Origin: a bacterium
GTDB lineage: Bacteria; Lindowbacteria; 2-12-FULL-62-27
Assembly (NCBI GenBank): GCA_016202645.1
Contig: JACQOF010000099.1
Location: forward strand, 1-62,942
DNA: 62,942 bases
Direction: 5' to 3'
Shown here in pieces: positions 1 to 62,942 of the stretch (its first letter is position 1; each line of letters begins with the position of its first letter). The notes under the pieces were generated by a model. That model had not been told where the DNA came from. It made no database searches and saw only the letters and a program-made list of their open reading frames with translations. The translations under genes were made by a program, and so were the position numbers.

Positions 1-342
1 GATTGAAGGAAATCCCGTCCTGGGATTTCCTGAGTCTGGAGCTCCGGGGACTGGACATCCCTGTCCGCCGCCATTCAGTATATGCGGCCCCGCCGCCGCC
101 CCATACGACCGGCATACAATTCCAACCTTCAGCCCCTCCGCAACAAGCCTTTCGGCAATCGCCTGAACGACCAAAGTCTTCCCGCTCCCCCCAAATGACA
201 GGTTCCCGACCCCAATCACCGGCACGGAAAGACGCATTTTTTGTAACATATTCAATTTATATAGGTTACGGTGTACAGCCACTCCAGCCTGATACATAAT
301 CGCTAGAGAACAAGTCAAATACGAATATCCGCTCAAATCCAC
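1..342 (-). CDS. lpxK: Tetraacyldisaccharide 4'-kinase LpxK, N-terminal part (runs off the left edge)
   Basis: LpxK phosphorylates the 4' position of the lipid A disaccharide at the inner membrane. Only about 114 codons are in the window. The sequence VPVIGVGNLSFGGSGKT followed by a lysine-rich helix and VCRSYG matches the family's P-loop region (VPVIVVGN...GGTGKTP, then SRGYGG). I chose the GTG at 342 because GGAGAGG (rc of 347-353) lies just upstream and because it leaves about 40 residues before the P-loop, close to the E. coli protein. In-frame ATGs at 297, 249 and 237 are alternatives. The canonical GKTP is GKTL here. The ribosome binding site lies in a small hairpin beside an AT dinucleotide run (354-363). 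Confidence 0.72.
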   Translation of the reverse strand, partial: MDLSGYSYLTCSLAIMYQAGVAVHRNLYKLNMLQKMRLSVPVIGVGNLSFGGSGKTLVVQAIAERLVAEGLKVGIVCRSYGAAAGPHILNGGGQGCPVPGAPDSGNPRTGFPSI

Positions 343-371
343 CCCGCCTCTCCATATATATATAGAGGCGC
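343..371. repeat. Hairpin with AT-dinucleotide loop
   Basis: CGCCTCT and AGAGGCG arms enclose a loop made largely of an alternating AT run. On the minus strand the left arm contains the putative lpxK Shine-Dalgarno, so folding could mask translation, and slippage in the AT run could change its length. Confidence 0.4.
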
Positions 372-438
372 CGGTGGGGTAAAAAAATAAAAAGATCGGC
401 AGGATTTTAGCCGAATGAAGTCGTTCGACATTTTCTTC

Positions 439-501
439 GTCATTCCCGCGAAAGCGGGAATCCAGAACCGCATTCTGGACCCCCGCTTTCGCGGGGGTGA
501 C
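439..501. repeat. dRS3-like dispersed palindrome pair, copy 1
   Basis: Two GC-rich hairpins with GAAA/TTTC loops (ATTCCCGCGAAAGCGGGAAT and ACCCCCGCTTTCGCGGGGGT) are bounded by GTCATT and GTGAC. Related copies are at 14426-14497, 15683-15788 and 47305-47383. The core resembles the neisserial dRS3 repeat and similar elements in many proteobacteria. Confidence 0.85.
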
Positions 502-549
502 GAGAATTGATTCAGTCGGCTAACGTCTTGCAAAGATTGAAATGGGTCA

Positions 550-693
550 GTCAACAGGGGGAAACATTGGCCACGAACGAACACGAACTTGGAACACGAA
601 CGAACACGAACATTTTTACATGGAAAGAATTTTTTTTCGTGCCCGTTCGTGATCGTTCGTGCCCGTTCGTGGCTAATGTTTTCCGCCGTTGAC
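550..693. repeat. Bipolar GTTCGTG repeat forming an imperfect palindrome
   Basis: The left arm (550-610) carries CACGAACGAACACGAAC units; the right arm (640-693) carries their reverse complement. Outer flanks also match: GTCAACAGGGGGAAACATTGG faces CTAATGTTTTCCGCCGTTGAC. The same unit occurs at 45489-45583 inside a gene. No gene is evident between lpxK and the kinase (343-768); the interval is entirely repeat-like. Confidence 0.85.
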
Positions 694-700
694 AGAGGCC

Positions 701-780
701 CTGCAAAATATTTCCCTGTGAACTCGGCGCTCATCTCTGTGCCCTCTGTGGTGAGCATACTCGATTTTTCACAGGTTCTC
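701..780. repeat. CTCTGTG repeat, single arm
   Basis: This arm reads CCTGCAAAATATTTCCCTGTG, then CTCTGTG units, then a T-rich stretch ending TTTTTCACAG. It is a close copy of 2977-3053 (same order of motifs), where a facing arm exists. Its end overlaps the last codons of the minus-strand kinase gene. Confidence 0.8.
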
Positions 781-1407
781 CAGCTTCCAAATCGCCCGGA
801 ACGGATCCCGGACCGCCCGGACCAGAAACCGGCTGAGCCGCTCCGCCCAGGTGGGATGATCTAGGATATATTTTTGCTCCGTCCGAAGGGTCTCCGGCTG
901 GTGGTGCGCCCGAAGTTTGGCCGCGGCGGCCAGATCAACGCGCCGGAACGTCTCATACAGAAGTTCGCCTTTCAGGAACGCCGCCCCGAAATCGACGATC
1001 ACCGGTGACTGTTCTTCTCCGGGGTTGCCTTTCTCCCTCTCTCCCTCTCTCCCTTTCTCCCTCACCAATATGTTTGCACGCTTCTTCAAATCCGAATGCG
1101 CCACCCCCCGCGCGTGGATACCGGCGATCAGGCTGTCGAGACAGTCCAGAAATCCGACGGAGATATCACCCCTCCGGAATTCCGACAGCGCGCGGCCCGG
1201 CGACGCCTCCAGCAGAAGACCCTCCTCCGTCAGGCCAAAACACCGCGGCACGCCCGGCAAGCCTTCGAGTTCCCGGTAAACGCGGCGTTCCCGCCGGATC
1301 ATCCACCGCCCGGGCCCCGCCCACATACCGCCCCGCGGCGTTTTCAGCACGCAGGCCACCCCCTCGTGCGTGACCTCCCGGACGGATCCCTGGACGCCGC
1401 CTCTCAA
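769..1407 (-). CDS. Kdo/WaaP-type (RIO-like) small kinase with a repeat-encoded insertion
   Basis: The 212-residue protein looks like a lipopolysaccharide-core or RIO-type kinase. It has a basic N-lobe, a catalytic loop HSDLKKRANILV (His104, Asp106) and a metal-binding DFG (139-141). Members of PF06293 phosphorylate LPS core sugars, which would fit the nearby lpxK; the actual substrate is unknown. Residues 116-133 (REKGREGEREKG and flanks) are encoded by the dispersed GGGAGAAA repeat at 1029-1063 and lie in the loop between the catalytic loop and DFG. The start is a TTG at 1407 with pyrimidine-rich DNA instead of a ribosome binding site, so the start is uncertain. Both catalytic motifs are intact, so it may still be active. 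Confidence 0.7.
   Translation of the reverse strand: MRGGVQGSVREVTHEGVACVLKTPRGGMWAGPGRWMIRRERRVYRELEGLPGVPRCFGLTEEGLLLEASPGRALSEFRRGDISVGFLDCLDSLIAGIHARGVAHSDLKKRANILVREKGREGEREKGNPGEEQSPVIVDFGAAFLKGELLYETFRRVDLAAAAKLRAHHQPETLRTEQKYILDHPTWAERLSRFLVRAVRDPFRAIWKLENL
1029..1063. repeat. GGGAGAAA octamer repeat inside a coding region
   Basis: On the minus strand this is GGGAGAAAGGGAGAGAGGGA-type sequence, in frame within the kinase gene. Other copies: 1415-1452, 1489-1525, 24589-24622, 49334-49371 and a degenerate one near 11490-11545. Confidence 0.9.
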
Positions 1408-1414
1408 GGGCGTT

Positions 1415-1525
1415 GGGAAGGGAGAGAGGGAGAAAGGGAGAAAGGGAGAAAGTCAAAGATGAAGTAATAGAAGTTCTGTATTTCCCACCCTCTCTCCCTT
1501 TCTCCCTCTCTCCCTTTCTCCCTCA
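1415..1525. repeat. Inverted pair of GGGAGAAA octamer repeats
   Basis: A purine-rich array (1415-1452) and a pyrimidine-rich array (1489-1525) face each other across about 36 nt between the kinase start and the trxA stop. A transcript could fold into a long purine:pyrimidine hairpin, possibly acting as the trxA 3' end. The right array overlaps the trxA stop codon. Confidence 0.85.
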
Positions 1526-1846
1526 CTTCAAGACCTCATCAATTTTACCCTTGAGCACATCCTTCCCCACCGCCCCCACGACCTGTGCGGCGACCTCGCC
1601 GTTCTTAAATAGGAGAAGCGTCGGGATCGACCGGATCCCCAGCTGCGCCGCGGTATCCTGGTTGTCGTCGATGTTGACCTTGCAGAACTTCATCTTCCCG
1701 GCGTATTCCTTCGACAGCTCCTCCACAACGGGCGCGATCATGCGGCAGGGGCCGCACCAGACGGCCCAGAAATCGACCAGCACGGGGCTCTCGGACTGAA
1801 TGACCTCCGCCTCAAAGGCGGCGTCGGTGATCTCCATGACGGGCAT
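1523..1846 (-). CDS. trxA: Thioredoxin
   Basis: This is a 107-residue cytoplasmic thiol-disulfide oxidoreductase that reduces protein disulfides using electrons from thioredoxin reductase. The redox motif WCGPC is at residues 30-34, preceded by the family signature VLVDFWA; the cis-proline loop SIPT is present. Length is exactly that of typical TrxA. GAAGGAGG is about eight bases upstream of the ATG. It is flanked by repeat elements on both sides (1415-1525 and 1866-1930) and appears to be a single-gene unit. Confidence 0.97.
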   Translation of the reverse strand: MPVMEITDAAFEAEVIQSESPVLVDFWAVWCGPCRMIAPVVEELSKEYAGKMKFCKVNIDDNQDTAAQLGIRSIPTLLLFKNGEVAAQVVGAVGKDVLKGKIDEVLK

Positions 1847-1865
1847 AGAATTTGACCTCCTTCGG

Positions 1866-1930
1866 ATTGCTGTTGGCTGTTTGCTGCTTGCTGATAGCTA
1901 ATAGCTATTAGCCAACAGCCAACAGCGAAC
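1866..1930. repeat. GCTATTA / CAACAGC heptamer repeat, copy 1 (self-inverted)
   Basis: GCTGTTGGCTGTT at the left pairs with AACAGCCAACAGC at the right, around a core of TAGCTATTAG units. Related shorter copies are at 4992-5032 and 5326-5363. It occupies the trxA upstream region. Confidence 0.85.
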
Positions 1931-2010
1931 TAACACCAGGTAGAGTACCAGCACCCGCGCCCGGCGGTCAACCGATTGCCCGGAAGCGGCGGCTGTGCGA
2001 TACTCACGTC

Positions 2011-2529
2011 ATGTACTACAAGGCACTCTTTCAGCGGCTCAACCAGCGGCGGGTCAAGTACGTGGTGTGCGGCGGGGTGGCGGTGAATATTCTTGGAGTT
2101 CCGCGGTACACCAAAGACACGGATCTTCTTGTTGATTTCGATCCCAGCAATCTCCGGCGGCTCTGGGACGCCCTGATTTCGCTCGGTTACCGCCCCCTTC
2201 GCCCGGTATCCCGGTCGCGGTTTGTCTCTCCGGGCGGCATCCGATGGCTCAGGGAGGAGAAACATGCGGTGGTTTTTACGTTTCAGGTGCCGGAATTTGG
2301 ATTTATGTCCGTCGACGTATTGCTGGAGTCGCCGGTGAGCTATGCGCGGGCGAGGAAAGGCGCCGAGAACTATCAGGTCGGATCGGTGAGGATCCCGACC
2401 ATCGCCATGGAGGATCTCATCCGCATGAAGAAAAAAGCGCAACGGGAGCAGGACGTCTCGGACATACGCGCGCTGAAACAGGTGAAGAAAAATGGCGGGG
2501 CGAAGAAAAAAACGCGCGCTCGGCGCTGA
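2011..2529 (+). CDS. Nucleotidyltransferase-fold protein (toxin-antitoxin-type module)
   Basis: This 172-residue protein has a minimal nucleotidyltransferase fold of the kind grouped with DUF6036/AbiEii-like proteins. It shows CGGVAVNILGVPRYTKDTDLLVDF, i.e. a GG-x9-R-x-T-x-D-x-D motif in which the two aspartates would bind metal, followed by a C-terminal MEDLIRMKK segment typical of the family. Such proteins often belong to two-gene toxin-antitoxin or abortive-infection modules. The next small gene overlaps its 3' end by 38 nt, suggesting co-translation. The tail is very lysine- and arginine-rich (KKTRARR). Whether it transfers nucleotides is not shown. Confidence 0.7.
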   Translation: MYYKALFQRLNQRRVKYVVCGGVAVNILGVPRYTKDTDLLVDFDPSNLRRLWDALISLGYRPLRPVSRSRFVSPGGIRWLREEKHAVVFTFQVPEFGFMSVDVLLESPVSYARARKGAENYQVGSVRIPTIAMEDLIRMKKKAQREQDVSDIRALKQVKKNGGAKKKTRARR

Positions 2530-2701
2530 ACGCCGGGGGGGGTTCTCCTATTTCGTGACCAACGAACAGATCCGCGAATGGTCCCGCATGCCGATTGAGC
2601 ACCGGCTCATGTGGCTCGAGGAGGCCAATCGATTCAACGAACAAGTCGTCCGGGGCCGAAGGCGCCGGATCATGGAGGCATTCCGGGAGGGGAAGATATG
2701 A
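2492..2701 (+). CDS. Small basic protein paired with the nucleotidyltransferase
   Basis: A 69-residue protein that begins inside the 3' end of the preceding gene and reads on to 2701. Its central FSYFVTNEQIREWSRMPIEH and the following LMWLEEANRFN resemble small partner proteins often found beside nucleotidyltransferase genes. The N-terminus is strongly basic. No catalytic residues are recognisable. The overlap and same orientation argue for a functional pair; its role is unknown. Confidence 0.55.
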   Translation: MAGRRKKRALGAERRGGFSYFVTNEQIREWSRMPIEHRLMWLEEANRFNEQVVRGRRRRIMEAFREGKI

Positions 2702-3153
2702 GAAAATCCGAAATCCTAAATCCTAACGAAATCCGAAATCCTAAATCCCAACAAAACCCTTAGAACGAGTGAAAAAATCAAAAGATCCACCACAGAGGGT
2801 ACAGAGATTTTTTGGGTTACGTCGATGAGATTGGCCACAAAAAGCACAAAATGCTTATCGGGTTGACACAGCAACACTGCGTTTTTAGCCACAAAAAGCA
2901 CAGAAGGCACAAAATTTTTTATTTTTTTGTGACTTTTGTGCCTTTTGTGGCCAGACCTGACTAGGTACTAAAAACCTGGCAAAATATTTCTCTGTGGACT
3001 CTGTGCTCATCTCTGTGGACTCTGTGGTGAAGATGTTCAATTTTTTCACAGCTTCCCCGTCCCCGGGCGGCGGGATTCGCCAAACTGCAGCCCCACGTTA
3101 GGATTTAGGATTTGGGATTTCGTTGGGATTTAGGATTTAGAGGTTAGGATTTC
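2701..3153. repeat. Three repeat families nested as one 450-bp imperfect palindrome
   Basis: From outside in: AAATCCT heptamers (2703-2752) face AGGATTT heptamers (3099-3152); GTGAAAAAAT plus CCACCACAGAGG (2769-2808) face CTCTGTGG units plus ATTTTTTCAC (2990-3049); CCACAAAAAGCACAAAA (2835-2852 and 2889-2915) faces TTTTGTGCCTTTTGTGG (2934-2951). No gene is visible here. Confidence 0.88.
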
Positions 3154-3400
3154 CAGAATGGGTCCCCCCAAAAAATATTCAAAATAAACCTTGACTTCCC
3201 CCCTTTTTTTGGTACCTTCACCTAATTACCCCTAGGCTATTTGGCGGGGGTTTGCAGGCCGTCCGCTTTGCGGGGGGTCCGGCAATATAAGCTCTTTTTG
3301 AGGACCAAGGCTTTTTAACAATAGAGCTTGACGAACTACGCTCCAAGTACTGATCCACTTAAGTGAGACCAGGAGCAGAATTTCAAAGGGGGGTTACACC
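3154..3400 (+). promoter_or_regulatory. Leader and possible promoter of the secreted-protein gene
   Basis: TTGACT (3191-3196) is a good -35-like hexamer, but the best -10 (TACCTT, 3213-3218) is weak. The following roughly 180-nt leader is GC-structured around 3240-3285 and contains a perfect palindrome CACTTAAGTG (3356-3365). A purine tract AAAGGGGGG (3386-3393) serves as ribosome binding site for the TTG at 3401. I could not match it to a known riboswitch. Confidence 0.35.
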
Positions 3401-4993
3401 TTGAAGAAAGGCTTACTTTGTCTTGCGGCCATCCTGGCCGCATTCATGTTTACCACGGCGACCTATGCGGATACGACGGTCGTCATCGCGGGCACGGACC
3501 CGAGAGGCGTAAGCGTAACGACAGACGCCAACAACGCTCCGTATGTCAGCGGTAAAACCGCGACAACGTCGGCGGCTGTTTTCACGACGGCAAAGGCAGC
3601 GTTTGACGGCACCACCACCAGCCGGCTGAACGGTGCCATCGCATCCAACGACGGCCAAAACTTCCGAATGACGGCCGTTGCCCTCGGATTTGTGGAAGAC
3701 TCGGCCATCGTCGTTGGCGTTTCGAACGATACCGAGTTCGCTATCTACATCGAGGACACATCCGGCAATTTAAACCTGCACGGGCTTTTCGGGGTGCGAA
3801 CTGCCAATCCTTTGGGTACCAAAAACGGCGATTCCGCGCTGATTACCTCTGTGGCAGCAGCGGCGAATGACAGTGTGCTACTCGTGGTTATTTCTGTAAC
3901 GCCAACCAAGATCCCGACAGCCAACAATGGGATCACAGTGCTGGACAGCGGGATCATCGCATACCTGTTCAGACTGACGACCACCGAGATTTTCCCTGTG
4001 GATACGGTATTCTTGTCCGGCTCGAAGAAATTGGCTCTTCTCGCCCCGGATCTTCAGATCGAACTTTCCAAAGCCGAAGGCGCTGACCGTACGACGGACA
4101 CCTTCACGTGCTTTTATGTCCTCGCCAATGTGACCGCCGACTCCGGCAACCCCAATACGGATTCCAACTTGGGGGTGTGGATTTTCAAGGTTTACGCGGA
4201 TACGTCACGGGTAATCACCACGTCGTCTGTAAAGGTGGACACAGGCGCGGGTTCCAACGTGTTCAGCGATGCGGCTCTTCAAGTCGAGCGAGTTTCCTCG
4301 TCGGATACCCGTGACCGCTTGACGGTTCTGCTTGTCGGCAGCGGCGGGCATTCTCAGAACGCAGCGCGGTTGAATGACACTTACATCCTTGTGGAAGTAT
4401 CCACCGATTCGCATGCGGCGATTAGCGCAGGCAAGGGCCCGAGTCTCAATAGTTTAACGGATGCAGGCGGGGCCTTCGTCACCGAGTTCGATACAGGTAT
4501 TGAATCGCTCCTGGGTCAGGGGCGGTTTGCGCAATCGATCGCTTTCCACCGCAGTGGCTCCAGCATCAACTTTCTGGCGATTATGAGCACAGGCGACCTC
4601 CAGACCATCAGTGGTTCGCTTGACTTGGTTCGCAGCGGCCCGACCGCCATCTCGTCGGCTAAGTCGCTGACTCTGACTTCGGATACAGTCGGAACGAACA
4701 CGGGGTATAATGCGAACACAGTTTTCAGCACCAACGTGGAGGAGCTGGCCCAGGCGGACCGCAGCGGCGTCACGCATGTGGCGGGCATCAACGACAGCAC
4801 CGACCACATCTTCTACCTGTCCTTCGGCGGCGGCGAGTCCAGCAAGAAGAAGGATTCGGGCGTGTGCTTGATGGATCGGATGTTTGGCAAGACGAGTTTA
4901 CGGGCGGCGTTTCCGGCCCTCAAGACGTTCCGCGATACCCTCCTCGGAACGGACATGGGGCGCAAGGTCGTCAGTCTGTACTACTCGTTTTAA
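3401..4993 (+). CDS. Large secreted protein with a degenerate CFI-box-like C-terminus
   Basis: A 530-residue exported protein of unknown function. The start is a TTG eight bases after AAAGGGGGG. A clear signal peptide (MKKGLLCLAAILAAFMFTTATYA) precedes a serine-, threonine- and aspartate-rich body of repeated beta-strand-like segments with no recognised domain. The final 45 residues (CLMDRMFGK..., LKTFRDTLLGTDMGR, VVSLYYSF) follow the layout of the CFI-box C-terminal sorting-like tail (CFIATAAYG... LR.FRD..L...GR..V..YY), but the CFIATAAYG part is replaced. A single cysteine (in GVCLMD) remains. It is monocistronic, ending at a strong terminator. Its codon use is less GC-rich than that of neighbours. 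Confidence 0.7.
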   Translation: MKKGLLCLAAILAAFMFTTATYADTTVVIAGTDPRGVSVTTDANNAPYVSGKTATTSAAVFTTAKAAFDGTTTSRLNGAIASNDGQNFRMTAVALGFVEDSAIVVGVSNDTEFAIYIEDTSGNLNLHGLFGVRTANPLGTKNGDSALITSVAAAANDSVLLVVISVTPTKIPTANNGITVLDSGIIAYLFRLTTTEIFPVDTVFLSGSKKLALLAPDLQIELSKAEGADRTTDTFTCFYVLANVTADSGNPNTDSNLGVWIFKVYADTSRVITTSSVKVDTGAGSNVFSDAALQVERVSSSDTRDRLTVLLVGSGGHSQNAARLNDTYILVEVSTDSHAAISAGKGPSLNSLTDAGGAFVTEFDTGIESLLGQGRFAQSIAFHRSGSSINFLAIMSTGDLQTISGSLDLVRSGPTAISSAKSLTLTSDTVGTNTGYNANTVFSTNVEELAQADRSGVTHVAGINDSTDHIFYLSFGGGESSKKKDSGVCLMDRMFGKTSLRAAFPALKTFRDTLLGTDMGRKVVSLYYSF

Positions 4994-5032
4994 GGTCGCT
5001 ATTGGTTGATGGCTATTAGCTATTAGCCAAAA
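4992..5032. repeat. GCTATTA heptamer repeat, copy 2
   Basis: GGTCGCTATTGGTTGATGGC followed by TATTAGCTATTAGCC begins at the stop codon of the secreted-protein gene; compare 1866-1930 and 5326-5363. Confidence 0.75.
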
Positions 5033-5081
5033 GCGAACCCTCAAGTAAACAATCGGCTCCGCCCACCAAGGCGGACCTTTC

Positions 5082-5120
5082 AAACCCCGTTACGGCAACC
5101 CGCCGTGACGGGGTTTTTTT
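5082..5120 (+). terminator. Rho-independent terminator after the secreted-protein gene
   Basis: AAACCCCGT and ACGGGGTTT arms, extended by TACGG/CCGT pairing around a short loop, are followed directly by seven T residues. Confidence 0.9.
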
Positions 5121-5122
5121 AT

Positions 5123-5305
5123 CCAGGGATGGATAACCCCTGTTGCGCCAACAAAGGTTTGCTAGGGATGGCAAACCCTCCAACACACGCAACAGGGGTC
5201 CTCATGGATGTATAGTCCCCGGAGCGGCGCCGCGCGCAACCAGGGATGGTGAGCACGGCGCAAGGGTGCGGAGGGGACATCAGGGATGTATAGTCCCTGT
5301 TGCCT
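5123..5305. repeat. Composite of AGGGATG mini-palindromes, including an 86-nt dispersed element
   Basis: At least four modules carry (C)AGGGATG followed by a complementary CCCT: near 5125, 5163, 5241 and 5281. ACCCCTGTTGCG (5138-5149) faces CGCAACAGGGGT (5188-5199). The part 5207-5290 is nearly identical, in inverted orientation, to 47388-47471. No coding region is evident between 4994 and 5402. Confidence 0.85.
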
Positions 5306-5325
5306 CAACACAGGTTTTGCCGAAG

Positions 5326-5363
5326 TAAAGGTCGCTGATGGCTATTAGCTATTAGCCAACGGC
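5326..5363. repeat. GCTATTA heptamer repeat, copy 3
   Basis: GGTCGCTGATGGCTATTAGC and TATTAGCCAACGGC form another copy of the 1866-1930 family just upstream of the aspartyl protease gene. Confidence 0.75.
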
Positions 5364-5402
5364 GCCGTCGCTGTGGTATCATTGCGACTGGAGGTGACAG
5401 CC

Positions 5403-5786
5403 ATGGGGTTGACGGTACTTGAAGTGGAGATCGCGTCGGATCCAAAGGCGGCGCGCTGGGAAAAAATGGAATTTCTAATCGATTCGGGCGCGGTTTATTC
5501 CGTGGTCCCCGCAACACTCCTGGAGAAACTGTCGATCAAACCCTATGATGAGCAGACATTCCGGCTGGCCAATGGCGGGAAAATCGTCCGAAAGCGGGGG
5601 TTTGCGTTTTTTCGACTCGGAGAGCGAAAAGGCGGAAGCGATGTGATCTTCGGCGAACCGGATGACAGCCATTTGATCGGCGCCCTGACCCTCGAGTCTC
5701 TGGGCCTCGCACTGGATCCCCTCAAACGGGAACTTCAGCCTCTCCCGATGATCCTGGCCGGATACCGCCCTCCAGAAAAAGCTTGA
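5403..5786 (+). CDS. Retropepsin-like aspartyl protease
   Basis: A 127-residue single-domain aspartyl protease of the clan AA (retropepsin-like) type. The catalytic triplet is in FLIDSGAVYSVVP (Asp27), and the flap and second strand follow (FRLANGGKIV, then LIGALTLESLGLALDP, which matches the family's hydrophobic-hydrophobic-G end motif). Such proteins act as homodimers. The ATG at 5403 is preceded by GGAGGTG at a good distance, so the in-frame GTG at 5373 is unlikely. There is no signal peptide, so it should be cytoplasmic. Substrate unknown. Confidence 0.85.
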   Translation: MGLTVLEVEIASDPKAARWEKMEFLIDSGAVYSVVPATLLEKLSIKPYDEQTFRLANGGKIVRKRGFAFFRLGERKGGSDVIFGEPDDSHLIGALTLESLGLALDPLKRELQPLPMILAGYRPPEKA

Positions 5787-5800
5787 TTTAGGGGGTCATT

Positions 5801-8041
5801 CTACGACCGGAAGATGTCCCGGAAGAATTGTTTGGTTCGGTGGGCGGCCCGGTCGAGGGTGTTCAGGGCGGAGCCGCGTTCGACGAGGTCCGGGGGAAGG
5901 CGCGACAGGAACCGGGAGGGGCGGTGGGTGACGGGTTTGCCGTACCATTCGCGTCGGGCGGCGGAGGTCAGGACCAGCTGTTGTTTGGCTCGGGTGATGG
6001 CGACGTAGAAGAGCCGGAGTTCCTCATCCTCGCGCGCGATTTTCTCGGCGGCGGTTTCCTTATCGGAGTCGCCCGGATGGACGAAGGGCAGGATGTCCTC
6101 TTCGACGCCGAGGACGATCACCGCCGGGAATTCCAGGCCTTTGGCGGCGTGGATGGTCAGGAGGCGAACGACGTTTTCCTGAACCAAGTCCGCGACCGGC
6201 TCGCCGCGGTCGGAGGACTGGAAGGCCGAGAGGAGCTGTTCCAGGCCCGCTCCGCCCGTCGAGGGATACGGGATGCGCGCGGAGAGAAATCGGTAGAGGA
6301 GGGTGAGTTCGTGCCGGAGTTTCTTGTCCTCGCGCGCCGCGGCGGCGAGGCCCAGGGATTCCGCGAGGACTTCGACCAGCTGGAACGGTGTCAGCGCGTC
6401 GAGATTTTCCGCGCCGCCCCGGAGGGCCGTCCAGAGTTGTTCGAGATGTTTCTGGCTCCCGCTGTCTTTGCAGAGCTGGACCGCTTCGACAAACCCGGCG
6501 TCCTCCAGCAGGATCCGCTCGGGCGCGGTCAGCGCCAGGAGGGCCTGGCGGTCTTCCTGGTTTAGAGGCCCGATCGTTCCGATCCGCCAGATGTCCCGGA
6601 GGGCGTCCTGCAGAAGAAATCCGTGCCGAATGGCGTCGAATTGTCCGCGGCGCCGGAGGTACAGGGCATGGACGGCGATCAGGACTGACCGGAGGATCCG
6701 GATGACGTCCCGGTCGGTGAGGGAGAGAGACACGACATCGAGAAACGGGATGTTCTCGCGCTGGAGAGTCTCCGCCGCTCGCTTGGCGAGTTCGTGGACT
6801 CGGTAGAAGATCACGATGTCCCGCCACTTGAAACCCGCGGCGATCAGCTCCCGCATCTGGAACACCACAAAATTCAACTCGTCCGTCTCGTCCTGCGCCT
6901 CGAAGACTACGATTTTTTCCGGAGGACGCTCAAACTCCGCGGAGGCCAGAAGGGTCTTGTCCATGCCGTCGGTTTTGTCCAGGAGCACCGCGTTCGCCGC
7001 CGCCAGGATGATGGGGGTGGAGCGGTAATTCCGGATGAGGCGGACCACCCGGGCGTCCGGGTAGTCGTCGGTAAAGGCGCGGATGTTCCGCACGTCGGCG
7101 CCTCGAAATCCGTAGATGCTCTGATCGTCGTCCCCGACGACAAACAAATTTCGTTTCGCGGCGGCCAGTTCCGTCGCGATCGCGTACTGCGCGACGTTCG
7201 TGTCCTGGTACTCGTCGATGAGAATGTGGCTGAACCGTCCCTTCCATCCCTCCGCGCAGGAGCGCCGTTCGGCGAGGGCGGAAGCGGTCAGGTAAAGCAA
7301 GTCGGTGAAATCGACGACCCCCTTCGATTTCTTGGTCTCCATGTACTTCGTCCATGCGTCGGACAGCACGTCCGCCGGGATGCCGTTGTAGGTCCGGCCC
7401 TCATCCAGAGCTTCGGGCGTCAAGAGTTCATTTGCGGCCAGGTCGATCGCGCCGGCCAGGTCGCGGATCGGGGGCTTGACGGGAAGGGACTCCGCCGCCG
7501 CTTGAATGATCTCCCGGGACTCGGCGTCCGACAGGACCTGAAGGCCCGGCGGGAATCCCATTTCCTCGATGGCCGCGAATCCGTCCGGGCGGCGTTCCCG
7601 GAGAAGACGCAGGCAGAGCGAATGAAACGTGCCGATCCAGGAGACAGAGAGGTTGCGGAGCATGTCCGCCAGAGACGCCGCGAGAGTCGACTGGGGCGGC
7701 GCCTCCGCGGCCAGATCCGTCAGGAGTTTTCCGACGCGTTCCTTCATCTCGCCCGCCGCCTTGACCGTGAAGGTCGACACAAATATCCGTTCCGCCGGTA
7801 CGCCCGCGAGAAGCAGGAGCGCGACCCGCCGCGTGAGCACGGAGGTCTTGCCGCTGCCGGCGCCGGCCAGGATGAGAAGGGGCTTGCCGTCGGAAATGGA
7901 ATGCGAGAGCGCCGCGACCTGCTCGCGGTTCAGGCCCTTGAACAGAAACCCGAGCGCGCCGTGGAGGGACGAGTCGAACTGCGTGAGAAGACCTTCGAGC
8001 TGTTGCTGTTCCTCGAAGGACAGCGTCATTTCATAAATCAT
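5801..8041 (-). CDS. UvrD/Rep/PcrA-family superfamily 1A DNA helicase
   Basis: A 746-residue 3'-5' DNA helicase for repair or replication restart. Walker A LAGAGSGKT is at 58-66, followed by TFTVKAA, Walker B with DEYQDTN, GDDDQSIYGFRGAD, the arginine-finger region LIRNYRS, TIHAAKGLEFPAVIVLG (motif V) and AITRAKQQLV (motif VI). All SF1A motifs are present and the length suits UvrD/PcrA. The N-terminal 40 residues before motif Q are extra. Its ATG overlaps the stop of the upstream membrane-protein gene (ATGA). I cannot tell UvrD, PcrA and Rep subfamilies apart here. Confidence 0.95.
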   Translation of the reverse strand: MIYEMTLSFEEQQQLEGLLTQFDSSLHGALGFLFKGLNREQVAALSHSISDGKPLLILAGAGSGKTSVLTRRVALLLLAGVPAERIFVSTFTVKAAGEMKERVGKLLTDLAAEAPPQSTLAASLADMLRNLSVSWIGTFHSLCLRLLRERRPDGFAAIEEMGFPPGLQVLSDAESREIIQAAAESLPVKPPIRDLAGAIDLAANELLTPEALDEGRTYNGIPADVLSDAWTKYMETKKSKGVVDFTDLLYLTASALAERRSCAEGWKGRFSHILIDEYQDTNVAQYAIATELAAAKRNLFVVGDDDQSIYGFRGADVRNIRAFTDDYPDARVVRLIRNYRSTPIILAAANAVLLDKTDGMDKTLLASAEFERPPEKIVVFEAQDETDELNFVVFQMRELIAAGFKWRDIVIFYRVHELAKRAAETLQRENIPFLDVVSLSLTDRDVIRILRSVLIAVHALYLRRRGQFDAIRHGFLLQDALRDIWRIGTIGPLNQEDRQALLALTAPERILLEDAGFVEAVQLCKDSGSQKHLEQLWTALRGGAENLDALTPFQLVEVLAESLGLAAAAREDKKLRHELTLLYRFLSARIPYPSTGGAGLEQLLSAFQSSDRGEPVADLVQENVVRLLTIHAAKGLEFPAVIVLGVEEDILPFVHPGDSDKETAAEKIAREDEELRLFYVAITRAKQQLVLTSAARREWYGKPVTHRPSRFLSRLPPDLVERGSALNTLDRAAHRTKQFFRDIFRS

Positions 8042-9822
8042 GGGGGTGGCGGCCGGCCGCCAAGGCCCAGGGCTTCTTTGAGGCGCTGGCTCTGCGTCAT
8101 GTAGGCCTGGAGCGCCGCAATGTCGGTCCTCGGCGATTTCGATTGATCGATGGTGTTGTTCAGGTGACCGGCGGCGTAGTTCGACGATTCCAGGATGTGG
8201 CGGCCATCCGGTATCGAATCCGCGCGGTCCGCATAGACGGCGAGAAACACCACGACTTCCCGGGGAAACAGTTCCAGAGTCCGCAGAAACGTGTTCCTAG
8301 CCTCGTCATTTTTTCCGAGCATCAATTGGATGTGTCCCAGCCGCGTGAGATTTTCCACCGTCGGGTGCAGTTCCGCCGTTTCCCTCATATAAGGCAGTGC
8401 GGAATCCGGCTTGTTTTGCGCGAGATAAAAAGCCGCAATGTTATTTTTAACCGAGGGATAAAACGGGTCCCGGGCCAGAAGCATGAGGCTGTTTTCGAGG
8501 GCGCGGTCGACGTCGCCCACCCGGTACATGGCGCCGATCATCACGGACAGCATATCGTTCCGGTGGTCATCAAGCTGGAGGCTGTAATTGGCGGTGTTGA
8601 CGGCGCGTTCGATCAGTCCCGAGTCAAGGTAGGCGTTGACGTCCCTGACCCGTTTTTCGATTTCATGAGTTTTCCAGAAAAAAAGCTGTTGAAGAAGCAG
8701 GATACCGCCGATGGCGACCAGCCCGGTGAAAAAGGCGCTGCCCGGAAGCCGGACCGGCGCCGGCGGAACGGAGCATCGGGCCAGGAGGATTCCAGCCAGC
8801 GCGAAAAAAAGAAAAGGCGGCGCGACCCGCAGAAACCAGCCGCCGCCAAGCGCCTCGTGCGACAGGAAAAACCCGTACAAGGCCCACAGGGCGATATCGG
8901 ATTGAGGACGAATTCCCCGGGCGATTCTGAAAAGCGGGATGAGCAGCATCAAGAGAAATGCCGACGCGCCGGGAACTCCCATCTCCCCGGCGATCACGGT
9001 GACGGTCTGCGGCGGCCTCTCGAGCCAGTCCGGCAGGCGGTACAAGGTGGCGTCGACGGGCCGGTATTCCAGATATTTCCGGTCGATCGATCCGGGTCCC
9101 GTGCCGGTCACAGGCGATTCCCGGAGAGAGTCCCGGGCCGCCTGAACCACGCTTTTTTCAAAATGTCTGTTTTGCCGGAGGAGATCGGCCTCCGGAATTG
9201 CAAGACGCGCGTACGTTGAAAACCCCCATGTGCCCAGGAAGAGGACGGCGGCGGCGGGAAGGATGACGGCGGGCCTTTTCCCGGCGCGGACGAGACCTGC
9301 CGTGAGGACAGCGCCGGCGGCGGCGCCGACGAGCCGCCCGACGTTCTGATCGATCCGGATCGATTTCCAGATGAGGCATCCGAATCCAATCCAGATCGCG
9401 GCCTGAAGGACCCAGGCCGCCCAATTTCGCTCTCTTTGCGGAAAGGAGCAGGAAACAAACACCAGCCACACGGTGACAGGCCAGAGGAGGCGCAGAAGAG
9501 AAACCTGGGAAACGTGGTATTTGTCCAGATCCGAGAGAAAAAACGAAATTGCGGCTAGAGCGGCAAAGCCGGAGAGAATGGCGAGAATAGATCTCGACGG
9601 CATAAAAAGCCTCCCGCCCCGGATCGCGCCCTCGGCCAGGAAAACCGCCAGGCCAAGCATCAACGCGACTTCGAGGATACAGCGGTCGATGTGGGCGTCA
9701 AAGCGCTGAAGAGAGAGGGCGATGACGCAAGCCGCGATGACCGCGGATGTGCCGGCGGCCAGGGTCGAAGGCAGAGCGGCTTCCGGTTCCTCCACCCGCT
9801 CAGACTCTGTCAAGTCAGCCAA
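8038..9822 (-). CDS. O-antigen ligase-like membrane protein with C-terminal TPR repeats
   Basis: A 594-residue protein with about ten hydrophobic segments in the first 390 residues, then a soluble tail with tetratricopeptide-like helices (about 400-530: repeated A..Y...G....A and AAFYLAQNKPDSALPYMRET). The layout matches Wzy/WaaL-type proteins (PF04932) with TPRs. In the large periplasmic loop it has ESPVTGTGPGSI, resembling the H/G-rich loop of that family (NPllGvGpgnf). Members ligate or polymerise O-antigen or other glycans. The start is TTG, overlapping the stop of hemW, so translation is probably coupled. The glycan substrate is unknown. Confidence 0.72.
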   Translation of the reverse strand: MADLTESERVEEPEAALPSTLAAGTSAVIAACVIALSLQRFDAHIDRCILEVALMLGLAVFLAEGAIRGGRLFMPSRSILAILSGFAALAAISFFLSDLDKYHVSQVSLLRLLWPVTVWLVFVSCSFPQRERNWAAWVLQAAIWIGFGCLIWKSIRIDQNVGRLVGAAAGAVLTAGLVRAGKRPAVILPAAAVLFLGTWGFSTYARLAIPEADLLRQNRHFEKSVVQAARDSLRESPVTGTGPGSIDRKYLEYRPVDATLYRLPDWLERPPQTVTVIAGEMGVPGASAFLLMLLIPLFRIARGIRPQSDIALWALYGFFLSHEALGGGWFLRVAPPFLFFALAGILLARCSVPPAPVRLPGSAFFTGLVAIGGILLLQQLFFWKTHEIEKRVRDVNAYLDSGLIERAVNTANYSLQLDDHRNDMLSVMIGAMYRVGDVDRALENSLMLLARDPFYPSVKNNIAAFYLAQNKPDSALPYMRETAELHPTVENLTRLGHIQLMLGKNDEARNTFLRTLELFPREVVVFLAVYADRADSIPDGRHILESSNYAAGHLNNTIDQSKSPRTDIAALQAYMTQSQRLKEALGLGGRPPPP

Positions 9823-10939
9823 CGACCGCTTCTTCCGCGGGAAGCCGCGCCAAAATTTCGTCGAGCACCAGCCACTTGGAGGATTTCAGGCGGGCGCCGG
9901 ATTCCGGCCATTCGAAACAATCGGACAGACCGGCTTCCGCCGAGAGTTTTTGCAGACGGGACCGCTCGCGAGTCGACAGAAGCGTTCCATCCCGCGTTCG
10001 AAGTCCAGACATGAGCCGCTCCCGGAGACGGGTATTCGTGCCGGGTGACTCCTCAAAAGACTCGGGAAGCGCGCCGCGCCGGAGTGAGACCGAGTATTGC
10101 CGGATATCCGGAACATTTCGATATCTGCGACGGCCGTCAAAACCGACCGCTGACGGCCCCAGCCCGATCAGCGCGCCATAGGCCCATGTGTTCAGGTTGT
10201 GGCTGCATTCATATCCGGGCCGGGCGAAATTGGAAATTTCGTAGCGGCGAAGCCCGGCCAATCCGGCCGTTTCGAGAATAATTTCGTACTGGGCGGCGGT
10301 TTGATCCGGAGACTGAGGGACGACACCCCGCCGCGCAAACGGCGTCCCGGGTTCAACGGCCAGCGCATACGCGGAAAGATGCCGAAGGGACGGCGCCAGA
10401 TGCCGGACGGCGCCGCGCAGGTCCCGCAGGTTCTGGCCGGGAATGGCATAGATAAGATCGGCGGAAACATTCTGAAATCCGGCGGCGGCCAGGCAATCGA
10501 GCGCCGCCAGCGCCTGCCGGGCGTTGTGGAGGCGGTTCAGAAACCGGAGAATCCGGTTGTTCAGGCTTTGCACGCCGACCGAAACACGGTTAACGCCGAG
10601 CGTCCGCCACATGCGGGCATTTTCCTTGGTGACGCTCGCGGGGTTCGCCTCGATGGAAATCTCGGCGCCGGTCTCGAACGAAGCACGGGCCGTCAGCGCA
10701 TTGAAGATCGCCGTCCATCCGGCCTCCGTCAACAGCGACGGCGTGCCGCCGCCGAAATAAAGGCTTCGGACAACCGCGCCTTCCGGAACCCGCAGGCCGA
10801 TTTCCCGAACCAGCGCCTCCCGGTAGACCGCCTCGCCCGCGGATCGGTATCGGCCGCGGTAAAAATCGCAGTAGCCGCAGGGATCGACGCAAAAAGGCAC
10901 ATGCACATAGACGTGAACTGCTGCCATCCTGTCGGTCAC
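9815..10939 (-). CDS. hemW: HemW-like radical SAM heme chaperone
   Basis: A 374-residue radical SAM protein. The [4Fe-4S] motif is CVDPCGYCDF near residue 17 (CxxxCxxC plus the CxF of HemN/HemW), followed by YFGGGTPS, ISIEANP and SVGVQSLNN. A late CSHNLNTWAYG matches the HNxxYW region of HemW rather than true HemN, which has a longer N-terminus. HemW binds heme and delivers it to respiratory enzymes. It is first in a minus-strand operon with the O-antigen-ligase-like gene and the helicase. The GTG at 10939 is used here; the ATG at 10927 is an equally possible start. Confidence 0.88.
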   Translation of the reverse strand: MTDRMAAVHVYVHVPFCVDPCGYCDFYRGRYRSAGEAVYREALVREIGLRVPEGAVVRSLYFGGGTPSLLTEAGWTAIFNALTARASFETGAEISIEANPASVTKENARMWRTLGVNRVSVGVQSLNNRILRFLNRLHNARQALAALDCLAAAGFQNVSADLIYAIPGQNLRDLRGAVRHLAPSLRHLSAYALAVEPGTPFARRGVVPQSPDQTAAQYEIILETAGLAGLRRYEISNFARPGYECSHNLNTWAYGALIGLGPSAVGFDGRRRYRNVPDIRQYSVSLRRGALPESFEESPGTNTRLRERLMSGLRTRDGTLLSTRERSRLQKLSAEAGLSDCFEWPESGARLKSSKWLVLDEILARLPAEEAVVG

Positions 10940-11004
10940 GCCCGCACGCTACCACATTTCGATTCGCGGTTGAATGTTGAGCCTTCCCCTGATTCCATTC
11001 CCTT

Positions 11005-11547
11005 ATGATCCCGGCTCGCGTTCTGTGGTCGTGTGTGGGTGTCCTCTGTCTTGTGTCATGCGCCAAACCTCCGGAAAATCTGGACACGCCGGAGGCCGTG
11101 GCGAACGCCTTCCTCCGCGAAATTCACGACGGCCACTGCAAACAGGCCTTCGCCTTTTTCTCACAGTCCTCCCGGGAGAGGATCGAGGCGGAGTCCGTCG
11201 AGGCCGCGGAGAGGGAACCGTACTACGCGGAGAGCTACAAACCCGAGAATCTTTACTGCAAGCCCACCTACGCCCACCGGTATCTGGGGTGTGTCGCCGG
11301 AAGCGCGAGACTCGGTCACATGGAAACCATCAGCGCCGTCGTGACCGTGGATCGAAAAGACGGGACGGATTTTCTGGTCCCGGGATTCTGGCCGACCCGG
11401 TACGTCGTGACGCCCGTTGATATCCAGATGATTCAGGAAAACGGCCTGTGGAAAATCGATCTGGGGGAACCCGATCAACGGTTGCCCGGGGAGAGGGAGA
11501 AGCGGGAGGAGGAGGAGGAAAAGGAGTCCGGCGAGGAGGGTGAATAG
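11005..11547 (+). CDS. Lipoprotein with NTF2/DUF4878-like fold and a repeat-derived acidic tail
   Basis: A 180-residue protein with a lipobox (VLCLVSC, Cys19). The body begins with a DTPEAVANAFLREIHDGHCKQAFAFFS segment, typical of small NTF2-like envelope lipoproteins, and ends with ENGLWKIDLG, the classical last strand of that fold. Its ligand is unknown. The last 20 residues are highly charged (REKREEEEEKESGEE) and are encoded by GGGAGAGGGAGAAGCGGGAG, a degenerate version of the GGGAGAAA repeat seen elsewhere, so the tail looks acquired. It is alone on the plus strand, divergent from hemW. Confidence 0.75.
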   Translation: MIPARVLWSCVGVLCLVSCAKPPENLDTPEAVANAFLREIHDGHCKQAFAFFSQSSRERIEAESVEAAEREPYYAESYKPENLYCKPTYAHRYLGCVAGSARLGHMETISAVVTVDRKDGTDFLVPGFWPTRYVVTPVDIQMIQENGLWKIDLGEPDQRLPGEREKREEEEEKESGEEGE

Positions 11548-11595
11548 AGCTCAAAAATTCCGGAAAAAATAGGATGACACCCCACACGGAATGGT

Positions 11596-11934
11596 TCAGT
11601 CAGGGCGGCGAGGGTGTCGGGCTGATTTTTTGCCGAAGGTTTCGCGCAACCTGTCCGCCCATCGTTTCGGGGCGCGGCTGAGATGCATGACGGCCACAAC
11701 AAGAATTTCGTCAGGGGATTTGTGATACAGGACGCCGTAGGGGAAACGGTCAAGAAGACACCGCCGACTCCGGCCGGAGAATTTCGGCCACGCATCGGGG
11801 AAATCCATGATTCGCGCCAAGGCCGCCTTGGTCTCCGCCGCAAACTTAAATCCCAGTCCCGGGCACTGCTCGTTGTAATATGCGACCGCCTCGGACAGTT
11901 CGGTTTCCGCGCACGCGAGGACGCGGATGATCAT
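11596..11934 (-). CDS. ParE/RelE-family toxin
   Basis: A 112-residue RelE/ParE-superfamily toxin. The typical pattern is visible: N-terminal IRVLACAETELSEAVAYYNEQ with a helix-turn-helix pair, ARIMDFPDAWPKF, then RCLLDRFPYGVLYH and ILVVAVMHLSRAPKRW. The PYGVLY and VMHLSR strands match ParE-like gyrase poisons rather than ribosome-cleaving RelE, but target assignment is inference. It overlaps the upstream antitoxin gene by ATGA, so the order is antitoxin-toxin. Confidence 0.88.
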   Translation of the reverse strand: MIIRVLACAETELSEAVAYYNEQCPGLGFKFAAETKAALARIMDFPDAWPKFSGRSRRCLLDRFPYGVLYHKSPDEILVVAVMHLSRAPKRWADRLRETFGKKSARHPRRPD

Positions 11935-12155
11935 CGCGCGCCGATTCGATCGAAGACGGCCTCCGCCGATGACGCCCCCATTTTCCCGGCGCGGTAAGCA
12001 TCAATCCTCGACTCCGCTTCGGCGGCCCACCGCGCGTCATTTCTCTTGGATCTCCGTCTGTCGAAACTTCGGAAAAGCGCCTCAATGAGTTCGGCACGAT
12101 CCACCGGGTTCAGCGTCAGGGCGCGCTTCAGAAGCACCTTCGTAGATTGCGTCAT
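11931..12155 (-). CDS. Unstable antitoxin of the PF09720 (addiction module component) family
   Basis: A 74-residue antitoxin. The core LTLNPVDRAELIEALFRSFD is the family hallmark (leucine-rich helix followed by L..S), and the C-terminus AESRIDAYRAGKMGASSAEAVF is the toxin-binding region that normally ends with a short helix. I set the start at the ATG at 12155 because GGAAAGGAGG lies just upstream; an earlier in-frame start at 12206 would add an unrelated basic stretch. It forms a toxin-antitoxin operon with the overlapping ParE-like gene. Confidence 0.88.
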   Translation of the reverse strand: MTQSTKVLLKRALTLNPVDRAELIEALFRSFDRRRSKRNDARWAAEAESRIDAYRAGKMGASSAEAVFDRIGAR

Positions 12156-12177
12156 CAAACGCCTCCTTTCCTTTTGT

Positions 12178-12206
12178 ATTGTGCGAGAGAGCTCATATAA
12201 AAGCAA
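12178..12206 (-). promoter_or_regulatory. Candidate sigma-70 promoter of the antitoxin-toxin operon
   Basis: On the minus strand TTGCTT (rc of 12201-12206) and CACAAT (rc of 12178-12183) are separated by 17 bp. The spacer contains GAGCTC, a possible half-site for autoregulation. Confidence 0.5.
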
Positions 12207-12307
12207 GGCGAATCTGCATCGAGGGCACGGTGCTAGGCGATGAGACTTTCATATTGCATGGGCTGTCTGCGGTTGAATGTTGCGGCGTTTTCCTTTAGGA
12301 TTTCCGG

Positions 12308-12820
12308 ATGAATCGCACGAATCCGGCGGGCGGATTCTCGCTTCTCGAGGTTTTGATCAGCGCCTTTATTCTGTCCATCCTCAGCGTGTCGGTGGTGCAT
12401 TCCCTGACGGCCCTCGAAGTGGAGAGCCGGCTGGCGCAGAGCCGGATGGCGGCGGTGCTGTTGGCGTCGGATTTGCGGGAGGAAATTCTGTCGAAACCGC
12501 CGGTGGACCCGAACGAGCCGCCGGTGCTCGGCCGGGAATCCTCCGAGTTCCGCCGGGAATCCGCGTCGGCGCGGATTGACTATGACGATCAGGACGATTA
12601 TCAGGATCTTGTCGACCGGCCCGCCACCGACATCGGGGGGACGCCTCTGTCCGGCATGGACCGGATCTGGCGGCGGGTCCGGATCGAAAGCGTTTCCAAA
12701 ACGGACCCCTCGGGTCCCTCGATCGACACACAGCCGCTTGGCCTGCGGAGGTTCACGGTCACCGTCTACAAGGATGAAATCGAACTCACGCGGCTGGTGT
12801 GGCTGGGGTACGGGCAGTGA
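12308..12820 (+). CDS. PilV-like minor pseudopilin
   Basis: A 170-residue type IV pilin-like protein. The prepilin site GG|FSLLEVLISAFIL has cleavage after Gly9 and the conserved Glu at mature position 5, followed by a hydrophobic helix. The globular part contains DYDDQDDYQDLVD, an acidic, possibly calcium-binding stretch. It is the first of three overlapping genes that resemble pilV-pilW-pilX. Such minor pilins prime assembly of type IV pili or type II secretion pseudopili. The assembly machinery is not in this window. Confidence 0.82.
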   Translation: MNRTNPAGGFSLLEVLISAFILSILSVSVVHSLTALEVESRLAQSRMAAVLLASDLREEILSKPPVDPNEPPVLGRESSEFRRESASARIDYDDQDDYQDLVDRPATDIGGTPLSGMDRIWRRVRIESVSKTDPSGPSIDTQPLGLRRFTVTVYKDEIELTRLVWLGYGQ

Positions 12821-13353
12821 GGCGGTTCCTGCTTCGCCGAGGTTTCGCGGGTCGGCCGGGCGTGACGTTGATCGAGATTCTGGTGGCGGCGGCGATTTTT
12901 TCGATCGTGATGGGCGCGGTGTTTCAGTTCGGAACGTTTGTGAGCCGGCGGCTGTTCATGATGCGGGACGCGACGGACCATCTGAACCAGATGACCCTCT
13001 TTCTGAACGCGATCGCCGCGGACGTGCGGGACGGCCGGCAGATCCTGTATTCCGGCGAGACCGAAATCGGCATCTGGCTGGCGGACGAAAACGCCGACAG
13101 CGAGCCTGATCCGGCCGAGATGGCGGGCTACGCGTGGGACGGGGTTGTCCCCGGGACGGTCTTTCGGCAGGCGGAAGAAAGCCGCCGGATCCTGCTGACG
13201 GACGTCCGGGACTTCAAATTCAGATACGACCGGGAAAGCCCCGTCACCCGGCATGTGATGCTGGAGATGACCCTTGGCAAGAGTGAAACAGCGGCTCAAA
13301 CTTACCACTACAGCCTCAACCTGCGGGCATCGGAAGTGGCGATCTCGAAATGA
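12817..13353 (+). CDS. PilW/GspJ-like minor pseudopilin
   Basis: A 178-residue prepilin-like protein. After a basic leader, the sequence RPG|VTLIEILVAAAIFSIVMG shows the cleavage site at Gly15 and Glu at mature position 5. The C-terminal domain has DVRDGRQILYS and a late DVRDFKFRYD, reminiscent of GspJ/PilW. The GTG at 12817 overlaps the previous stop (GTGA), which supports translational coupling; a GTG at 12799 is an alternative. It sits in the middle of the pilin operon. Confidence 0.8.
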   Translation: MRRFLLRRGFAGRPGVTLIEILVAAAIFSIVMGAVFQFGTFVSRRLFMMRDATDHLNQMTLFLNAIAADVRDGRQILYSGETEIGIWLADENADSEPDPAEMAGYAWDGVVPGTVFRQAEESRRILLTDVRDFKFRYDRESPVTRHVMLEMTLGKSETAAQTYHYSLNLRASEVAISK

Positions 13354-14396
13354 CGGAAAGTCGCGGGGATGCGATGCGGGGGTCACAGCGCGGTTCGGCT
13401 CTCGTCTACACGCTCCTGACCGTCGCGATGCTGTCGCTCTTCACGTCCATCATCTACGACCGTCTCCTGAATCTCATGAAAAGTTCCCGTGACTGGCTGT
13501 GGAAGGAACGCGCGCGCGCCGCGGCGGAAAGCGGAACGGCGGTGGCGATGTCCCGGCTTGTGGATGATCCATACTGGTCGGCGGAAGAGAGCGTGGCGGA
13601 CGACCCGTTGAAATTTGTCCTGGACGACGCGGCGGTGTCGGTCCGGACCAAGCGCTTCCGGCCGCCGGACATCATCTGGATTTTTGCGTCCGGGAGTTAT
13701 CAGAGAGAGCGGAAAGAAACCGTCGAGCCGCTTCTCATCTCGGACCCGACGCTCTTTGCGGTCCTGGCGCGCCGCGGCGTGCGGCTGGGTCCCGGATCGA
13801 TCGTCACCGGCCCCGTGTCCGGCGGGTCGGTCCGGATGGAGGACGCTTCAGAAGTCGTGGGAAGCGTCATTTCATCGGGAGACCTGCGGATGGACGCGGA
13901 TTTCCGGGAAGCGCTCGTTTTTGATTCGGTCGCATCGCCGCCGGTCGTCCCGGTCATCGACCCGGCGGTCCTGCGTGCGGGCTGGACCCGGAAATTTCCA
14001 ACGGACCTGCCGGCCGACTCCGCCATCCGGCCGGGCCGATATCTTCACTCGGGAGACCTCACGCTTTCGAACGTCACCCGCCGGGGCGTTTCGCTGTATG
14101 TCACGGGGAATCTCATCCTGGAGGGAAACGTCAAACTGGAGGGCCGGGAGGACACGCCGGTTTTGATCGTCGGAAAAAATCTCACCGGGTCTCTCAAGGG
14201 TTGCCGGATCCGGGGCGTGGTCTACGTGACAGGCCGGACGGAGCTCAGGGGCGAGGGCCTCATCACCGGCACGCTCATTAGCGATGAAGCGGATCTATCG
14301 GCGGGGGCCGTCGTGCAGTCCTTCGACGCCGTCATCAACGCGCCGCGCCCGTCGCCGAATTTCTTCGGCCGGAAGGTGGGACGCCTGCGGAATTAG
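13350..14396 (+). CDS. PilX-like minor pilin with a bactofilin-like beta-helix region
   Basis: A 348-residue protein. Its N-terminus RGSALVYTLLTVAMLSLFTSIIYDRL is the PilX-type hydrophobic helix, lacking the usual Glu at position 5. The C-terminal half (about 215-340) contains repeated short strands (GDLTLSNVTRRGVSLYVTGN, LILEGNVKLEG, GSLKGCRIRGVVYVTGRTEL) that look like a right-handed parallel beta-helix, as in polymer-forming cytoskeletal proteins. It overlaps the preceding gene by ATGA. Together the three genes would form a tip complex for a type IV pilus-like fibre; a beta-helical tip is a plausible adhesin but this is inference. Confidence 0.72.
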   Translation: MTESRGDAMRGSQRGSALVYTLLTVAMLSLFTSIIYDRLLNLMKSSRDWLWKERARAAAESGTAVAMSRLVDDPYWSAEESVADDPLKFVLDDAAVSVRTKRFRPPDIIWIFASGSYQRERKETVEPLLISDPTLFAVLARRGVRLGPGSIVTGPVSGGSVRMEDASEVVGSVISSGDLRMDADFREALVFDSVASPPVVPVIDPAVLRAGWTRKFPTDLPADSAIRPGRYLHSGDLTLSNVTRRGVSLYVTGNLILEGNVKLEGREDTPVLIVGKNLTGSLKGCRIRGVVYVTGRTELRGEGLITGTLISDEADLSAGAVVQSFDAVINAPRPSPNFFGRKVGRLRN

Positions 14397-14425
14397 TGTC
14401 GTGTCTCAGTAATCCCTTTACCGTC

Positions 14426-14497
14426 GTCATCCCCGCGAAAGCGGGGATCCCGGCACGATCACAGCCCATTCTAGATTCCCGCTTTCGCGGGAATGAC
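14426..14497. repeat. dRS3-like palindrome pair, copy 2
   Basis: CCCCGCGAAAGCGGGG and TTCCCGCTTTCGCGGGAA hairpins, bounded by GTCAT and ATGAC, sit between the convergent ends of the pilin operon and dnaJ. They could terminate or stabilise both transcripts. Confidence 0.85.
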
Positions 14498-14514
14498 GTT
14501 CAAGGAGTATTCTC

Positions 14515-15639
14515 CTAGCTGAAAGCGTCCTTGACCTTGTTGAAAAACCCCTTCTGCGCGGACGCGCCACGGATTTCCGCGATTTCCTGGAGGAGTTGTT
14601 TTTCTTTTGCGGAAAGATTTTTCGGAATTTCGACGGCGACGCGGACGATCAGGTCTCCCAGGCCCGCGTGGTCGACGGACGGCAGGCCTTTTTTCCTCAG
14701 CCGGAGCAGTGTGCCGTGGGAGGTTCCCGCGGGAATATGGACGCTGAGGGTCTGGCCGGTCAGGTCTTTGATCGCGGTTTCCGTGCCGAGGATCGCCTCG
14801 ACGTAGCTGACCGTGACGTCCGACACAAGGTCGTCGCCGCCGCGCTCGAACATCGGATGCGGCCGGATCCGGACGACGGTGTAGAGATCGCCGCGGGACC
14901 CGCCCGCCGCGCCGGCGTCGCCCTCGCCCCGAAGACGGAGCGCGATGCCGTCGTAGACGCCGGCGGGAATTCGAACCGATATTTTTTTCCGGGCGCGCTG
15001 GCGGCCGGCGCCCCGGCAGGACGAACAGGTTGATTTCATCGTCTGGCCGGCGCCGCCGCAGCGGGAGCAGGTCGACGCAAACGTGAAAAATCCCTGACGG
15101 TACGCCACCTGGCCGCGCCCGCCGCATTCCTTGCAGGTCTGCCGGCCGCTCCCGCCGGCGCCCTTGCAGTCTTCGCAGTGCTCGAGCCGTGAAATTTCAA
15201 CGGTCTTTTCCTGGGCCTCCAGCACGTCGGCCAGGTCCATTTCTATCTGGATTTTAAGGTCCGCGCCGTCTTCCCCATGACTTCGCCGGCCGCCTCCCCG
15301 GCGGGCGCCGCCTCCGGAGAAGATATCGAAGATGCTGTCGACGCCGCCGCGGCCGCCGAAGATTTCGGAGAAGACGTCCTCGAGGTTTGAAAAATCGACC
15401 TGAGGCCCGCCCGGCCCGAAGGCCTGATGGCCGTACTGGTCGTACTTCTGGCGTTTGTCCGCGTCGGAAAGAACTTGAAAAGCCTCCGTCGCCTCCTTGA
15501 ACTTTTCCTCCGCCGAATGGTCTCCGGGATTTTTGTCCGGATGGTATTTCAGCGCAAGCTGGCGGTAGGCCTTTTTGATTTCGTCGGCGGCCGCGGTTTT
15601 CGGCACGCCGAGGATTTCATAATAATCACGCTTGCTCAT
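14515..15639 (-). CDS. dnaJ: Chaperone DnaJ (Hsp40)
   Basis: A 374-residue full-length DnaJ that delivers unfolded proteins to DnaK and stimulates its ATPase. The J domain has HPD at 33-35; a Gly/Phe-rich linker follows ([18 protein letters not shown]); four CxxCxGxG zinc motifs are present ([32 protein letters not shown]); two beta-barrel substrate domains end the protein. I start at [11 protein letters not shown] (15639). A longer reading from 15687 would begin inside the dispersed repeat. It follows dnaK in the hrcA-grpE-dnaK-dnaJ group, separated by repeats. Confidence 0.97.
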
Positions 15640-15682
15640 CTTGAGCCTGCCGCATGGCGCCGGCGGGCGCCCGGTGTGGTTC

Positions 15683-15788
15683 GTCATCCCCGCGAAAGCG
15701 GGGATCCAGCGGATTGTTTCTGGATTCCCGCGTTCGCGGGAATGACGATCTTGGATTGTTTCTGGATTCCCGCTTTCGCGGGAATGAC
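15683..15788. repeat. dRS3-like palindromes, copy 3 (three hairpins)
   Basis: One CCCCGCGAAAGCGGGG hairpin and two facing TTCCCGC(G/T)TTCGCGGGAA hairpins lie between dnaK and dnaJ, with ATTGTTTCTGGATTCCCGC repeated twice. In this position they could attenuate dnaJ relative to dnaK. Confidence 0.88.
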
Positions 15789-15821
15789 GATCCTATGTAG
15801 AGAAGCGTTGTGAACATGGCG

Positions 15822-17740
<1,919 letters not shown>

Positions 17741-17744
<4 letters not shown>

Positions 17745-18259
17745 GTCAAATCACCTCTGCCTTCTTCTGGCTTCTCAGTCCCGGGCATGCCGACCTTGAC
17801 CCGGGCCGGCCGGATCAGCCGGCCGTTCAGCGAGTACCCCTTCTGGAGCACTTCCAGGACCATCGGCGATTTCAGGCCGGGGACTTCCTCGGTCACCACA
17901 GCCTCCTGCTCCGCGGGCCGGAACTCGGCGTTATTCGAAACGGCGATTTCCTTCACGCCGAGCCGGTCCAGCGCCGCCGCGACCTGCCGCCCGATGGCCT
18001 GATAGCCTTCAATATATTTTTTGACCTCATCCGTTCCCGCCGGAGGATTCATCCCGGCCAAGTCGAACGCGTCGAGCACGGGAACCAGCTGGGCGGCGAA
18101 CCGTTCCTTGAGCGAATCGGTCAGGTCCTCCTGGTCCTTCGCGACCCGCCGCCTGTAATTTTCCAGCTCGGCGGCCGACCGGTATGCCAGGTCCCGGAAC
18201 TTGTCCAGTTCGGTCTTGATATCCTCCTCCGAATCCGGCCGGAATTCCGTCTCCATCAC
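17741..18259 (-). CDS. grpE: Nucleotide exchange factor GrpE
   Basis: A 172-residue GrpE that releases ADP from DnaK. The N-terminal coiled coil ([25 protein letters not shown]) leads to the conserved [15 protein letters not shown] and then to the beta-wing domain, with [33 protein letters not shown]. This tail motif (GY...R..RPA.V.V) is diagnostic. It overlaps both hrcA and dnaK by four bases, so hrcA-grpE-dnaK form one unit. Confidence 0.97.
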
Positions 18260-19023
18260 GGCCTGCCTGTGAGGCGCCGGAAGGACGTGTTGACCGCGGT
18301 CTGGATCGTGCGAACCAGCGCGATGAGCCGGTCGTAAGGCATGCGTTTGGGTCCGACGATCCCGAGCGCGCCCTTGGTGTGATCGTCTATGACGTAATCG
18401 GCCGTGATGATGCCGATATTGTCGAGCGCCGGTCTTTTCAGTTCCTGCCCCAGCCGCACGTTCACTTCCACCATGTCCCCGGGAGAAGGCTTGAAGATTT
18501 CCTCGATATTTTGGGGTTCCTCCAGAATCCTCATCGCCTCGCGCAGTTTGTTTACGTCCTTGAAATCGGTATTGTCCAGCATCAGCGACATCCGGCTGAT
18601 CTCGACGTGCGCGTGGTCCGGATAAACCACAACGGACGTGTGGTCCGAAACAGCGGACAGGAGCTTCGCGGTCTTCTGCAGAATTTCGTCCACCGTCACC
18701 ATCCGCTCCTGGTATTCCCGGACGATCCTTTCCCGCTCGCGGACCGCCAGGGATTGAATCTTCACCAGCTCGTTCAGGTAATACCGGTACCCCTTGTCGG
18801 TGGGCCGCCGCCCGGCGGAGGTATGGGGCTGGTCGAGATAGCCCGATTCCTCCAGGTCCGCGCAGATGTTCCGGACGGTCGCGGCCGACATGTCAAAATC
18901 GAACGCCTTGGAAATGGTCCGCGACCCAACCGGATCGTTGTCGGCGATATACCGGTGGATGGTATAGAACAGGACCCGCTTCTCCCGGACCGAAAGCTCC
19001 GGGAATTTTTCAACATTTTTCAC
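18256..19023 (-). CDS. hrcA: Heat-inducible transcription repressor HrcA
   Basis: A 255-residue repressor that binds CIRCE operators and is kept active by GroEL/ES. The winged helix is at the N-terminus (LSVREKRVLFYTIHRYIADNDPVGSRTISK, then MSAATVRNICADLEESGYLDQPHTSAGR), followed by the GAF-like dimerisation domain and a C-terminal GIVGPKRMPYDRLIALV typical of HrcA. I prefer the GTG at 19023 because GGGGGG lies just upstream. An in-frame ATG at 19074 would put the start inside the CIRCE element. It is the first gene of the heat-shock operon and should repress itself. Confidence 0.95.
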   Translation of the reverse strand: MKNVEKFPELSVREKRVLFYTIHRYIADNDPVGSRTISKAFDFDMSAATVRNICADLEESGYLDQPHTSAGRRPTDKGYRYYLNELVKIQSLAVRERERIVREYQERMVTVDEILQKTAKLLSAVSDHTSVVVYPDHAHVEISRMSLMLDNTDFKDVNKLREAMRILEEPQNIEEIFKPSPGDMVEVNVRLGQELKRPALDNIGIITADYVIDDHTKGALGIVGPKRMPYDRLIALVRTIQTAVNTSFRRLTGRP

Positions 19024-19057
19024 GCGATCAAACCCCCCGGCTTCCGCCCCTCCGAAT

Positions 19058-19084
19058 TTAGCACTCTGTAGCATCGAGTGCTAA
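19058..19084. promoter_or_regulatory. CIRCE operator (perfect)
   Basis: TTAGCACTC - nine bases - GAGTGCTAA is the exact CIRCE consensus, located just downstream of the -10 of the hrcA promoter. HrcA should bind it and block the operon at normal temperature. Confidence 0.98.
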
Positions 19085-19089
19085 TCTAA

Positions 19090-19118
19090 TATCTACAAAA
19101 GGGAATGGGCCGTGTCAA
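19090..19118 (-). promoter_or_regulatory. Sigma-70 promoter of hrcA-grpE-dnaK(-dnaJ)
   Basis: On the minus strand a perfect -35 TTGACA (rc of 19113-19118) is followed after 17 bp by TAGATA (rc of 19090-19095). CIRCE begins six bases downstream, so it overlaps the transcription start. Confidence 0.85.
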
Positions 19119-19204
19119 GCTTCTGAAATGTGGAATGTCCGGGACCGTATTGCAACTGAACGCGGAACGATGATACAGTGGCTTGTTACTGAGGAGGAGG
19201 TTGA

Positions 19205-20431
19205 TTGAAGACAAAGTATCTAATTTTGGTGCCGGACGGGATGGCTGACGGTCCGGTCAAAGCTCTCGGGGGGAAGACGCCGCTGGAAGCGGCTCGGACG
19301 CCCGGGTTTGACCGGATGGCGCGCGAGGGACTGGTCGGGATGGCCAGGACCGTGCCCAAGGGTGTGATCCCCGGCAGTGATGTTGCGAATCTTGCCATTC
19401 TGGGTCTGGACCCCGCTCGATATCCGCTGCAGCGCGGCGCCATCGAGGCCGCGTCGATCGGTCTGCCGGCGCGTCCGGATACGCTCTACTTCCGCGTGAA
19501 TCTCATCACGGTCAAAAATGATCTCATCGCCGATTACAGCGCAGGCCACATCGACACCAAATCCGCGGTCAAACTTCTCGGACTGATCAACCGCCAGGTG
19601 GTCCTGAACGGGTCGCTTCCCGCCGGCCAGGCGCGGCTCTACGGCGGCGTCGGGTATCGCCACACTCTGGCGTGGCGCGCGCCCGCCCCGTTCCGGTCGG
19701 TGCTCATGTCGGTCCATCTGGACGGCCCGCACGATCTGATCGGCCGGAACGTCGGGGAGGTTCTCAAGCCCTACGAAAATATTCCGCACGTCATGGTGAT
19801 GCAGAAGTCCCGTCGCGTGATGTCCGCGTTTCCCTTCAACCGCGGCCGCAAGAGCCCCGCGAACATGATCTGGCTATGGGCGCAAGGCGAAGGCAAGCGC
19901 CTGCCGACGCTCCGCGAGCGGTTCGGTCTTTCGGGTTCGGTCGTGTCGGGCGTGGACCTCATCCGGGGCCTGGGAAAACTGGTGGGCCTGTCGGTGTTTG
20001 CTCTCAAGCGCTCGACGGGCTACTACGACACCGATTTCGCCGAAAAGCGGATGGCCGCGCTCCGGGAACTCAAGCAGAAGGACTTCGTGTATCTGCATAT
20101 CGAGGCGCCGGACGAGGCCGGCCACGAAAAAAATCCCCGGATGAAGAAAAAAATGATTGAGACCATTGACCAGAAGGTACTCAGTCCCATTTTGAATGAG
20201 GTTTCCGCATGGCCCGACCGCGTCCGGATTCTGGCGATGCCCGACCATCCCACCTCCTGCGCGACCGGCCGGCACACATCCGACCCTGTCCCCTACGTCA
20301 TCTGGGACTCCAAGAGCCCCAGGTCCGGCCCCGCGGCGTTCACCGAGCGCCTGGCCGCGAAGTCCGGCCGGATCCTGCCGGCGTTTCATCTGCTCCGGGA
20401 GAAATTCGTCCAGATGAAAGAGGGCCTCTAG
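19205..20431 (+). CDS. apgM: 2,3-bisphosphoglycerate-independent phosphoglycerate mutase, archaeal type (ApgM)
   Basis: A 408-residue cofactor-independent phosphoglycerate mutase of the alkaline phosphatase superfamily. It interconverts 3- and 2-phosphoglycerate in glycolysis. Signatures are LILVPDGMADGPV at the N-terminus, TPLEAARTPGFDRMAREG, PGSDVANLAILGLDP (the nucleophile Ser is in GSDVAN), and the metal-binding DHPTSCATGRHTSDPVPYVIW near the end. The start is TTG at 19205, preceded by GAGGAGGAGG. The same family includes phosphonopyruvate-decarboxylase-like members, and pairing with a downstream aspartokinase has been seen in other lineages with ApgM-type genes. Confidence 0.9.
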   Translation: MKTKYLILVPDGMADGPVKALGGKTPLEAARTPGFDRMAREGLVGMARTVPKGVIPGSDVANLAILGLDPARYPLQRGAIEAASIGLPARPDTLYFRVNLITVKNDLIADYSAGHIDTKSAVKLLGLINRQVVLNGSLPAGQARLYGGVGYRHTLAWRAPAPFRSVLMSVHLDGPHDLIGRNVGEVLKPYENIPHVMVMQKSRRVMSAFPFNRGRKSPANMIWLWAQGEGKRLPTLRERFGLSGSVVSGVDLIRGLGKLVGLSVFALKRSTGYYDTDFAEKRMAALRELKQKDFVYLHIEAPDEAGHEKNPRMKKKMIETIDQKVLSPILNEVSAWPDRVRILAMPDHPTSCATGRHTSDPVPYVIWDSKSPRSGPAAFTERLAAKSGRILPAFHLLREKFVQMKEGL

Positions 20432-20438
20432 CCAACCC

Positions 20439-21689
20439 GTGTCACAACAGCTCGTGGTGATGAAATTCGGGGGAAGTTCGGTCGCGAACCCCGAGCGGAT
20501 GGGGAATGTCGCGCGCCGGATCATCGAAAAAAAGCGCGCGGGCGACAAGTGCGTCGTCGTGGTATCCGCGATGGGCGACACAACGGACGATTTGATTGAA
20601 CTTTCCCAAAAAATTAATCCCGACCCCCGGGCCCGCGAAATGGACCTGCTCATGAGCGCCGGCGAGCAGATCTCAAGCGCGCTCTTGGCGATGGCCATCC
20701 AAGCCGAGGGCGAAAAGGCCTCGGCGTTTTTCGCGCCCCAGCTCGGCATCCGCACCGACAGCACCCACACGAAAGCCCGGATCCTGGACATCGACGGCAC
20801 GCGTCTCAAAAAAGAACTCGAAAACGGCTCCATCGCCGTCTGCGCCGGCTTCCAGGGCCTCAACGCCGAGAACGACATCACCACCCTTGGCCGCGGCGGG
20901 TCCGACACGACGGCGGTCGCGCTCGCGGTGGCGCTGAACGCGGACGTCTGCGAAGTCTACACCGACGTCGACGGGATATACACCGCCGACCCGCGGGTCG
21001 TCCCGGACGCCCGGAAAATCGATCGTGTCTATTTCGACGAGATGCTGGAACTCGCCAGTCTCGGGGCCAAAGTCATGATGAACCGCTCCATTGAAGTCGC
21101 CAAAAAATACAACGTCACGCTCCACGTCCGCTCAAGTCTCAACGGCAACGTCGGCAGCCTGATCATAAAGGAGGATGAGGACACCATGATGGAACGACCC
21201 ATTGTCCGCGCCGTCGCGGCCGACAAGGACCAGGCGCGGATCACCGCCATAGATCTCCCGGATGTTCCCGGCGTCGCCGGCCGTCTGTTTGGATCTCTGG
21301 CCGAAGCCAACATCAACGTCGACATGATCGTGCAGTCGTCGTCGGAGATGGAAATCGGCAAGAACGACATTTCCTTTACTGTCTCGTCCACGGACCTCAA
21401 GCGTACGGTGGAACGGATGAAATCCATTATCCGGGAACTCGGGGGCGGCAACGTCGTCTTCGGGGACGACGTCGCCAAAGTCTCCATCGTCGGCGTCGGC
21501 ATGCGCTCCCACGCGGGCGTCGCCGCAAAAATGTTCCAGTCCCTCGCCGATGCCAAAATCAACATCGAAATGATTTCGACGAGTGAAATCAAGGTCAGCT
21601 GCATCATCAACCGTGCCCAGGCCGACGAAGCTGTCCGCCGAATCCACGCCAGCTTCGAGCTCGGCCAACCCGCCGCCGCGGTTGCGTAG
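20439..21689 (+). CDS. lysC: Aspartokinase (alpha subunit)
   Basis: A 416-residue aspartate kinase catalysing the first step to lysine, threonine and methionine. The kinase domain has MKFGGSSVANPERM, VVVVSAMGDTTDDL, TTLGRGGSDTTAVALAVAL and VYTDVDGIYTADPR. Two ACT regulatory domains follow (AIDLPDVPGVAGRLFGSLAE and VSIVGVGMRSHAGVAAKMFQ). The start is GTG at 20439, seven bases after apgM. An internal ribosome binding site and ATG at 21186 could also produce the ACT-only beta subunit (see separate entry). Confidence 0.97.
   Translation: MSQQLVVMKFGGSSVANPERMGNVARRIIEKKRAGDKCVVVVSAMGDTTDDLIELSQKINPDPRAREMDLLMSAGEQISSALLAMAIQAEGEKASAFFAPQLGIRTDSTHTKARILDIDGTRLKKELENGSIAVCAGFQGLNAENDITTLGRGGSDTTAVALAVALNADVCEVYTDVDGIYTADPRVVPDARKIDRVYFDEMLELASLGAKVMMNRSIEVAKKYNVTLHVRSSLNGNVGSLIIKEDEDTMMERPIVRAVAADKDQARITAIDLPDVPGVAGRLFGSLAEANINVDMIVQSSSEMEIGKNDISFTVSSTDLKRTVERMKSIIRELGGGNVVFGDDVAKVSIVGVGMRSHAGVAAKMFQSLADAKINIEMISTSEIKVSCIINRAQADEAVRRIHASFELGQPAAAVA
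21186..21689 (+). CDS. Predicted in-frame internal aspartokinase beta subunit
   Basis: In-frame within lysC, AAGGAGG (21168-21174) precedes ATGATG at 21186. The 167-residue product would contain both ACT domains and no kinase domain. Alpha2beta2 aspartokinases with exactly this arrangement are known in Bacillus and Corynebacterium. That the site is used here is inference from the strong Shine-Dalgarno. Confidence 0.6.
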   Translation: MMERPIVRAVAADKDQARITAIDLPDVPGVAGRLFGSLAEANINVDMIVQSSSEMEIGKNDISFTVSSTDLKRTVERMKSIIRELGGGNVVFGDDVAKVSIVGVGMRSHAGVAAKMFQSLADAKINIEMISTSEIKVSCIINRAQADEAVRRIHASFELGQPAAAVA

Positions 21690-21701
21690 CCTATTTTCCA
21701 T

Positions 21702-22664
21702 ATGAGGGCGCTGGTGACCGGTGCGGCCGGATTTATCGGGTCGAATCTGGCGGATGCGCTGTTGGCGCGGGGCGACGAGGTGGTCGGGTTCGACAATTTC
21801 TCGACCGGCCGCCGCGAAAATATTTTGCCCCTGGAGACCCGCGGCCGGTTTCGGATGGAGGAGGGCGACATCCGCGAGTCCGGCCGGATTGACCGGGCGG
21901 CCCAGGGCGCGGAGGTCATTTTTCATCTGGCCGCGATTCCCTCCGTTCCAAGATCGGTTGCGGCGCCGCGGGAGACGTTCGACGCGAACGTCTCCGGCAC
22001 GCACAACGTCCTCATGGCGGCGCGTGCCGCGGGAGCGCGGCTGGTGGTGATGGCGTCGAGTTCCTCGGTCTATGGCAACGCCGAAGTCCAGCCCGTGACC
22101 GAGACTGTTCCGACGAGACCCATTTCCCCGTACGGCGCGTCCAAGATCGCCGGCGAACATCTGGGGCTTGCGTTTTCCGCCAGTTACGGATTCCGATTCA
22201 TCGCGCTCCGGTATTTCAACGTCTTCGGCCCCCGGCAGGATCCCAAGACCGAATACGCCGCGGTGGTGCCGAAATTCATCTCAGCCCTTTCGAACGGGTC
22301 CCGGCCCGTCATTTACGGCGACGGCGAGCAGACCCGGGATTTCACGTACGTCGACAACGTCATCCAGGCCAATCTTCTGGCGGCCGATGCCCAGAAAGGC
22401 GTCGACGGCGTCTTCAACGTCGCCGCCGGGCGGCCCCATTCCGTTCATCAGATGCTGCGGATGTTGTGCGATATACTCGGCAAACCATTTGATCCGGTCT
22501 TCGAACCGCCGCGCCCGGGAGACGTCCGGCATTCGAGCGCGGACATCAGTCTGGCCCGCAAGATATTGGGCTGCGAGCCTCGGGTAGACCTCCGGGAGGG
22601 CCTCATCCAAACGTGCCGGGTGACCCCCCACCTCAATCCTCCCCATCAAGGGGGGAGGAGGTGA
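21702..22664 (+). CDS. NAD-dependent nucleotide-sugar epimerase (UDP-glucose 4-epimerase-like)
   Basis: A 320-residue extended short-chain dehydrogenase. The NAD motif is TGAAGFIGSNL, the SSSVYG serine and the catalytic YGASK (Tyr-x3-Lys) are intact, and YFNVFGPRQDP plus GDGEQTRDFTYVDNVI are typical of GalE-like and 4,6-dehydratase-like enzymes. It probably supplies activated sugars for the surface polysaccharide. The last 15 residues (VTPHLNPPHQGGRR) are encoded by a dispersed CCCC/GGGG repeat that also supplies the ribosome binding site of the next gene. It overlaps that gene by one base. Confidence 0.88.
   Translation: MRALVTGAAGFIGSNLADALLARGDEVVGFDNFSTGRRENILPLETRGRFRMEEGDIRESGRIDRAAQGAEVIFHLAAIPSVPRSVAAPRETFDANVSGTHNVLMAARAAGARLVVMASSSSVYGNAEVQPVTETVPTRPISPYGASKIAGEHLGLAFSASYGFRFIALRYFNVFGPRQDPKTEYAAVVPKFISALSNGSRPVIYGDGEQTRDFTYVDNVIQANLLAADAQKGVDGVFNVAAGRPHSVHQMLRMLCDILGKPFDPVFEPPRPGDVRHSSADISLARKILGCEPRVDLREGLIQTCRVTPHLNPPHQGGRR
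22616..22662. repeat. ACCCCCCACCTC...GGGGGGAGGAGG dispersed palindrome
   Basis: A palindromic element like those widespread in many genomes. It forms the 3' end of one epimerase gene and ends in GGGGAGGAGGTG, the ribosome binding site of the next. A related element is at 62866-62905. Confidence 0.8.
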
Positions 22665-23623
22665 TGAAAGCCCTGGTCACCGGATGTGCGGGGTTCATCG
22701 GGTCGCACCTGTCGGAGCGCCTGCTGGAGGCGGGGCATCGGGTGGTGGGAGTCGACGCGCTGACCGACTATTACGATCCGCGGATCAAGCGCAGAAATCT
22801 AACGGCGCTCCTGCCTCACCGGAACTTCCGCTTTGTCCGCGCGGACCTCAACCGCGTCGATCTTGCGCGGCTTCTTCCGGGCATTCAGGTTATTTTCCAT
22901 CAAGCCGCCCAGCCAGGGGTCAGGGCCAGTTGGGGGAAGACGTTTGAAATTTACGTCGATCAAAACATCCGGGCGACCCAGCGGCTGCTTGAGGCCGTGA
23001 AGCGGATGAAGCATCTGAAAAAATTTATTTTCGCGGGAAGTTCCTCCGTGTATGGCCGCGTGACGTCTCTGCCGATGCGGGAGAGCCAGCGCTGCGCGCC
23101 GCACTCGCCCTACGGCGTGACGAAACTCGCGGCGGAAAATCTCTGCGGCCTCTACCACGCCAATTACGGCGTGCCCGCGGTCAGTTTAAGGTATTTTACG
23201 GTTTACGGTCCGCGCCAGCGCCCGGACATGGCGTTCCACCGGTTTATCCTCGCGGGTCTGGCGGGCCGGCCCATCCGGATTTTCGGAGACGGCCGGCAGT
23301 CCCGGGATTTCACGTATGTGTCGGACATCGTTTCCGCCAACCTCGCCGCGGCCGCGAGGGGCCGCCCGGGGATGATCTATAATCTCGGCGGGGGCAGCCG
23401 GATTTTGCTCAAGGACGCGCTGAAAATCCTGGAAGGGCGGATCGGCCGGCGGCTCCGGATCGTCCACGAAAAGAAGGCCGCGGGCGACGTCGACCGGACG
23501 GGCGCCGACACGCGTCTGGCCCGGCGAGACCTGGGGTTTCGGCCCGGAACGCCGCTCGCGCGGGGCTTATCGGCTCAAATCGCATGGCACCGGCAGATGG
23601 TGCGGGAAGGAATTCTTGAATGA
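22664..23623 (+). CDS. NAD-dependent epimerase (UDP-glucuronate/UDP-glucose 4-epimerase-like)
   Basis: A 319-residue extended SDR. It has TGCAGFIGSHLSERLL, VDALTDYYDPRIKRRNL (the YY/YD-x2-K-xx-R stretch is typical of UDP-glucuronate 4-epimerases), GSSSVYG, YGVTK (catalytic Tyr and Lys) and TVYGPRQRPDMAFHRFI. The last block is strongly characteristic of UDP-GlcA 4-epimerase-like enzymes that make UDP-galacturonate. The ATG at 22664 has a strong repeat-derived Shine-Dalgarno. It overlaps the next epimerase gene by ATGA. Confidence 0.85.
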   Translation: MKALVTGCAGFIGSHLSERLLEAGHRVVGVDALTDYYDPRIKRRNLTALLPHRNFRFVRADLNRVDLARLLPGIQVIFHQAAQPGVRASWGKTFEIYVDQNIRATQRLLEAVKRMKHLKKFIFAGSSSVYGRVTSLPMRESQRCAPHSPYGVTKLAAENLCGLYHANYGVPAVSLRYFTVYGPRQRPDMAFHRFILAGLAGRPIRIFGDGRQSRDFTYVSDIVSANLAAAARGRPGMIYNLGGGSRILLKDALKILEGRIGRRLRIVHEKKAAGDVDRTGADTRLARRDLGFRPGTPLARGLSAQIAWHRQMVREGILE

Positions 23624-24579
23624 AAATTCTGGTCACCGGCGGCGCCGGATTTATCGGGTCTCATCTTGCGGAAAGGCTCCTCGCGAAAGGCCACGACGTG
23701 GTCGCGCTGGACAATCTCTCGACCGGCCGGATGGAGAATATCGACCATCTGAAAAATGTCCGCGGATTCAAATACGTCTTCGGGTCCGTCCTCGACGAGG
23801 CGCTGGTGCGGCGGTGGGTCCAGTGGGCCGACCAGATCTACCACATGGCGGCGGCGGTGGGCGTGAAGTTCATCATCGACCATCCGCTCGATTCGATCCG
23901 GGTCAACACCCGCGGCACGGAGAATGTTCTGGAGGCGGCGAATTTCGGCAAGAAAAAGACCTTCCTCGCCTCGACTTCCGAAATCTACGGCAAGAGCAAC
24001 AAGATCCCTTTCCACGAGGACGACGACCGGACTCTCGGGTCGACCCGCATCCACCGCTGGAGTTATTCGAATTCCAAGGCCATGGACGAATTTCTCGCGT
24101 TTGCCTACTGGCGCGAAAAGCGCCTGCCGGTGGTCGTCGGGCGCCTCTTCAATACGACCGGCCCGCGCCAGACGGGGGATTACGGGATGGTCCTGCCGAG
24201 ATTCGTGAAAGCGGCCCTGCTGGGCCACCCCATCACGATTCACGGGGACGGGAAACAGACGCGGTGTTTTACGTATGTGGAGGACGCAGTGGACGCGATG
24301 GTAAAACTGATGGCCAGCCGCAAGGCCGTGGGCGACGTGTTCAACATCGGCCATCATGATCGTGTAAGCATTTTGGACCTGGCCAGGCGGGTCAGGGCCA
24401 TGACGGGGAGCCGGTCGAAAATCGTCCGGATCCCCTATGAGAAAGCCTACGAGAAGGGATTCGAGGACATGCGCCACCGGTATCCGGATCTGAGGAAGAT
24501 CCGCAATGCCGTCGGCTGGCAGCCCCGAATTTCCCTGAACGAAATCATCCGGAAGGTGATCGAGTACCATGAGCAGTAA
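23620..24579 (+). CDS. NAD-dependent epimerase/dehydratase (UXS/GDP-sugar-like)
   Basis: A 319-residue extended SDR with TGGAGFIGSHLAERLL, a DNLSTG NAD-binding strand, STSEIYGKSNKIPFHEDDD and RWSYSNSKAMDEFLAFAY. Here the catalytic tyrosine is in SYSNSK (Tyr-x3-Lys). The SEIYG..K.PF.EDDDR..GST...RWSY block resembles UDP-glucuronate decarboxylases and GDP-sugar epimerases. The exact substrate cannot be called from sequence alone. It is the third successive nucleotide-sugar enzyme of the cluster; overlaps on both sides suggest one operon. Confidence 0.82.
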   Translation: MKILVTGGAGFIGSHLAERLLAKGHDVVALDNLSTGRMENIDHLKNVRGFKYVFGSVLDEALVRRWVQWADQIYHMAAAVGVKFIIDHPLDSIRVNTRGTENVLEAANFGKKKTFLASTSEIYGKSNKIPFHEDDDRTLGSTRIHRWSYSNSKAMDEFLAFAYWREKRLPVVVGRLFNTTGPRQTGDYGMVLPRFVKAALLGHPITIHGDGKQTRCFTYVEDAVDAMVKLMASRKAVGDVFNIGHHDRVSILDLARRVRAMTGSRSKIVRIPYEKAYEKGFEDMRHRYPDLRKIRNAVGWQPRISLNEIIRKVIEYHEQ

Positions 24580-25960
24580 ACGGAAACAGGGAGAGAGGGA
24601 GAAAGGGAGAAAGGGAGAAAGGCAACCCCATGGGAAAACCAGTATGACACAGGCCGAACAGCTGAAAAAAAAGATAGCCCGAAAAGAAATTCAGGCCGGG
24701 ATTATCGGGCTCGGGTATGTGGGATTGCCGCTGGCGATGGCGTTTGCCCGGGCCGGGGTGCGGGTGACGGGATTTGACGTTGACCCGCGGAAGGTCGATC
24801 AGCTCAAGGCCGGCGAGTCCTACATCGCGGATGTCCCCTCGAAGGACGTCCGGGACATGGTCCGGAAAAAGCGGTTCACGGCGACGGTCGATTTCAACGT
24901 GCTCCGGAAAATGGACACCATCAACATCTGTGTGCCAACACCCCTTCGGAAAAGCCGTGACCCGGACATTTCCTACATCGCCGCCGCGGTGCGGGACATT
25001 CAGGCATCGAGCCGTCCGGGCCAGCTGGTCATCCTTGAAAGCACGACGTATCCCGGCACGACAACGGAAATTCTCCAACCCGCGCTGGAAAAAATCGGCC
25101 GAAAAGTCGGGGAGGACGTCTTCATCGCGTTTTCGCCGGAGCGGGTCGATCCCGGAAACCAGAAATTCAGGATCGACAACACCCCGAAAGTCGTCGGCGG
25201 CATCACTCCGGCCTGCGGCGAGTTGGCCGAGCAGTTTTACCGGCTGGCCATCCGGGACGTCGTCCGGGTCAGTTCACCGACGGTGGCGGAGATGGTGAAA
25301 CTGCTCGAGAACACGTTCCGGGGAATCAATATCGGCCTGGCCAACGAAATGTCACAGCTTTGTCACCGTCTCAAGATCGACGTCTGGGAAGTCATCGATG
25401 CGGCCGCGACCAAGCCTTTCGGGTTCATGCCGTTTTATCCCGGCCCGGGTCTCGGGGGCCACTGCATTCCGATTGATCCCCTGTATCTGGCGTGGCGCGT
25501 CAAACTCTTCAATCTGACCGCGCGCTTCATCGAGCTGGCCACGGAGATCAACCGGAGCATGCCGGAATTCGTGGTGGAGAGGTCCATGGCGCTGTTAAAC
25601 AGCGGCCGCAAGGCGGTCAGCGGATCGAAGATTGTGATCCTTGGGGCGACCTACAAGCGGGACGTGTCGGACGTCCGGGAGTCTCCGGTGATGGAGATCA
25701 TCGAGAAATTTCAGGACATGGGCGCGGACCTGACGGTCTGCGACCCGTATCTGACGGGCCTCACCGTCGCCTCCCGCCGCTACTCCTGTCAGCCCCTCAC
25801 GAGGGAGCTTCTGCGCCGCTCGGACCTGGCACTCATCCTGACCGATCATGCGAAGTTCGACTATTCGATGATCGTGTCAAGCGCCCCGCAAGTGTTCGAC
25901 ACCCGGAACGCCGTCCACCGGGCGCTGGGCCGGCATTTTCCGAACGTCACGCGGCTCTAA
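24569..25960 (+). CDS. UDP-sugar 6-dehydrogenase (UDP-GlcNAc/ManNAc or UDP-glucose type)
   Basis: An NAD-dependent UDP-sugar dehydrogenase making a uronic acid for surface polysaccharides. It has GIIGLGYVGLPLAMAFA (Rossmann), NICVPTPL, ESTTYPGTT, FSPERVDPGN, the middle-domain VKLLENTFRGINIGLANEM, the catalytic-cysteine loop PGPGLGGHCIP and a C-terminal GATYKRDVSDVRESP, matching WbpA/WecC-type enzymes. Two starts are possible: ATG 24569, with GGAAGGTGA just upstream and overlapping the previous stop, gives a 463-residue protein whose N-terminus (KQGEREKGRKGER) is repeat-encoded; ATG 24644 gives 438 residues but has no near Shine-Dalgarno. I keep the first. Confidence 0.92.
   Translation: MSSKRKQGEREKGRKGERQPHGKTSMTQAEQLKKKIARKEIQAGIIGLGYVGLPLAMAFARAGVRVTGFDVDPRKVDQLKAGESYIADVPSKDVRDMVRKKRFTATVDFNVLRKMDTINICVPTPLRKSRDPDISYIAAAVRDIQASSRPGQLVILESTTYPGTTTEILQPALEKIGRKVGEDVFIAFSPERVDPGNQKFRIDNTPKVVGGITPACGELAEQFYRLAIRDVVRVSSPTVAEMVKLLENTFRGINIGLANEMSQLCHRLKIDVWEVIDAAATKPFGFMPFYPGPGLGGHCIPIDPLYLAWRVKLFNLTARFIELATEINRSMPEFVVERSMALLNSGRKAVSGSKIVILGATYKRDVSDVRESPVMEIIEKFQDMGADLTVCDPYLTGLTVASRRYSCQPLTRELLRRSDLALILTDHAKFDYSMIVSSAPQVFDTRNAVHRALGRHFPNVTRL
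24589..24622. repeat. GGGAGAAA octamer repeat between or inside sugar genes
   Basis: GGGAGAGAGGGAGAAAGGGA and two more units lie at the 5' end of the dehydrogenase reading frame, in the same strand sense as 1415-1452 and 49334-49371. Confidence 0.9.
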
Positions 25961-25965
25961 GTGAA

Positions 25966-25997
25966 GCTTTCAGCCCTCAGCCCTCAGCCCTCAGCCG
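25966..25997. repeat. CAGCCCT heptamer repeat, copy 1
   Basis: CTTTCAGCCCTCAGCCCTCA and one further unit fill the short gap before the WecA-like gene. A related copy is at 40422-40456. Confidence 0.85.
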
Positions 25998-26006
25998 ACC
26001 AGATCC

Positions 26007-27098
26007 ATGACCCCTGACCACCTTTTTTTCCGGCTGACGGGGATTTTTCTCCTGGGGTTTCTCGTCACGTCCCTGCTCACGCCGCTCTTCATCCGGCTGG
26101 CCAGCCGCGTGGGAGCGCTTGACAAACCCGCCACGAGGAAAATCCACACCGAACCGCGGCCCCTGCTTGGAGGCGTCGCCATTTTTGCCGGCTACAGCGT
26201 CTGCTTTTTCATGGTCCGGACCATGTTCATGCAGCCCGATTCGCCTCTACACACGCCCTTTCTCGGACTCTACCTCACCTCCGGGTTTCTTCTGGCTGTC
26301 GGCATTGTCGACGACCTGCGGGGGATGGCGGCGACGACGAAACTGGCGTGGCAGGTCGCCGCCGCTCTGGTCATGATTTATCTCGGCGTGCGAATCCGCT
26401 TCTGGATCGACACAGACTGGCTCCAGGCGCTTCTGACGCTCGCCTGGTTTGTCATCATCACAAATGCCTTCAACCTTCTCGACAACATGGACGGCCTTTC
26501 GGGAGGCGTCGGGAGCCTGATCGCATTTGTCTACTTCCTGCTCACGATCTACGCGGGCCAGAATGATTTCGCCTTTATTCTGCTGGGCCTTTCCGCCTCC
26601 ATCATCGGATTTCTGAAGTATAACTTCTATCCCTCCCGGATTTTCATGGGCGACGCCGGGAGTTTGTTCATCGGATTCAATCTCGCGGCGGTTTCCGCGA
26701 TGGTGACCTACGTCGGATACGGCCCCGCGCAGCGCCTGCCGATCGTGACTCCGCTCATCATTTTTTCTGTCCCGCTCTACGACACGGCCAGCGTGATTTT
26801 CATCCGGCTGACATCGGGGGTGAGTATTTTCCAGGCCGACAAACGCCATTTCTCCCACCGGCTGGTGGCGCTTGGCATGACCCAGCGCCAGGCGGTCTTC
26901 GTGATTTTGCTCCTCACCCTCGCCGTCGGCCTCATGGCGGTGCTCCTGCCGAAACTTACCGGCGCGCAGGGCATCCTGGTGCTTCTCCATACCGCCATTA
27001 TTTTTCTGGTGATCGCCCTTCTGGAACGCAGCGGCGGGAACAAGCTTCGGAGCCTGGAGCAGAACGGCGACGAACCGGGAGGCCGTCATCCGCAGTAA
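26007..27098 (+). CDS. WecA/TagO-like undecaprenyl-phosphate sugar-1-phosphate transferase
   Basis: A 363-residue polytopic membrane enzyme of the MraY/WecA family, which starts lipid-linked glycan synthesis by moving a HexNAc-1-phosphate to undecaprenyl phosphate. It has about 11 hydrophobic segments and the motifs KIHTEPRPLLGG, GIVDDLRGM (catalytic DD), NAFNLLDNMDGLSGG, and FMGDAGSLFIGF. The late SVPLYDTASVIFIRL...FQADKRHFSHRL matches the histidine-rich loop of WecA/TagO. It defines this cluster as polysaccharide synthesis. Confidence 0.95.
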   Translation: MTPDHLFFRLTGIFLLGFLVTSLLTPLFIRLASRVGALDKPATRKIHTEPRPLLGGVAIFAGYSVCFFMVRTMFMQPDSPLHTPFLGLYLTSGFLLAVGIVDDLRGMAATTKLAWQVAAALVMIYLGVRIRFWIDTDWLQALLTLAWFVIITNAFNLLDNMDGLSGGVGSLIAFVYFLLTIYAGQNDFAFILLGLSASIIGFLKYNFYPSRIFMGDAGSLFIGFNLAAVSAMVTYVGYGPAQRLPIVTPLIIFSVPLYDTASVIFIRLTSGVSIFQADKRHFSHRLVALGMTQRQAVFVILLLTLAVGLMAVLLPKLTGAQGILVLLHTAIIFLVIALLERSGGNKLRSLEQNGDEPGGRHPQ

Positions 27099-28086
27099 GG
27101 GGTTTTGGCTGGGAGTTCTGCTTTCGTGTCTCGGTCTTTACGTGGCGCTGAAAGGCGTCCGTCTGAATGAACTCGGGACGGAACTCTCGAATGTCTCGTG
27201 GGTCACGGCCTTTCTCATCGGGCTTGTGTCGCTTCTGTCGTCGGCCATCCGCGCCTACCGCTGGGAGATCGCCGTCAAAATGTTTTCTCCGGTGTCCTTC
27301 CGAAATGTTTTTTCGAGTTTCATGGTGGGAGTCTTCGGCCTGAATGTTATCCCCGCGCGTGTCGGCGAACTCCTCCGGGTCGTCGTCCTGGCGCGGAATT
27401 CCTCCCTGAGCCACAGCTCGACTCTCGCGACGGTGGTGTTCGAGCGATTGGTGGACGGCCTCGTTTTGGTGATCCTCTTTGCCGTGTCCCTCTGGCTGTA
27501 TCCGGCCGCCAACCCATCGAGCCTCTTCGGAGCTGATCGAGGCCCCTACCTGATGATCATTCCCGTTCTGTTCTTTGCGTTTTTCGTTCTCCTCATTCTC
27601 TTCTGGCGTCATCCCGACACATGGACGGCCTTCCTTCACCGGCATCTGGCATGGGCCGGCCGGCTCGGCGAGACTCTTCCGGGGATGCTGAAGCGGTTCG
27701 CGGCCGGGCTGGTTATTTTTTCGGACGGGCGGCGCATGGCGGCCTATCTGTTCTGGTCATTCATCGCGTGGATCGGAACCGGCGTCTACTTTCAATTGAA
27801 TTTCATCATGCTTGACATCCCTCTCGGCCTCGGCCCGGCGCTCGTCGTCCTGACGGCCACGGCGGTCGGCGCGATGATTCCCGCCGCGCCGGGCTTCGTC
27901 GGCACCTACCACGCCTTCTGCAAAACAGCCCTCATGGCCTTCGGCGTCTCCGACGCCCGCGCCCTGACCTTCGCGGTCGTCACGCACCTGGTTTCGTATT
28001 TGATCAACACCCTGATCGGATTTATCTGCGCGCTCCGGGAAAATGTTCAGTGGAGCGATCTGAAGCGGCCCGGGGCCGGCAAATGA
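27088..28086 (+). CDS. YbhN/LPG-synthase-TM-like flippase-type membrane protein, probably non-AUG start
   Basis: A polytopic protein of the PF03706 family with about eight membrane segments. The motif RAYRWEIAV, NVIPARVGELLRVVVLAR, TVVFERLVDG and AVGAMIPAAPGFVGTYHA are hallmark blocks. Members include lysyl-PG flippase domains and putative glycolipid flippases. The first AUG/GUG/UUG start (GTG 27142) would remove the first membrane helix (GFWLGVLLSCLGLYVAL). The frame is open upstream, and an ATC at 27088 sits five bases after GGGAGG and overlaps the WecA stop, so I propose it as start. The function in the cluster is inferred to be lipid-linked glycan or lipid transport. Confidence 0.65.
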   Translation: MRSKGFWLGVLLSCLGLYVALKGVRLNELGTELSNVSWVTAFLIGLVSLLSSAIRAYRWEIAVKMFSPVSFRNVFSSFMVGVFGLNVIPARVGELLRVVVLARNSSLSHSSTLATVVFERLVDGLVLVILFAVSLWLYPAANPSSLFGADRGPYLMIIPVLFFAFFVLLILFWRHPDTWTAFLHRHLAWAGRLGETLPGMLKRFAAGLVIFSDGRRMAAYLFWSFIAWIGTGVYFQLNFIMLDIPLGLGPALVVLTATAVGAMIPAAPGFVGTYHAFCKTALMAFGVSDARALTFAVVTHLVSYLINTLIGFICALRENVQWSDLKRPGAGK

Positions 28087-28814
28087 AGGCCCTCGTGCTG
28101 GCGGCCGGATACGCCACGCGGCTTTATCCGCTGACGAAAGACTTTCCAAAACCGCTTCTACCCGTCGGATCCCGCCCGATGCTCGATTACCTGATGGACC
28201 GCCTGGCGCCGCTGGGGTTGACGGAAACGCTGGTGGTCACAAACCACCGGTTCGCGCCGAATTTTGAGTCCTGGGCGGGGACGCGCGGGGATCCGTCGGT
28301 GGCGGTTCTGGACGACGGGACAAACTCCGAGTCCGACCGGTTGGGCGCGATCGGGGACATGTCGTTTGCGGTGCGGGAACGCCGCGTCACGGAACCGCTT
28401 CTCGTCATCGCGGGAGACAATCTTTTCGATTTTCCCCTGGATCCGTTCGTGGAGCATTTCCGGAAAACCGGCGATCCGGTCGTCGGGCTGTATGAGTTTC
28501 CCAAGTGGAATCTTCTGTCCAAATATGGCATCGTCACCCTGGATGAGAACGGGGTCATTATCGAGTTTCAGGAAAAACCGAAAGAACCCCGGAGCCATCT
28601 GGTCGCGATGTGCCTGTATCTGTTCCCGGCCGAAAGTTTATCCGGCCTGGAAACCTATTTGTCCGGACCGGACCCCAGGGACGCTCCGGGCAATTACATC
28701 CGCTGGCTTATGACCCGGCGCCCCGTCCGGGGCCACCGGTTTCAGGGCACGTGGCTGGATATCGGGGATATGGAATCTCTGGATGAAGCCAGAGCGATTT
28801 TTGGATCCGCGTGA
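28083..28814 (+). CDS. NDP-sugar nucleotidyltransferase (glucose-1-phosphate thymidylyl/uridylyltransferase type)
   Basis: A 243-residue nucleotidyltransferase that activates sugar-1-phosphates. The signature is VLAAGYATRLYPLTKDFPKP (canonical GxGTRLxPLT...PKP has Tyr-Ala here), then GDNLFDFPLDPF and LVAMCLYLFP. The C-terminal FQGTWLDIGDMESL matches the W.DiGtpe.l ending. The length fits short RfbA/GlmU-like transferases without an acyltransferase domain. The ATG at 28083 overlaps the flippase gene stop. The sugar is not deducible. Confidence 0.85.
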   Translation: MKALVLAAGYATRLYPLTKDFPKPLLPVGSRPMLDYLMDRLAPLGLTETLVVTNHRFAPNFESWAGTRGDPSVAVLDDGTNSESDRLGAIGDMSFAVRERRVTEPLLVIAGDNLFDFPLDPFVEHFRKTGDPVVGLYEFPKWNLLSKYGIVTLDENGVIIEFQEKPKEPRSHLVAMCLYLFPAESLSGLETYLSGPDPRDAPGNYIRWLMTRRPVRGHRFQGTWLDIGDMESLDEARAIFGSA

Positions 28815-28838
28815 TCCTTGGAAAAAGGGAGTGAAGAA

Positions 28839-30101
28839 ATGGCATTGCCTCACGATGTAAAAAGCATGACCCTGGCCAAAGAGGGCCAGACCCGGATCGA
28901 ATGGGCGCGGCAGTTCATGCCGGTCGTCCAGAGCGTCGAGGAACGGTTTCGGCGCCAAAAACCCCTGAAGGGCGTCCGGATCGCCGCGTGCCTGCACGTG
29001 ACGACCGAAACGGCCAATCTCGCGCGGGCCCTCAAGGCCGGCGGGGCGGACGTTCGGCTCTGCGCGTCCAATCCCCTCTCCACCCAGGACGACGTCGCGG
29101 CGGCCCTGGTCAAGGTCTACGGCATTTCGGTGTTCGCGGTGCGGGGCGAGGACCGCAAGAGCTATTATTCGCACATCCGGTCGGCCCTCGGGCACCGGCC
29201 GCAGATCACGATGGACGACGGCGCGGATCTGGTGTCGGAACTGCACAAAGATAAAAACGGCGCGTCGGCGCGGATCCTCGGGGGAACCGAGGAGACGACG
29301 ACCGGCGTGATCCGTCTTCGAAGCATGGCGGACAAGGGCGTCCTGCGCTTTCCCGTGATTTCGGTCAACGACGCGGACACCAAACATCTCTTCGACAACC
29401 GCTATGGCACCGGACAGAGCACTCTCGACGGGATCATCCGCGCAACCAATACCCTTCTGGCCGGCCAGACCGTCGTCGTCTGCGGATACGGCTGGTGCGG
29501 ACGCGGCGTGGCGGAACGCGCCCGCGGAATGGGCGCTCACGTGACGGTGATCGAGGTCGACCCGCTCCGGGCGCTTCAGGCCGTGATGGATGGGTTCCGG
29601 GTGGAGCCCCTGGCGCGCGCGGCGGCGGTCGGAGATATATTTGTGACGTTGACCGGCGACATTTCGGTTCTCCGGAAAGAGCACTTTTTGAAAATGAAGG
29701 ACGGCGCGATCGTCGCCAATTCGGGACATTTCAACGTCGAAATCGATATTCCCGACCTCCGGAAACTCTCCCGGTCAGTCAGAACCCTCCGGACCAATGT
29801 CCAGGAATATGCCCTCAAAAACGGCCGGCGGATCATGCTGCTGGCCGAAGGCCGCCTGGTGAATCTGGCGGCCGCGGAGGGTCACCCCGCGATGGTGATG
29901 GATATGAGTTTCGCCAATCAGGCCCTGGCGGCCGAGTATCTGTCCAAGAACGGCCGCAAGCTGAAATGCCAGGTGTACCCCGTTCCGCGGCAGATCGACG
30001 AGTACATTTCGCGTCTCAAGCTCAAAACCATGGGCGTGAACATCGACCGTCTCACTGAAAAACAGCGGCAGTATCTCGCCTCATGGGAAATGGGGACCTG
30101 A
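28839..30101 (+). CDS. ahcY: S-adenosylhomocysteine hydrolase
   Basis: A 420-residue NAD-containing enzyme that splits S-adenosylhomocysteine into adenosine and homocysteine. It has [60 protein letters not shown] (NAD site) and [12 protein letters not shown] near the end; the usual C-terminal KPDHYRY is replaced by a shorter form. The length and lack of the roughly 40-residue insertion place it with archaeal/Thermotoga-like short forms. ATG 28839 is chosen because GGGAG lies eight bases upstream; a TTG at 28818 is also in frame. Confidence 0.96.
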
Positions 30102-31768
30102 ACCGGTTCGATCAATCTCGCGGGGGGGCGAAACCGCGGAGCATGACCCCCCTTGACGTGACGGAGGTCATCCAGGGCATGTCGGACGGCATTTCCCCGG
30201 GCCGCCGCATGGTGGACATGCGCCGCGCGGACATCACCCCCTTCCGGGAGATGACGCAATCCCAGCTGTTCACGTTGATCCTGCGTCTCGTCCGGATGAC
30301 GTTTCACTTCGACACCTGCGCCGCCTTTTTTTACGACGAAAAAAACCGCCGCCTCGTTCTGGTGGAAAGCCTCGGCATGCCGACGGAGGACTCCGGCCCC
30401 GCGTTCATTTCCCTGGACGAGGATCCGGCCATCCAGCAGGTCGTATCCGAATCCAAGGCCATCATGCTCAACACGCCGGAAACGGCGGGCGCGACGGGTG
30501 CGCCCAGGATCCGGTCGTTCATGGCCGTGCCCATCATCCTGAGCGACCAGGTCGTGGGGACCCTGAACATGAGCAGTGTATCCGACCAGCCGTTCCAGGA
30601 CGTGGACCTCCAGCGCCTGAGCGTCATCGCTTCCCAGGCGGCGGTGCTCGTCCAGTCCCTCCGGACATTCAGCGAGTTGGAAGTAGCCGAGCGCGAAATT
30701 CTGGAGACCGTTCCCCTGCCGCTGGTCCGGCTCGATTTCCATTCCGAATCATGCGTGGTCAACGCCGCCGCGAAAGTTTTTTTCAACCTGACGGCCGAAA
30801 AAGTGGGGATGGAGGAATTTCTTCGCCAAACCCGGGCCTACCTTGACCTGGACATTTCCAAAATTTTGTCGGAGGTGCGCCGGACGGCCCAGGACCGGGG
30901 CGGGATCGAGGTCAAGGGCAAAGGCGAGCGGGAGGCGATTATGAATCTGACCATCTCGGCCATCGCGTCGGCCGACCCGGCGGCGGCCGCCTCCGGCGCG
31001 GTCCTGGTCTTTGAGGACCTCACGGAAATTCTGCATGCCCGCGAAATGGCGGAGCGAAATGAGCGTCTGGCGGCGCTGGGACAGCTCGCGGCCGGTGTGG
31101 CGCATGAGATCAAAAATCCGCTGACGTCGATCAAGGGATTCACACAGCTCTTGAGGAAAAAGAAGGGCGACGCGAACTTTCTGGACAAATACGTTGCGCT
31201 CGTCTCCGGCGAAGTCGACCGGCTGGACCGGATCGTCGAACAGCTCCTGCAGCTCTCGCGCCCCAAATCGGCGAAGCTCCGGAAGGGAGACCTGCGGGAG
31301 GTGGTGGAACGGGTGGGGACCCTGGTCGGGCCGGAACTGGGGAAGAAATCGGTCGACCTCAGGGTGTCCATGCCCCCGGCGCCCGTCGAGGTCATGATGG
31401 ATGCGCCGCAGATCGAGCAAGTCATTCTGAACATTGTGCTGAACGCCATCGAGTCCGTCCCGTTGAGAAACGGAATCATCCGGATCACAGCCGAGGTCCA
31501 TCCGAACTCCGTCGTGCTCTCCATCCAGGACAACGGCCGCGGCATCAAGCCCGAGCATCTCGAAAAATTATTCGATCCCTTCTTCACCACCCGGCGCGGC
31601 GGCACAGGGCTGGGACTCTCCGTGTCCCACCGGATCGTCAACGACCACAACGGCCGGATATTCGTCACGAGCGAACCCGGCCAGGGGGCCCGGTTCGCGG
31701 TGGAGTTTCCGGCTCCCCATCCACCCCCACAGCGGACACCGCCCTCCTCCCGAAAATCCCGCTCATGA
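30083..31768 (+). CDS. GAF/PAS histidine kinase (NtrB-like)
   Basis: A 561-residue cytoplasmic sensor kinase with no membrane segment. A GAF domain covers about 55-200 ([14 protein letters not shown] ... [19 protein letters not shown]), a PAS-like region about 210-320, then HisKA with [15 protein letters not shown] and the ATPase boxes [10 protein letters not shown] (N), DNGRGI (G1), [13 protein letters not shown] (F/G2). Its start overlaps ahcY by 19 nt, and its stop overlaps the next regulator gene by ATGA. The pair is a classic NtrB/NtrC-type two-component system. The signal is unknown; the GAF domain may bind a small molecule. Confidence 0.93.
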
Positions 31769-33153
31769 CGCCCTCCCGGCCGGTTTTGTCGACGATCCTG
31801 GTCATCGACGATGACGTGTCGATCGGAGAATTTTTTTCTGAATTGTTTTCGTCCTCCCACCGGGTTGTCGTGGCCCATACCGGCGAGGAGGGCTTTCGGA
31901 AATATCAGGAAGTCGAGCCCGAGGCGATCCTGCTTGACGTGAGACTCCCGGACGTCTCCGGGGTCGATGTGCTCGAACGGATCACGAAAACCTCGCCGCC
32001 GCATCCTTCCGTCATCATGATCACCGCCAACCGGGACGTCGAAACCGCGGTGCGCGCGATGAAACTCGGGGCCTTCGACTACCTCCTGAAACCCTTCGGG
32101 GAAAACGAGGAGCTGGAAGTGGTCCTCGAAAAAGCCATTGAAGACCGGCGGCTCCGGTTGGAGGTCCGGACCCTCCGGCACGAGGTCAAACAGTTTTTCA
32201 GCCCGGACAACATGATCGGGTCAAGCGGGGCCATGCAGGCGGTGCACGATCGTATCGAAAAAGTCCTGGACAACGACGTGACGGTCCTCATCCGGGGAGA
32301 AAGCGGCACCGGCAAGGAAATGGTCGCGCGGGCGGTCCACTACGGCGGCCGCCGCTCGGCGCGGCCTTTCGTGGCCCTGAACTGCGCCGCCATCCCGGAA
32401 AATCTGCTCGAAAACGAACTCTTCGGCCACGAAAGGGGCGCCTTCACGGGCGCGATGAATTTTCGGAAGGGCAAGTTCGAGATGGCCGACACCGGCACGC
32501 TCTTTCTGGACGAAATCGGCGCGCTGCAATTTGACCTGCAGGCCAAGCTCCTCCGCGTTCTCCAGGAACGGGAGATCGAGCGCGTCGGCGGCGGCAAACC
32601 CATTTCGGTCGACGTCCGGATCGTCGCGGCCACCAGCCGCAACCTGGAGGAGGCGATCCGCAAGGAGGGGTTCCGGTCCGACCTCTTTTACCGGCTCAAC
32701 GTGATGTCCATCACCATCCCGCCCCTTCGGGACCGCCGGGAGGATATTCCGATGCTGGTGGACCATTTTCTGAAAAAACACGGCCCGAAACTCGGCCGGG
32801 AAGTCCGGGAATTGGCCCATGACGCGATGCGGAAATTAATGGACCACTCCTGGCCCGGCAATGTCCGGGAACTTGAAAACACGATTGAACGGGCCCTGAT
32901 CTACGCCTCCGGTCCGCTGATCCTTTCCGACCAGATTGAATTGTTTTCGACGGAACTGGAGCCGCCCGCCGAATCCGCCGCCGGGACCGCGCCGGCCAAC
33001 GGGAATCCAAGCAGCCTGGAGGCGGCCGAAAGCAAGGCCATTGTGGAGGCGCTGAAGAACAACGGATTCAACATTTCCCGGGCGGCGATGGTTCTCGGCA
33101 TCACCCGCAAGACCCTTCGGGCCAAAATGCTGAAATTCGGGATCACGAAATAA
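31765..33153 (+). CDS. Sigma-54-dependent response regulator (NtrC family)
   Basis: A 462-residue response regulator: receiver domain (IDDD near residue 15, phospho-acceptor in LLDVRLPDVSG, KPFGE), AAA+ domain with Walker A GESGTGKE, ELFGHERGAFTGA (the GAFTGA loop that touches sigma-54), Walker B TLFLDEIG, an arginine region RSDLFYRLNV, and a Fis-type helix-turn-helix at the C-terminus (NISRAAMVLGITRKTLRAK). It is coupled to the kinase upstream. Targets may include the adjacent CoA transferase-mutase genes, since it overlaps the next gene by one base, but this is inference. Confidence 0.96.
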   Translation: MTPSRPVLSTILVIDDDVSIGEFFSELFSSSHRVVVAHTGEEGFRKYQEVEPEAILLDVRLPDVSGVDVLERITKTSPPHPSVIMITANRDVETAVRAMKLGAFDYLLKPFGENEELEVVLEKAIEDRRLRLEVRTLRHEVKQFFSPDNMIGSSGAMQAVHDRIEKVLDNDVTVLIRGESGTGKEMVARAVHYGGRRSARPFVALNCAAIPENLLENELFGHERGAFTGAMNFRKGKFEMADTGTLFLDEIGALQFDLQAKLLRVLQEREIERVGGGKPISVDVRIVAATSRNLEEAIRKEGFRSDLFYRLNVMSITIPPLRDRREDIPMLVDHFLKKHGPKLGREVRELAHDAMRKLMDHSWPGNVRELENTIERALIYASGPLILSDQIELFSTELEPPAESAAGTAPANGNPSSLEAAESKAIVEALKNNGFNISRAAMVLGITRKTLRAKMLKFGITK

Positions 33154-34343
33154 TGGGGCCGCTCTCAGGCGTCCGCGTGCTGGACCTGACCAAGGTTCTG
33201 GCCGGCCCCTTTGCGACGCAGACCTTCGGAGATTTTGGCGCGGATGTCATCAAGATCGAGCGGCCAGTCGACGGCGACGACACGCGGGCGTTCGGGCCGC
33301 CGTTTGTGGAAGGCGAGAGCACTTATTTTTTGTCGATCAACCGCGGCAAGCGAAGCCTGGCGCTCAATCTCAAGTCCGCCGGCGCGGTGGCGCTCGTGAA
33401 AAAAATTGCGGCGAAGTCGGACGTCCTGATCGAGAATTTCCGGCCGGGCAGCTTGAAAAAAATGGGGCTCGACTACGAAAGCCTTCACGCGGAAATTCCC
33501 CGCCTCATCTACGTCTCCATTTCCGGTTTCGGCGCCACCGGGCCCGACGCCCTCCGGCCCGGATATGATCTGGCGGTGCAGGGCCTGTCCGGGATGATGA
33601 GCATTACCGGATATCCAGGCGGCCCGCCGACCAAAGTCGGCACGTCGATTGCGGACCTCATCGCCGGCCTGTACGCCGTTCAGGGAACGCTCCTGGCGCT
33701 GGTCGCGCGGGAAAAAACCGGCCGCGGACAATTCGTCGACGTGTCAATGCTCGACGGCCAGCTGTCCCTCCTGACGTTTCAGGGACAAAAATATCTCTCG
33801 ACCGGGGCCGTCCCCACGCGTCTCGGCAATCAGCATCCGAGCATCTGCCCGTATGAGACCTTCGCCTCCAGCGACGGCTATTTCAACGTGGCCGTCGGCA
33901 ACGACCGCCTCTGGGAATCCTTTTGCGGGGCGCTCGACCGCGGAGACTTGGCAACGGACCCGCGCTTCAAAACCAATCCGGACCGCGTCAAAAATCATGA
34001 TGCGCTCTTCCCGATTTTGCAGGAACTCTTCAAGACCCGGTCCTCTTCAGAATGGATCGGGCTTCTGGAAAAGGCGGGCGTTCCGGCCGCGCCGATCCTG
34101 ACGGTCGACCAGGCCCTCGGCCAGGCGCAGGTGCGCGCCCGGAACATGCGGATGAAAGTCCCCCACTCGAAACTCCCGGCGCTTGAAATGACCGGCGTGC
34201 CCGTGAAGCTGTCCGACACCCCGGCGGTCGGCCGGCGCGGCCCGCCGGTCCTGGGCGAGCACACCGCGGAGATCCTCGCGGAATTCGGATTGGACGCGGC
34301 AGAGGTCGAAAGCTTGAAACAGGAAGGAGCCTTTTCCCGGTGA
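33153..34343 (+). CDS. Family III CoA transferase (CaiB/BaiF type)
   Basis: A 396-residue family III CoA transferase. It has [46 protein letters not shown], the catalytic-aspartate strand in [14 protein letters not shown] (about residue 195), and the C-terminal [16 protein letters not shown]. Such enzymes swap CoA between acids by a glutamyl/aspartyl-CoA intermediate. Located directly before the methylmalonyl-CoA mutase genes, it probably activates or releases a small carboxylate such as propionate, succinate or mesaconate. The specific acid is not deducible. Confidence 0.93.
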
Positions 34344-35971
34344 AATTCGACGATTGGCGGAAAAAAATCTATGAATCGCTCATCCGAAAAATGCCCGAAC
34401 GCCGGCCGGCATTCCAGACCAGTTCCGGAATCCCGGTTGAGCCGCTCTATTCGCCTGAAAATCCAGCGGCCGAACTGGGATTCCCGGGAGAGTTTCCATA
34501 TACCCGGGGGATTCTGGCCAGCCTTTACCGCGGGAAATTCTGGACCATGCGGCAGTATGCGGGGTTCGGCACCGCCGCCGAGTCGAACGCCCGGTACAAA
34601 TATCTGCTCGCCCAGGGCCAGACAGGCCTGTCGATCGCGTTTGACCTTCCGACCCAGCTCGGGATGGACTCGGACGATGAACTGGCGCGCGGCGAAGTCG
34701 GCAAGGTCGGCGTGGCGATCGACTCGATCGAAGACATGGACCGTCTCCTTGACGGGATTCCGCTCGACCGCGTGTCGATTTCGATGACGATCAACGCGCC
34801 CGCCGCCATCCTCTGGGCGCTGGTCATCGCCGTCGCCAAACGCCGCAAGGTTCCCCTGGCCAAACTTCAGGGGACGATTCAAAACGATGTGCTCAAGGAA
34901 TACATCGCGCGCGGCACCTATATTTTTCCGCCGCGGCCGTCCCTTCGCGTTGTGACCGACATTTTCGAATACGGCGGGCGCGCCGTGCCCAACTGGAATA
35001 CGATATCCATTTCCGGGTATCACATCCGGGAGGCCGGCGCGACCGCGGCGCAGGAGCTGGGCCTCACGTTTGCAAACGCCGTCTGTTATGTCGAGTCGGC
35101 GGTCGGGCGGGGCCTCGACCCGGACGATTTTCTGCCGCGGGTATCCTTCTTCTGGAACGCTCACAACCAGTTTTTCGAGGAAATCGCGAAATTCCGCGCG
35201 GCACGCCGGATCTGGGCGAAACTCTCCCGGGACCGGTTCAAGGCCAAAAACCCGAGGTCCTGGATGCACCGGTTTCACACGCAGACCGGCGGGTCGACCC
35301 TCACGGCCGAACAGCCCCTCAACAACGTCGCGCGCACCACGGTCCAGGCCCTCGCCGCGGTACTCGGCGGAACTCAGTCCCTCCATACCAACAGTTACGA
35401 CGAAGCCCTCGGCCTTCCGACCGAAACCGCCGCGACGGTGGCGCTCCGGACCCAGCAGATCCTCGCGCACGAAACCAAAGCCGGCGATACAGTGGACCCC
35501 ATGGGCGGTTCTTATTATATTGAAAGCCTGACCGCCCGGCTCGAGGAGGATGCGATGAGCATCATCCGGAAGATCGACAAGATGGGCGGCGCGGCCGCCG
35601 CGATCGAGGCGGGGTATCCCCAGCGGGAGATCCAGAAGAGCGCGTACGCCGCGCAGGTGGCGCTTGAGAAAAAGGAGGAGATCGTGGTCGGCGTGAATGA
35701 ATTCAGGGCGCGGGAAACGGCCGCGGTCCCGGTCATGAAAATCGACGAGCGCCCGGAGCGCGATCAGATCCGGCGGATCAGGGCGTTTCGGAAAAAGCGC
35801 AAGGCCGCCGCCGCGCGGGCGACCTGCGAGCGGCTCACCCGGGCGGCCGAGTCCGGCGAAAATCTGATGCCCTTCATCGTCGCCGCGGTCGAGGCCGGCG
35901 CGACGGTCGGCGAGACAACCCTGGCGCTGAAAAAAGTATTCGGGGAGGCGAGACATGAACGCACTCTTTAG
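34340..35971 (+). CDS. Methylmalonyl-CoA mutase, large (catalytic) subunit
   Basis: A 543-residue mutase domain without the C-terminal B12 domain (the two-subunit form). It rearranges methylmalonyl-CoA and succinyl-CoA using adenosylcobalamin. Motifs are [115 protein letters not shown] and MGGSYY. Archaea and many anaerobes use this split form. Overlap with the CoA transferase (ATGA) and with the lipoprotein gene suggests one operon. The substrate could be another acyl-CoA of the family (isobutyryl or ethylmalonyl), but the Tyr-rich N-terminal motif fits methylmalonyl. Confidence 0.95.
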
Positions 35972-36458
35972 ACTCGTTGCCGTCGTCCTGTGCCTGGCCG
36001 TTTCCGGGTGCGATCTCATCAACAACAAATGGATCCGGGTGCACCGGGACAATCCCAAAGAACGGGAAGGAACTCCGAAAAAAATGCGGCCGCCGAATTT
36101 CCGGGGACCCGTGGAACGGGTCGAGAAATTTTTCAGTTCGTACGGGCGGAAGAGCTGGGATGATCTGGAATCCTCCCTGACGCGCCGGTCCGACCTCCGG
36201 TACCTCCAGGCGGCGGTGCAGGCGGACTTCGAGAAATATGACGCCATCCGCCCGAAAGTCACCGCTTCTGACGCGGACTTCAACGCCGCGAGAGACCGCG
36301 CGCGGGTTGCGGTCGAATTTGAGATCGAAAAAATCGAAAAGACCACCGGCCGGCTCTACGTCACCCGCGGGAAAGGCACGTTCGTGCTGGCGGACGAGCG
36401 CGGCTGGGACGTCACCGGCTACGTCGGCGACCCCTTCTGGGACAAAACCGGGCCATGA
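35955..36458 (+). CDS. Small lipoprotein inserted in the mutase operon
   Basis: A 167-residue lipoprotein: N-terminal signal ending LAVSGC (Cys17) followed by [22 protein letters not shown], then a domain with [33 protein letters not shown] and a C-terminal [22 protein letters not shown]. The last part resembles the end of NTF2-like lipoprotein domains (compare 11005 and 60843). Its start lies 17 nt inside the mutase large-subunit gene and it ends just before the B12-subunit gene. No link to cobalamin metabolism is evident; I consider its position unusual. Confidence 0.8.
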
Positions 36459-36853
36459 CCGCGCCGGCACGAGTCCTCATCGCGAAGGTCGGCCTCGACG
36501 GGCACGACCGTGGCGCCAAAGTCGTCGCGATGGGCCTGAGGGACGCGGGATTCGAAGTCATCTACACCGGCATCCGCCAGCGCGCGGCGGACGTGGTCCG
36601 CGCCTGCATCGAAGAAGACGTGGGCGCCCTGGGCCTCTCGTCGCTGTCCGGCGGCCACATGGCGAATTTCGCGGATGTCGTGAAAGAATTGAAAAAACAA
36701 AAGGTCCTCAGCCGCATCCATCTCTTCGCCGGCGGCGTCATCCCCCCGGCCGACCAGCTGAAACTCCGCAAACTGGGCTTCTTCGCCGTCTACCCCCCCG
36801 GCACCTCTCTCCAAACCATCGTCGCCGATCTCACCTCCCGGTTGAAGAAGTGA
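36455..36853 (+). CDS. Methylmalonyl-CoA mutase, small (cobalamin-binding) subunit
   Basis: A 132-residue stand-alone B12-binding domain. KVGLDGHDRGAKVVAMGLRDAGFEVIYTG contains the DxHxxG motif whose histidine ligates cobalt; SLSGGHM and FAGGVIPPAD complete the fold. It partners with the large subunit 500 nt upstream, from which it is separated by a lipoprotein gene. It overlaps the next gene by a GTGA junction. Confidence 0.96.
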   Translation: MTAPARVLIAKVGLDGHDRGAKVVAMGLRDAGFEVIYTGIRQRAADVVRACIEEDVGALGLSSLSGGHMANFADVVKELKKQKVLSRIHLFAGGVIPPADQLKLRKLGFFAVYPPGTSLQTIVADLTSRLKK

Positions 36854-38088
36854 AGAAAAAACCGGAGGGGCATTCCGCGACTGGCCGGCTGGCGCGGCTG
36901 TTGACGTTGATTGACAATGGGGATGATCGGGGAATGGAGGCTTTGGCGGGCCGGAAAGTGACACGCCTGCCGTACATTCTCGGGATCACCGGGGCGGCGG
37001 GGGTTGGGAAGAGCCGGTTGCTCAGCAGAATTCTGGAAACCAAGGCCGGGAAGGTTGGAGTGCTCGCGGTGGATCCGACGCATCCTGGGAGCGGCGGAGC
37101 GCTGCTGGGAGACCGTGTGCGGATGCCGCGACTGCCGGCCGGAGTTTTTTTCCGGAGCGTCGCCACTCGCGGCGGGGCTGGCGGGCTGTCCGACAAGCTG
37201 CTCGACATGGCGACCGCCATGAAAGGGTTCGGGATGGAAGACGTCGTGATCGAGACCATCGGGATCGGGCAGGACGAGCTGGCGGTGCGGCAGGCCGCGG
37301 ATACCGTGGTCGTCGTCGAGGCGCCCGGACTCGGGGATGAGGTCCAGGCGATGAAATCAAGTCCAATCTCGATTGCGGACATTGTCGTCGTCAACAAATG
37401 CGATCTTCCCGGAGCCGCCGCGTCAGCGGCCGTCATCGCCGAAACCACCGGCGTGAAACCAATTCTGACCTCGGCGCTGGACGGAGACGGCATCCCGGAA
37501 CTGCGGACGCGGCTGGCGGCGGCCCGGAAAGCGGCACTGAAGCCGGAGACAAAACGCGCCGCGGACGCGCGCAAGTTCGCCTGGCGGATGCGGTCGGCTC
37601 TATCGGGGAAATGGGCCAAACGGTTCGCGGACGAATTGCCTGACCTGCCCGCGGGCGCGCCTCACCAGGTCTACGCGGGTCTTCAGCGCCTGACTGCCTG
37701 TCTTCCGGATCACGTCGCGATCGCCGTGCCGGATTTGGACGCCGCGATCCGGCAGTATGAGGCGCTCGGCTTTTTTCTGGAACGGCGCGAGCGATTCATC
37801 CCGGAAAAAGTCGATACCGCGTTTTTCAACGTTGCGGGGTTTCACATCGAGCTTTTGCATCCCACCGCGCCGGACAGCCCCGTCGCGAAATTCATCGCCG
37901 AGCGCGGCGGCGGCCTCCATCACATCGCATTTTCGGTGCCGGACGCGAAAGCGGCGGCGGCGGACTTTCGCCGGCGCGGCATTGAGACCCTGGGCGCCGT
38001 CCGGCCGGGAACGCGGGGCAAACAGATCCTGTTTCTTCATCCGAAATCCGCCGCCCGCGTTCTGCTTGAATTCTGCGCCTGCCGATGA
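36850..38088 (+). CDS. MeaB/ArgK G-protein fused to methylmalonyl-CoA epimerase
   Basis: A 412-residue fusion. Residues 1 to about 280 are a MeaB-type GTPase that loads and protects the mutase cofactor: P-loop GITGAAGVGKS (45-55), VLAVDPTHPGSGGALLGDRVRM, VIETIGIGQDELAV, and a guanine motif NKCD instead of NKAD. Residues about 287-412 are a glyoxalase-fold epimerase: DHVAIAVPDL, GGGLHHIAFSV and LLEFC provide the expected metal ligands. The two enzymes work with the same substrate and cofactor. Start is GTG 36850, overlapping the previous stop. The reading frame is continuous through both domains with no internal start of comparable quality. Confidence 0.93.
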   Translation: MKKKPEGHSATGRLARLLTLIDNGDDRGMEALAGRKVTRLPYILGITGAAGVGKSRLLSRILETKAGKVGVLAVDPTHPGSGGALLGDRVRMPRLPAGVFFRSVATRGGAGGLSDKLLDMATAMKGFGMEDVVIETIGIGQDELAVRQAADTVVVVEAPGLGDEVQAMKSSPISIADIVVVNKCDLPGAAASAAVIAETTGVKPILTSALDGDGIPELRTRLAAARKAALKPETKRAADARKFAWRMRSALSGKWAKRFADELPDLPAGAPHQVYAGLQRLTACLPDHVAIAVPDLDAAIRQYEALGFFLERRERFIPEKVDTAFFNVAGFHIELLHPTAPDSPVAKFIAERGGGLHHIAFSVPDAKAAAADFRRRGIETLGAVRPGTRGKQILFLHPKSAARVLLEFCACR

Positions 38089-38102
38089 TTCCCTGACCGC
38101 CC

Positions 38103-38378
38103 ATGTCTCTCACGAGAATCACCTTTGCCCTGCGGCATCTCACCCTCAAGCGTGTGGCGCTCGACCCTGCGGACCCGGAAAAAATCCTCGTCTGCGGGCG
38201 CCGCGCCGTCCTAAGACTCGCAAGGCGATGCCCGCACCAGGGAGCGGATCTGATGATGAGTCCCTGTTCCGACTCCCATCTGATCTGCCACTGGCACGGA
38301 TGCCGGTTCGGGATTGAGGACGGCAAATTCGAGAAGGGCAACATCGACATGAGAGGGGACACCGTTGAGTTCTCGTAA
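38103..38378 (+). CDS. Rieske [2Fe-2S] domain protein (electron-transfer half of a split oxygenase)
   Basis: A 91-residue Rieske domain. The cluster ligands are C43-P-H45 and C62-H-W-H65 (CxH...CxxH) in RRCPHQGADL and CHWHGCRF. In oxygenases this domain is normally the N-terminal part of the alpha subunit. Here the next gene, overlapping by 14 nt, encodes the matching catalytic domain. It is shorter than stand-alone Rieske ferredoxins (about 105). Either a true two-subunit enzyme or a frameshift split. Confidence 0.85.
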   Translation: MSLTRITFALRHLTLKRVALDPADPEKILVCGRRAVLRLARRCPHQGADLMMSPCSDSHLICHWHGCRFGIEDGKFEKGNIDMRGDTVEFS

Positions 38379-38961
38379 CATTCACGTCATCGTGTCCGCC
38401 TCCGTGAAAAACCGGCTGGACATCGTCTGGGAAAACGCCCACGACATCACGCATTTTCTTTTTCTCCACCGGAAACGCTTCAAGCAGGTGGAAGTCCTGT
38501 TTGATGACGGGACATTCCGCGCGATGTACTACACCGCCAAGGTTCTCTACCCGCTTCCCTTCGCGAATCGCTATATCGTGATCCGGAACATCCTGCATGC
38601 GGAACACCGTGTGCTGCAGGTCTACAAGGATCTGGACCGGGGGATGAAGACGTTTCTGGATTGCTCTGTATTTGCCGAGGGCGACGTCGTGACCATCCGG
38701 AACGAGTTTCTCTTTCAGGTCTCCGGGCTTCTCGGGCGCGTTCCGGGATTCTTCGCGAACATGGTCCGGGCCCGGGTCATGGCGATGTGGCACGAGGACC
38801 TGGAACTCCTCCACGGCCGTTTTGACCTCGGCGGGTTCGACCATAAATCCTGCGCGCCGGACTTTCGATCCCTGGGCGCGGACTTGCGAAATTTCTCCCA
38901 GTACATGTGCCTCAAGGACGACCCCGGGACGGCTCATTACTCCTTCATGGAGAGCGCCTGA
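38365..38961 (+). CDS. Rieske-oxygenase catalytic (START/SRPBCC) domain as a separate ORF
   Basis: A 198-residue protein with the oxygenase iron motif ENAHDITHFLFLH: Asn24, Asp27, His30 and His35 match N-x2-D-x2-H-x4-H, which binds mononuclear iron and couples it to the Rieske cluster. A later D/E ligand is expected in the C-terminal acidic region. Translation starts at TTG 38365 inside the end of the Rieske gene, with GAGGGGAC upstream. Substrate unknown; oxygen-dependent hydroxylation or demethylation is the family reaction. A one-base frameshift between the two ORFs would restore a conventional oxygenase. Confidence 0.75.
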   Translation: MSSRNIHVIVSASVKNRLDIVWENAHDITHFLFLHRKRFKQVEVLFDDGTFRAMYYTAKVLYPLPFANRYIVIRNILHAEHRVLQVYKDLDRGMKTFLDCSVFAEGDVVTIRNEFLFQVSGLLGRVPGFFANMVRARVMAMWHEDLELLHGRFDLGGFDHKSCAPDFRSLGADLRNFSQYMCLKDDPGTAHYSFMESA

Positions 38962-38963
38962 CC

Positions 38964-39428
38964 ATGCTCATCTGCAACATCGACGGCACCATCGCCGACA
39001 ACGGACACCGCCGGCGGGAGCGCGCGGACGGGACGTTCGACTGGGATTATTTCCTCCGGCCGGACTTGATTTCCCAGGACCGCTCGTTTCCATACTGCCG
39101 CGAAGTTCTGAACCGGCTCGGCGCCCGCCATCCGCTGATCCTGTTGTCCGGCCGCGAGGAGCGGTTCCGGTCGATTACGCGGTCCTGGCTGGCCGAGCAG
39201 GGTCTGCCGGCGCCGTCCAAGCTTTATCTCCGGGCGGACGGCGACCGCCGGTCGTCCACGGAATTCAAGAGCGATATTTTGTCCCGTATCGTCGAGCACG
39301 CGCACGAGGCCGTATCTTTCGTGGACGACAATGAGGAAATGGAGGATGTCTGCTCGCGGTTCGGCGTGCGGCTGCTCCGGGCGCCGGCGGTCTGGGAGGA
39401 CCTCTTCCGGTATATCCATCTCCTGTGA
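38964..39428 (+). CDS. HAD-fold protein (PNKP 3'-phosphatase-like) with Asn in place of the nucleophilic Asp
   Basis: A 154-residue HAD-superfamily protein. Motif I reads MLICNIDGTIAD, so the catalytic first Asp of DxDGT is Asn5. LILLSGREERFRSITRSWL (motif II Ser/Thr area) and a late VSFVDDNEEMEDVC (motif IV acidic) match small HADs resembling the phosphatase domain of polynucleotide kinases. Loss of the nucleophile would abolish phosphatase activity if the alignment is right; a binding role is possible. It starts two bases after the oxygenase gene. Confidence 0.75.
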   Translation: MLICNIDGTIADNGHRRRERADGTFDWDYFLRPDLISQDRSFPYCREVLNRLGARHPLILLSGREERFRSITRSWLAEQGLPAPSKLYLRADGDRRSSTEFKSDILSRIVEHAHEAVSFVDDNEEMEDVCSRFGVRLLRAPAVWEDLFRYIHLL

Positions 39429-39429
39429 A

Positions 39430-39522
39430 TGAGCAATGAACAATGAGCAATGAACAATTCGCAACGGATTCGGCAATCATTGCCAATTGTTCATTGCTCA
39501 TTGTTTCATTGTTTCATTGCTC
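39430..39522. repeat. CAATGAA heptamer repeat with inverted halves
   Basis: GAGCAATGAACAATGAGCAA and a further unit (39430-39458) face TTGTTCATTGCTCATTGTTTC units (39486-39522). It fills the gap between two plus-strand genes. Confidence 0.9.
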
Positions 39523-39534
39523 AGAATCCTTTCT

Positions 39535-40371
39535 ATGACTTCTGCCAACGCCCCGGCCCCCAAGACCGTTCTGGTTCTCATCGATGGCGTGCGCTACGAC
39601 GCCCTCCACAAAGTCAACGACTGGGTGGGCCTGCCGAACCTCTGGCGGATCGTGAACGATGGCGCGCTCTGGCGCAATGTCTATACGCTTGAGCCGTATC
39701 TAACCAACCACATCACCCAGAAAATCCTGACAGGTCACGAAAACTACACGCAGAATTACACGATCTTTCAGCGCCTCGAATACCTGGGATTTCGAACCGC
39801 ATCCGTCGGGACCAATCCCTGGGACGGCCGGGGCGCGCGCTTCAATTTTGACAATCTCTACGATAAGAACCACAAATACCTGTCCGATGATGTTCGGATC
39901 GACGCCGCGTGCAAAATTTTACCGCAAGTCGATTTTGTGTACGTCTACACCGTCGAGACCGACGAGTACGCCCACGTCTGCCGGGACGGCCGCCGGCACG
40001 TCTATTCCTGGGAGTCGCCCTACATCTGGGCCATCAAGCGCACCGACGACCGGCTGGGGCGATTGCGCGGCTGGCTCGATAAAATCGCGCCCGGAAATTA
40101 CAACCTCATCGCCATCGCCGACCACGGCATGACCGACAACGGCCGGCACAGCGTCGCGACCTGGACCACCGAAGTCGTCACGCACGTGCCGGTCCTGGCC
40201 TGCGGCGTGAATTTCAAGCGCGGCTGGAAAATCGACCGCCGCTTCCACGTCACGGACCTCGCGCACGCCATCGTCAACCTCTACGATCCGCGCGTGCCCG
40301 CGCACATGTTCAACGATGCCATCGTGCGCCAGGCCACGCACGAGCGCGCCCCGTCTTCCGTCACCGCCTGA
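39535..40371 (+). CDS. Alkaline-phosphatase-superfamily (nucleotide pyrophosphatase/phosphodiesterase-like) protein
   Basis: A 278-residue protein of the type I phosphodiesterase/nucleotide pyrophosphatase group. It starts TVLVLIDGVRYDALHKV (metal-binding Asp), has an LTGHENYTQ-like nucleophile region (Thr in TNHITQ or TGHEN), and IAIADHGMTDNGRHSVAT, where the D-H-G-M and later His bind metal. The substrate is unknown. There is no signal peptide, so it should be cytoplasmic. The ATG at 39535 was chosen; upstream in-frame codons fall inside the CAATGAA repeat. Confidence 0.85.
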   Translation: MTSANAPAPKTVLVLIDGVRYDALHKVNDWVGLPNLWRIVNDGALWRNVYTLEPYLTNHITQKILTGHENYTQNYTIFQRLEYLGFRTASVGTNPWDGRGARFNFDNLYDKNHKYLSDDVRIDAACKILPQVDFVYVYTVETDEYAHVCRDGRRHVYSWESPYIWAIKRTDDRLGRLRGWLDKIAPGNYNLIAIADHGMTDNGRHSVATWTTEVVTHVPVLACGVNFKRGWKIDRRFHVTDLAHAIVNLYDPRVPAHMFNDAIVRQATHERAPSSVTA

Positions 40372-40375
40372 CATC

Positions 40376-40404
40376 TTGAAGCGCCTCCCCGGGGAGGCTA
40401 CACT
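40376..40404 (+). promoter_or_regulatory. Candidate promoter with a perfect 16-bp palindrome in its spacer
   Basis: TTGAAG (40376-40381) and TACACT (40399-40404) are 17 bp apart. The spacer contains GCCTCCCCGGGGAGGC (40383-40398), a perfect palindrome. It lies just upstream of the aldo/keto reductase-heme-IspH gene run. A dimeric regulator bound there would sit directly on the promoter. Confidence 0.6.
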
Positions 40405-40421
40405 GCAGGCTGAATAAGGGG

Positions 40422-40456
40422 GCCTTCAGCTTTCAGCCCTCAGCTATCAGCCGTCA
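40422..40456. repeat. CAGCCCT heptamer repeat, copy 2
   Basis: CTTCAGCTTTCAGCCCTCAG followed by CTATCAGCCG, related to 25966-25997; it occupies the transcript leader of the operon starting at 40473. Confidence 0.8.
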
Positions 40457-40472
40457 AAAGGAGCGGACACGC

Positions 40473-41537
40473 ATGCGATACCGGTTTTTGAGCGATGGGC
40501 GGACGGAGGTTTCGGAAGTCGGGTTTGGGGTCTGGTCGGTGGCGACCACATGGTGGGGCGTCAAGGATCCCCAGGAAGGCATTCGGCTTCTGCGGGAGGC
40601 CCACGCCGCCGGGGTCACGTTTTTCGACACGGCCGACATCTACGGCAACGGTTTGGGCGAGACGATTCTCGCTGACGCCTTCTGGAAGGCCGGCATGCCG
40701 CGCGACCGGCTCGTGGTGGCAACCAAGTTCGGCTATGACATCTACACGCACGGGGCCGAGCGATCGGGTCATGGCGAACTGCCGCAGGATTTTTCGCCGG
40801 CCTTCATCCGCCATGCCTGCGAGGAAAGTCTCCGGCGGCTGGGCACCGATTACATCGACATCTACCAGCTTCACAATCCCCGCATGGAATCGATCCGAAG
40901 CGATGATGTTCTCGAAGCGCTGACCAAGCTCAAGGCCCAGGGCAAAATCCGCCTGGGCGGCGCGGCGTTGGGGCCGGACATCGGCTGGCGCGACGAGGGA
41001 TTCGAGTCGCTGGATCGGGAGGGTGTTGACGCCATTCAGATCATTTACAGCCTTCTGGAGCAGGATCCCTCCTCCGCGTTCTTTCCGATCGCCGAACAAA
41101 AAAACCGGAACCTCATCGTTCGGGTGCCGCACGCCTCGGGACTGCTGGACCGGAGTTATTCTCCGAAGAAACATTTTGACAAGTCCGACCACCGCAGTCA
41201 CCGCAAGGAAAAATGGATGGAGGCGGGTATGGGCGCGGTCCAGAAACTCGAGTTTCTCGAAACGTCGGCGCCGCTTCCCCGAAGCCTGGCCCAGGCAGCC
41301 ATCCAATTTTGTCTGGCGCAGTCTTCGGTAAAAACCGTCCTCCCGAATTTCACGCGAACCGACCAGATCCGGGAATTCTGCGCCGCGTCTGATTTGCCGG
41401 CCCTGCCGCCGGACGCCCTGATCCAGATTCAAAAACTCTGGAATGACGGCATGCGCGAGGATCTCGCACAGCCGTTTTCCGACAGCCGGACGAAACCGAC
41501 TCCGTCAGCGCCGGCGGCCACCGGACGAGCCGGATAG
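40473..41537 (+). CDS. Aldo/keto reductase
   Basis: A 354-residue NADPH-dependent aldo/keto reductase with a TIM barrel. TFFDTADIYGNGLGE carries the catalytic Asp and Tyr, LVVATKFGYD the Lys, and IDIYQLHNP the His. The C-terminal region past residue 300 is extended and proline-rich. Its substrate is unknown. It is the first gene of the run 40473-47292 and has AAAAGGAGCGG before its ATG. The other genes nearby concern tetrapyrrole and isoprenoid metabolism, so a role in an isoprenoid or quinone/heme path is possible but unproven. Confidence 0.93.
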   Translation: MRYRFLSDGRTEVSEVGFGVWSVATTWWGVKDPQEGIRLLREAHAAGVTFFDTADIYGNGLGETILADAFWKAGMPRDRLVVATKFGYDIYTHGAERSGHGELPQDFSPAFIRHACEESLRRLGTDYIDIYQLHNPRMESIRSDDVLEALTKLKAQGKIRLGGAALGPDIGWRDEGFESLDREGVDAIQIIYSLLEQDPSSAFFPIAEQKNRNLIVRVPHASGLLDRSYSPKKHFDKSDHRSHRKEKWMEAGMGAVQKLEFLETSAPLPRSLAQAAIQFCLAQSSVKTVLPNFTRTDQIREFCAASDLPALPPDALIQIQKLWNDGMREDLAQPFSDSRTKPTPSAPAATGRAG

Positions 41538-41541
41538 CTCC

Positions 41542-42696
41542 ATGGCCCGAGCCGCTTCCCCGCCCGATCCGTTGATGGCAGATCCGGTCAACCGGACCCT
41601 GCTCAAAGTCGGCGAGGCGGGTCTTGCCGGATTGCCGTTTACGCACCGTCCCTGGGACCAGTTGGCGGACGCGGCCCGGGAAAAATTTCACCTGGAAAAA
41701 ATCTCCGGCGATGACGTCCGGATCCGAGTCCGAGACCTGACGCGGGCCGGCCGTGTCCGCTATTCCCGCTGGATATTGGAGACCGGAAAACTCGTCGGCA
41801 AAACCAACACGGCCCTGGTGGCGCTGGAGACGGACAGTTCCAAGGTCGACGCGGCCGCGGCGGTCCTCACGTCGCATCCCGGCGTCAGCCACTGCTATCT
41901 CCGGGGAGACAAAGGCTACAACGTCTGGTTCACGCTGGCGGTTCCACCGGCGTGGTCCCTGGAAAAAACCGCTGATCTTCTGCGGGACCTGTCGGGCGCG
42001 TCCGCCGTCCGGGTGCTCTTTGCGGAACGAATGCTGAAAATCCAGGTGGCGCACACGGCGGCGGCCGATCGCCAGGCCGGCGAAAAAGCGGCCGCGCCGA
42101 AAGTGGTCCAGCCGGACGCCGCGGGGTTCGTTCTCTCGGATGAGGAGGAGCGGTGTCTGGAGATTCTGTGGGAGCCGATAGACTTTTCAGAGGGATCCGC
42201 CGAAGCGGACTCCGACGAGCCTTACGCGGTCCGTTCCCGGAAGGCGGGAATTTCGCCGGATCGGTTCGCGGAGTGTCTGAGAGGCCTTCAGCAAAAAGAA
42301 ATCCTCCGGCGGTTTTCGGTCATTCTCAACCACCGGAGCGCCGGCATTTCCGCCAACGGCATGTGCCAGTGGGACGTGCCGGACGAGGACCTGGACCGCC
42401 TTGCCGCGGTCATCCCGCAATTCGCCGCCGTGACCCACGCGTACATCCGCACCCGCTACGAGGACATTCCCTACCGGTTATACGCGATGCTCCATGGCCC
42501 GAGTTTCGATTGGATCAAGGACCGCAAGACCGCCATCGACGTCGCCGCGGAAAAAGAAGGGGTCCGGATCCGCAATTCCCGGGTGCTGATTTCAGGCCGC
42601 GAACTCGGCATGAAACCGCCCTGCCCGGTTCCGCTTGTGCATCGCGCGTGGTTCGAAAAAAACGATCCGATGGGAGCGTGCCGCCGTGCCCCTTGA
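41542..42696 (+). CDS. Fused siroheme decarboxylase (AhbA-AhbB / NirDL-like)
   Basis: A 384-residue protein made of two Lrp/AsnC-like halves, as in NirDL. The first half has RVRYSRWIL...TALVALE and PGVSHCYLRGDKGYNVWFTL. The second has RFSVILNHRSAGISANGMCQWDV (the HRxxGFxANAM substrate-binding region of AhbB, here with ILE-SER changes) and VTHAYIRTRYEDIPYRLYAMLHG. The family decarboxylates siroheme to didecarboxysiroheme on the siroheme route to heme or heme d1. I chose ATG 41542; ATG 41575 is also possible. It follows the aldo/keto reductase by four bases and precedes a HemQ/Cld-like gene. Confidence 0.85.
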   Translation: MARAASPPDPLMADPVNRTLLKVGEAGLAGLPFTHRPWDQLADAAREKFHLEKISGDDVRIRVRDLTRAGRVRYSRWILETGKLVGKTNTALVALETDSSKVDAAAAVLTSHPGVSHCYLRGDKGYNVWFTLAVPPAWSLEKTADLLRDLSGASAVRVLFAERMLKIQVAHTAAADRQAGEKAAAPKVVQPDAAGFVLSDEEERCLEILWEPIDFSEGSAEADSDEPYAVRSRKAGISPDRFAECLRGLQQKEILRRFSVILNHRSAGISANGMCQWDVPDEDLDRLAAVIPQFAAVTHAYIRTRYEDIPYRLYAMLHGPSFDWIKDRKTAIDVAAEKEGVRIRNSRVLISGRELGMKPPCPVPLVHRAWFEKNDPMGACRRAP

Positions 42697-43399
42697 GGCA
42701 AGTCCGGTCAAGCCGGCAGAAACCCGGCATTTTGTCCGGTACGGATTTTACGCCGTGGAGAACGCCTTCCGGCGCCTGCCGAAATCCCGTCGCGCCGCCG
42801 CCCGGAAATCCTTTTTGAAACTTCTTGAATCCTGGGACAAAAAAATCCAGCTCTATCCCTACTCCACCGCCGGCACCCGGCCCGACGCCGATTTCATGCT
42901 CTGGTCGGTGTCGCCGCGCCTGGCGGACCTGCGCGATCTGGCGCTTGACATACGGCGCTCGGATATCGGCGCCTATCTGACGACGCCTCACGCCTACCTC
43001 GCCATGACCCGCAAATCCATGTACGTCGACCAGCACCGCCATCCGGGCCAGGAGGGCCACAGCCTTCAGATCGAATCGAACGGCTCGAAATTTCTGTTCG
43101 TGTATCCCTTTGTCAAAACCCACGCCTGGTACCAGTGTTCGATGGAGGATCGGCAAAAGATGATGACCGAGCACATCGAGGCCGGGCACCGCTTTCCGTC
43201 CGTCAAAATTCACACGACCTATTCTTACGGTCTGGACGATCAGGAATTCGTGGTGGCCTTCGAGAGCGACCATCCCGGGGATTTCGTGGATCTGGTCATG
43301 GCCCTCCGGACCGGCCGGGCGCGGCCGTACACGGAACGAGACACGCCGATTTTCACGTGCGTCCGGACGCCCCTGGAGAAGCTTGTCGAGGAATTATGA
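42686..43399 (+). CDS. Chlorite dismutase/HemQ-family heme protein
   Basis: A 237-residue protein of the Cld fold. The C-terminal half has FVKTHAWYQCSMEDRQKMMTEHIEAG and HTTYSYGLDDQEFVVAFES, matching coproheme decarboxylases (HemQ) and related Clds: a His after the helix (EH...GH) is the probable proximal ligand. HemQ turns coproheme into heme b. The GTG at 42686 is preceded by GGGAGCG and overlaps the siroheme decarboxylase end. It is placed next to a siroheme-route enzyme, which is unusual. It could alternatively act in Cld-like detoxification or AhbD-like decarboxylation. Confidence 0.85.
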   Translation: MPLEASPVKPAETRHFVRYGFYAVENAFRRLPKSRRAAARKSFLKLLESWDKKIQLYPYSTAGTRPDADFMLWSVSPRLADLRDLALDIRRSDIGAYLTTPHAYLAMTRKSMYVDQHRHPGQEGHSLQIESNGSKFLFVYPFVKTHAWYQCSMEDRQKMMTEHIEAGHRFPSVKIHTTYSYGLDDQEFVVAFESDHPGDFVDLVMALRTGRARPYTERDTPIFTCVRTPLEKLVEEL

Positions 43400-44544
43400 A
43401 GACGGAACTTCTTCAGAAGGACATCCTGAAAAAGGCGACGCGGCGGGAATGGCTGGAGGAGTCCGGCGTGCGGATGGGGTTTCATGAAATTCACAAGGGC
43501 GATCTCACGCTGCGCCTCGCCGGGGTCTGGGGATTTTGCTACGGCGTGCTGTACGCGATCGAAGCCGTCGACCGCGCCCTGAACGATTTCAAGGACCGAA
43601 AGATATATGTCCTCGGGGACCTCATCCACAACCCGCACGTCAACGAACAGCTCCAGAAACGCGGCGCGAGGTTTATCAATCTCGAGGAAATTGAAACCGT
43701 CGAGCCCGACGCCGTCGTGGTCGTGCCGGCGTTCGGCACCCGCCGGGACATTTTCAAAAAAATCCGGGAGCGACGCCTGCTCCAGATCGACACCACCTGC
43801 CCGGAAGTCCGGACGGTGGAGGAGGAAGTCACGCGGTTTCAGGAGGAGGGGTTCACGGCGGTCATTCACGGAAAATTCGAGCACCAGGAATCGATCGCCA
43901 CAAGTTCCTTTGCGGAGCGGTACCTGATCATCCGCAACAAGGATGAGGCCGGGTGGATCTGCGAGTTCATTCGCGGCCGGAAATCCCCGGCGGACTTCAA
44001 GACCCGGTTCTCCCGGGCCGCGTCAAATGGATTCGACCCCGAAGTTGATCTCAAACGCGTTGGGATGGCCAACCAGACAACGATGCTGATGAACGAGTCT
44101 CTGGAAATTTTCGATATGTTCCGCCAGGCGATCCTTGCCCGGGACGGCCACACGGAAAACTTCCGGGCGATGAAGACCATCTGTTCCGCCACCCAGGACC
44201 GGCAGGACGCGGTCGCCCGGCTGTCGAAGGACGGCGGGATCGACCTTCTGATCGACGTCGGCGGTCACGCCAGTTCCAACACCCGGAACCTCGCCATTAC
44301 GGCCCACCAGAACGGGGGCATGCCCGTCTATCACATCGAAAGCGCGGCCGCCTTCAGCCGCAGCGCCATGACCTTCCTTCCGATTGATTCATCCACGGTG
44401 GATACGCGGTACGGTTGGCTTCCGGAGGGGCCCGTTTCGGTCGGCCTCACGGCGGGCGCATCGACCCCGCACTCGGAACTGGAGCTGGTCATTCAAAAAC
44501 TTCTCGGATTTTACGCCGTTTCGTCCCCCTCCCTCGTTGGCTGA
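43396..44544 (+). CDS. ispH: 4-hydroxy-3-methylbut-2-enyl diphosphate reductase (IspH/LytB), long form
   Basis: A 382-residue [4Fe-4S] enzyme making IPP and DMAPP, the last step of the MEP isoprenoid pathway. Conserved cysteines are in GVWGFCYGV (Cys48), TTCPEV and TICSATQDRQ. IHGKFEHQES, NQTTML and the late GVTAGASTP (here GLTAGASTP) fit. It is about 65 residues longer than the E. coli enzyme and resembles the plant/cyanobacterial long form. ATGA overlap with the HemQ-like gene argues for co-expression. Confidence 0.96.
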   Translation: MKTELLQKDILKKATRREWLEESGVRMGFHEIHKGDLTLRLAGVWGFCYGVLYAIEAVDRALNDFKDRKIYVLGDLIHNPHVNEQLQKRGARFINLEEIETVEPDAVVVVPAFGTRRDIFKKIRERRLLQIDTTCPEVRTVEEEVTRFQEEGFTAVIHGKFEHQESIATSSFAERYLIIRNKDEAGWICEFIRGRKSPADFKTRFSRAASNGFDPEVDLKRVGMANQTTMLMNESLEIFDMFRQAILARDGHTENFRAMKTICSATQDRQDAVARLSKDGGIDLLIDVGGHASSNTRNLAITAHQNGGMPVYHIESAAAFSRSAMTFLPIDSSTVDTRYGWLPEGPVSVGLTAGASTPHSELELVIQKLLGFYAVSSPSLVG

Positions 44545-45478
44545 CCGAATCTTGTTGACCGGCGCAACCGGATTCATCGGTCTTCCGCTGACGCATCTGC
44601 TCCTGAAGGATGGCCGCGAGGTGGCCGCCCTCGTCCAGAACCGGGATGAGGCGGAGAAGTTGCGGGACGTTCAAGAGGATCTCGAAATGGTGATCGGAGA
44701 CATTCTGGAACCCGGGTCGTGGCTTGCGGAGATCGAACGACTGCGGCCCGCCGCCTGCATTCACCTGGCCTGGATCACGACGCCGGGGATATATCTCAAC
44801 AGTCCTCTCAACGCGCGTCTGGCGGAATCGGGCGCGCGTCTCGCTCGGGCCCTGGCGTCAAACGGCTGCCGGCGGTTCGTCGGCATCGGCACTTGCTTTG
44901 AATATGACACGGACTGCCGAATCCTTTCCGAGTCGACCCCGATGCGACCCCGAACACCTTATGCGGAGGCCAAGCTCTCCCTTCGGGCGCGGCTGGTTGA
45001 ACTGTCGAAGGACGTTCCCATGCGGATCGCGTGGGCCCGGCTGTTTTATCTGTACGGCCCGGGCGAGCATCCCAACCGGCTGGTGCCGACGCTCGTGCGG
45101 TCGATGATGAACGGCGAGCCGGCGAAATTGACGGACGGACGCAAGATCCGGGATTATCTTCATGTCGAGGACGTCGCGTCGGCCATCTGGGCTGTGGGCC
45201 GCGGCGATCTGACGGGCGACGTCAACATCGGTTCCGGCGTCCCGGTGACGATCCGGGCCCTGGCGGAATGTCTCGCCAAGATTTTCGAAACGACCGCCGA
45301 CGCCGCCTGCCGGATCGGCGAACAGCCCGATAATCCGCTCGATCCCTTCCACATCCAGGCGGACATCGCCCGGCTCCGGCGGGAAACAGGCTGGACGCCG
45401 AAATACGATCTCGAATCCGGACTCAGACACACCGCGGACTGGTGGCGCGGGGCGTGCGCGAAGGTCAAACAAAAATGA
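44537..45478 (+). CDS. NAD-dependent epimerase/dehydratase (extended SDR)
   Basis: A 313-residue extended SDR. It has ILLTGATGFIGLPLTHLLL, LAWITTPGIY, GTCFEYDTDCRILSEST (the Ser position replaced by a C-F-E-Y stretch), RTPYAEAKLSLR (catalytic Tyr-x3-Lys) and RLFYLYGPGEHP. This resembles the UDP-glucose/GDP-fucose-type epimerases and CDP-tyvelose-type enzymes. The start is a TTG overlapping the ispH stop, so translation is presumably coupled. The sugar substrate is unknown. Confidence 0.82.
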   Translation: MADRILLTGATGFIGLPLTHLLLKDGREVAALVQNRDEAEKLRDVQEDLEMVIGDILEPGSWLAEIERLRPAACIHLAWITTPGIYLNSPLNARLAESGARLARALASNGCRRFVGIGTCFEYDTDCRILSESTPMRPRTPYAEAKLSLRARLVELSKDVPMRIAWARLFYLYGPGEHPNRLVPTLVRSMMNGEPAKLTDGRKIRDYLHVEDVASAIWAVGRGDLTGDVNIGSGVPVTIRALAECLAKIFETTADAACRIGEQPDNPLDPFHIQADIARLRRETGWTPKYDLESGLRHTADWWRGACAKVKQK

Positions 45479-47292
45479 CAACCATATTCCACGAACGAAC
45501 ACGAACGAACACGAATATTCACAAACTAAAATCGCCGGGAATTTGGTTCGTGTCCGTTCGTGTCCGTTCGTGTCCGTTCGTGGTTCTTGTTTTGCTCGGT
45601 TTTATTCCATCGGTTTATGCCCTGTCTCCCGCGCCCGTCGATCACGACCGGATCCTTCAGGAGGCCCGGGACCTGATCGAGGTGGGCGAGTATGAAACGG
45701 CTCGCGAGCGATTGATTCCCTACCTCAACGCCGATCCGCCGCGGAAAGACTATGCGGAGTACCTGCTTGCGGTCACGACTTTCTCGGACCCCGATCCGGA
45801 AGCCGCGAGACGGGCCGTTGAGAGTTTCCGGCGGCGGTATCCCGATTCCCCCTACGCGCCCACGGCCCTGTTCCGGCTGGGTCAATACTACCGGGTTGAA
45901 CTCAGGGATCCGGAACGGGCCGTCGCCGTCTATTCCCAGTTTTTAAAAACATTTTCCCAGGACGCCCTCGCCCGGGAAGTCCAGATGTGGCTGGCATCCG
46001 CCCTCGTGGACGCCGGCCAGTACGACCGGGCCATTGCCAGCATTCACCAGGCCACGTCCACGTATGAATACGACGCCAACGAACGGGCCATCCTGGCGGG
46101 ACTCCTCGATTTCGCCAAACAAAGTTCCGGTCAGCCTTCAGCGGGAAGCGTGACGATCGAGGTCCGGCCGCCGCCGGCGAAGAACATCCCGACGACGACG
46201 AGGCCGCCGGCGCCGAATCCGGCGCCGCCGGATGATGCGGAGGAAATCCAAACCTTCGAATCCTTCCCCGTGCCGGTCGGCGCGCCTTCCGGGCTGGTCC
46301 GCCGGATGGAGAAACCGGCCGAGGTTCCAGTCTCCGCCCCGGAAAAACCGATTGCCTCGGAGCCATACGTCATCATGGATTTTCGAAGCGTGGACATTAA
46401 TGACATCCTGACGATCATGACCGACGATCTGGGCGTGACTTTCAAAAAAGACCCGTCGGTGCAAGTCAGACTCACCCTCGTCCGCCAGCCTCGTCTGACT
46501 GGCCGCTCCATGGCCCTCACGATGCTGAACGAGGCGCTGAAGGAAAAAGGTTTCGATCTTGTCCACGGCGCGGACGCCTATCACGTCCTCCCGGCGCGGT
46601 CGCCCCTGCCGCCGCCTCCCGCGCCTCAGCCCCAGGCCCCGCGCGTATCCGAATCAGTTCGGATGCCCGTATCGCCGCAGTCGACCGACGGGGAAGCCGC
46701 GGTACAAGATGACCGACAGGATGAAGGCGGCCCTGCCGCCGAGGAGCCCATGGATGGGCGGGAGCGGGACAAGTGGCTCAAGGTCTACACGCTCCGGGAG
46801 GCTTCCTCGGCGAAGCTTGCGAATTTTTTAAACGCCATTTTCGAGCAGGAAATCCGGCAGTCCAACCGGCCGGGCGTACGGCCCATCCTCATCAGCCCGG
46901 ACCGGATGAGCAACCGGCTGATCGTGCTGGGGCCGGAAGCGTTTCAGGAAGCGGCGCTGTCCCTGATCCGGAAACTCGATTACAAGGGGTTCTCGGATTT
47001 TCATGTTGAGGTGATCCCGCTCAAGCACGCCAGCGCGGTGGATCTCGCCGCCAAGTTCCGGGACATCGTCGACTGGGAAATCAATTCCCGGGCCGACACG
47101 GAAACCCAGAAGATCCTGGTCCAGGCGGACAGCCGCCTGAACGCCCTCGTCATTACGTCCTCGTCCCAGTCTCTCCTCAAAACCTTCGCCGACCTAACGC
47201 GCGCGCTCGACCAGCCGACTCCGTTAAAGCAGTTTTTGGAAGCGCCCAAACTCAAGTCGCTTGGAAATCTTCAGGATTTGATCGCCCGCTAG
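45475..47292 (+). CDS. Secretin-like periplasmic protein with TPR and N0/N1/N2 domains but no pore domain
   Basis: A 605-residue exported protein. Residues 1 to about 50 form a signal peptide (FVSVRVRSCPFVVLVLLGF then PSVYA) encoded by the GTTCGTG dispersed repeat at 45489-45583. TPR/Sel1-like helices (60-190) resemble outer-membrane assembly lipoproteins; a proline-rich linker follows. Then a STN/N0-like domain (YVIMDFRSVDINDILTIMT) and two secretin N modules (LKVYTLREASSAKLANFL and FHVEVIPLKHASAVDLAAKF, with ADSRLNALVITSS). The membrane-spanning secretin domain is missing. It may be a partner or adaptor for a type II/IV secretin encoded elsewhere. It ends the operon. Confidence 0.78.
   Translation: MTTIFHERTRTNTNIHKLKSPGIWFVSVRVRSCPFVVLVLLGFIPSVYALSPAPVDHDRILQEARDLIEVGEYETARERLIPYLNADPPRKDYAEYLLAVTTFSDPDPEAARRAVESFRRRYPDSPYAPTALFRLGQYYRVELRDPERAVAVYSQFLKTFSQDALAREVQMWLASALVDAGQYDRAIASIHQATSTYEYDANERAILAGLLDFAKQSSGQPSAGSVTIEVRPPPAKNIPTTTRPPAPNPAPPDDAEEIQTFESFPVPVGAPSGLVRRMEKPAEVPVSAPEKPIASEPYVIMDFRSVDINDILTIMTDDLGVTFKKDPSVQVRLTLVRQPRLTGRSMALTMLNEALKEKGFDLVHGADAYHVLPARSPLPPPPAPQPQAPRVSESVRMPVSPQSTDGEAAVQDDRQDEGGPAAEEPMDGRERDKWLKVYTLREASSAKLANFLNAIFEQEIRQSNRPGVRPILISPDRMSNRLIVLGPEAFQEAALSLIRKLDYKGFSDFHVEVIPLKHASAVDLAAKFRDIVDWEINSRADTETQKILVQADSRLNALVITSSSQSLLKTFADLTRALDQPTPLKQFLEAPKLKSLGNLQDLIAR
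45489..45583. repeat. Bipolar GTTCGTG repeat inside a coding region, copy 2
   Basis: CCACGAACGAACACGAACGA (45489-) faces GTTCGTGTCCGTTCGTGTCC units ending CGTTCGTGG (45583). It codes for most of the signal peptide of the secretin-like protein. Compare 550-693. Confidence 0.9.
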
Positions 47293-47304
47293 TGCGTTAC
47301 ATTC

Positions 47305-47383
47305 GTCATTCCCGCGAAAGCGGGAATCCAGTCAGAAGTCAATTCGGCAACGACATCTGGACCCCCGCTTTCGCGGGGGTGAC
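47305..47383. repeat. dRS3-like palindrome pair, copy 4
   Basis: ATTCCCGCGAAAGCGGGAAT and ACCCCCGCTTTCGCGGGGGT hairpins with GTCATT/GTGAC ends, directly after the stop codon of the secretin-like gene; arrangement as in copy 1. Confidence 0.88.
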
Positions 47384-47387
47384 GGGC

Positions 47388-47474
47388 ATACATCCCTGTC
47401 CCCTCCGCGCCCTTGCGCCGTGCTCACCATCCCTGGTTGCGCGCGGCGCCGCTTCGGGGACTATACATCCCTGA
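47388..47474. repeat. 86-nt AGGGATG-module element, inverted copy
   Basis: Reverse-complement counterpart of 5207-5290, with only a few substitutions and a 2-nt indel. It abuts the asnB start codon and leaves no Shine-Dalgarno. TATACA (47462-47467) inside it could act as a -10 element. Confidence 0.88.
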
Positions 47475-47475
47475 T

Positions 47476-49335
47476 ATGTGCGGCATAGTCGGATTTTTTG
47501 ACCCGGAAAGGCGCGTCAAAGACCCGGAGGAATCTCTTCGGCGGATGACTCTGACCCTGGAACGGCGCGGCCCGGATGACATGGGATTTTTCCATTCAGG
47601 CCCGTGGCATCTCGGCCATCGGCGCCTGTCCATCCTGGATCTGTCCGCCGCCGGTCACCAGCCGATGCTGTCGGAGGACGGACGGACGGCGGTGGTCTTC
47701 AACGGCGAAATCTACAATTTCCAGGACCTCCGGGCGTGGCTGGAAGGCCGGGGATACCGGTTCCGGACCCGCACCGATACCGAGGTGCTTCTCCATATAT
47801 ATAAGGAGGAGGCTGAGGCCTCTTTGGCGCGCTTAAACGGCATGTTCGGTTTCGGCATCCTGGATCTGGATAGGGGTCGCCTGCTCCTGGCGCGGGACCG
47901 GGCCGGCAAGAAACCCCTGTATTACACCCGCCAAAATGGCCTCTTTGCATTCGCCTCCGAGCTGAAGGCTCTCGCCGCGCTTGGGGAACTCGACCGGGCC
48001 GTGGACCCGGAGAGTGTCCGACTGTTTCTCGGGCTCGATTACATCCCATCGCCCCGGACCATCTACCGGTCGATCCGGAAAGTCCGGTCCGGGCATTATC
48101 TGGTTTTTGACGGAAAAGACATCCGAGAGGAGCCGTATTGGCAGCTCAGATACGTGCCAAAACTGAAAGCCGGCAGTCAGGAGATGGCGGAAGAACTCAC
48201 CGGCCGGATCAGGGACGCGGTGAAGACTCGTCTGGTGGCAGACGTGCCGGTGGGCGTCCTTCTCTCGGGCGGGATCGATTCGTCCGCGGTGGCGTATTTC
48301 GCGCAGGAAAACGCGTCGCAGAAAATCCGCACGTTCTCGATCCGTTTCGATGATCCCTCCTACGATGAATCCCGCCATGCCCGGAGAGTCGCAGATCACC
48401 TCGGGACCGATCACACCGAGTTTTCCTTCACGGTGCGGGACGCCCTGAGCCGGATCGAATCGGTCTTCGCGTATCTCGACGAACCCTTCGCCGATCCGTC
48501 CATTCTGCCGACGGCGCTCCTCTGCGAAAACACTGTGAAAAACGTAACGGTCGCGCTCGGCGGAGACGGCGGAGACGAACTCTTCTACGGATATCCGACG
48601 TATCAGGCGGAGGCCCTGGCGCGGGCGCTTGGACCGGCGCGCTGGGCGGCGCCCATCCTGCGCGGCGTGGCCGGATGCCTGCCCGCTTCGGATAAGTACA
48701 TGAGCTGGCCCTTCAAGCTGGAGCGGTTTTTTCGCGGTCTTGCGGCAAATCCCGTCCGCCGGCACTTTTTATGGCGCGGCCCCTGCGACCCCGGGACGCT
48801 GGATGCCCTGATGGGCGAAAACGGAACGAAAGACCTGTACGGAGATCTTGCGGCCGAAGTTTCGTCCAACCGTCCGTATGGAAGCGTTTTCGAGCCGGTG
48901 TTGTACAATGATTTCCGTTTTTATTTGCAGGACGGCGTCCTGGTGAAAGTCGACCGCGCCAGCATGATGCATTCGCTGGAAGTGCGCGCGCCGCTTCTGG
49001 ACCAGCGGGTGATGGAATACGCGGCGCGCCTCCCGCGTGCGGTCAACTTCGGAGGCTTTCAGACAAAATCCTTTTTCAAATCGATCCTGCGAGGGAAACT
49101 CCCGGATGAGATCATCGACCGCCCCAAGAAGGGCTTCGCCGTTCCGGTCTCATCTTGGCTGAAAACAGATTTGCGCGAGATGTTTCTGGATCTCTGGCCG
49201 ACCGGACAGAACGGACTCATCCGGCCCGACGCCGTCCGATCTCTCTACGAAGAACACGCGGCCGGGCGGCGGGACCGCCGGAAAGAATTGTGGGCGCTCC
49301 TGGCGTTTGGGATGTGGCGGAGGAATCATTTGTGA
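47476..49335 (+). CDS. asnB: Asparagine synthetase (glutamine-hydrolysing)
   Basis: A 619-residue class II amidotransferase. The mature N-terminus MCGIVGFFDPERR supplies the nucleophile Cys2; FNGEIYNFQDLR and the RTDTEVLLHIY stretch complete the glutaminase domain. The synthetase domain has the PP-loop LLSGGIDSSAVAYF and DGGDELFYGYPTYQ. Paralogs in polysaccharide clusters amidate sugar acids, and the flanking sugar genes leave that open. The start must be at 47476 so that Cys2 follows Met. It is preceded by a repeat and no ribosome binding site. Confidence 0.95.
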   Translation: MCGIVGFFDPERRVKDPEESLRRMTLTLERRGPDDMGFFHSGPWHLGHRRLSILDLSAAGHQPMLSEDGRTAVVFNGEIYNFQDLRAWLEGRGYRFRTRTDTEVLLHIYKEEAEASLARLNGMFGFGILDLDRGRLLLARDRAGKKPLYYTRQNGLFAFASELKALAALGELDRAVDPESVRLFLGLDYIPSPRTIYRSIRKVRSGHYLVFDGKDIREEPYWQLRYVPKLKAGSQEMAEELTGRIRDAVKTRLVADVPVGVLLSGGIDSSAVAYFAQENASQKIRTFSIRFDDPSYDESRHARRVADHLGTDHTEFSFTVRDALSRIESVFAYLDEPFADPSILPTALLCENTVKNVTVALGGDGGDELFYGYPTYQAEALARALGPARWAAPILRGVAGCLPASDKYMSWPFKLERFFRGLAANPVRRHFLWRGPCDPGTLDALMGENGTKDLYGDLAAEVSSNRPYGSVFEPVLYNDFRFYLQDGVLVKVDRASMMHSLEVRAPLLDQRVMEYAARLPRAVNFGGFQTKSFFKSILRGKLPDEIIDRPKKGFAVPVSSWLKTDLREMFLDLWPTGQNGLIRPDAVRSLYEEHAAGRRDRRKELWALLAFGMWRRNHL

Positions 49336-49371
49336 GAGGGAGAAAGGGAGAGAGGGAGAAAGGGAGAAAGG
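49334..49371. repeat. GGGAGAAA octamer repeat acting as ribosome binding site
   Basis: GAGAGGGAGAAAGGGAGAGA and further units overlap the asnB stop and end seven bases before the GTG of the next gene, so the repeat provides a Shine-Dalgarno-like purine tract. Confidence 0.88.
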
Positions 49372-49378
49372 ACAACCC

Positions 49379-50302
49379 GTGAAGAAAATACTGGGGATGG
49401 GAGTCCTGCTGGTCATCCTGGCCGCGACGCTCAAGGGATGCGGGCCGGAAATCGTTCAGGCCGGGCGCTTGGCTGTGCCGGCGGCGTGGACGGAGCAGGG
49501 GCCGGGCCAGAAAACGATTTCGCTCAGGGCCTACGGCGGCGATCAGCTTCTCCGGAAGGGTCTCTTCGAATCAGCAAGCCGCCGCCGGTGGATTTTGATC
49601 CTCGTCGGATTTTACGCGCTCGCCGGCCTCCTCCTCATTCGTGCCGCCACCTCCGGGTCGAACCTTCTGCCGGTCCCGAAATGGCCGTGGGTCGATCTCG
49701 CGTGGGTGATTGTCGGTGTTGTCGTTTTCCAGGAAGCCCTCTCCGGCAATACGTCAGGCCCGGCCCCCATGGGACTGTTGTGTCTGTTTGACGTCTCCGT
49801 GTGCCTCTGGATCTGGGCGCTGGCCCGCGCGCGCGGCGTGGATGCGAAATCGTTCGGCCTGAGTCCGCGCAGGATTTGGTGGCAGATACCGCTTGGCGTG
49901 GGCACGGCGCTCCTCATGTTCCCGGCTGTCGACTGGGTCATGCTGACCGCGCTCGTTTCCGCGGGCCCGTCGTCCATCCCGGGTGAACTGACCGTGCCGG
50001 TCCCGGTCAGCTGCGCCGCCGGAGTCCTCGCCGTGGCCCTTCTGCCGTTCGCGGAAGAAATCGTCTTCCGGGGTTTCCTCTACCGCCTCCTTCGCGCCCG
50101 CTGGCCCGAATGGATATCGAACCTCGCAGTGTCAGCGCTCTTCGCCGCCGCCCACGACATGCCGGGCTCCGTGGGCCTCGCAAGATTCCTCGGCAGTCTG
50201 CTCATGTGCCGCCTCTACGAACGCACCGGCTCCCTCTGGTCCGGCCTCGCCGCCCACGCAACCTTCAACGCGATCCTCCTTCTCGGCCCGCATCTTCTCT
50301 GA
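49379..50302 (+). CDS. CPBP-family intramembrane metalloprotease
   Basis: A 307-residue membrane protein with about seven hydrophobic segments. The CPBP (CAAX protease/bacteriocin-processing) motifs are AEEIVFRGFLYRLLR (EExxxR) and FAAAHD followed by the late LYERTGSLWSGLAAHATFNAI (HxxxN). Members process peptides or prenylated proteins within membranes. The GTG start at 49379 is preceded by the purine repeat. The N-terminus MKKILGMGVLLVILAATLKGC looks like a signal or lipobox, odd for this family. Natural partner unknown; asnB lies upstream. Confidence 0.88.
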   Translation: MKKILGMGVLLVILAATLKGCGPEIVQAGRLAVPAAWTEQGPGQKTISLRAYGGDQLLRKGLFESASRRRWILILVGFYALAGLLLIRAATSGSNLLPVPKWPWVDLAWVIVGVVVFQEALSGNTSGPAPMGLLCLFDVSVCLWIWALARARGVDAKSFGLSPRRIWWQIPLGVGTALLMFPAVDWVMLTALVSAGPSSIPGELTVPVPVSCAAGVLAVALLPFAEEIVFRGFLYRLLRARWPEWISNLAVSALFAAAHDMPGSVGLARFLGSLLMCRLYERTGSLWSGLAAHATFNAILLLGPHLL

Positions 50303-50384
50303 GCCCGCCCTCGCCCCATGCCCTAGAATTCAGAGGTATACCGGCTGTGATGGGGGATCCGACCGTGAACCGATGAAAAAGGAG

Positions 50385-50413
50385 TTGATGAAACCGAGGC
50401 GAGAGGGGATAAT
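50385..50413 (+). promoter_or_regulatory. Promoter of hicBA
   Basis: TTGATG (50385-50390) - 17 bp - GATAAT (50408-50413) gives a good sigma-70 match 38 bp before the hicB start. Confidence 0.6.
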
Positions 50414-50450
50414 CAAAACAAACAAGCCGTAGAGAAAGGAGGTGATGAGC

Positions 50451-50666
50451 GTGGCGAACCAATATCACGGGGTTTTTGAAAAAGACGGGGACTGGTACAT
50501 CGGCTATTGTCCGGAGGTGCCGGGTGCGAACGGACAGGGCAAGACGGTGGAGGCATGCAAGATGAATCTGGCGAAGGCGATCAAGTTGATTTTGGAGGAC
50601 CGACTGGCGGACGGAATGCAAGGCGTGCCGGCGGACGCGATAAAGGAGACGATTACAGTTGAATGA
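50451..50666 (+). CDS. hicB: HicB-type antitoxin (partial RNase H-like fold)
   Basis: A 71-residue HicB-like antitoxin: YHGVFEKDGDWYIGYCPEVPGANGQGKTVEACKMNL with LILEDR and a short tail (PADAIKETITVE). It lacks the C-terminal DNA-binding domain of larger HicB proteins, so autoregulation would need another factor. GTG 50451 is selected because AGGAGG (50437-50442) is eight bases upstream; ATG 50445 is too close. It precedes the toxin gene, reversed from the usual hicAB order. Confidence 0.9.
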   Translation: MANQYHGVFEKDGDWYIGYCPEVPGANGQGKTVEACKMNLAKAIKLILEDRLADGMQGVPADAIKETITVE

Positions 50667-50851
50667 AACGGGGTGACTTGCTGCGGCATCTTAGACAACA
50701 CGGCTGTTATCTGAAACGGGAAGGCTCGGAACATTCACTTTGGATCAATCCCGTCAACGGCGTGGTGGAGGCCATACCGCGTCACACCGAAATTCCAAAC
50801 AACCTCGCCCGAAAAATCTGTAAGAGGCTCGGTGTTCCTCCCATTGGCTGA
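50663..50851 (+). CDS. hicA: HicA-type mRNA interferase toxin
   Basis: A 62-residue HicA toxin with a double-stranded RNA-binding-like fold. The core KRGDLLRHLRQHGCYLKREG is followed by SEHSLWINPVNG, where His24 is the catalytic residue, and by AIPRHTEIPNNLARKICKRLG. Such toxins cleave mRNA unless neutralised by HicB. Start overlaps the hicB stop (ATGA). Confidence 0.95.
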   Translation: MKRGDLLRHLRQHGCYLKREGSEHSLWINPVNGVVEAIPRHTEIPNNLARKICKRLGVPPIG

Positions 50852-50876
50852 AAAAATCAGGCGAAACTATTTTTCG

Positions 50877-50962
50877 TTGACATTTCAAATGTCAACAATG
50901 TCAATACCCGGCCCCACGGCCCTCCAGGGCCGGCAGTTATTATCGGGACCAAGGCCCCGATA
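50877..50962. repeat. Three successive inverted repeats between hicA and the next module
   Basis: TTGACATTT-C-AAATGTCAA (50877-50895) is a perfect palindrome; CGGCCCT-CC-AGGGCCG (50919-50934) and TATCGGG...CCCGATA (50941-50962) form hairpins. The first could be an operator; the others could end hicBA transcription, though no T-run follows. Confidence 0.7.
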
Positions 50963-50991
50963 TTGAATACTGAAGCGCTTCAGTATATAAT
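50963..50991 (+). promoter_or_regulatory. Leaderless promoter with a perfect 20-bp palindromic operator
   Basis: TTGAAT (50963-50968) - 17 bp - TATAAT (50986-50991). A perfect 20-bp palindrome ATACTGAAGCGCTTCAGTAT (50967-50986) fills the spacer. The ATG follows six bases after the -10, so transcription probably begins at or near the start codon. Confidence 0.82.
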
Positions 50992-50997
50992 CTCTGC

Positions 50998-51534
50998 ATG
51001 GCCGACAGGATGAAAGGGAAGAGCAAAAATCCGTATGCGGTGGCGTTGGGACGCAGAGGCGGGCGCAGCAGCGCCCGGGTGAGACTCCTGCGCGCGACAT
51101 CCGCCATGCTGGCGGCCTGGGGACGCAGGGCTGTCCGAGCCCGCTGGGATAGACAGCGGCGAATGACTCTGCGGAAGGCGGCCGAGATGACTTGGGCATC
51201 GGCGGCGTCATTTGGCCCGGCGCTGAAGGAATTTTATCGCGAGATGGCGAAGACTCCAAGCCTCATCCTGATCGCCGATGCGCCGGCGCTTACCGGCCGT
51301 CCCGAGTACGACGCGTATTTGGCGGCCGTGGCGGAAGTGTGTGCCGGCGAATGCGGCTGGCCGGCGCCGGCCTGGATTTTTGATCCGAACCGTTTCCTTT
51401 CCGAACCCTATTTCGGCCTGGCGCCGCCGGGAATGCGCGTGTATCTGATGCAGCAGTCGCCGGTCGCGTTTCGGCGGCGGAACATTTTTGTTGAAAAAGA
51501 AGCCGTGCGGATGGACATCAAAAAATGGAAATAA
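50998..51534 (+). CDS. Putative autoregulatory partner of a nucleotidyltransferase module
   Basis: A 178-residue protein. The N-terminus KNPYAVALGRRGGRSSARVRLL resembles short DNA-binding-like starts (NPYAVALGRKGG) of small toxin-antitoxin regulators. The rest (PSLILIADAPALTGRPEYDAY ... FDPNRFLSEPYFGLAPPGMR) has no recognised domain. It overlaps the nucleotidyltransferase gene by 10 nt. A promoter with an operator palindrome lies directly upstream, consistent with self-repression, but binding is inference. Confidence 0.55.
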   Translation: MADRMKGKSKNPYAVALGRRGGRSSARVRLLRATSAMLAAWGRRAVRARWDRQRRMTLRKAAEMTWASAASFGPALKEFYREMAKTPSLILIADAPALTGRPEYDAYLAAVAEVCAGECGWPAPAWIFDPNRFLSEPYFGLAPPGMRVYLMQQSPVAFRRRNIFVEKEAVRMDIKKWK

Positions 51535-52103
51535 GATTCAGCGAAGCGAGGATTCGGGAGTTGTTCCATCGTCTGTCGGCGCGGCTGGAAAAGGAGGGTA
51601 TCCGTGGGGAAATTCTCCTCTTCGGCGGCGCGGCCATGATCCTGGGATGGAAGGCGAGACAGCCGACCCGGGACATCGACGCCGTGTTTGAGCCGGCGGC
51701 GAAAATCCGGCGGGTGGCAAAGGAAATGGCGGACGAAGAGGGACTGCCTGAAGGCTGGCTCAATGACGCCGTGAAAGGATTTATCGATCTTGCGCCCTCA
51801 AAGAAGGATTTTCAGAAAGTTGTTTTTTCAACCGAGTACCTTCACATCTACACTCCACCCCCGGAATATCTGATCGCCATGAAGGCCCTCTCCGCCCGCA
51901 CCGGCCCGGAACACGCGGACGTGGAGGACATGAAATTTCTCATCCGAAAGACCGGGATCAGAACGCCGAGAAAGGTGTTTGACATCGTGGGCCGGTACTA
52001 TCCCACAAGACCGATTGCGGCCAAAACACGATTTTTCGTGGAATCCATTTTCGAAGAAATGAAACGTGGGAGAAACCCGGAACAACATCTATTGCCGCCA
52101 TGA
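51525..52103 (+). CDS. DUF6036-like nucleotidyltransferase (AbiEii-type fold)
   Basis: A 192-residue nucleotidyltransferase-fold protein: EILLFGGAAMILGWKARQPTRDIDAVF supplies GG-x9-R-x-T-x-D-x-D catalytic residues, then VFSTEYLHIYTPPPEYLIAMKALSARTG and DMKFLIRKTG. It is a second member of the module type seen at 2011-2529, with a different partner. It overlaps the upstream gene. Such pairs are seen among toxin-antitoxin and phage-defence loci; the target is unknown. Confidence 0.8.
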   Translation: MEIRFSEARIRELFHRLSARLEKEGIRGEILLFGGAAMILGWKARQPTRDIDAVFEPAAKIRRVAKEMADEEGLPEGWLNDAVKGFIDLAPSKKDFQKVVFSTEYLHIYTPPPEYLIAMKALSARTGPEHADVEDMKFLIRKTGIRTPRKVFDIVGRYYPTRPIAAKTRFFVESIFEEMKRGRNPEQHLLPP

Positions 52104-52127
52104 CCGTGATGACCGTGATGGGTACTG

Positions 52128-52156
52128 TTGACCCGGCCGCGCGGGTGTGATTTAGT
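52128..52156 (+). promoter_or_regulatory. Candidate promoter placing a leaderless start at the cupredoxin gene
   Basis: TTGACC (52128-52133) - 17 bp - TTTAGT (52151-52156). The ATG lies six bases after it, the same spacing as at 50991/50998. The spacer carries ACCCG...CGGGT arms. Confidence 0.45.
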
Positions 52157-52162
52157 CGCCCC

Positions 52163-52864
52163 ATGAGGATACTTCATTTGCAGGTGGGCCTGCTGGTGTG
52201 CCTCGCGGCGGTCGGCCGCGTCGAGGCGGCGGACATCGCCGGGGTGGTTCATGTGAAGCCCAAATTGTCCGAGGCGGATTATCAGAAGCAGATGAAGGGT
52301 GTGAAGCGGGACGATATTTACAAGACCCAGGGTGTCGAGCGGGTCGATTACAAGAGCGCGGCCGGGAACGTGGTGGTTTACGTCGAGGAGGCCGCCGGAA
52401 CATTTTCGCCGCCGGAAAAGAATCCAGCCATCACCCAGAAAAACGCCAGTTTCGATCCGGTGGTCCTGCCTGTTCTGGTTGGGACGACGGTTGATTTTCC
52501 GAACAAGGACGTTATTTTTCACAATGTGTTTTCCTACAGCAAAACAAAGCCCTTTGATCTTGGCCTCTATAAATCCGGCGCCTCCAAGTCTGTGACCTTC
52601 ACCAAAACCGGCGAGGTCACCGTGTACTGCTCGATCCACCGGACGATGAAGGCCGACATTCTGGTGCTTCAGAATCCCTGGTTCACGGTGACGGACGACA
52701 AGGGGAATTTCAAAATCACCGGCGTGCCGGCTGGAACCTACACTCTTCGGGCATGGCACGAGCGGTTTCCGGAGGCGGATGTCAAGGTTGAAGTGGCGGA
52801 AGGCGCCGGGGAAGTTCACGCGGAGTTGACGCTCGGCGTTATCGATCTGCCGCAGGTCGAGTAG
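52163..52864 (+). CDS. Exported cupredoxin with a carboxypeptidase-regulatory-like domain
   Basis: A 233-residue protein with an N-terminal signal (LLVCLAAVGRVEA). The plastocyanin-like fold carries probable type 1 copper ligands His120 (DVIFHNVFS) and Cys156, His159, Met162 (VYCSIHRTMKAD). A C-terminal beta sandwich (FTVTDDKGNFKITGVPAGTYTLRAWHERF) matches carboxypeptidase regulatory-like domains. Proteins of this type occur with c-type cytochromes in respiratory clusters, here followed by an adenylate cyclase-like sensor. It may shuttle electrons or sense copper. Confidence 0.85.
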   Translation: MRILHLQVGLLVCLAAVGRVEAADIAGVVHVKPKLSEADYQKQMKGVKRDDIYKTQGVERVDYKSAAGNVVVYVEEAAGTFSPPEKNPAITQKNASFDPVVLPVLVGTTVDFPNKDVIFHNVFSYSKTKPFDLGLYKSGASKSVTFTKTGEVTVYCSIHRTMKADILVLQNPWFTVTDDKGNFKITGVPAGTYTLRAWHERFPEADVKVEVAEGAGEVHAELTLGVIDLPQVE

Positions 52865-52881
52865 CCCGCGCCCCGGTTCGC

Positions 52882-54570
52882 ATGAGGCTTCCGGTCCAGT
52901 TCAAGTTTCTGCTGTTTTCCGTTCTCATCCTGATCGTCGGTTTCGGCGGCGCGTTTACCCTTCTCTATCAGCAGGCCTTGAAGGCCGTCGAGGAAAAATT
53001 CTCCATCGATTTCGCGGAAGGCCGGGACGCCGCCCTCAGCCTGATGAAGCTCCGGCTCGATACGCTCGGCGACAAGGTCCAGGTCATCGCCAAGGCGCCT
53101 CAGATCCGGCCCATTCTGGAAATTCCCGACGTTGATTATGCCACCATCGAGTATTCGTTCAGCGATTTCAAGGACGCTCTTGCCAGCGACCTTCTCATCG
53201 TCGCGGACGCCGCCGGCCGGGTGAAATACTGGGCGGGAAGACCGGAGGCGTCCGGCCGGTCCCTCGCGGCGTGGGAATTCATGAGCGAAGCGCTCAAGGG
53301 CAACCGGGCGTGGGGCGTGGCAGTGGTCGATTCGTCTCTCCTGATCATCGCGGCCGTTCCGGCCTTCTCGGTCAATCCGGAGGAGGGGTCCAGGACCCTG
53401 AACGCGATTCTTCTGGCGGGCCGCCGCATTGACGACGACGTCGCAGAGGAAATCCGCCGGATTTCGTCCATGGATGTTCTCTTCACCCACGAATCCCATC
53501 TCATGGCGGGAACCCTCCTTTCCCGGGAAAGAAACATTCTGGAAGATGCCGGGAGAGCCTCTCCGTGGCAGGACGGGCACATCCTGGAGGTGACGCTTCG
53601 CGGGGAGACCTACCGGTGCGGCTTCAAATCCCTGCAGGGAGACGCCGCCGTCGGGATGCTTTTCCTGAGTTCCACCGACCGGACCCTCCACGAAAATCTG
53701 GCGCCGATCAAGAAGGGAATCACGCTCGCGGCCATCCTCACCTTTTTTGTCAGCCTGGCCCTCTCCTACTGGGCCTCCCGCGCCCAGATCATCCCGATCC
53801 GCGCGCTGGTGACTGGAACGAAGGCTGTTGAGGAGGGGGACTTCAAACACCGGATATCCGTCAAGCAAGTTGCGCGGGACGAGCTCGGCGATCTGGCGGA
53901 TTCCTTCAACGAAATGATTGCGGGCCTCGAGGAAAAGGAAAAAATGCAGTCGGTCCTGCACATGGGACTCGGCAAGGAAATCGCCGAGGCGATGCTCAAA
54001 AGCGGGGCGCTCGGCGGAGAGGAACGCAAAGTCACCATGCTCTTTTCCGACCTCCGCGGATTCACGGCCATGTCCGAAAAACTCACGCCGCACCAGGTCA
54101 TCGCCATGCTCAATGAATACATGACGCGCATGTCGGCCTGCATCGAGGACGAGGGCGGCGTGGTGGACAAATACGTCGGCGACGAGATCATGGCGCTCTT
54201 CGGCGCGCCGGTCGCCAATCCCGACGACGCCGTCCGGGCGGTGCGCGCCGGCATCAAAAAACGCGAGGCCCTCAAGGCCCTCAATGTGGAGCGCCTGGCC
54301 CGCGCCGAATTTGAGATCCGGGTGGGCATGGGCGTCAACACCGGCCGGGTCGTGGCCGGGAACATGGGATCGGAAAACCGGCGGAACTACACCGTCATCG
54401 GCGCCGCCTGCAACCTCGCGGCGCGGCTCTGCTCAAACGCCGCCGCCGGCCAGATCCTGATTTCCGAATCGACCTATCAGGAAGTCAAAGACGTGATCCC
54501 GACGCGCAAGCTCGATCCGATCCGCGTCAAAAATGTTGCCGAGCCTGTCCAGATTTACGAAGTTCTTTAG
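52882..54570 (+). CDS. Class III adenylate/guanylate cyclase with sensory and HAMP domains
   Basis: A 562-residue membrane-bound sensor. A first membrane helix (LLFSVLILIVGFGGAFTLL) and a second near residue 280 (ITLAAILTFFVSLALSYWA) bracket a periplasmic domain; a HAMP linker follows (TGTKAVEEGDFKHRISVK). The cyclase domain begins TMLFSDLRGFTAMSEKL with the metal-binding Asp, then DKYVGDEIMALFGAP, and ends GAACNLAARLCSN. It would make cAMP or cGMP in response to a periplasmic signal, possibly redox from the adjacent cupredoxin. Confidence 0.94.
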   Translation: MRLPVQFKFLLFSVLILIVGFGGAFTLLYQQALKAVEEKFSIDFAEGRDAALSLMKLRLDTLGDKVQVIAKAPQIRPILEIPDVDYATIEYSFSDFKDALASDLLIVADAAGRVKYWAGRPEASGRSLAAWEFMSEALKGNRAWGVAVVDSSLLIIAAVPAFSVNPEEGSRTLNAILLAGRRIDDDVAEEIRRISSMDVLFTHESHLMAGTLLSRERNILEDAGRASPWQDGHILEVTLRGETYRCGFKSLQGDAAVGMLFLSSTDRTLHENLAPIKKGITLAAILTFFVSLALSYWASRAQIIPIRALVTGTKAVEEGDFKHRISVKQVARDELGDLADSFNEMIAGLEEKEKMQSVLHMGLGKEIAEAMLKSGALGGEERKVTMLFSDLRGFTAMSEKLTPHQVIAMLNEYMTRMSACIEDEGGVVDKYVGDEIMALFGAPVANPDDAVRAVRAGIKKREALKALNVERLARAEFEIRVGMGVNTGRVVAGNMGSENRRNYTVIGAACNLAARLCSNAAAGQILISESTYQEVKDVIPTRKLDPIRVKNVAEPVQIYEVL

Positions 54571-55059
54571 ATGATCGTTTATCTCGTCCGGCACGGGGTG
54601 GCGGTGGAGCGGGAGGACTGGGCGAAAAGCGATGAGTCCCGGCCGCTCACGGACGAGGGCACGGACCGGATGGCCGACGCGGCCCGGGGCCTCCGGCGGA
54701 TTGGAATTTCCGTGGGCCGCGTCTTCACCAGCCCGCTCGCGCGCGCCCGACAAACAGCTGACATTCTGGTGAAGGAATTGGATCTCGCCAAACCGGAACT
54801 CATGGACTGCCTCGCACCTGGACACCCGACCGCGCTGGTCCTCAAGGAACTGTCGGACCTTCCCGCCGAATCGTCGGTGATGCTGGTCGGCCACGAGCCG
54901 GACATGGGCGACTTGGCGGCGTTTCTAACGGGCGCCGCGCGCGGTCTTCCCTTCAAAAAGGGCGCGGTGATGGCGGTGTCGTTTGAAGGCCGCGCCGGCC
55001 AGGGCGGCGGCCGGATTTTGTGGTACATGCCGACGAAAATTCTCAAACAATTCAGATAA
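54571..55059 (+). CDS. sixA: Phosphohistidine phosphatase SixA-like protein
   Basis: A 162-residue small histidine phosphatase. VRHGVAVEREDW contains the catalytic RHG, FTSPLARARQTADIL the second Arg, and MLVGHEPDMGDLAAFL the second His. SixA dephosphorylates histidines in phosphorelays. It starts directly after the cyclase gene. Its 3' end overlaps by 8 nt the convergent flavin reductase gene. Confidence 0.9.
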   Translation: MIVYLVRHGVAVEREDWAKSDESRPLTDEGTDRMADAARGLRRIGISVGRVFTSPLARARQTADILVKELDLAKPELMDCLAPGHPTALVLKELSDLPAESSVMLVGHEPDMGDLAAFLTGAARGLPFKKGAVMAVSFEGRAGQGGGRILWYMPTKILKQFR

Positions 55060-55774
55060 CAGGCGGCAGGAAAAAAATCTCCTTGTGAATTTTCGCGGGC
55101 AAGACGCCGCGTGCGCTCAGGTCGGCAACAATTCGAGCGATCATTTCGCCGTTGCCCGCCAGAAAAAACTCTCTGCCTTCCGGCTCGCCGATTTCCTCCG
55201 CCGCGTGGTCGCTCAGACGGCCGCGGCCTCCGGTCCAGCCCGGGCCGGGATCTTCGAGAAAAAGCTTGTAGGAAAAATGGGGATTGTCGGCCGCCAGTTT
55301 CTCCAGCGCATCGGCCTGATAGACATCCTCCTCCCGGCGGTTTCCCCACAAGAGCCGGAAGGTTTTACCCGGGTGGGCGGGCACCAGGTTTTCGAGGTGG
55401 CTTCGAATCGGCGACAGGCCCGTGCCGCCGGCGATGAAGACGATGTGGTCCTCCGTTGTCTCCGGAAACGTGAATTTGCCCATGCCCCAGGGGCCGGAAA
55501 ACTTCACCAGATCGCCGGGGTTCAGATTCGCGACGTATGCCGACGCCGTCCCGACCACCTTCACGCAGAGCCGGAAACGCTTCGGGTCCGGCGGCGAGGC
55601 GATGGAGTACGAGCGTTTCACGACTTTCCCGTCCTTTTCGACGGTGTGCAGGATGATGTATTGGCCGGACACGTACTTGATTTCCGGCGGGTCCACCATT
55701 TCGAACTCGGCCTCCGCGATCTGCGGCCTCAGCATGGTTTTCGAAATCACCCGCGCCGTCGATGGAGCGGCCAT
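55052..55774 (-). CDS. FAD/NAD(P)-binding ferredoxin reductase-like protein
   Basis: A 240-residue ferredoxin-NADP reductase-type flavoprotein. RSYSIASPPD is the FAD-binding R-x-Y-S/T motif; IVFIAGGTGLSPIRSHLENL supplies the NAD(P) glycine loop; LFLAGNGEMI matches the C-terminal CGP-like position. There is no iron-sulfur extension. It would transfer electrons between NAD(P)H and a carrier; the partner is unknown. It overlaps the DUF218 gene by one base. Confidence 0.9.
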   Translation of the reverse strand: MAAPSTARVISKTMLRPQIAEAEFEMVDPPEIKYVSGQYIILHTVEKDGKVVKRSYSIASPPDPKRFRLCVKVVGTASAYVANLNPGDLVKFSGPWGMGKFTFPETTEDHIVFIAGGTGLSPIRSHLENLVPAHPGKTFRLLWGNRREEDVYQADALEKLAADNPHFSYKLFLEDPGPGWTGGRGRLSDHAAEEIGEPEGREFFLAGNGEMIARIVADLSARGVLPAKIHKEIFFLPPVI

Positions 55775-56421
55775 CAGGCGCGGCCCGTCACGTAGAAGAG
55801 ATACTTGATGAGTTCCTTGAAGACGAACTGATAGACATCGGACGGCTCGGTGGATCGATCCAGCAGGTCGTCGAATTTCGTGGACGCCGCATACGAGATG
55901 CCGGCGGCCGGGCCGGGCCGGACGTTATCGAACACCATCCGGAGCCGGCGCAGGTGGCATCCATCCGAAACCACGACGGCTGTCCAGCCGGGTCGGCTGT
56001 CCAGAAAATCAGTAAAAAGTTTCACGTCCTCCCGGGTGCTCCGCGATTTTCCGAGGAAGACCACCTCCGAGTCGCCTACGCCGGTGGCCAGAAGCACCTG
56101 TTGGACCGTCGACAATTCCGGTATTTCTGAATTCTCTCCGGTTTCCTGACTCTGCCGCCAGTTCGGGGGCTCCGTCACCGTCAAAACCAGCGTGTCTCCC
56201 CGGTTTTCCCGCAGGAGTCGAATGGCGAAGGGCAGACGGTACAACATGCTGCCGGATGGTACGAGGATGAAATCGGAGTGCTCGGGCAGTTTCCCGTCGG
56301 ATATGTCGAGAAAGGCGTGAATGGCCCGACCGACCGTCCGCGGCGCGGAAATCGGCGCGAGGATGGCCGCGAGCCACAGCAAACTCGCGGCAACGGCGCC
56401 GTACCAGAATCCCCGTTTCAT
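55774..56421 (-). CDS. DUF218 (YdcF/SanA/ElyC-like) membrane-anchored protein
   Basis: A 215-residue protein with an N-terminal membrane anchor (GAVAASLLWLAAILAPI) and a DUF218 core: DFILVPSGSMLYRLPFAIRLL, TVTEPPN, VVFLGKSRSTREDVKLFTDFL and TAVVVSDGCHLRRLRMVF. YdcF-like proteins bind SAM or act in peptidoglycan and envelope stress. ATG 56421 overlaps the regulator gene stop (ATGA). It has no close functional assignment. Confidence 0.85.
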   Translation of the reverse strand: MKRGFWYGAVAASLLWLAAILAPISAPRTVGRAIHAFLDISDGKLPEHSDFILVPSGSMLYRLPFAIRLLRENRGDTLVLTVTEPPNWRQSQETGENSEIPELSTVQQVLLATGVGDSEVVFLGKSRSTREDVKLFTDFLDSRPGWTAVVVSDGCHLRRLRMVFDNVRPGPAAGISYAASTKFDDLLDRSTEPSDVYQFVFKELIKYLFYVTGRA

Positions 56422-57815
56422 TCGCCTGGAGCGGATTCGCCCGGAGACGTGTCGAAACCGTATTTTTCCATTTTTTTGTAAAGCGTCGTGCGGTTGATCC
56501 CGAGGACAGCCGCCGATCGGCTGATGTTCCACTTCTCGGCGTTCAAGACTGTCAGGATGTGGCGCTTTTCAACCTCCTCCAGCGACAACGTGTCCTCCGC
56601 CACGCCCGGACCGTCCGGCGCGGGCGCGGACTTGGGCGATCCAAGGGAAGCCGGAAGATGGTCGCCGGAAATCTCCGTCGCCCTTTGCGAGAGGGCAATC
56701 ATGTACTTCAGGACGTTTTCAAGCTCGCGGACGTTTCCGGGCCAGTCGTAGGTCATGCATCGCCGGATCACCTCATCGGAAAACGGTTTTTCCTGAACCC
56801 GGAGTTCCTCGAAAAATTTGCGGGCCAGGCGCGAGATCAGGAGCGGAATGTCCTCCCGGCGGTCCCTCAGGGGCGGCATCCGGATGGGCACGACGCTGAG
56901 CCGGAAAAAAAGGTCCTCGCGGAATTTTCCGTTCTTCACATCCGCCGACAGGTCCCGGTTGGTGGCGGCGATGACCCGAAGGTCGACCCGCGTCTCTTTT
57001 TCGTCTCCGAGCCGGCTGAAGGTATGTTCCTGGAGGAACCGCAGGAGTTTGGCCTGGAGGGACATTTCCATGTTTCCGATCTCGTCGAGAAAGACCGTTC
57101 CGCGGTCGGCAGTCTCCAGTTTTCCGCGGTGGCTCCGGACAGCGCCGGTAAAGGCGCCCCGTTCGAACCCGAAGAGCTCGCTTTCAAGAAGCGTGCCCGG
57201 GATACTGCCGCAGTCGACGACTACAAACGGGTTGTCCTTCCGGTTCGACCGGAAATGGATCGCGCGCGCGACGAGTTCCTTGCCGGTGCCGCTTTCGCCC
57301 GTGATGAGGGCGGTGACGTCGGTCGGCGCGACTTCCTCGACGATCCCGAAAATCTTGCGCATGACGGCGGATTTGCCGATGATGTTTTCAAAACCGTATT
57401 TTTCCTCGAGTTCCTCCGTGAGCCGCCGGTTGGCCGACCGAAGATCCCGGCGCTCCAGGGCCTTGGCCACGGTCATCACCACCGCTTCGGGCCCGCCCGG
57501 AATGGGTTTGGTCATGTAATCAAACGCGCCGTCCTTCATCGCCTCAAGAGCCGACTCGACTGTGGCGAACGCCGTGAGGAGAATGACCTCCGTCTCGGGG
57601 TTGCGGCGCTTGACCTCCCGGAGCAGGTCGTGGCCGCTCAACCCCGGCATCCGGATGTCGGAGATGACGATGTCGATCTCTTTTTCCGAAAGAATCTGGA
57701 GCGCGCTGGCCGCGTCGGGGGCTTGGAGAACCGAATATTTTTTGCGTTCGAGGGTCCGGGCGACGGAATCGCGCATGGACCGGTCGTCGTCCACCACCAG
57801 AATCTGCGCCGTCAT
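56418..57815 (-). CDS. Sigma-54-dependent response regulator (NtrC family), second copy
   Basis: A 465-residue regulator built like the 31765 protein: receiver (VVDDDRSM; phospho-Asp in VISDIRMPGLSG; KPI), AAA+ domain with GESGTGKE, SELFGFERGAFTGA and TVFLDEIG, and a C-terminal Fis-type helix-turn-helix (NISRSAAVLGINRTTLYKK). It is translationally coupled to the upstream kinase gene by ATGA. Its downstream partner genes (DUF218, flavin reductase) may be targets, but this is inference. Confidence 0.96.
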   Translation of the reverse strand: MTAQILVVDDDRSMRDSVARTLERKKYSVLQAPDAASALQILSEKEIDIVISDIRMPGLSGHDLLREVKRRNPETEVILLTAFATVESALEAMKDGAFDYMTKPIPGGPEAVVMTVAKALERRDLRSANRRLTEELEEKYGFENIIGKSAVMRKIFGIVEEVAPTDVTALITGESGTGKELVARAIHFRSNRKDNPFVVVDCGSIPGTLLESELFGFERGAFTGAVRSHRGKLETADRGTVFLDEIGNMEMSLQAKLLRFLQEHTFSRLGDEKETRVDLRVIAATNRDLSADVKNGKFREDLFFRLSVVPIRMPPLRDRREDIPLLISRLARKFFEELRVQEKPFSDEVIRRCMTYDWPGNVRELENVLKYMIALSQRATEISGDHLPASLGSPKSAPAPDGPGVAEDTLSLEEVEKRHILTVLNAEKWNISRSAAVLGINRTTLYKKMEKYGFDTSPGESAPGE

Positions 57816-59467
57816 TTTTGAGGCGCCTTCACGTCCGACGTTTCCTCATCCGGGAGCCGGACGTCCTTGCCGCCCGGCACGGCCGGCAGGTACACGCGGA
57901 AGGTACTGCCCTTTTTCCATTCGCTCTCGACGGTGATCTCGCCGCCGTGGACTTTCACGATCTTCCGGGAAATCGCCAGACCCAGGCCTGTGCCTTTTTC
58001 GCGGGTGGTATAAAAATCCTCGAATATCCGGCTCTTCTGAGTCTCGGTCATCCCCACGCCGGTGTCGCTGATCTCGGTGACCACCCAGACCCGCGGCGGC
58101 GAACCGATCCCGCCCGACCGCGATTCACGGATGGCCGCGCGGACGGAGAGGGTCCCGCCCGTTTCAAGCATGGCTTGGACGCCGTTGAGCAGAAGATTCA
58201 GAAACACCTGCCTCAGCTGATCGAAATTCCCGACGGCGGTCAGGTCCGGCGGAATATCGCACTTGAACTGGACCCCCACCCGCTGGATTTCCGCCCGCGC
58301 GAAGTCCGACGCGGCCATCACGACGTCGGAGATGGAAAGGCGGTCGCCCATTTCGCCCCGGGCCACCCGCGCGTAGCCAAGGAGGTTGCCGACAATGCCG
58401 TTTAAGACCTTGACCCCCTCGATGATCTTCCCGGCCAGCTCCTTTTTCTCCTCGTCCTTGACGCCGGGATCGGAAATGTCCTCCAGCAAAAGACGCGCGT
58501 ACATGTCGAGCCCCCCGAGGGGATTTTTGATCTCATGCGTGAGGCTTGCGGCCATCTCGCCGAGCGCGGCCAGAGTTTCAGAGAGCCGAAGTTTTTCCTC
58601 CAGCTCCCTCTCGCGGCTGACGGCCTCCTCAACTTTGACCGTCAGGGTCTTGGACAACTCCTTTTCCTTGTTCAAAAGTCTCAGGCGTTCCATCACCACC
58701 GCCACCTGGTCCATGTAGGTCCCGAGAAGACTGACCTCCTCGCGCTCGATGCGCATCCGCCGGCCGCGGCGGCGCCGGATCCGGTCGACGTACAGCACGC
58801 CGATCGTCACGCCTTCCCGGCGCAGGGGAATCAGTACGAACAGGTCCGGCGCGCCGCCTTCCTCTTCGCCGCCGATCAAAACTTCCCGCTCGAGCGCCAC
58901 ATCCCCGAAATTCTTGAAGACGCGCGGCTGGCCATCCAGGACCGCCCGGCCGATTTCAGACGGTTTGGCAAAATCGATCGCACTCGATTCGAGATGTCCC
59001 CGCGGAAACCCGATGTACGTCCGGACAGGCAGTTTCCCGGCCGCCGGCGGGCCGGCGTCGGAGACGCCGGCACCTGGGGCCGCGGAGCGGCTGACCCGTC
59101 CGGCATCGAGAAAAAAAATGGCGCGGTCGAAATCAAACACATCCAGAATATTGTCCAAGACCTGCTTGATCAGCCGGTCTTCATTCTCCTGCGCCTGGAC
59201 CTCGCGCGTGACCCGGTAGACCTCCTCCAGCCACCGGTTCAGCCGGATGTTCTTGGCGACGAAAAACTCGATCAGCGAAAAGGAAACATACAGAATCAGC
59301 ACCACGAGCAGCGCATACCCGGACACCTGGCCGAGATTTTCCTTGATGAAAAACCAGAAGGACTGGTAGGGGGAAATGACCCAGCTGCCGAAGACCACAA
59401 AGACAATCAGCGCGAGGATGCTGAGCCATTTGATGACCGGAAGGCGTTCGAGAAGAGACGGGGTCAT
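57812..59467 (-). CDS. Membrane GAF histidine kinase (NtrB-like)
   Basis: A 551-residue sensor kinase. Two membrane helices (SILALIVFVVFGSWVI and ALLVVLILYVSFSLIEFF) at the N-terminus are followed by a GAF domain (about 95-270) and a coiled linker. HisKA carries SLTHEIKNPLGGLDMYARL with the phospho-His; the ATPase has LLLNGVQAML (N), DTGVGM (G1) and FYTTREKGTGLGLAI (F/G2). It is paired with the overlapping NtrC-type regulator. An extra alanine- and glycine-rich stretch interrupts the GAF domain. Confidence 0.94.
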   Translation of the reverse strand: MTPSLLERLPVIKWLSILALIVFVVFGSWVISPYQSFWFFIKENLGQVSGYALLVVLILYVSFSLIEFFVAKNIRLNRWLEEVYRVTREVQAQENEDRLIKQVLDNILDVFDFDRAIFFLDAGRVSRSAAPGAGVSDAGPPAAGKLPVRTYIGFPRGHLESSAIDFAKPSEIGRAVLDGQPRVFKNFGDVALEREVLIGGEEEGGAPDLFVLIPLRREGVTIGVLYVDRIRRRRGRRMRIEREEVSLLGTYMDQVAVVMERLRLLNKEKELSKTLTVKVEEAVSRERELEEKLRLSETLAALGEMAASLTHEIKNPLGGLDMYARLLLEDISDPGVKDEEKKELAGKIIEGVKVLNGIVGNLLGYARVARGEMGDRLSISDVVMAASDFARAEIQRVGVQFKCDIPPDLTAVGNFDQLRQVFLNLLLNGVQAMLETGGTLSVRAAIRESRSGGIGSPPRVWVVTEISDTGVGMTETQKSRIFEDFYTTREKGTGLGLAISRKIVKVHGGEITVESEWKKGSTFRVYLPAVPGGKDVRLPDEETSDVKAPQK

Positions 59468-59473
59468 TTTGGA

Positions 59474-59505
59474 ATTGCGGATTGCGGATTTCGGATTGCG
59501 GATTG
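59474..59505. repeat. GCGGATT heptamer repeat
   Basis: ATTGCGGATTGCGGATTTCG and another unit lie between the kinase start and the serS stop. The unit resembles the AAATCCT family at 2703-2752 in reverse complement. Confidence 0.85.
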
Positions 59506-59510
59506 GTACA

Positions 59511-60782
59511 TCATGGCTTCGAAATTTCCGTCAGGCCGCCGAGATAGGGATGCAGAGCCGACGGAAGGGCCACCGAGCCGTCGGACCGCTGGCCGTTTTC
59601 GAGAAGCGCAATCAGAGTCCGGCCGACGGCGAGGGCGGATCCGTTGAGGGTGTGAACAAGCGCCGTCTCTCCGGATTTGGCGCGGTGGCGGATCATCGCG
59701 CGGCGCGCCTGAAAATCGGTGAAGGTCGAGCAGGACGAGATTTCCCGGTAGGCGGTTTGCCCCGGCAGCCAGACTTCGATGTCATACGTCTTTGCCGACG
59801 CGAATCCCGTATCCCCGCTCCGGAGAACCACAACCCGGTAGGGCAGGCCCAGCCGCCGGAGCACCTCCTCCGCGTCACGCCGCAGAGATTCCAGTTCCGC
59901 TTCGGACTCCTCCGGCCGGCAGAATTTCACCAGCTCCACCTTGTCAAATTGATGCTGACGGATCATCCCCCGGGTGTCCTTGCCCGCCGCCCCCGCCTCC
60001 GCGCGGAAACACGGCGTGTAGGCGGCATACCGCAGGGGCAGACGGTCCGCCGGAAGGATCTCCCCAGCGTGAAAGTTTGTCACCGGAACTTCGGCGGTCG
60101 GCACCAGCCACAAATCTTGGCCTTCGCACTTGAACAGATCCTCGGAAAATTTCGGCAGCTGGCCCGTGCCCCGCATCGCGGCGGCATTGACCAGGAAGGG
60201 CGGCCAGATTTCGGTGTAGCCGCGGGAGGCATGAAGATCCATCATGAAGGAAATCAGCGCGCGCTCGAGACGGGCGCCGGCGCCGAGAAGCGCCGTGAAT
60301 CGGGCGCGGGAGATTTTCGCCGCGCGCTCGAAATCAAGGATCCCCAGGGACTCGCCGATCTCCCAGTGCGGTTTCGGTTGAAAATCAAACGCGGGTTTTT
60401 CACCCTGGACGCTGACAACGGGATTTTCCTCCGGCGGCCCGCCATCCGGGACGTCCGGGAGAAGCAGGTTGGGTATAAGCAACGCCTCCGCCTCAAACGC
60501 CGAGTCGGCGGCGCGCTGGCGCTCTTCCAACTCTGAAATCCGCGTGGACAACGTCCGGAGTTCGGCTCGGAGGGTGTCGGTGTTGGCCTTCATCCGCATC
60601 GCGCGCGCCATCTCTTCCGACCGGCGTTTGTGATTTCCGCGAAGCTCGTCGCCCTCTTTCTGAATCTGACGCCGGCTCTCGTCCTTCGAAACCAGCGCCC
60701 CCAGGTCCACCGGCATCCGCCGCCGGGCCAGACTCGCGCGGATCAGGTCCGGATCTTTCTTCAGCAATTTAGGGTCGATCAT
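59511..60782 (-). CDS. serS: Seryl-tRNA synthetase
   Basis: A 423-residue class II synthetase that charges tRNA-Ser. The N-terminal helical arm (RRQIQKEGDELRGNHKRRSE to RISELEERQR) binds the tRNA; motif 2 (PCFRAEAGAAGKDTRGMIRQHQFDKVEL) and motif 3 (LVHTLNGSALAVGRTLIALLENGQ) are complete. Length is typical. ATG 60782 is used because GGTGGGGGTCAGG immediately precedes it; a GTG at 60794 is in frame. It is well separated from neighbouring genes. Confidence 0.97.
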   Translation of the reverse strand: MIDPKLLKKDPDLIRASLARRRMPVDLGALVSKDESRRQIQKEGDELRGNHKRRSEEMARAMRMKANTDTLRAELRTLSTRISELEERQRAADSAFEAEALLIPNLLLPDVPDGGPPEENPVVSVQGEKPAFDFQPKPHWEIGESLGILDFERAAKISRARFTALLGAGARLERALISFMMDLHASRGYTEIWPPFLVNAAAMRGTGQLPKFSEDLFKCEGQDLWLVPTAEVPVTNFHAGEILPADRLPLRYAAYTPCFRAEAGAAGKDTRGMIRQHQFDKVELVKFCRPEESEAELESLRRDAEEVLRRLGLPYRVVVLRSGDTGFASAKTYDIEVWLPGQTAYREISSCSTFTDFQARRAMIRHRAKSGETALVHTLNGSALAVGRTLIALLENGQRSDGSVALPSALHPYLGGLTEISKP

Positions 60783-60842
60783 CCTGACCCCCACCTAACC
60801 ATCATCTCGAACCTTGCGCAATCGCCGGAAAACCGGACACTC

Positions 60843-61373
60843 TCACCGCGCCGCCGGGGGCGCCTCCCATCCGGTGATTTTCCAGCCCTGCTTGAGTTTC
60901 GATACGTAGACTTTGACGTCGAGGACCTCTTCACTGTCTTTGGACTTGATCATCAGGCGGCTGGGAACTTCCACGTGGAATTGGTGGACCGTCAGATCCA
61001 GAAGCCTGTAGCCGGAGACTCCCGATATCCAGGAGCGGACGTAGGTTTCAAAATCATGGCGGGACATCTGCCGTTTCAATGAATCCGAAAAAAGTCCGTA
61101 CGCCGAGCGCCACGCACCGCCCTGCAGATTCGACCAGAACGCTTCAACAAGAATCGTAGACTCCTTTTGCGCCAGGACCGCGAGCGCCGCGTCGGCGGTG
61201 AGGTCGATGGCATGAACGGTTTCCTTCGTCCCGATCCGGCCGATTCCCCGCGCCGTTTCCCAGACGAGGCCCGTACCCAGCTTCACCGCCATCCACGCGG
61301 CTTTTCCGGCCAGCTTGACCGGAGTTGCGCAGGCCGACAGAGCCAGGATTACAACACAGGCCGCGATCCCCAT
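60843..61373 (-). CDS. Small lipoprotein
   Basis: A 176-residue lipoprotein with signal ACVVILALSAC (Cys15). The region after residue 70 (LAVLAQKESTILVEAFWSNLQGGAWRSAYGLFSDSLKRQMSRHDF ... GWKITGWEAPP) looks like an NTF2-type envelope domain with a final W strand, as at 11005 and 35955. It has no Shine-Dalgarno evident and follows the conserved unknown gene by 17 nt. Confidence 0.75.
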   Translation of the reverse strand: MGIAACVVILALSACATPVKLAGKAAWMAVKLGTGLVWETARGIGRIGTKETVHAIDLTADAALAVLAQKESTILVEAFWSNLQGGAWRSAYGLFSDSLKRQMSRHDFETYVRSWISGVSGYRLLDLTVHQFHVEVPSRLMIKSKDSEEVLDVKVYVSKLKQGWKITGWEAPPAAR

Positions 61374-61390
61374 TACGCGTTGGGGATCGG

Positions 61391-62797
61391 TCAGGCGTTG
61401 GCCTGAAAAAATTTCCGTTCCTTGATGAGGGTTGCGACTTCCGGCGGAACCATGCCCTCCCAGGAAGCGTCCTTCCGGTGGATTCGGTCGAGAACGTCCT
61501 TGGAATAAATCGGCAGGTATTTTTCATTGAAGTCCCGGAGGCCGAGGATGAACTGGTTTTCAACCAGGTAGGCGTACAGATGCCGGAGGTGCGACGCGAC
61601 CCGGAGGTTCCCCGCGGTGATGATCGCACCCGTGGCGGCGTCGATCATCGGGTGCACATAAAGCCTCAAGCCGTTCTTGAACATCCGCCCGAAGGATTCC
61701 AGAATGCCGCCTTCAAGATCGGCGTAGTGTTTCTCATCGAAGATTTCCCTCAGGGTTGGCACCCCGAGCGCAATGCCGATCGGTCTTTTTGTGTAGCGAA
61801 ACAGGTGCGCGGCCAGCCGGTGAAACTCGAAGTAATTCGAAATCATGACGGTCCGGCCCAGCGCGCCCAGGATGTCAACGCGGTCGAGAAAGTCCCTGTA
61901 GTCGATGCGCCCTTCGTCCATCAAGGTCCCGAGCGTCATCTCCATCAGCACAACCGGCGGCTCGCCCTCGAGAAGCGGTTCCTGGACAAACTGCGCGTGC
62001 GCGCCGCGCAGCATGTCGACGCTGAGGTGCGTGACGGGCCGGAAACTGCCGCGCTCGATCAGGATGGGCTTCTTGTGGAGAACTTCCGAGGCCTGGACGA
62101 CTTCGCCGTCGGCCGTGAACATCGCCGAGTTCGCCAGGCCTTTTTCCACGAGGACCAGGCTCATCAGGCGGTTGTCGACTCCGGCAAACGTCGGCCCGGA
62201 GAACTTGATCATGTCGACCCGGACTCGATCGGAACCCAGATGATCTCTCAGGGAAACAATCAGGTCAGCCGGTTTTTCATGGAGATAGAGGCATCCGTGT
62301 ATCAAATTCACGCCGACCACGCCGAGAGATTCCTGCTGCTGGACGGCTTCGGCGTCCAGCATCGTCACGTGGATGATGATCTCCGAATGCGGGCCGCCGG
62401 GCTGTATCTGAAACCGGACTCCCATCCAGCCGTGATAATTATCGGCGCGCTTGAATCCCCGGGCGGCGACGGTGTCGGCGAAAACGAAAAACCGGGTCGT
62501 CGATCCGCGGGCCTCGGCCAGCCGCTGGACCAGGAGGTCGTACTCGTGGTCCAGCATCTGCTGAAGACGTTCCCGGCTGACATAGCGGGTGGAATGTCCG
62601 TAGATGGCGTCGCTGATTTTCATGTCATAAGCCGACATCGTCTTCGCGACCGTCCCGGACGCTCCGCCGACCCGGAAAAACCACCGGGCAACTTCCTGCC
62701 CCGCGCCGATTTCAGCGAATGTCCCGTAAACTCCCGGGTCCAGATTGACGTGCAGGGCCTTTTGCGCCGCCCCGAGCGCGTCGCCGCCAGTTTCCAT
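61391..62797 (-). CDS. Conserved protein of unknown function (sometimes mislabelled nicotinate-nucleotide adenylyltransferase)
   Basis: A 468-residue soluble protein with highly conserved blocks: LDPGVYGTFAEIGAGQEVARWFFRVGGASG, ISDAIYGHSTRYVSRERLQQMLDHEYDLL, GVVGVNLIHGCLYLH and PVVLMEMTLGTLM. Proteins like it occur in several phyla and are often wrongly given transporter or NMN adenylyltransferase names. No nucleotide-binding motif is clear to me. A GTG at 62812 is an alternative start. It may be co-transcribed with the lipoprotein gene downstream. Confidence 0.72.
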   Translation of the reverse strand: METGGDALGAAQKALHVNLDPGVYGTFAEIGAGQEVARWFFRVGGASGTVAKTMSAYDMKISDAIYGHSTRYVSRERLQQMLDHEYDLLVQRLAEARGSTTRFFVFADTVAARGFKRADNYHGWMGVRFQIQPGGPHSEIIIHVTMLDAEAVQQQESLGVVGVNLIHGCLYLHEKPADLIVSLRDHLGSDRVRVDMIKFSGPTFAGVDNRLMSLVLVEKGLANSAMFTADGEVVQASEVLHKKPILIERGSFRPVTHLSVDMLRGAHAQFVQEPLLEGEPPVVLMEMTLGTLMDEGRIDYRDFLDRVDILGALGRTVMISNYFEFHRLAAHLFRYTKRPIGIALGVPTLREIFDEKHYADLEGGILESFGRMFKNGLRLYVHPMIDAATGAIITAGNLRVASHLRHLYAYLVENQFILGLRDFNEKYLPIYSKDVLDRIHRKDASWEGMVPPEVATLIKERKFFQANA

Positions 62798-62865
62798 AGG
62801 GGCCAAATGCACCTGAAAAACAGGCTGACGTCAATGACCCACACCGATCGGTACATGGGGGCATA

Positions 62866-62905
62866 TAAACTCTTCCCCCCTTGAGGGGGAAGCTGGATGG
62901 GGGGT
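62866..62905. repeat. CCCCCCTTGAGGGGGAAG palindrome at the right edge
   Basis: TTCCCCCCTTGAGGGGGAAG followed by CTGGATGGGGGG is the same type of element as 22616-22662, in inverse sense. From 62820 to the window end I see no gene. Confidence 0.7.
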
Positions 62906-62942
62906 TTCAGCAGGTCAACTTTGCGGCACCCCCCTCCCAGCC

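Follow-up and report, generated by a model that had tools for sequence, protein, structure and literature searches.

A bacterial operon predicted to join siroheme decarboxylation to a ChdC-type finish of heme b synthesis, with an aldo/keto reductase as candidate partner

A four-gene operon of an uncultured bacterium of the Lindowbacteria very probably provides some of the enzymes of a hybrid heme b pathway, one that would start from siroheme, finish with a ChdC-type coproheme decarboxylase and include an aldo/keto reductase (AKR) as a dedicated partner. The operon lies in a window of 62,942 nucleotides, the whole stretch of DNA analysed, which is one contig of a metagenome-assembled genome (MAG) of Lindowbacteria type (Candidatus Lindowbacteria; 2.9 Mb, 82% complete). 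Our reading builds on the genes themselves, their order and conservation, their active-site residues and the absence of a ferrochelatase; from these we infer the reactions and the part played by the AKR. In the proposed route, siroheme would be supplied by a sirC-ccsB-hemA-hemC-cobA/hemD operon located elsewhere in the genome, and the fused decarboxylase AhbAB would convert it into 12,18-didecarboxysiroheme. AhbC, also encoded elsewhere, would then remove two acetate chains to yield coproheme, and the Cld-family protein of the operon would turn coproheme into heme b using peroxide and a catalytic tyrosine, in the manner of ChdC. In this variant the AKR would be a dedicated partner that probably acts at the ChdC step or at one beside it, and a radical SAM protein of the TIGR04053 family, encoded next to AhbC, may perform the last step independently of oxygen.

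The four genes are tightly packed on the plus strand (window positions 40473-44544; Table 1), and each of the gene names is backed by both Pfam and NCBIfam matches. Only 4 nt separate the stop codon of the AKR gene from the start of ahbAB, the Cld-family gene begins inside the end of ahbAB with an overlap of 11 nt, and the ATG of ispH lies within the end of the Cld-family gene (overlap of 4 nt). A preliminary description of this DNA had proposed a fused siroheme decarboxylase next to a HemQ/Cld-like protein, translationally linked in one operon with an aldo/keto reductase and IspH; the AhbA/AhbB, PF17805 and PF06778 matches bear out the first point, and the gap and overlaps the second. The identical gene order is found in both relatives of the same family, three genera being represented in all, with different flanking genes: for this reason we consider that the operon results neither from chance nor from an assembly artefact. 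Identity between the window and the two relatives, whose AhbAB loci belong to Candidatus Lindowbacteria nzgw232 and RIFCSPLOWO2_12_FULL_62_27, is 73-79% for AKR and AhbAB, 57-61% for the Cld-family protein and 71-72% for IspH. A contig search with patterns drawn from the AhbAB alignment, which are very specific, returned matches from Lindowbacteria only. IspH is a member of the operon, and this membership does not imply a role in heme synthesis. Directly before the AKR gene, at 40380-40470, stand short direct repeats (ctttcagccctcagctatcagc), which have the look of a small repeat of mobile type close to where the operon starts.

Table 1. Genes and active-site features of the operon, in window coordinates
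Feature	Position	Strand	Basis
Aldo/keto reductase (heme-linked AKR), 354 aa	40473..41537	+	PF00248 5.4e-49; neighbour of AhbAB/Cld in both relatives as well
Fused siroheme decarboxylase AhbAB, 384 aa	41542..42696	+	NF040707, NF040708, PF17805; solved homologs 4ch7 (NirD-like), 4czd (AhbA/AhbB)
HXYXR motif, N-terminal half, H117-C-Y-L-R121	41890..41904	+	Translation; motif per PMC4145669
HXYXR motif, C-terminal half, H299-A-Y-I-R303	42436..42450	+	Translation; motif per PMC4145669
Cld-family protein, ChdC-type coproheme decarboxylase (predicted), GTG start, 237 aa	42686..43399	+	PF06778 7.2e-54; solved matches, residues, tree
Codon of ChdC catalytic Tyr, Y138	43103..43105	+	Alignment of 49 proteins
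Codon of proximal heme-binding His, H161	43172..43174	+	Alignment of 49 proteins
IspH (4-hydroxy-3-methylbut-2-enyl diphosphate reductase), 382 aa	43396..44544	+	PF02401 6.8e-64; TIGR00216 above cut-off; kept in both relatives

The AhbAB protein is composed of two AsnC-like siroheme decarboxylase halves, and PF17805 accordingly matches twice (2.6e-36). The NCBIfam model for AhbB (NF040707) is matched above its cut-off (5.9e-41), and that for AhbA (NF040708, 3.5e-35) slightly below (120.9 versus 140 bits). The HXYXR motif, which lines the active site of AhbA and AhbB and whose AhbB arginine is essential in D. desulfuricans (PMC4145669), is intact in both halves. The protein reads ANGMCQW where its relatives read xNAMxxW and where the solved homologs also have NAM; this departure from the usual motif, noticed in the preliminary description, is real, is fixed in all three Lindowbacteria genomes and is located outside the catalytic motifs. 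Fusion of ahbA and ahbB into a single reading frame is common in archaea (PMC11237513), from which the present case differs by its bacterial host and by ANGM in place of NAM. From these motifs and domain matches, AhbAB is predicted to convert siroheme into didecarboxysiroheme.

The genes expected upstream of this step are in place: the siroheme-synthase dehydrogenase gene (sirC), ccsB, hemA, hemC and cobA/hemD are consecutive on another contig of the same genome, so that siroheme synthesis, for which the preliminary description had pointed to cysG, is represented. Conversely, a family search for the ferrochelatase HemH gave no match in the three Lindowbacteria genomes, the same search being positive in 15 of 38 other genomes. 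HemE was found in neither relative, and its only trace in the window's genome is a contig-end piece of 32 aa, scoring at the cut-off. Given gaps of 18, 6 and 12% in the three MAGs, and assuming independence, the chance that one gene is hidden in all of them is about 0.1%. Because HemH is missing from the three genomes and no credible HemE is present, we rejected a full classical or coproporphyrin route; the complete classical pathway that, according to the preliminary description, would have spoken against its proposal was thus not encountered. For the same reason, no source of coproheme other than siroheme is apparent. Heme-copper oxidases were found in both relatives, which therefore at least need heme; no COX1 was seen in the window's genome, an 82% complete MAG.

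An AhbC-like radical SAM protein is encoded in all three genomes. AhbC is its best or near-best match at 420-437 bits, which is below the curated cut-off of 650 and nearly tied with NirJ1, so that the enzyme named in the preliminary description is present as a homolog that does not reach the score of an assured AhbC. This near tie would also suit a pathway to heme d1, in which the AhbAB and AhbC homologs would have the roles of NirDL and NirJ and heme b would be otherwise made or imported; in two further genomes (G172 and G226) these genes are indeed found next to cytochrome d1 genes. At the Lindowbacteria loci, however, no d1 gene (NirS, NirF or NirN) was recognised near ahbAB or ahbC, the HemH and HemE searches leave no alternative heme b route in sight, and clustering with a ChdC-type gene, as well as with hemA in another phylum, fits heme b; we thus regard a heme d1 function as highly improbable.

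Turning to the Cld-family protein, its residues distinguish between the two main functions of its relatives. Chlorite dismutases require a distal Arg and carry Ile at the position of the catalytic Tyr of coproheme decarboxylases (PMC7611857). When 49 proteins are aligned, the window protein shows Tyr138, the proximal His161 and, in the column of the distal Arg, Ile; all relatives keep the catalytic Tyr, with the one exception of the likely true chlorite dismutase found in G172, where Ile and Arg occupy those columns. Among solved structures, coproheme decarboxylases are the nearest to it in sequence, and in the Cld tree the window protein sits among proteins from genomes having both a ferrochelatase and a ChdC-type protein. 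Structure is less discriminating: the predicted model (pLDDT 81) adopts the family fold, and in a fold search ChdC and chlorite dismutase structures match it about equally, leaving the two functions unseparated. This common fold is what would speak for a chlorite dismutase placed in the operon by chance, an identity that we rejected on account of Tyr in place of Ile and Ile in place of the distal Arg, the very positions at which G172 shows the chlorite dismutase residues, and that we hold to be extremely unlikely. Nor did the Cld-family phylogeny group the protein with chlorite dismutases, the other outcome that the preliminary description had set against itself. By its residues, the protein is a predicted ChdC-type coproheme decarboxylase. 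The designation 'ChdC-type' was chosen because its scores fall below the NCBIfam HemQ equivalog cut-offs (131 versus 235 bits for the actinobacterial model, 72 versus 253 for the other); these models likely do not extend to a new subgroup. In G172 (locus L105 4437-7926), the gene for this likely true chlorite dismutase, whose product has a signal-peptide-like start, adjoins a molybdopterin oxidoreductase gene, which suggests (per)chlorate respiration in that organism.

The Cld-family protein most likely carries out the AhbD step on siroheme-derived coproheme, but it may not be alone in doing so. Directly behind AhbC, all three genomes encode a radical SAM protein of the TIGR04053 family (recognised by NCBIfam in the two relatives and by sequence in the window's genome), which scores above the cut-off of its own family and for which AhbD ranks second among the NCBIfam models (344-348 bits, cut-off 500). 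The AhbD named in the preliminary description is therefore represented by a similar protein that falls short of the AhbD model. One may then ask whether the TIGR04053 protein is the sole heme b synthase, the Cld-family protein serving in peroxide defence, heme sensing or a similar function. Its place behind AhbC, kept also in a family of another phylum, and its AhbD score are in line with such an arrangement, yet the gene that overlaps ahbAB is the Cld-family gene and not TIGR04053, the catalytic Tyr is kept in all relatives but the likely true chlorite dismutase, and Haloferax employs both kinds of last enzyme, one for aerobic and one for anaerobic growth. We consider it unlikely that TIGR04053 is the only heme b synthase. 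Since an AhbD-like TIGR04053 protein is also encoded, the Cld-family protein of the preferred hybrid route may act in addition to an AhbD function instead of substituting for it. Of the two possibilities raised in the preliminary description, replacement of AhbD by the Cld protein or the joining of two routes, the hybrid character gains support from the ChdC residues and the lack of HemH, and the presence of TIGR04053 weakens the idea of a plain replacement. Several points could be held against the hybrid route: AhbC is below cut-off and near NirJ1, the Cld-family protein is below the HemQ cut-offs, the MAGs are incomplete, the lack of HemH comes from a search by protein family, no COX1 was seen in the window's genome, and TIGR04053 could be the real last enzyme. 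At L034 9770-12653 and L035 5873-8750, the TIGR04053 gene next to AhbC is followed by a nitronate-monooxygenase-like gene (PF03060) and, in the window's genome and in G002, by a histidine kinase; involvement in the last step of heme synthesis is possible.

The same combination of genes occurs outside the Lindowbacteria. Of 290 genomes, 43 match the Cld family and 46 AhbAB, with 12 matching both. In one of them (G185), which belongs to another phylum, AKR, Cld, AhbAB and HemA genes stand side by side, and the AKR-Cld-AhbAB order is kept in all five locus-bearing genomes of its family (85 genomes of the phylum searched). A hemA-like gene adjoins AhbAB in the four genomes of this family whose gene list shows it (G185, G295, G296 and G297), and AhbC is accompanied by a neighbouring second radical SAM gene in G295, G296, G297 and G299; in the two genomes compared, the product of this second gene is 56-60% identical to the Lindowbacteria TIGR04053 protein. 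The operon AKR is 41-44% identical to the AKRs of this family. HemH had no match in the family within the 85 genomes searched, whereas in most other families of the phylum HemH is present and AhbAB was not detected. We count this pattern (Cld-AhbAB cluster, AhbC, no HemH) as support for the hybrid route. G185 itself lacks AhbC, which led us to consider that the AKR replaces it; this was rejected, as sister genomes have AhbC, and the missing gene probably reflects incompleteness. Two other genomes (G071 and G212; L101-L104) encode AhbAB and a Gln-type Cld-family protein, with no HemH and no neighbouring AKR gene; AhbC is absent from one genome of their family and gives only a weak match in the other.

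The recurrent presence of the AKR gene was not anticipated in the preliminary description, and it seems to be a real partner of the hybrid route rather than a bystander. Its association takes a second form in three further families (G014, G151 and G289), which encode AKR-Cld fusion proteins of 614-629 aa according to their Pfam architecture (L108 3852-5741, L109 4218-6062 and L110 3731-5584); all three genomes have AhbAB and AhbC and are without HemH. The nearest Cld relatives of the fusions, on the other hand, occur without AKR, and all five of their genomes searched have HemH. Taken by family, an AKR is linked to Cld in five of six families with AhbAB and without HemH, versus none of about 13 families with HemH (Fisher p about 5e-4), neighbourhoods of no less than 1.5 kb in either direction having been inspected for adjacency. 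This comparison leaves out G264, whose AhbAB match is weak, as well as G172 and G226, which have both AhbAB and Cld matches but in which AhbAB goes with cytochrome d1, the Cld of G172 moreover looking like a true chlorite dismutase. In a tree with five E. coli AKRs, a small outside sample, the Cld-adjacent and Cld-fused AKRs group together as one clade (support 100/99), and they share motifs that the E. coli proteins lack: an HN motif, DHRxxR and a GP-containing stretch. Their Cld partners branch in two regions of the Cld tree that lie well apart, so the partnership probably arose more than once, or the AKR switched partner. In G014, the fusion gene comes just behind two genes that by eye resemble cytochrome bd subunits.

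As to the function of the AKR, the alignment shows that the operon protein has all four residues of the usual AKR tetrad (Asp, Tyr, Lys, His) and that the AKR half of the fusions, whose structure prediction was poor (pLDDT 57.5), has lost the usual catalytic Asp and Lys. Because the fused forms have lost these residues, a redox step is no more likely than binding or handover of a tetrapyrrole. We lean, by a small measure, towards the AKR being an unrecognised dedicated component of heme synthesis in bacteria whose ChdC receives siroheme-derived coproheme, that is, a distinct heme-AKR family with a step or substrate-handling role of its own; it probably partners the ChdC step. A more doubtful possibility is that the AKR is an unrelated passenger, recurring beside Cld by coincidence or within an inherited gene block: AKR genes are common, G071 and G212 do without an adjacent one, and the fused AKRs lack the usual catalytic Asp and Lys. 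A passenger would nevertheless have to have remained the neighbour in two phyla despite different gene orders, been fused to Cld in three further families that all have AhbAB and lack HemH, come from one AKR clade as measured against the E. coli proteins, and stayed away from Cld in the families with HemH.

Parts of this scheme have precedents: the hybrid idea is already known from haloarchaea, and a mirror hybrid and fused AhbAB proteins have also been described. Haloferax volcanii, which lacks UroD, CgoX and CpfC, uses PitA for aerobic and AhbD for anaerobic growth (PMC5746218, PMC8305020). It resembles the Lindowbacteria in having AhbAB, AhbC (an AhbC-like protein in the latter), a ChdC-type enzyme and a radical SAM last enzyme (a candidate in the latter), without UroD or ferrochelatase; it differs in being an archaeon whose PitA is a ChdC-ABM fusion with no AKR link, whereas the Lindowbacteria have a bacterial ahbAB and ChdC-type operon and a radical SAM protein that by cut-off is TIGR04053, not AhbD. 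With the coproporphyrin-dependent pathway of Firmicutes and Actinobacteria (HemQ/ChdC), the route would share the last step and its key residues, but no ferrochelatase or HemE was found in the Lindowbacteria genomes and coproheme would derive from siroheme. With the siroheme-dependent Ahb pathway of sulfate reducers and methanogens, it has in common AhbAB, an AhbC-like protein and siroheme as precursor, but it would finish with a ChdC-type enzyme, TIGR04053 being a possible alternative, and its operon includes an AKR. The mirror hybrid described in reviews, a coproporphyrin route ending with AhbD (PMC7242693, PMC10548856), likewise swaps the last enzyme between the two routes, in the opposite direction. 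The bacterial ahbAB-chdC operon and the AKR partner appear to be new, as we found no description of them in the papers searched. The apparent joining of the siroheme route to peroxide-dependent coproheme decarboxylation in a bacterial operon suggests that heme routes are more modular than the textbook three. The AKR, for its part, is a candidate for a component that present-day models of heme synthesis do not include, in lineages where metagenomes are the only source of knowledge on heme metabolism.

Elsewhere in the window, the region 34340-38088 contains a methylmalonyl-CoA mutase split in two genes (34340-35971 and 36455-36853), followed by a single reading frame that combines a MeaB-type GTPase with a glyoxalase-family domain, the latter probably a methylmalonyl-CoA epimerase.
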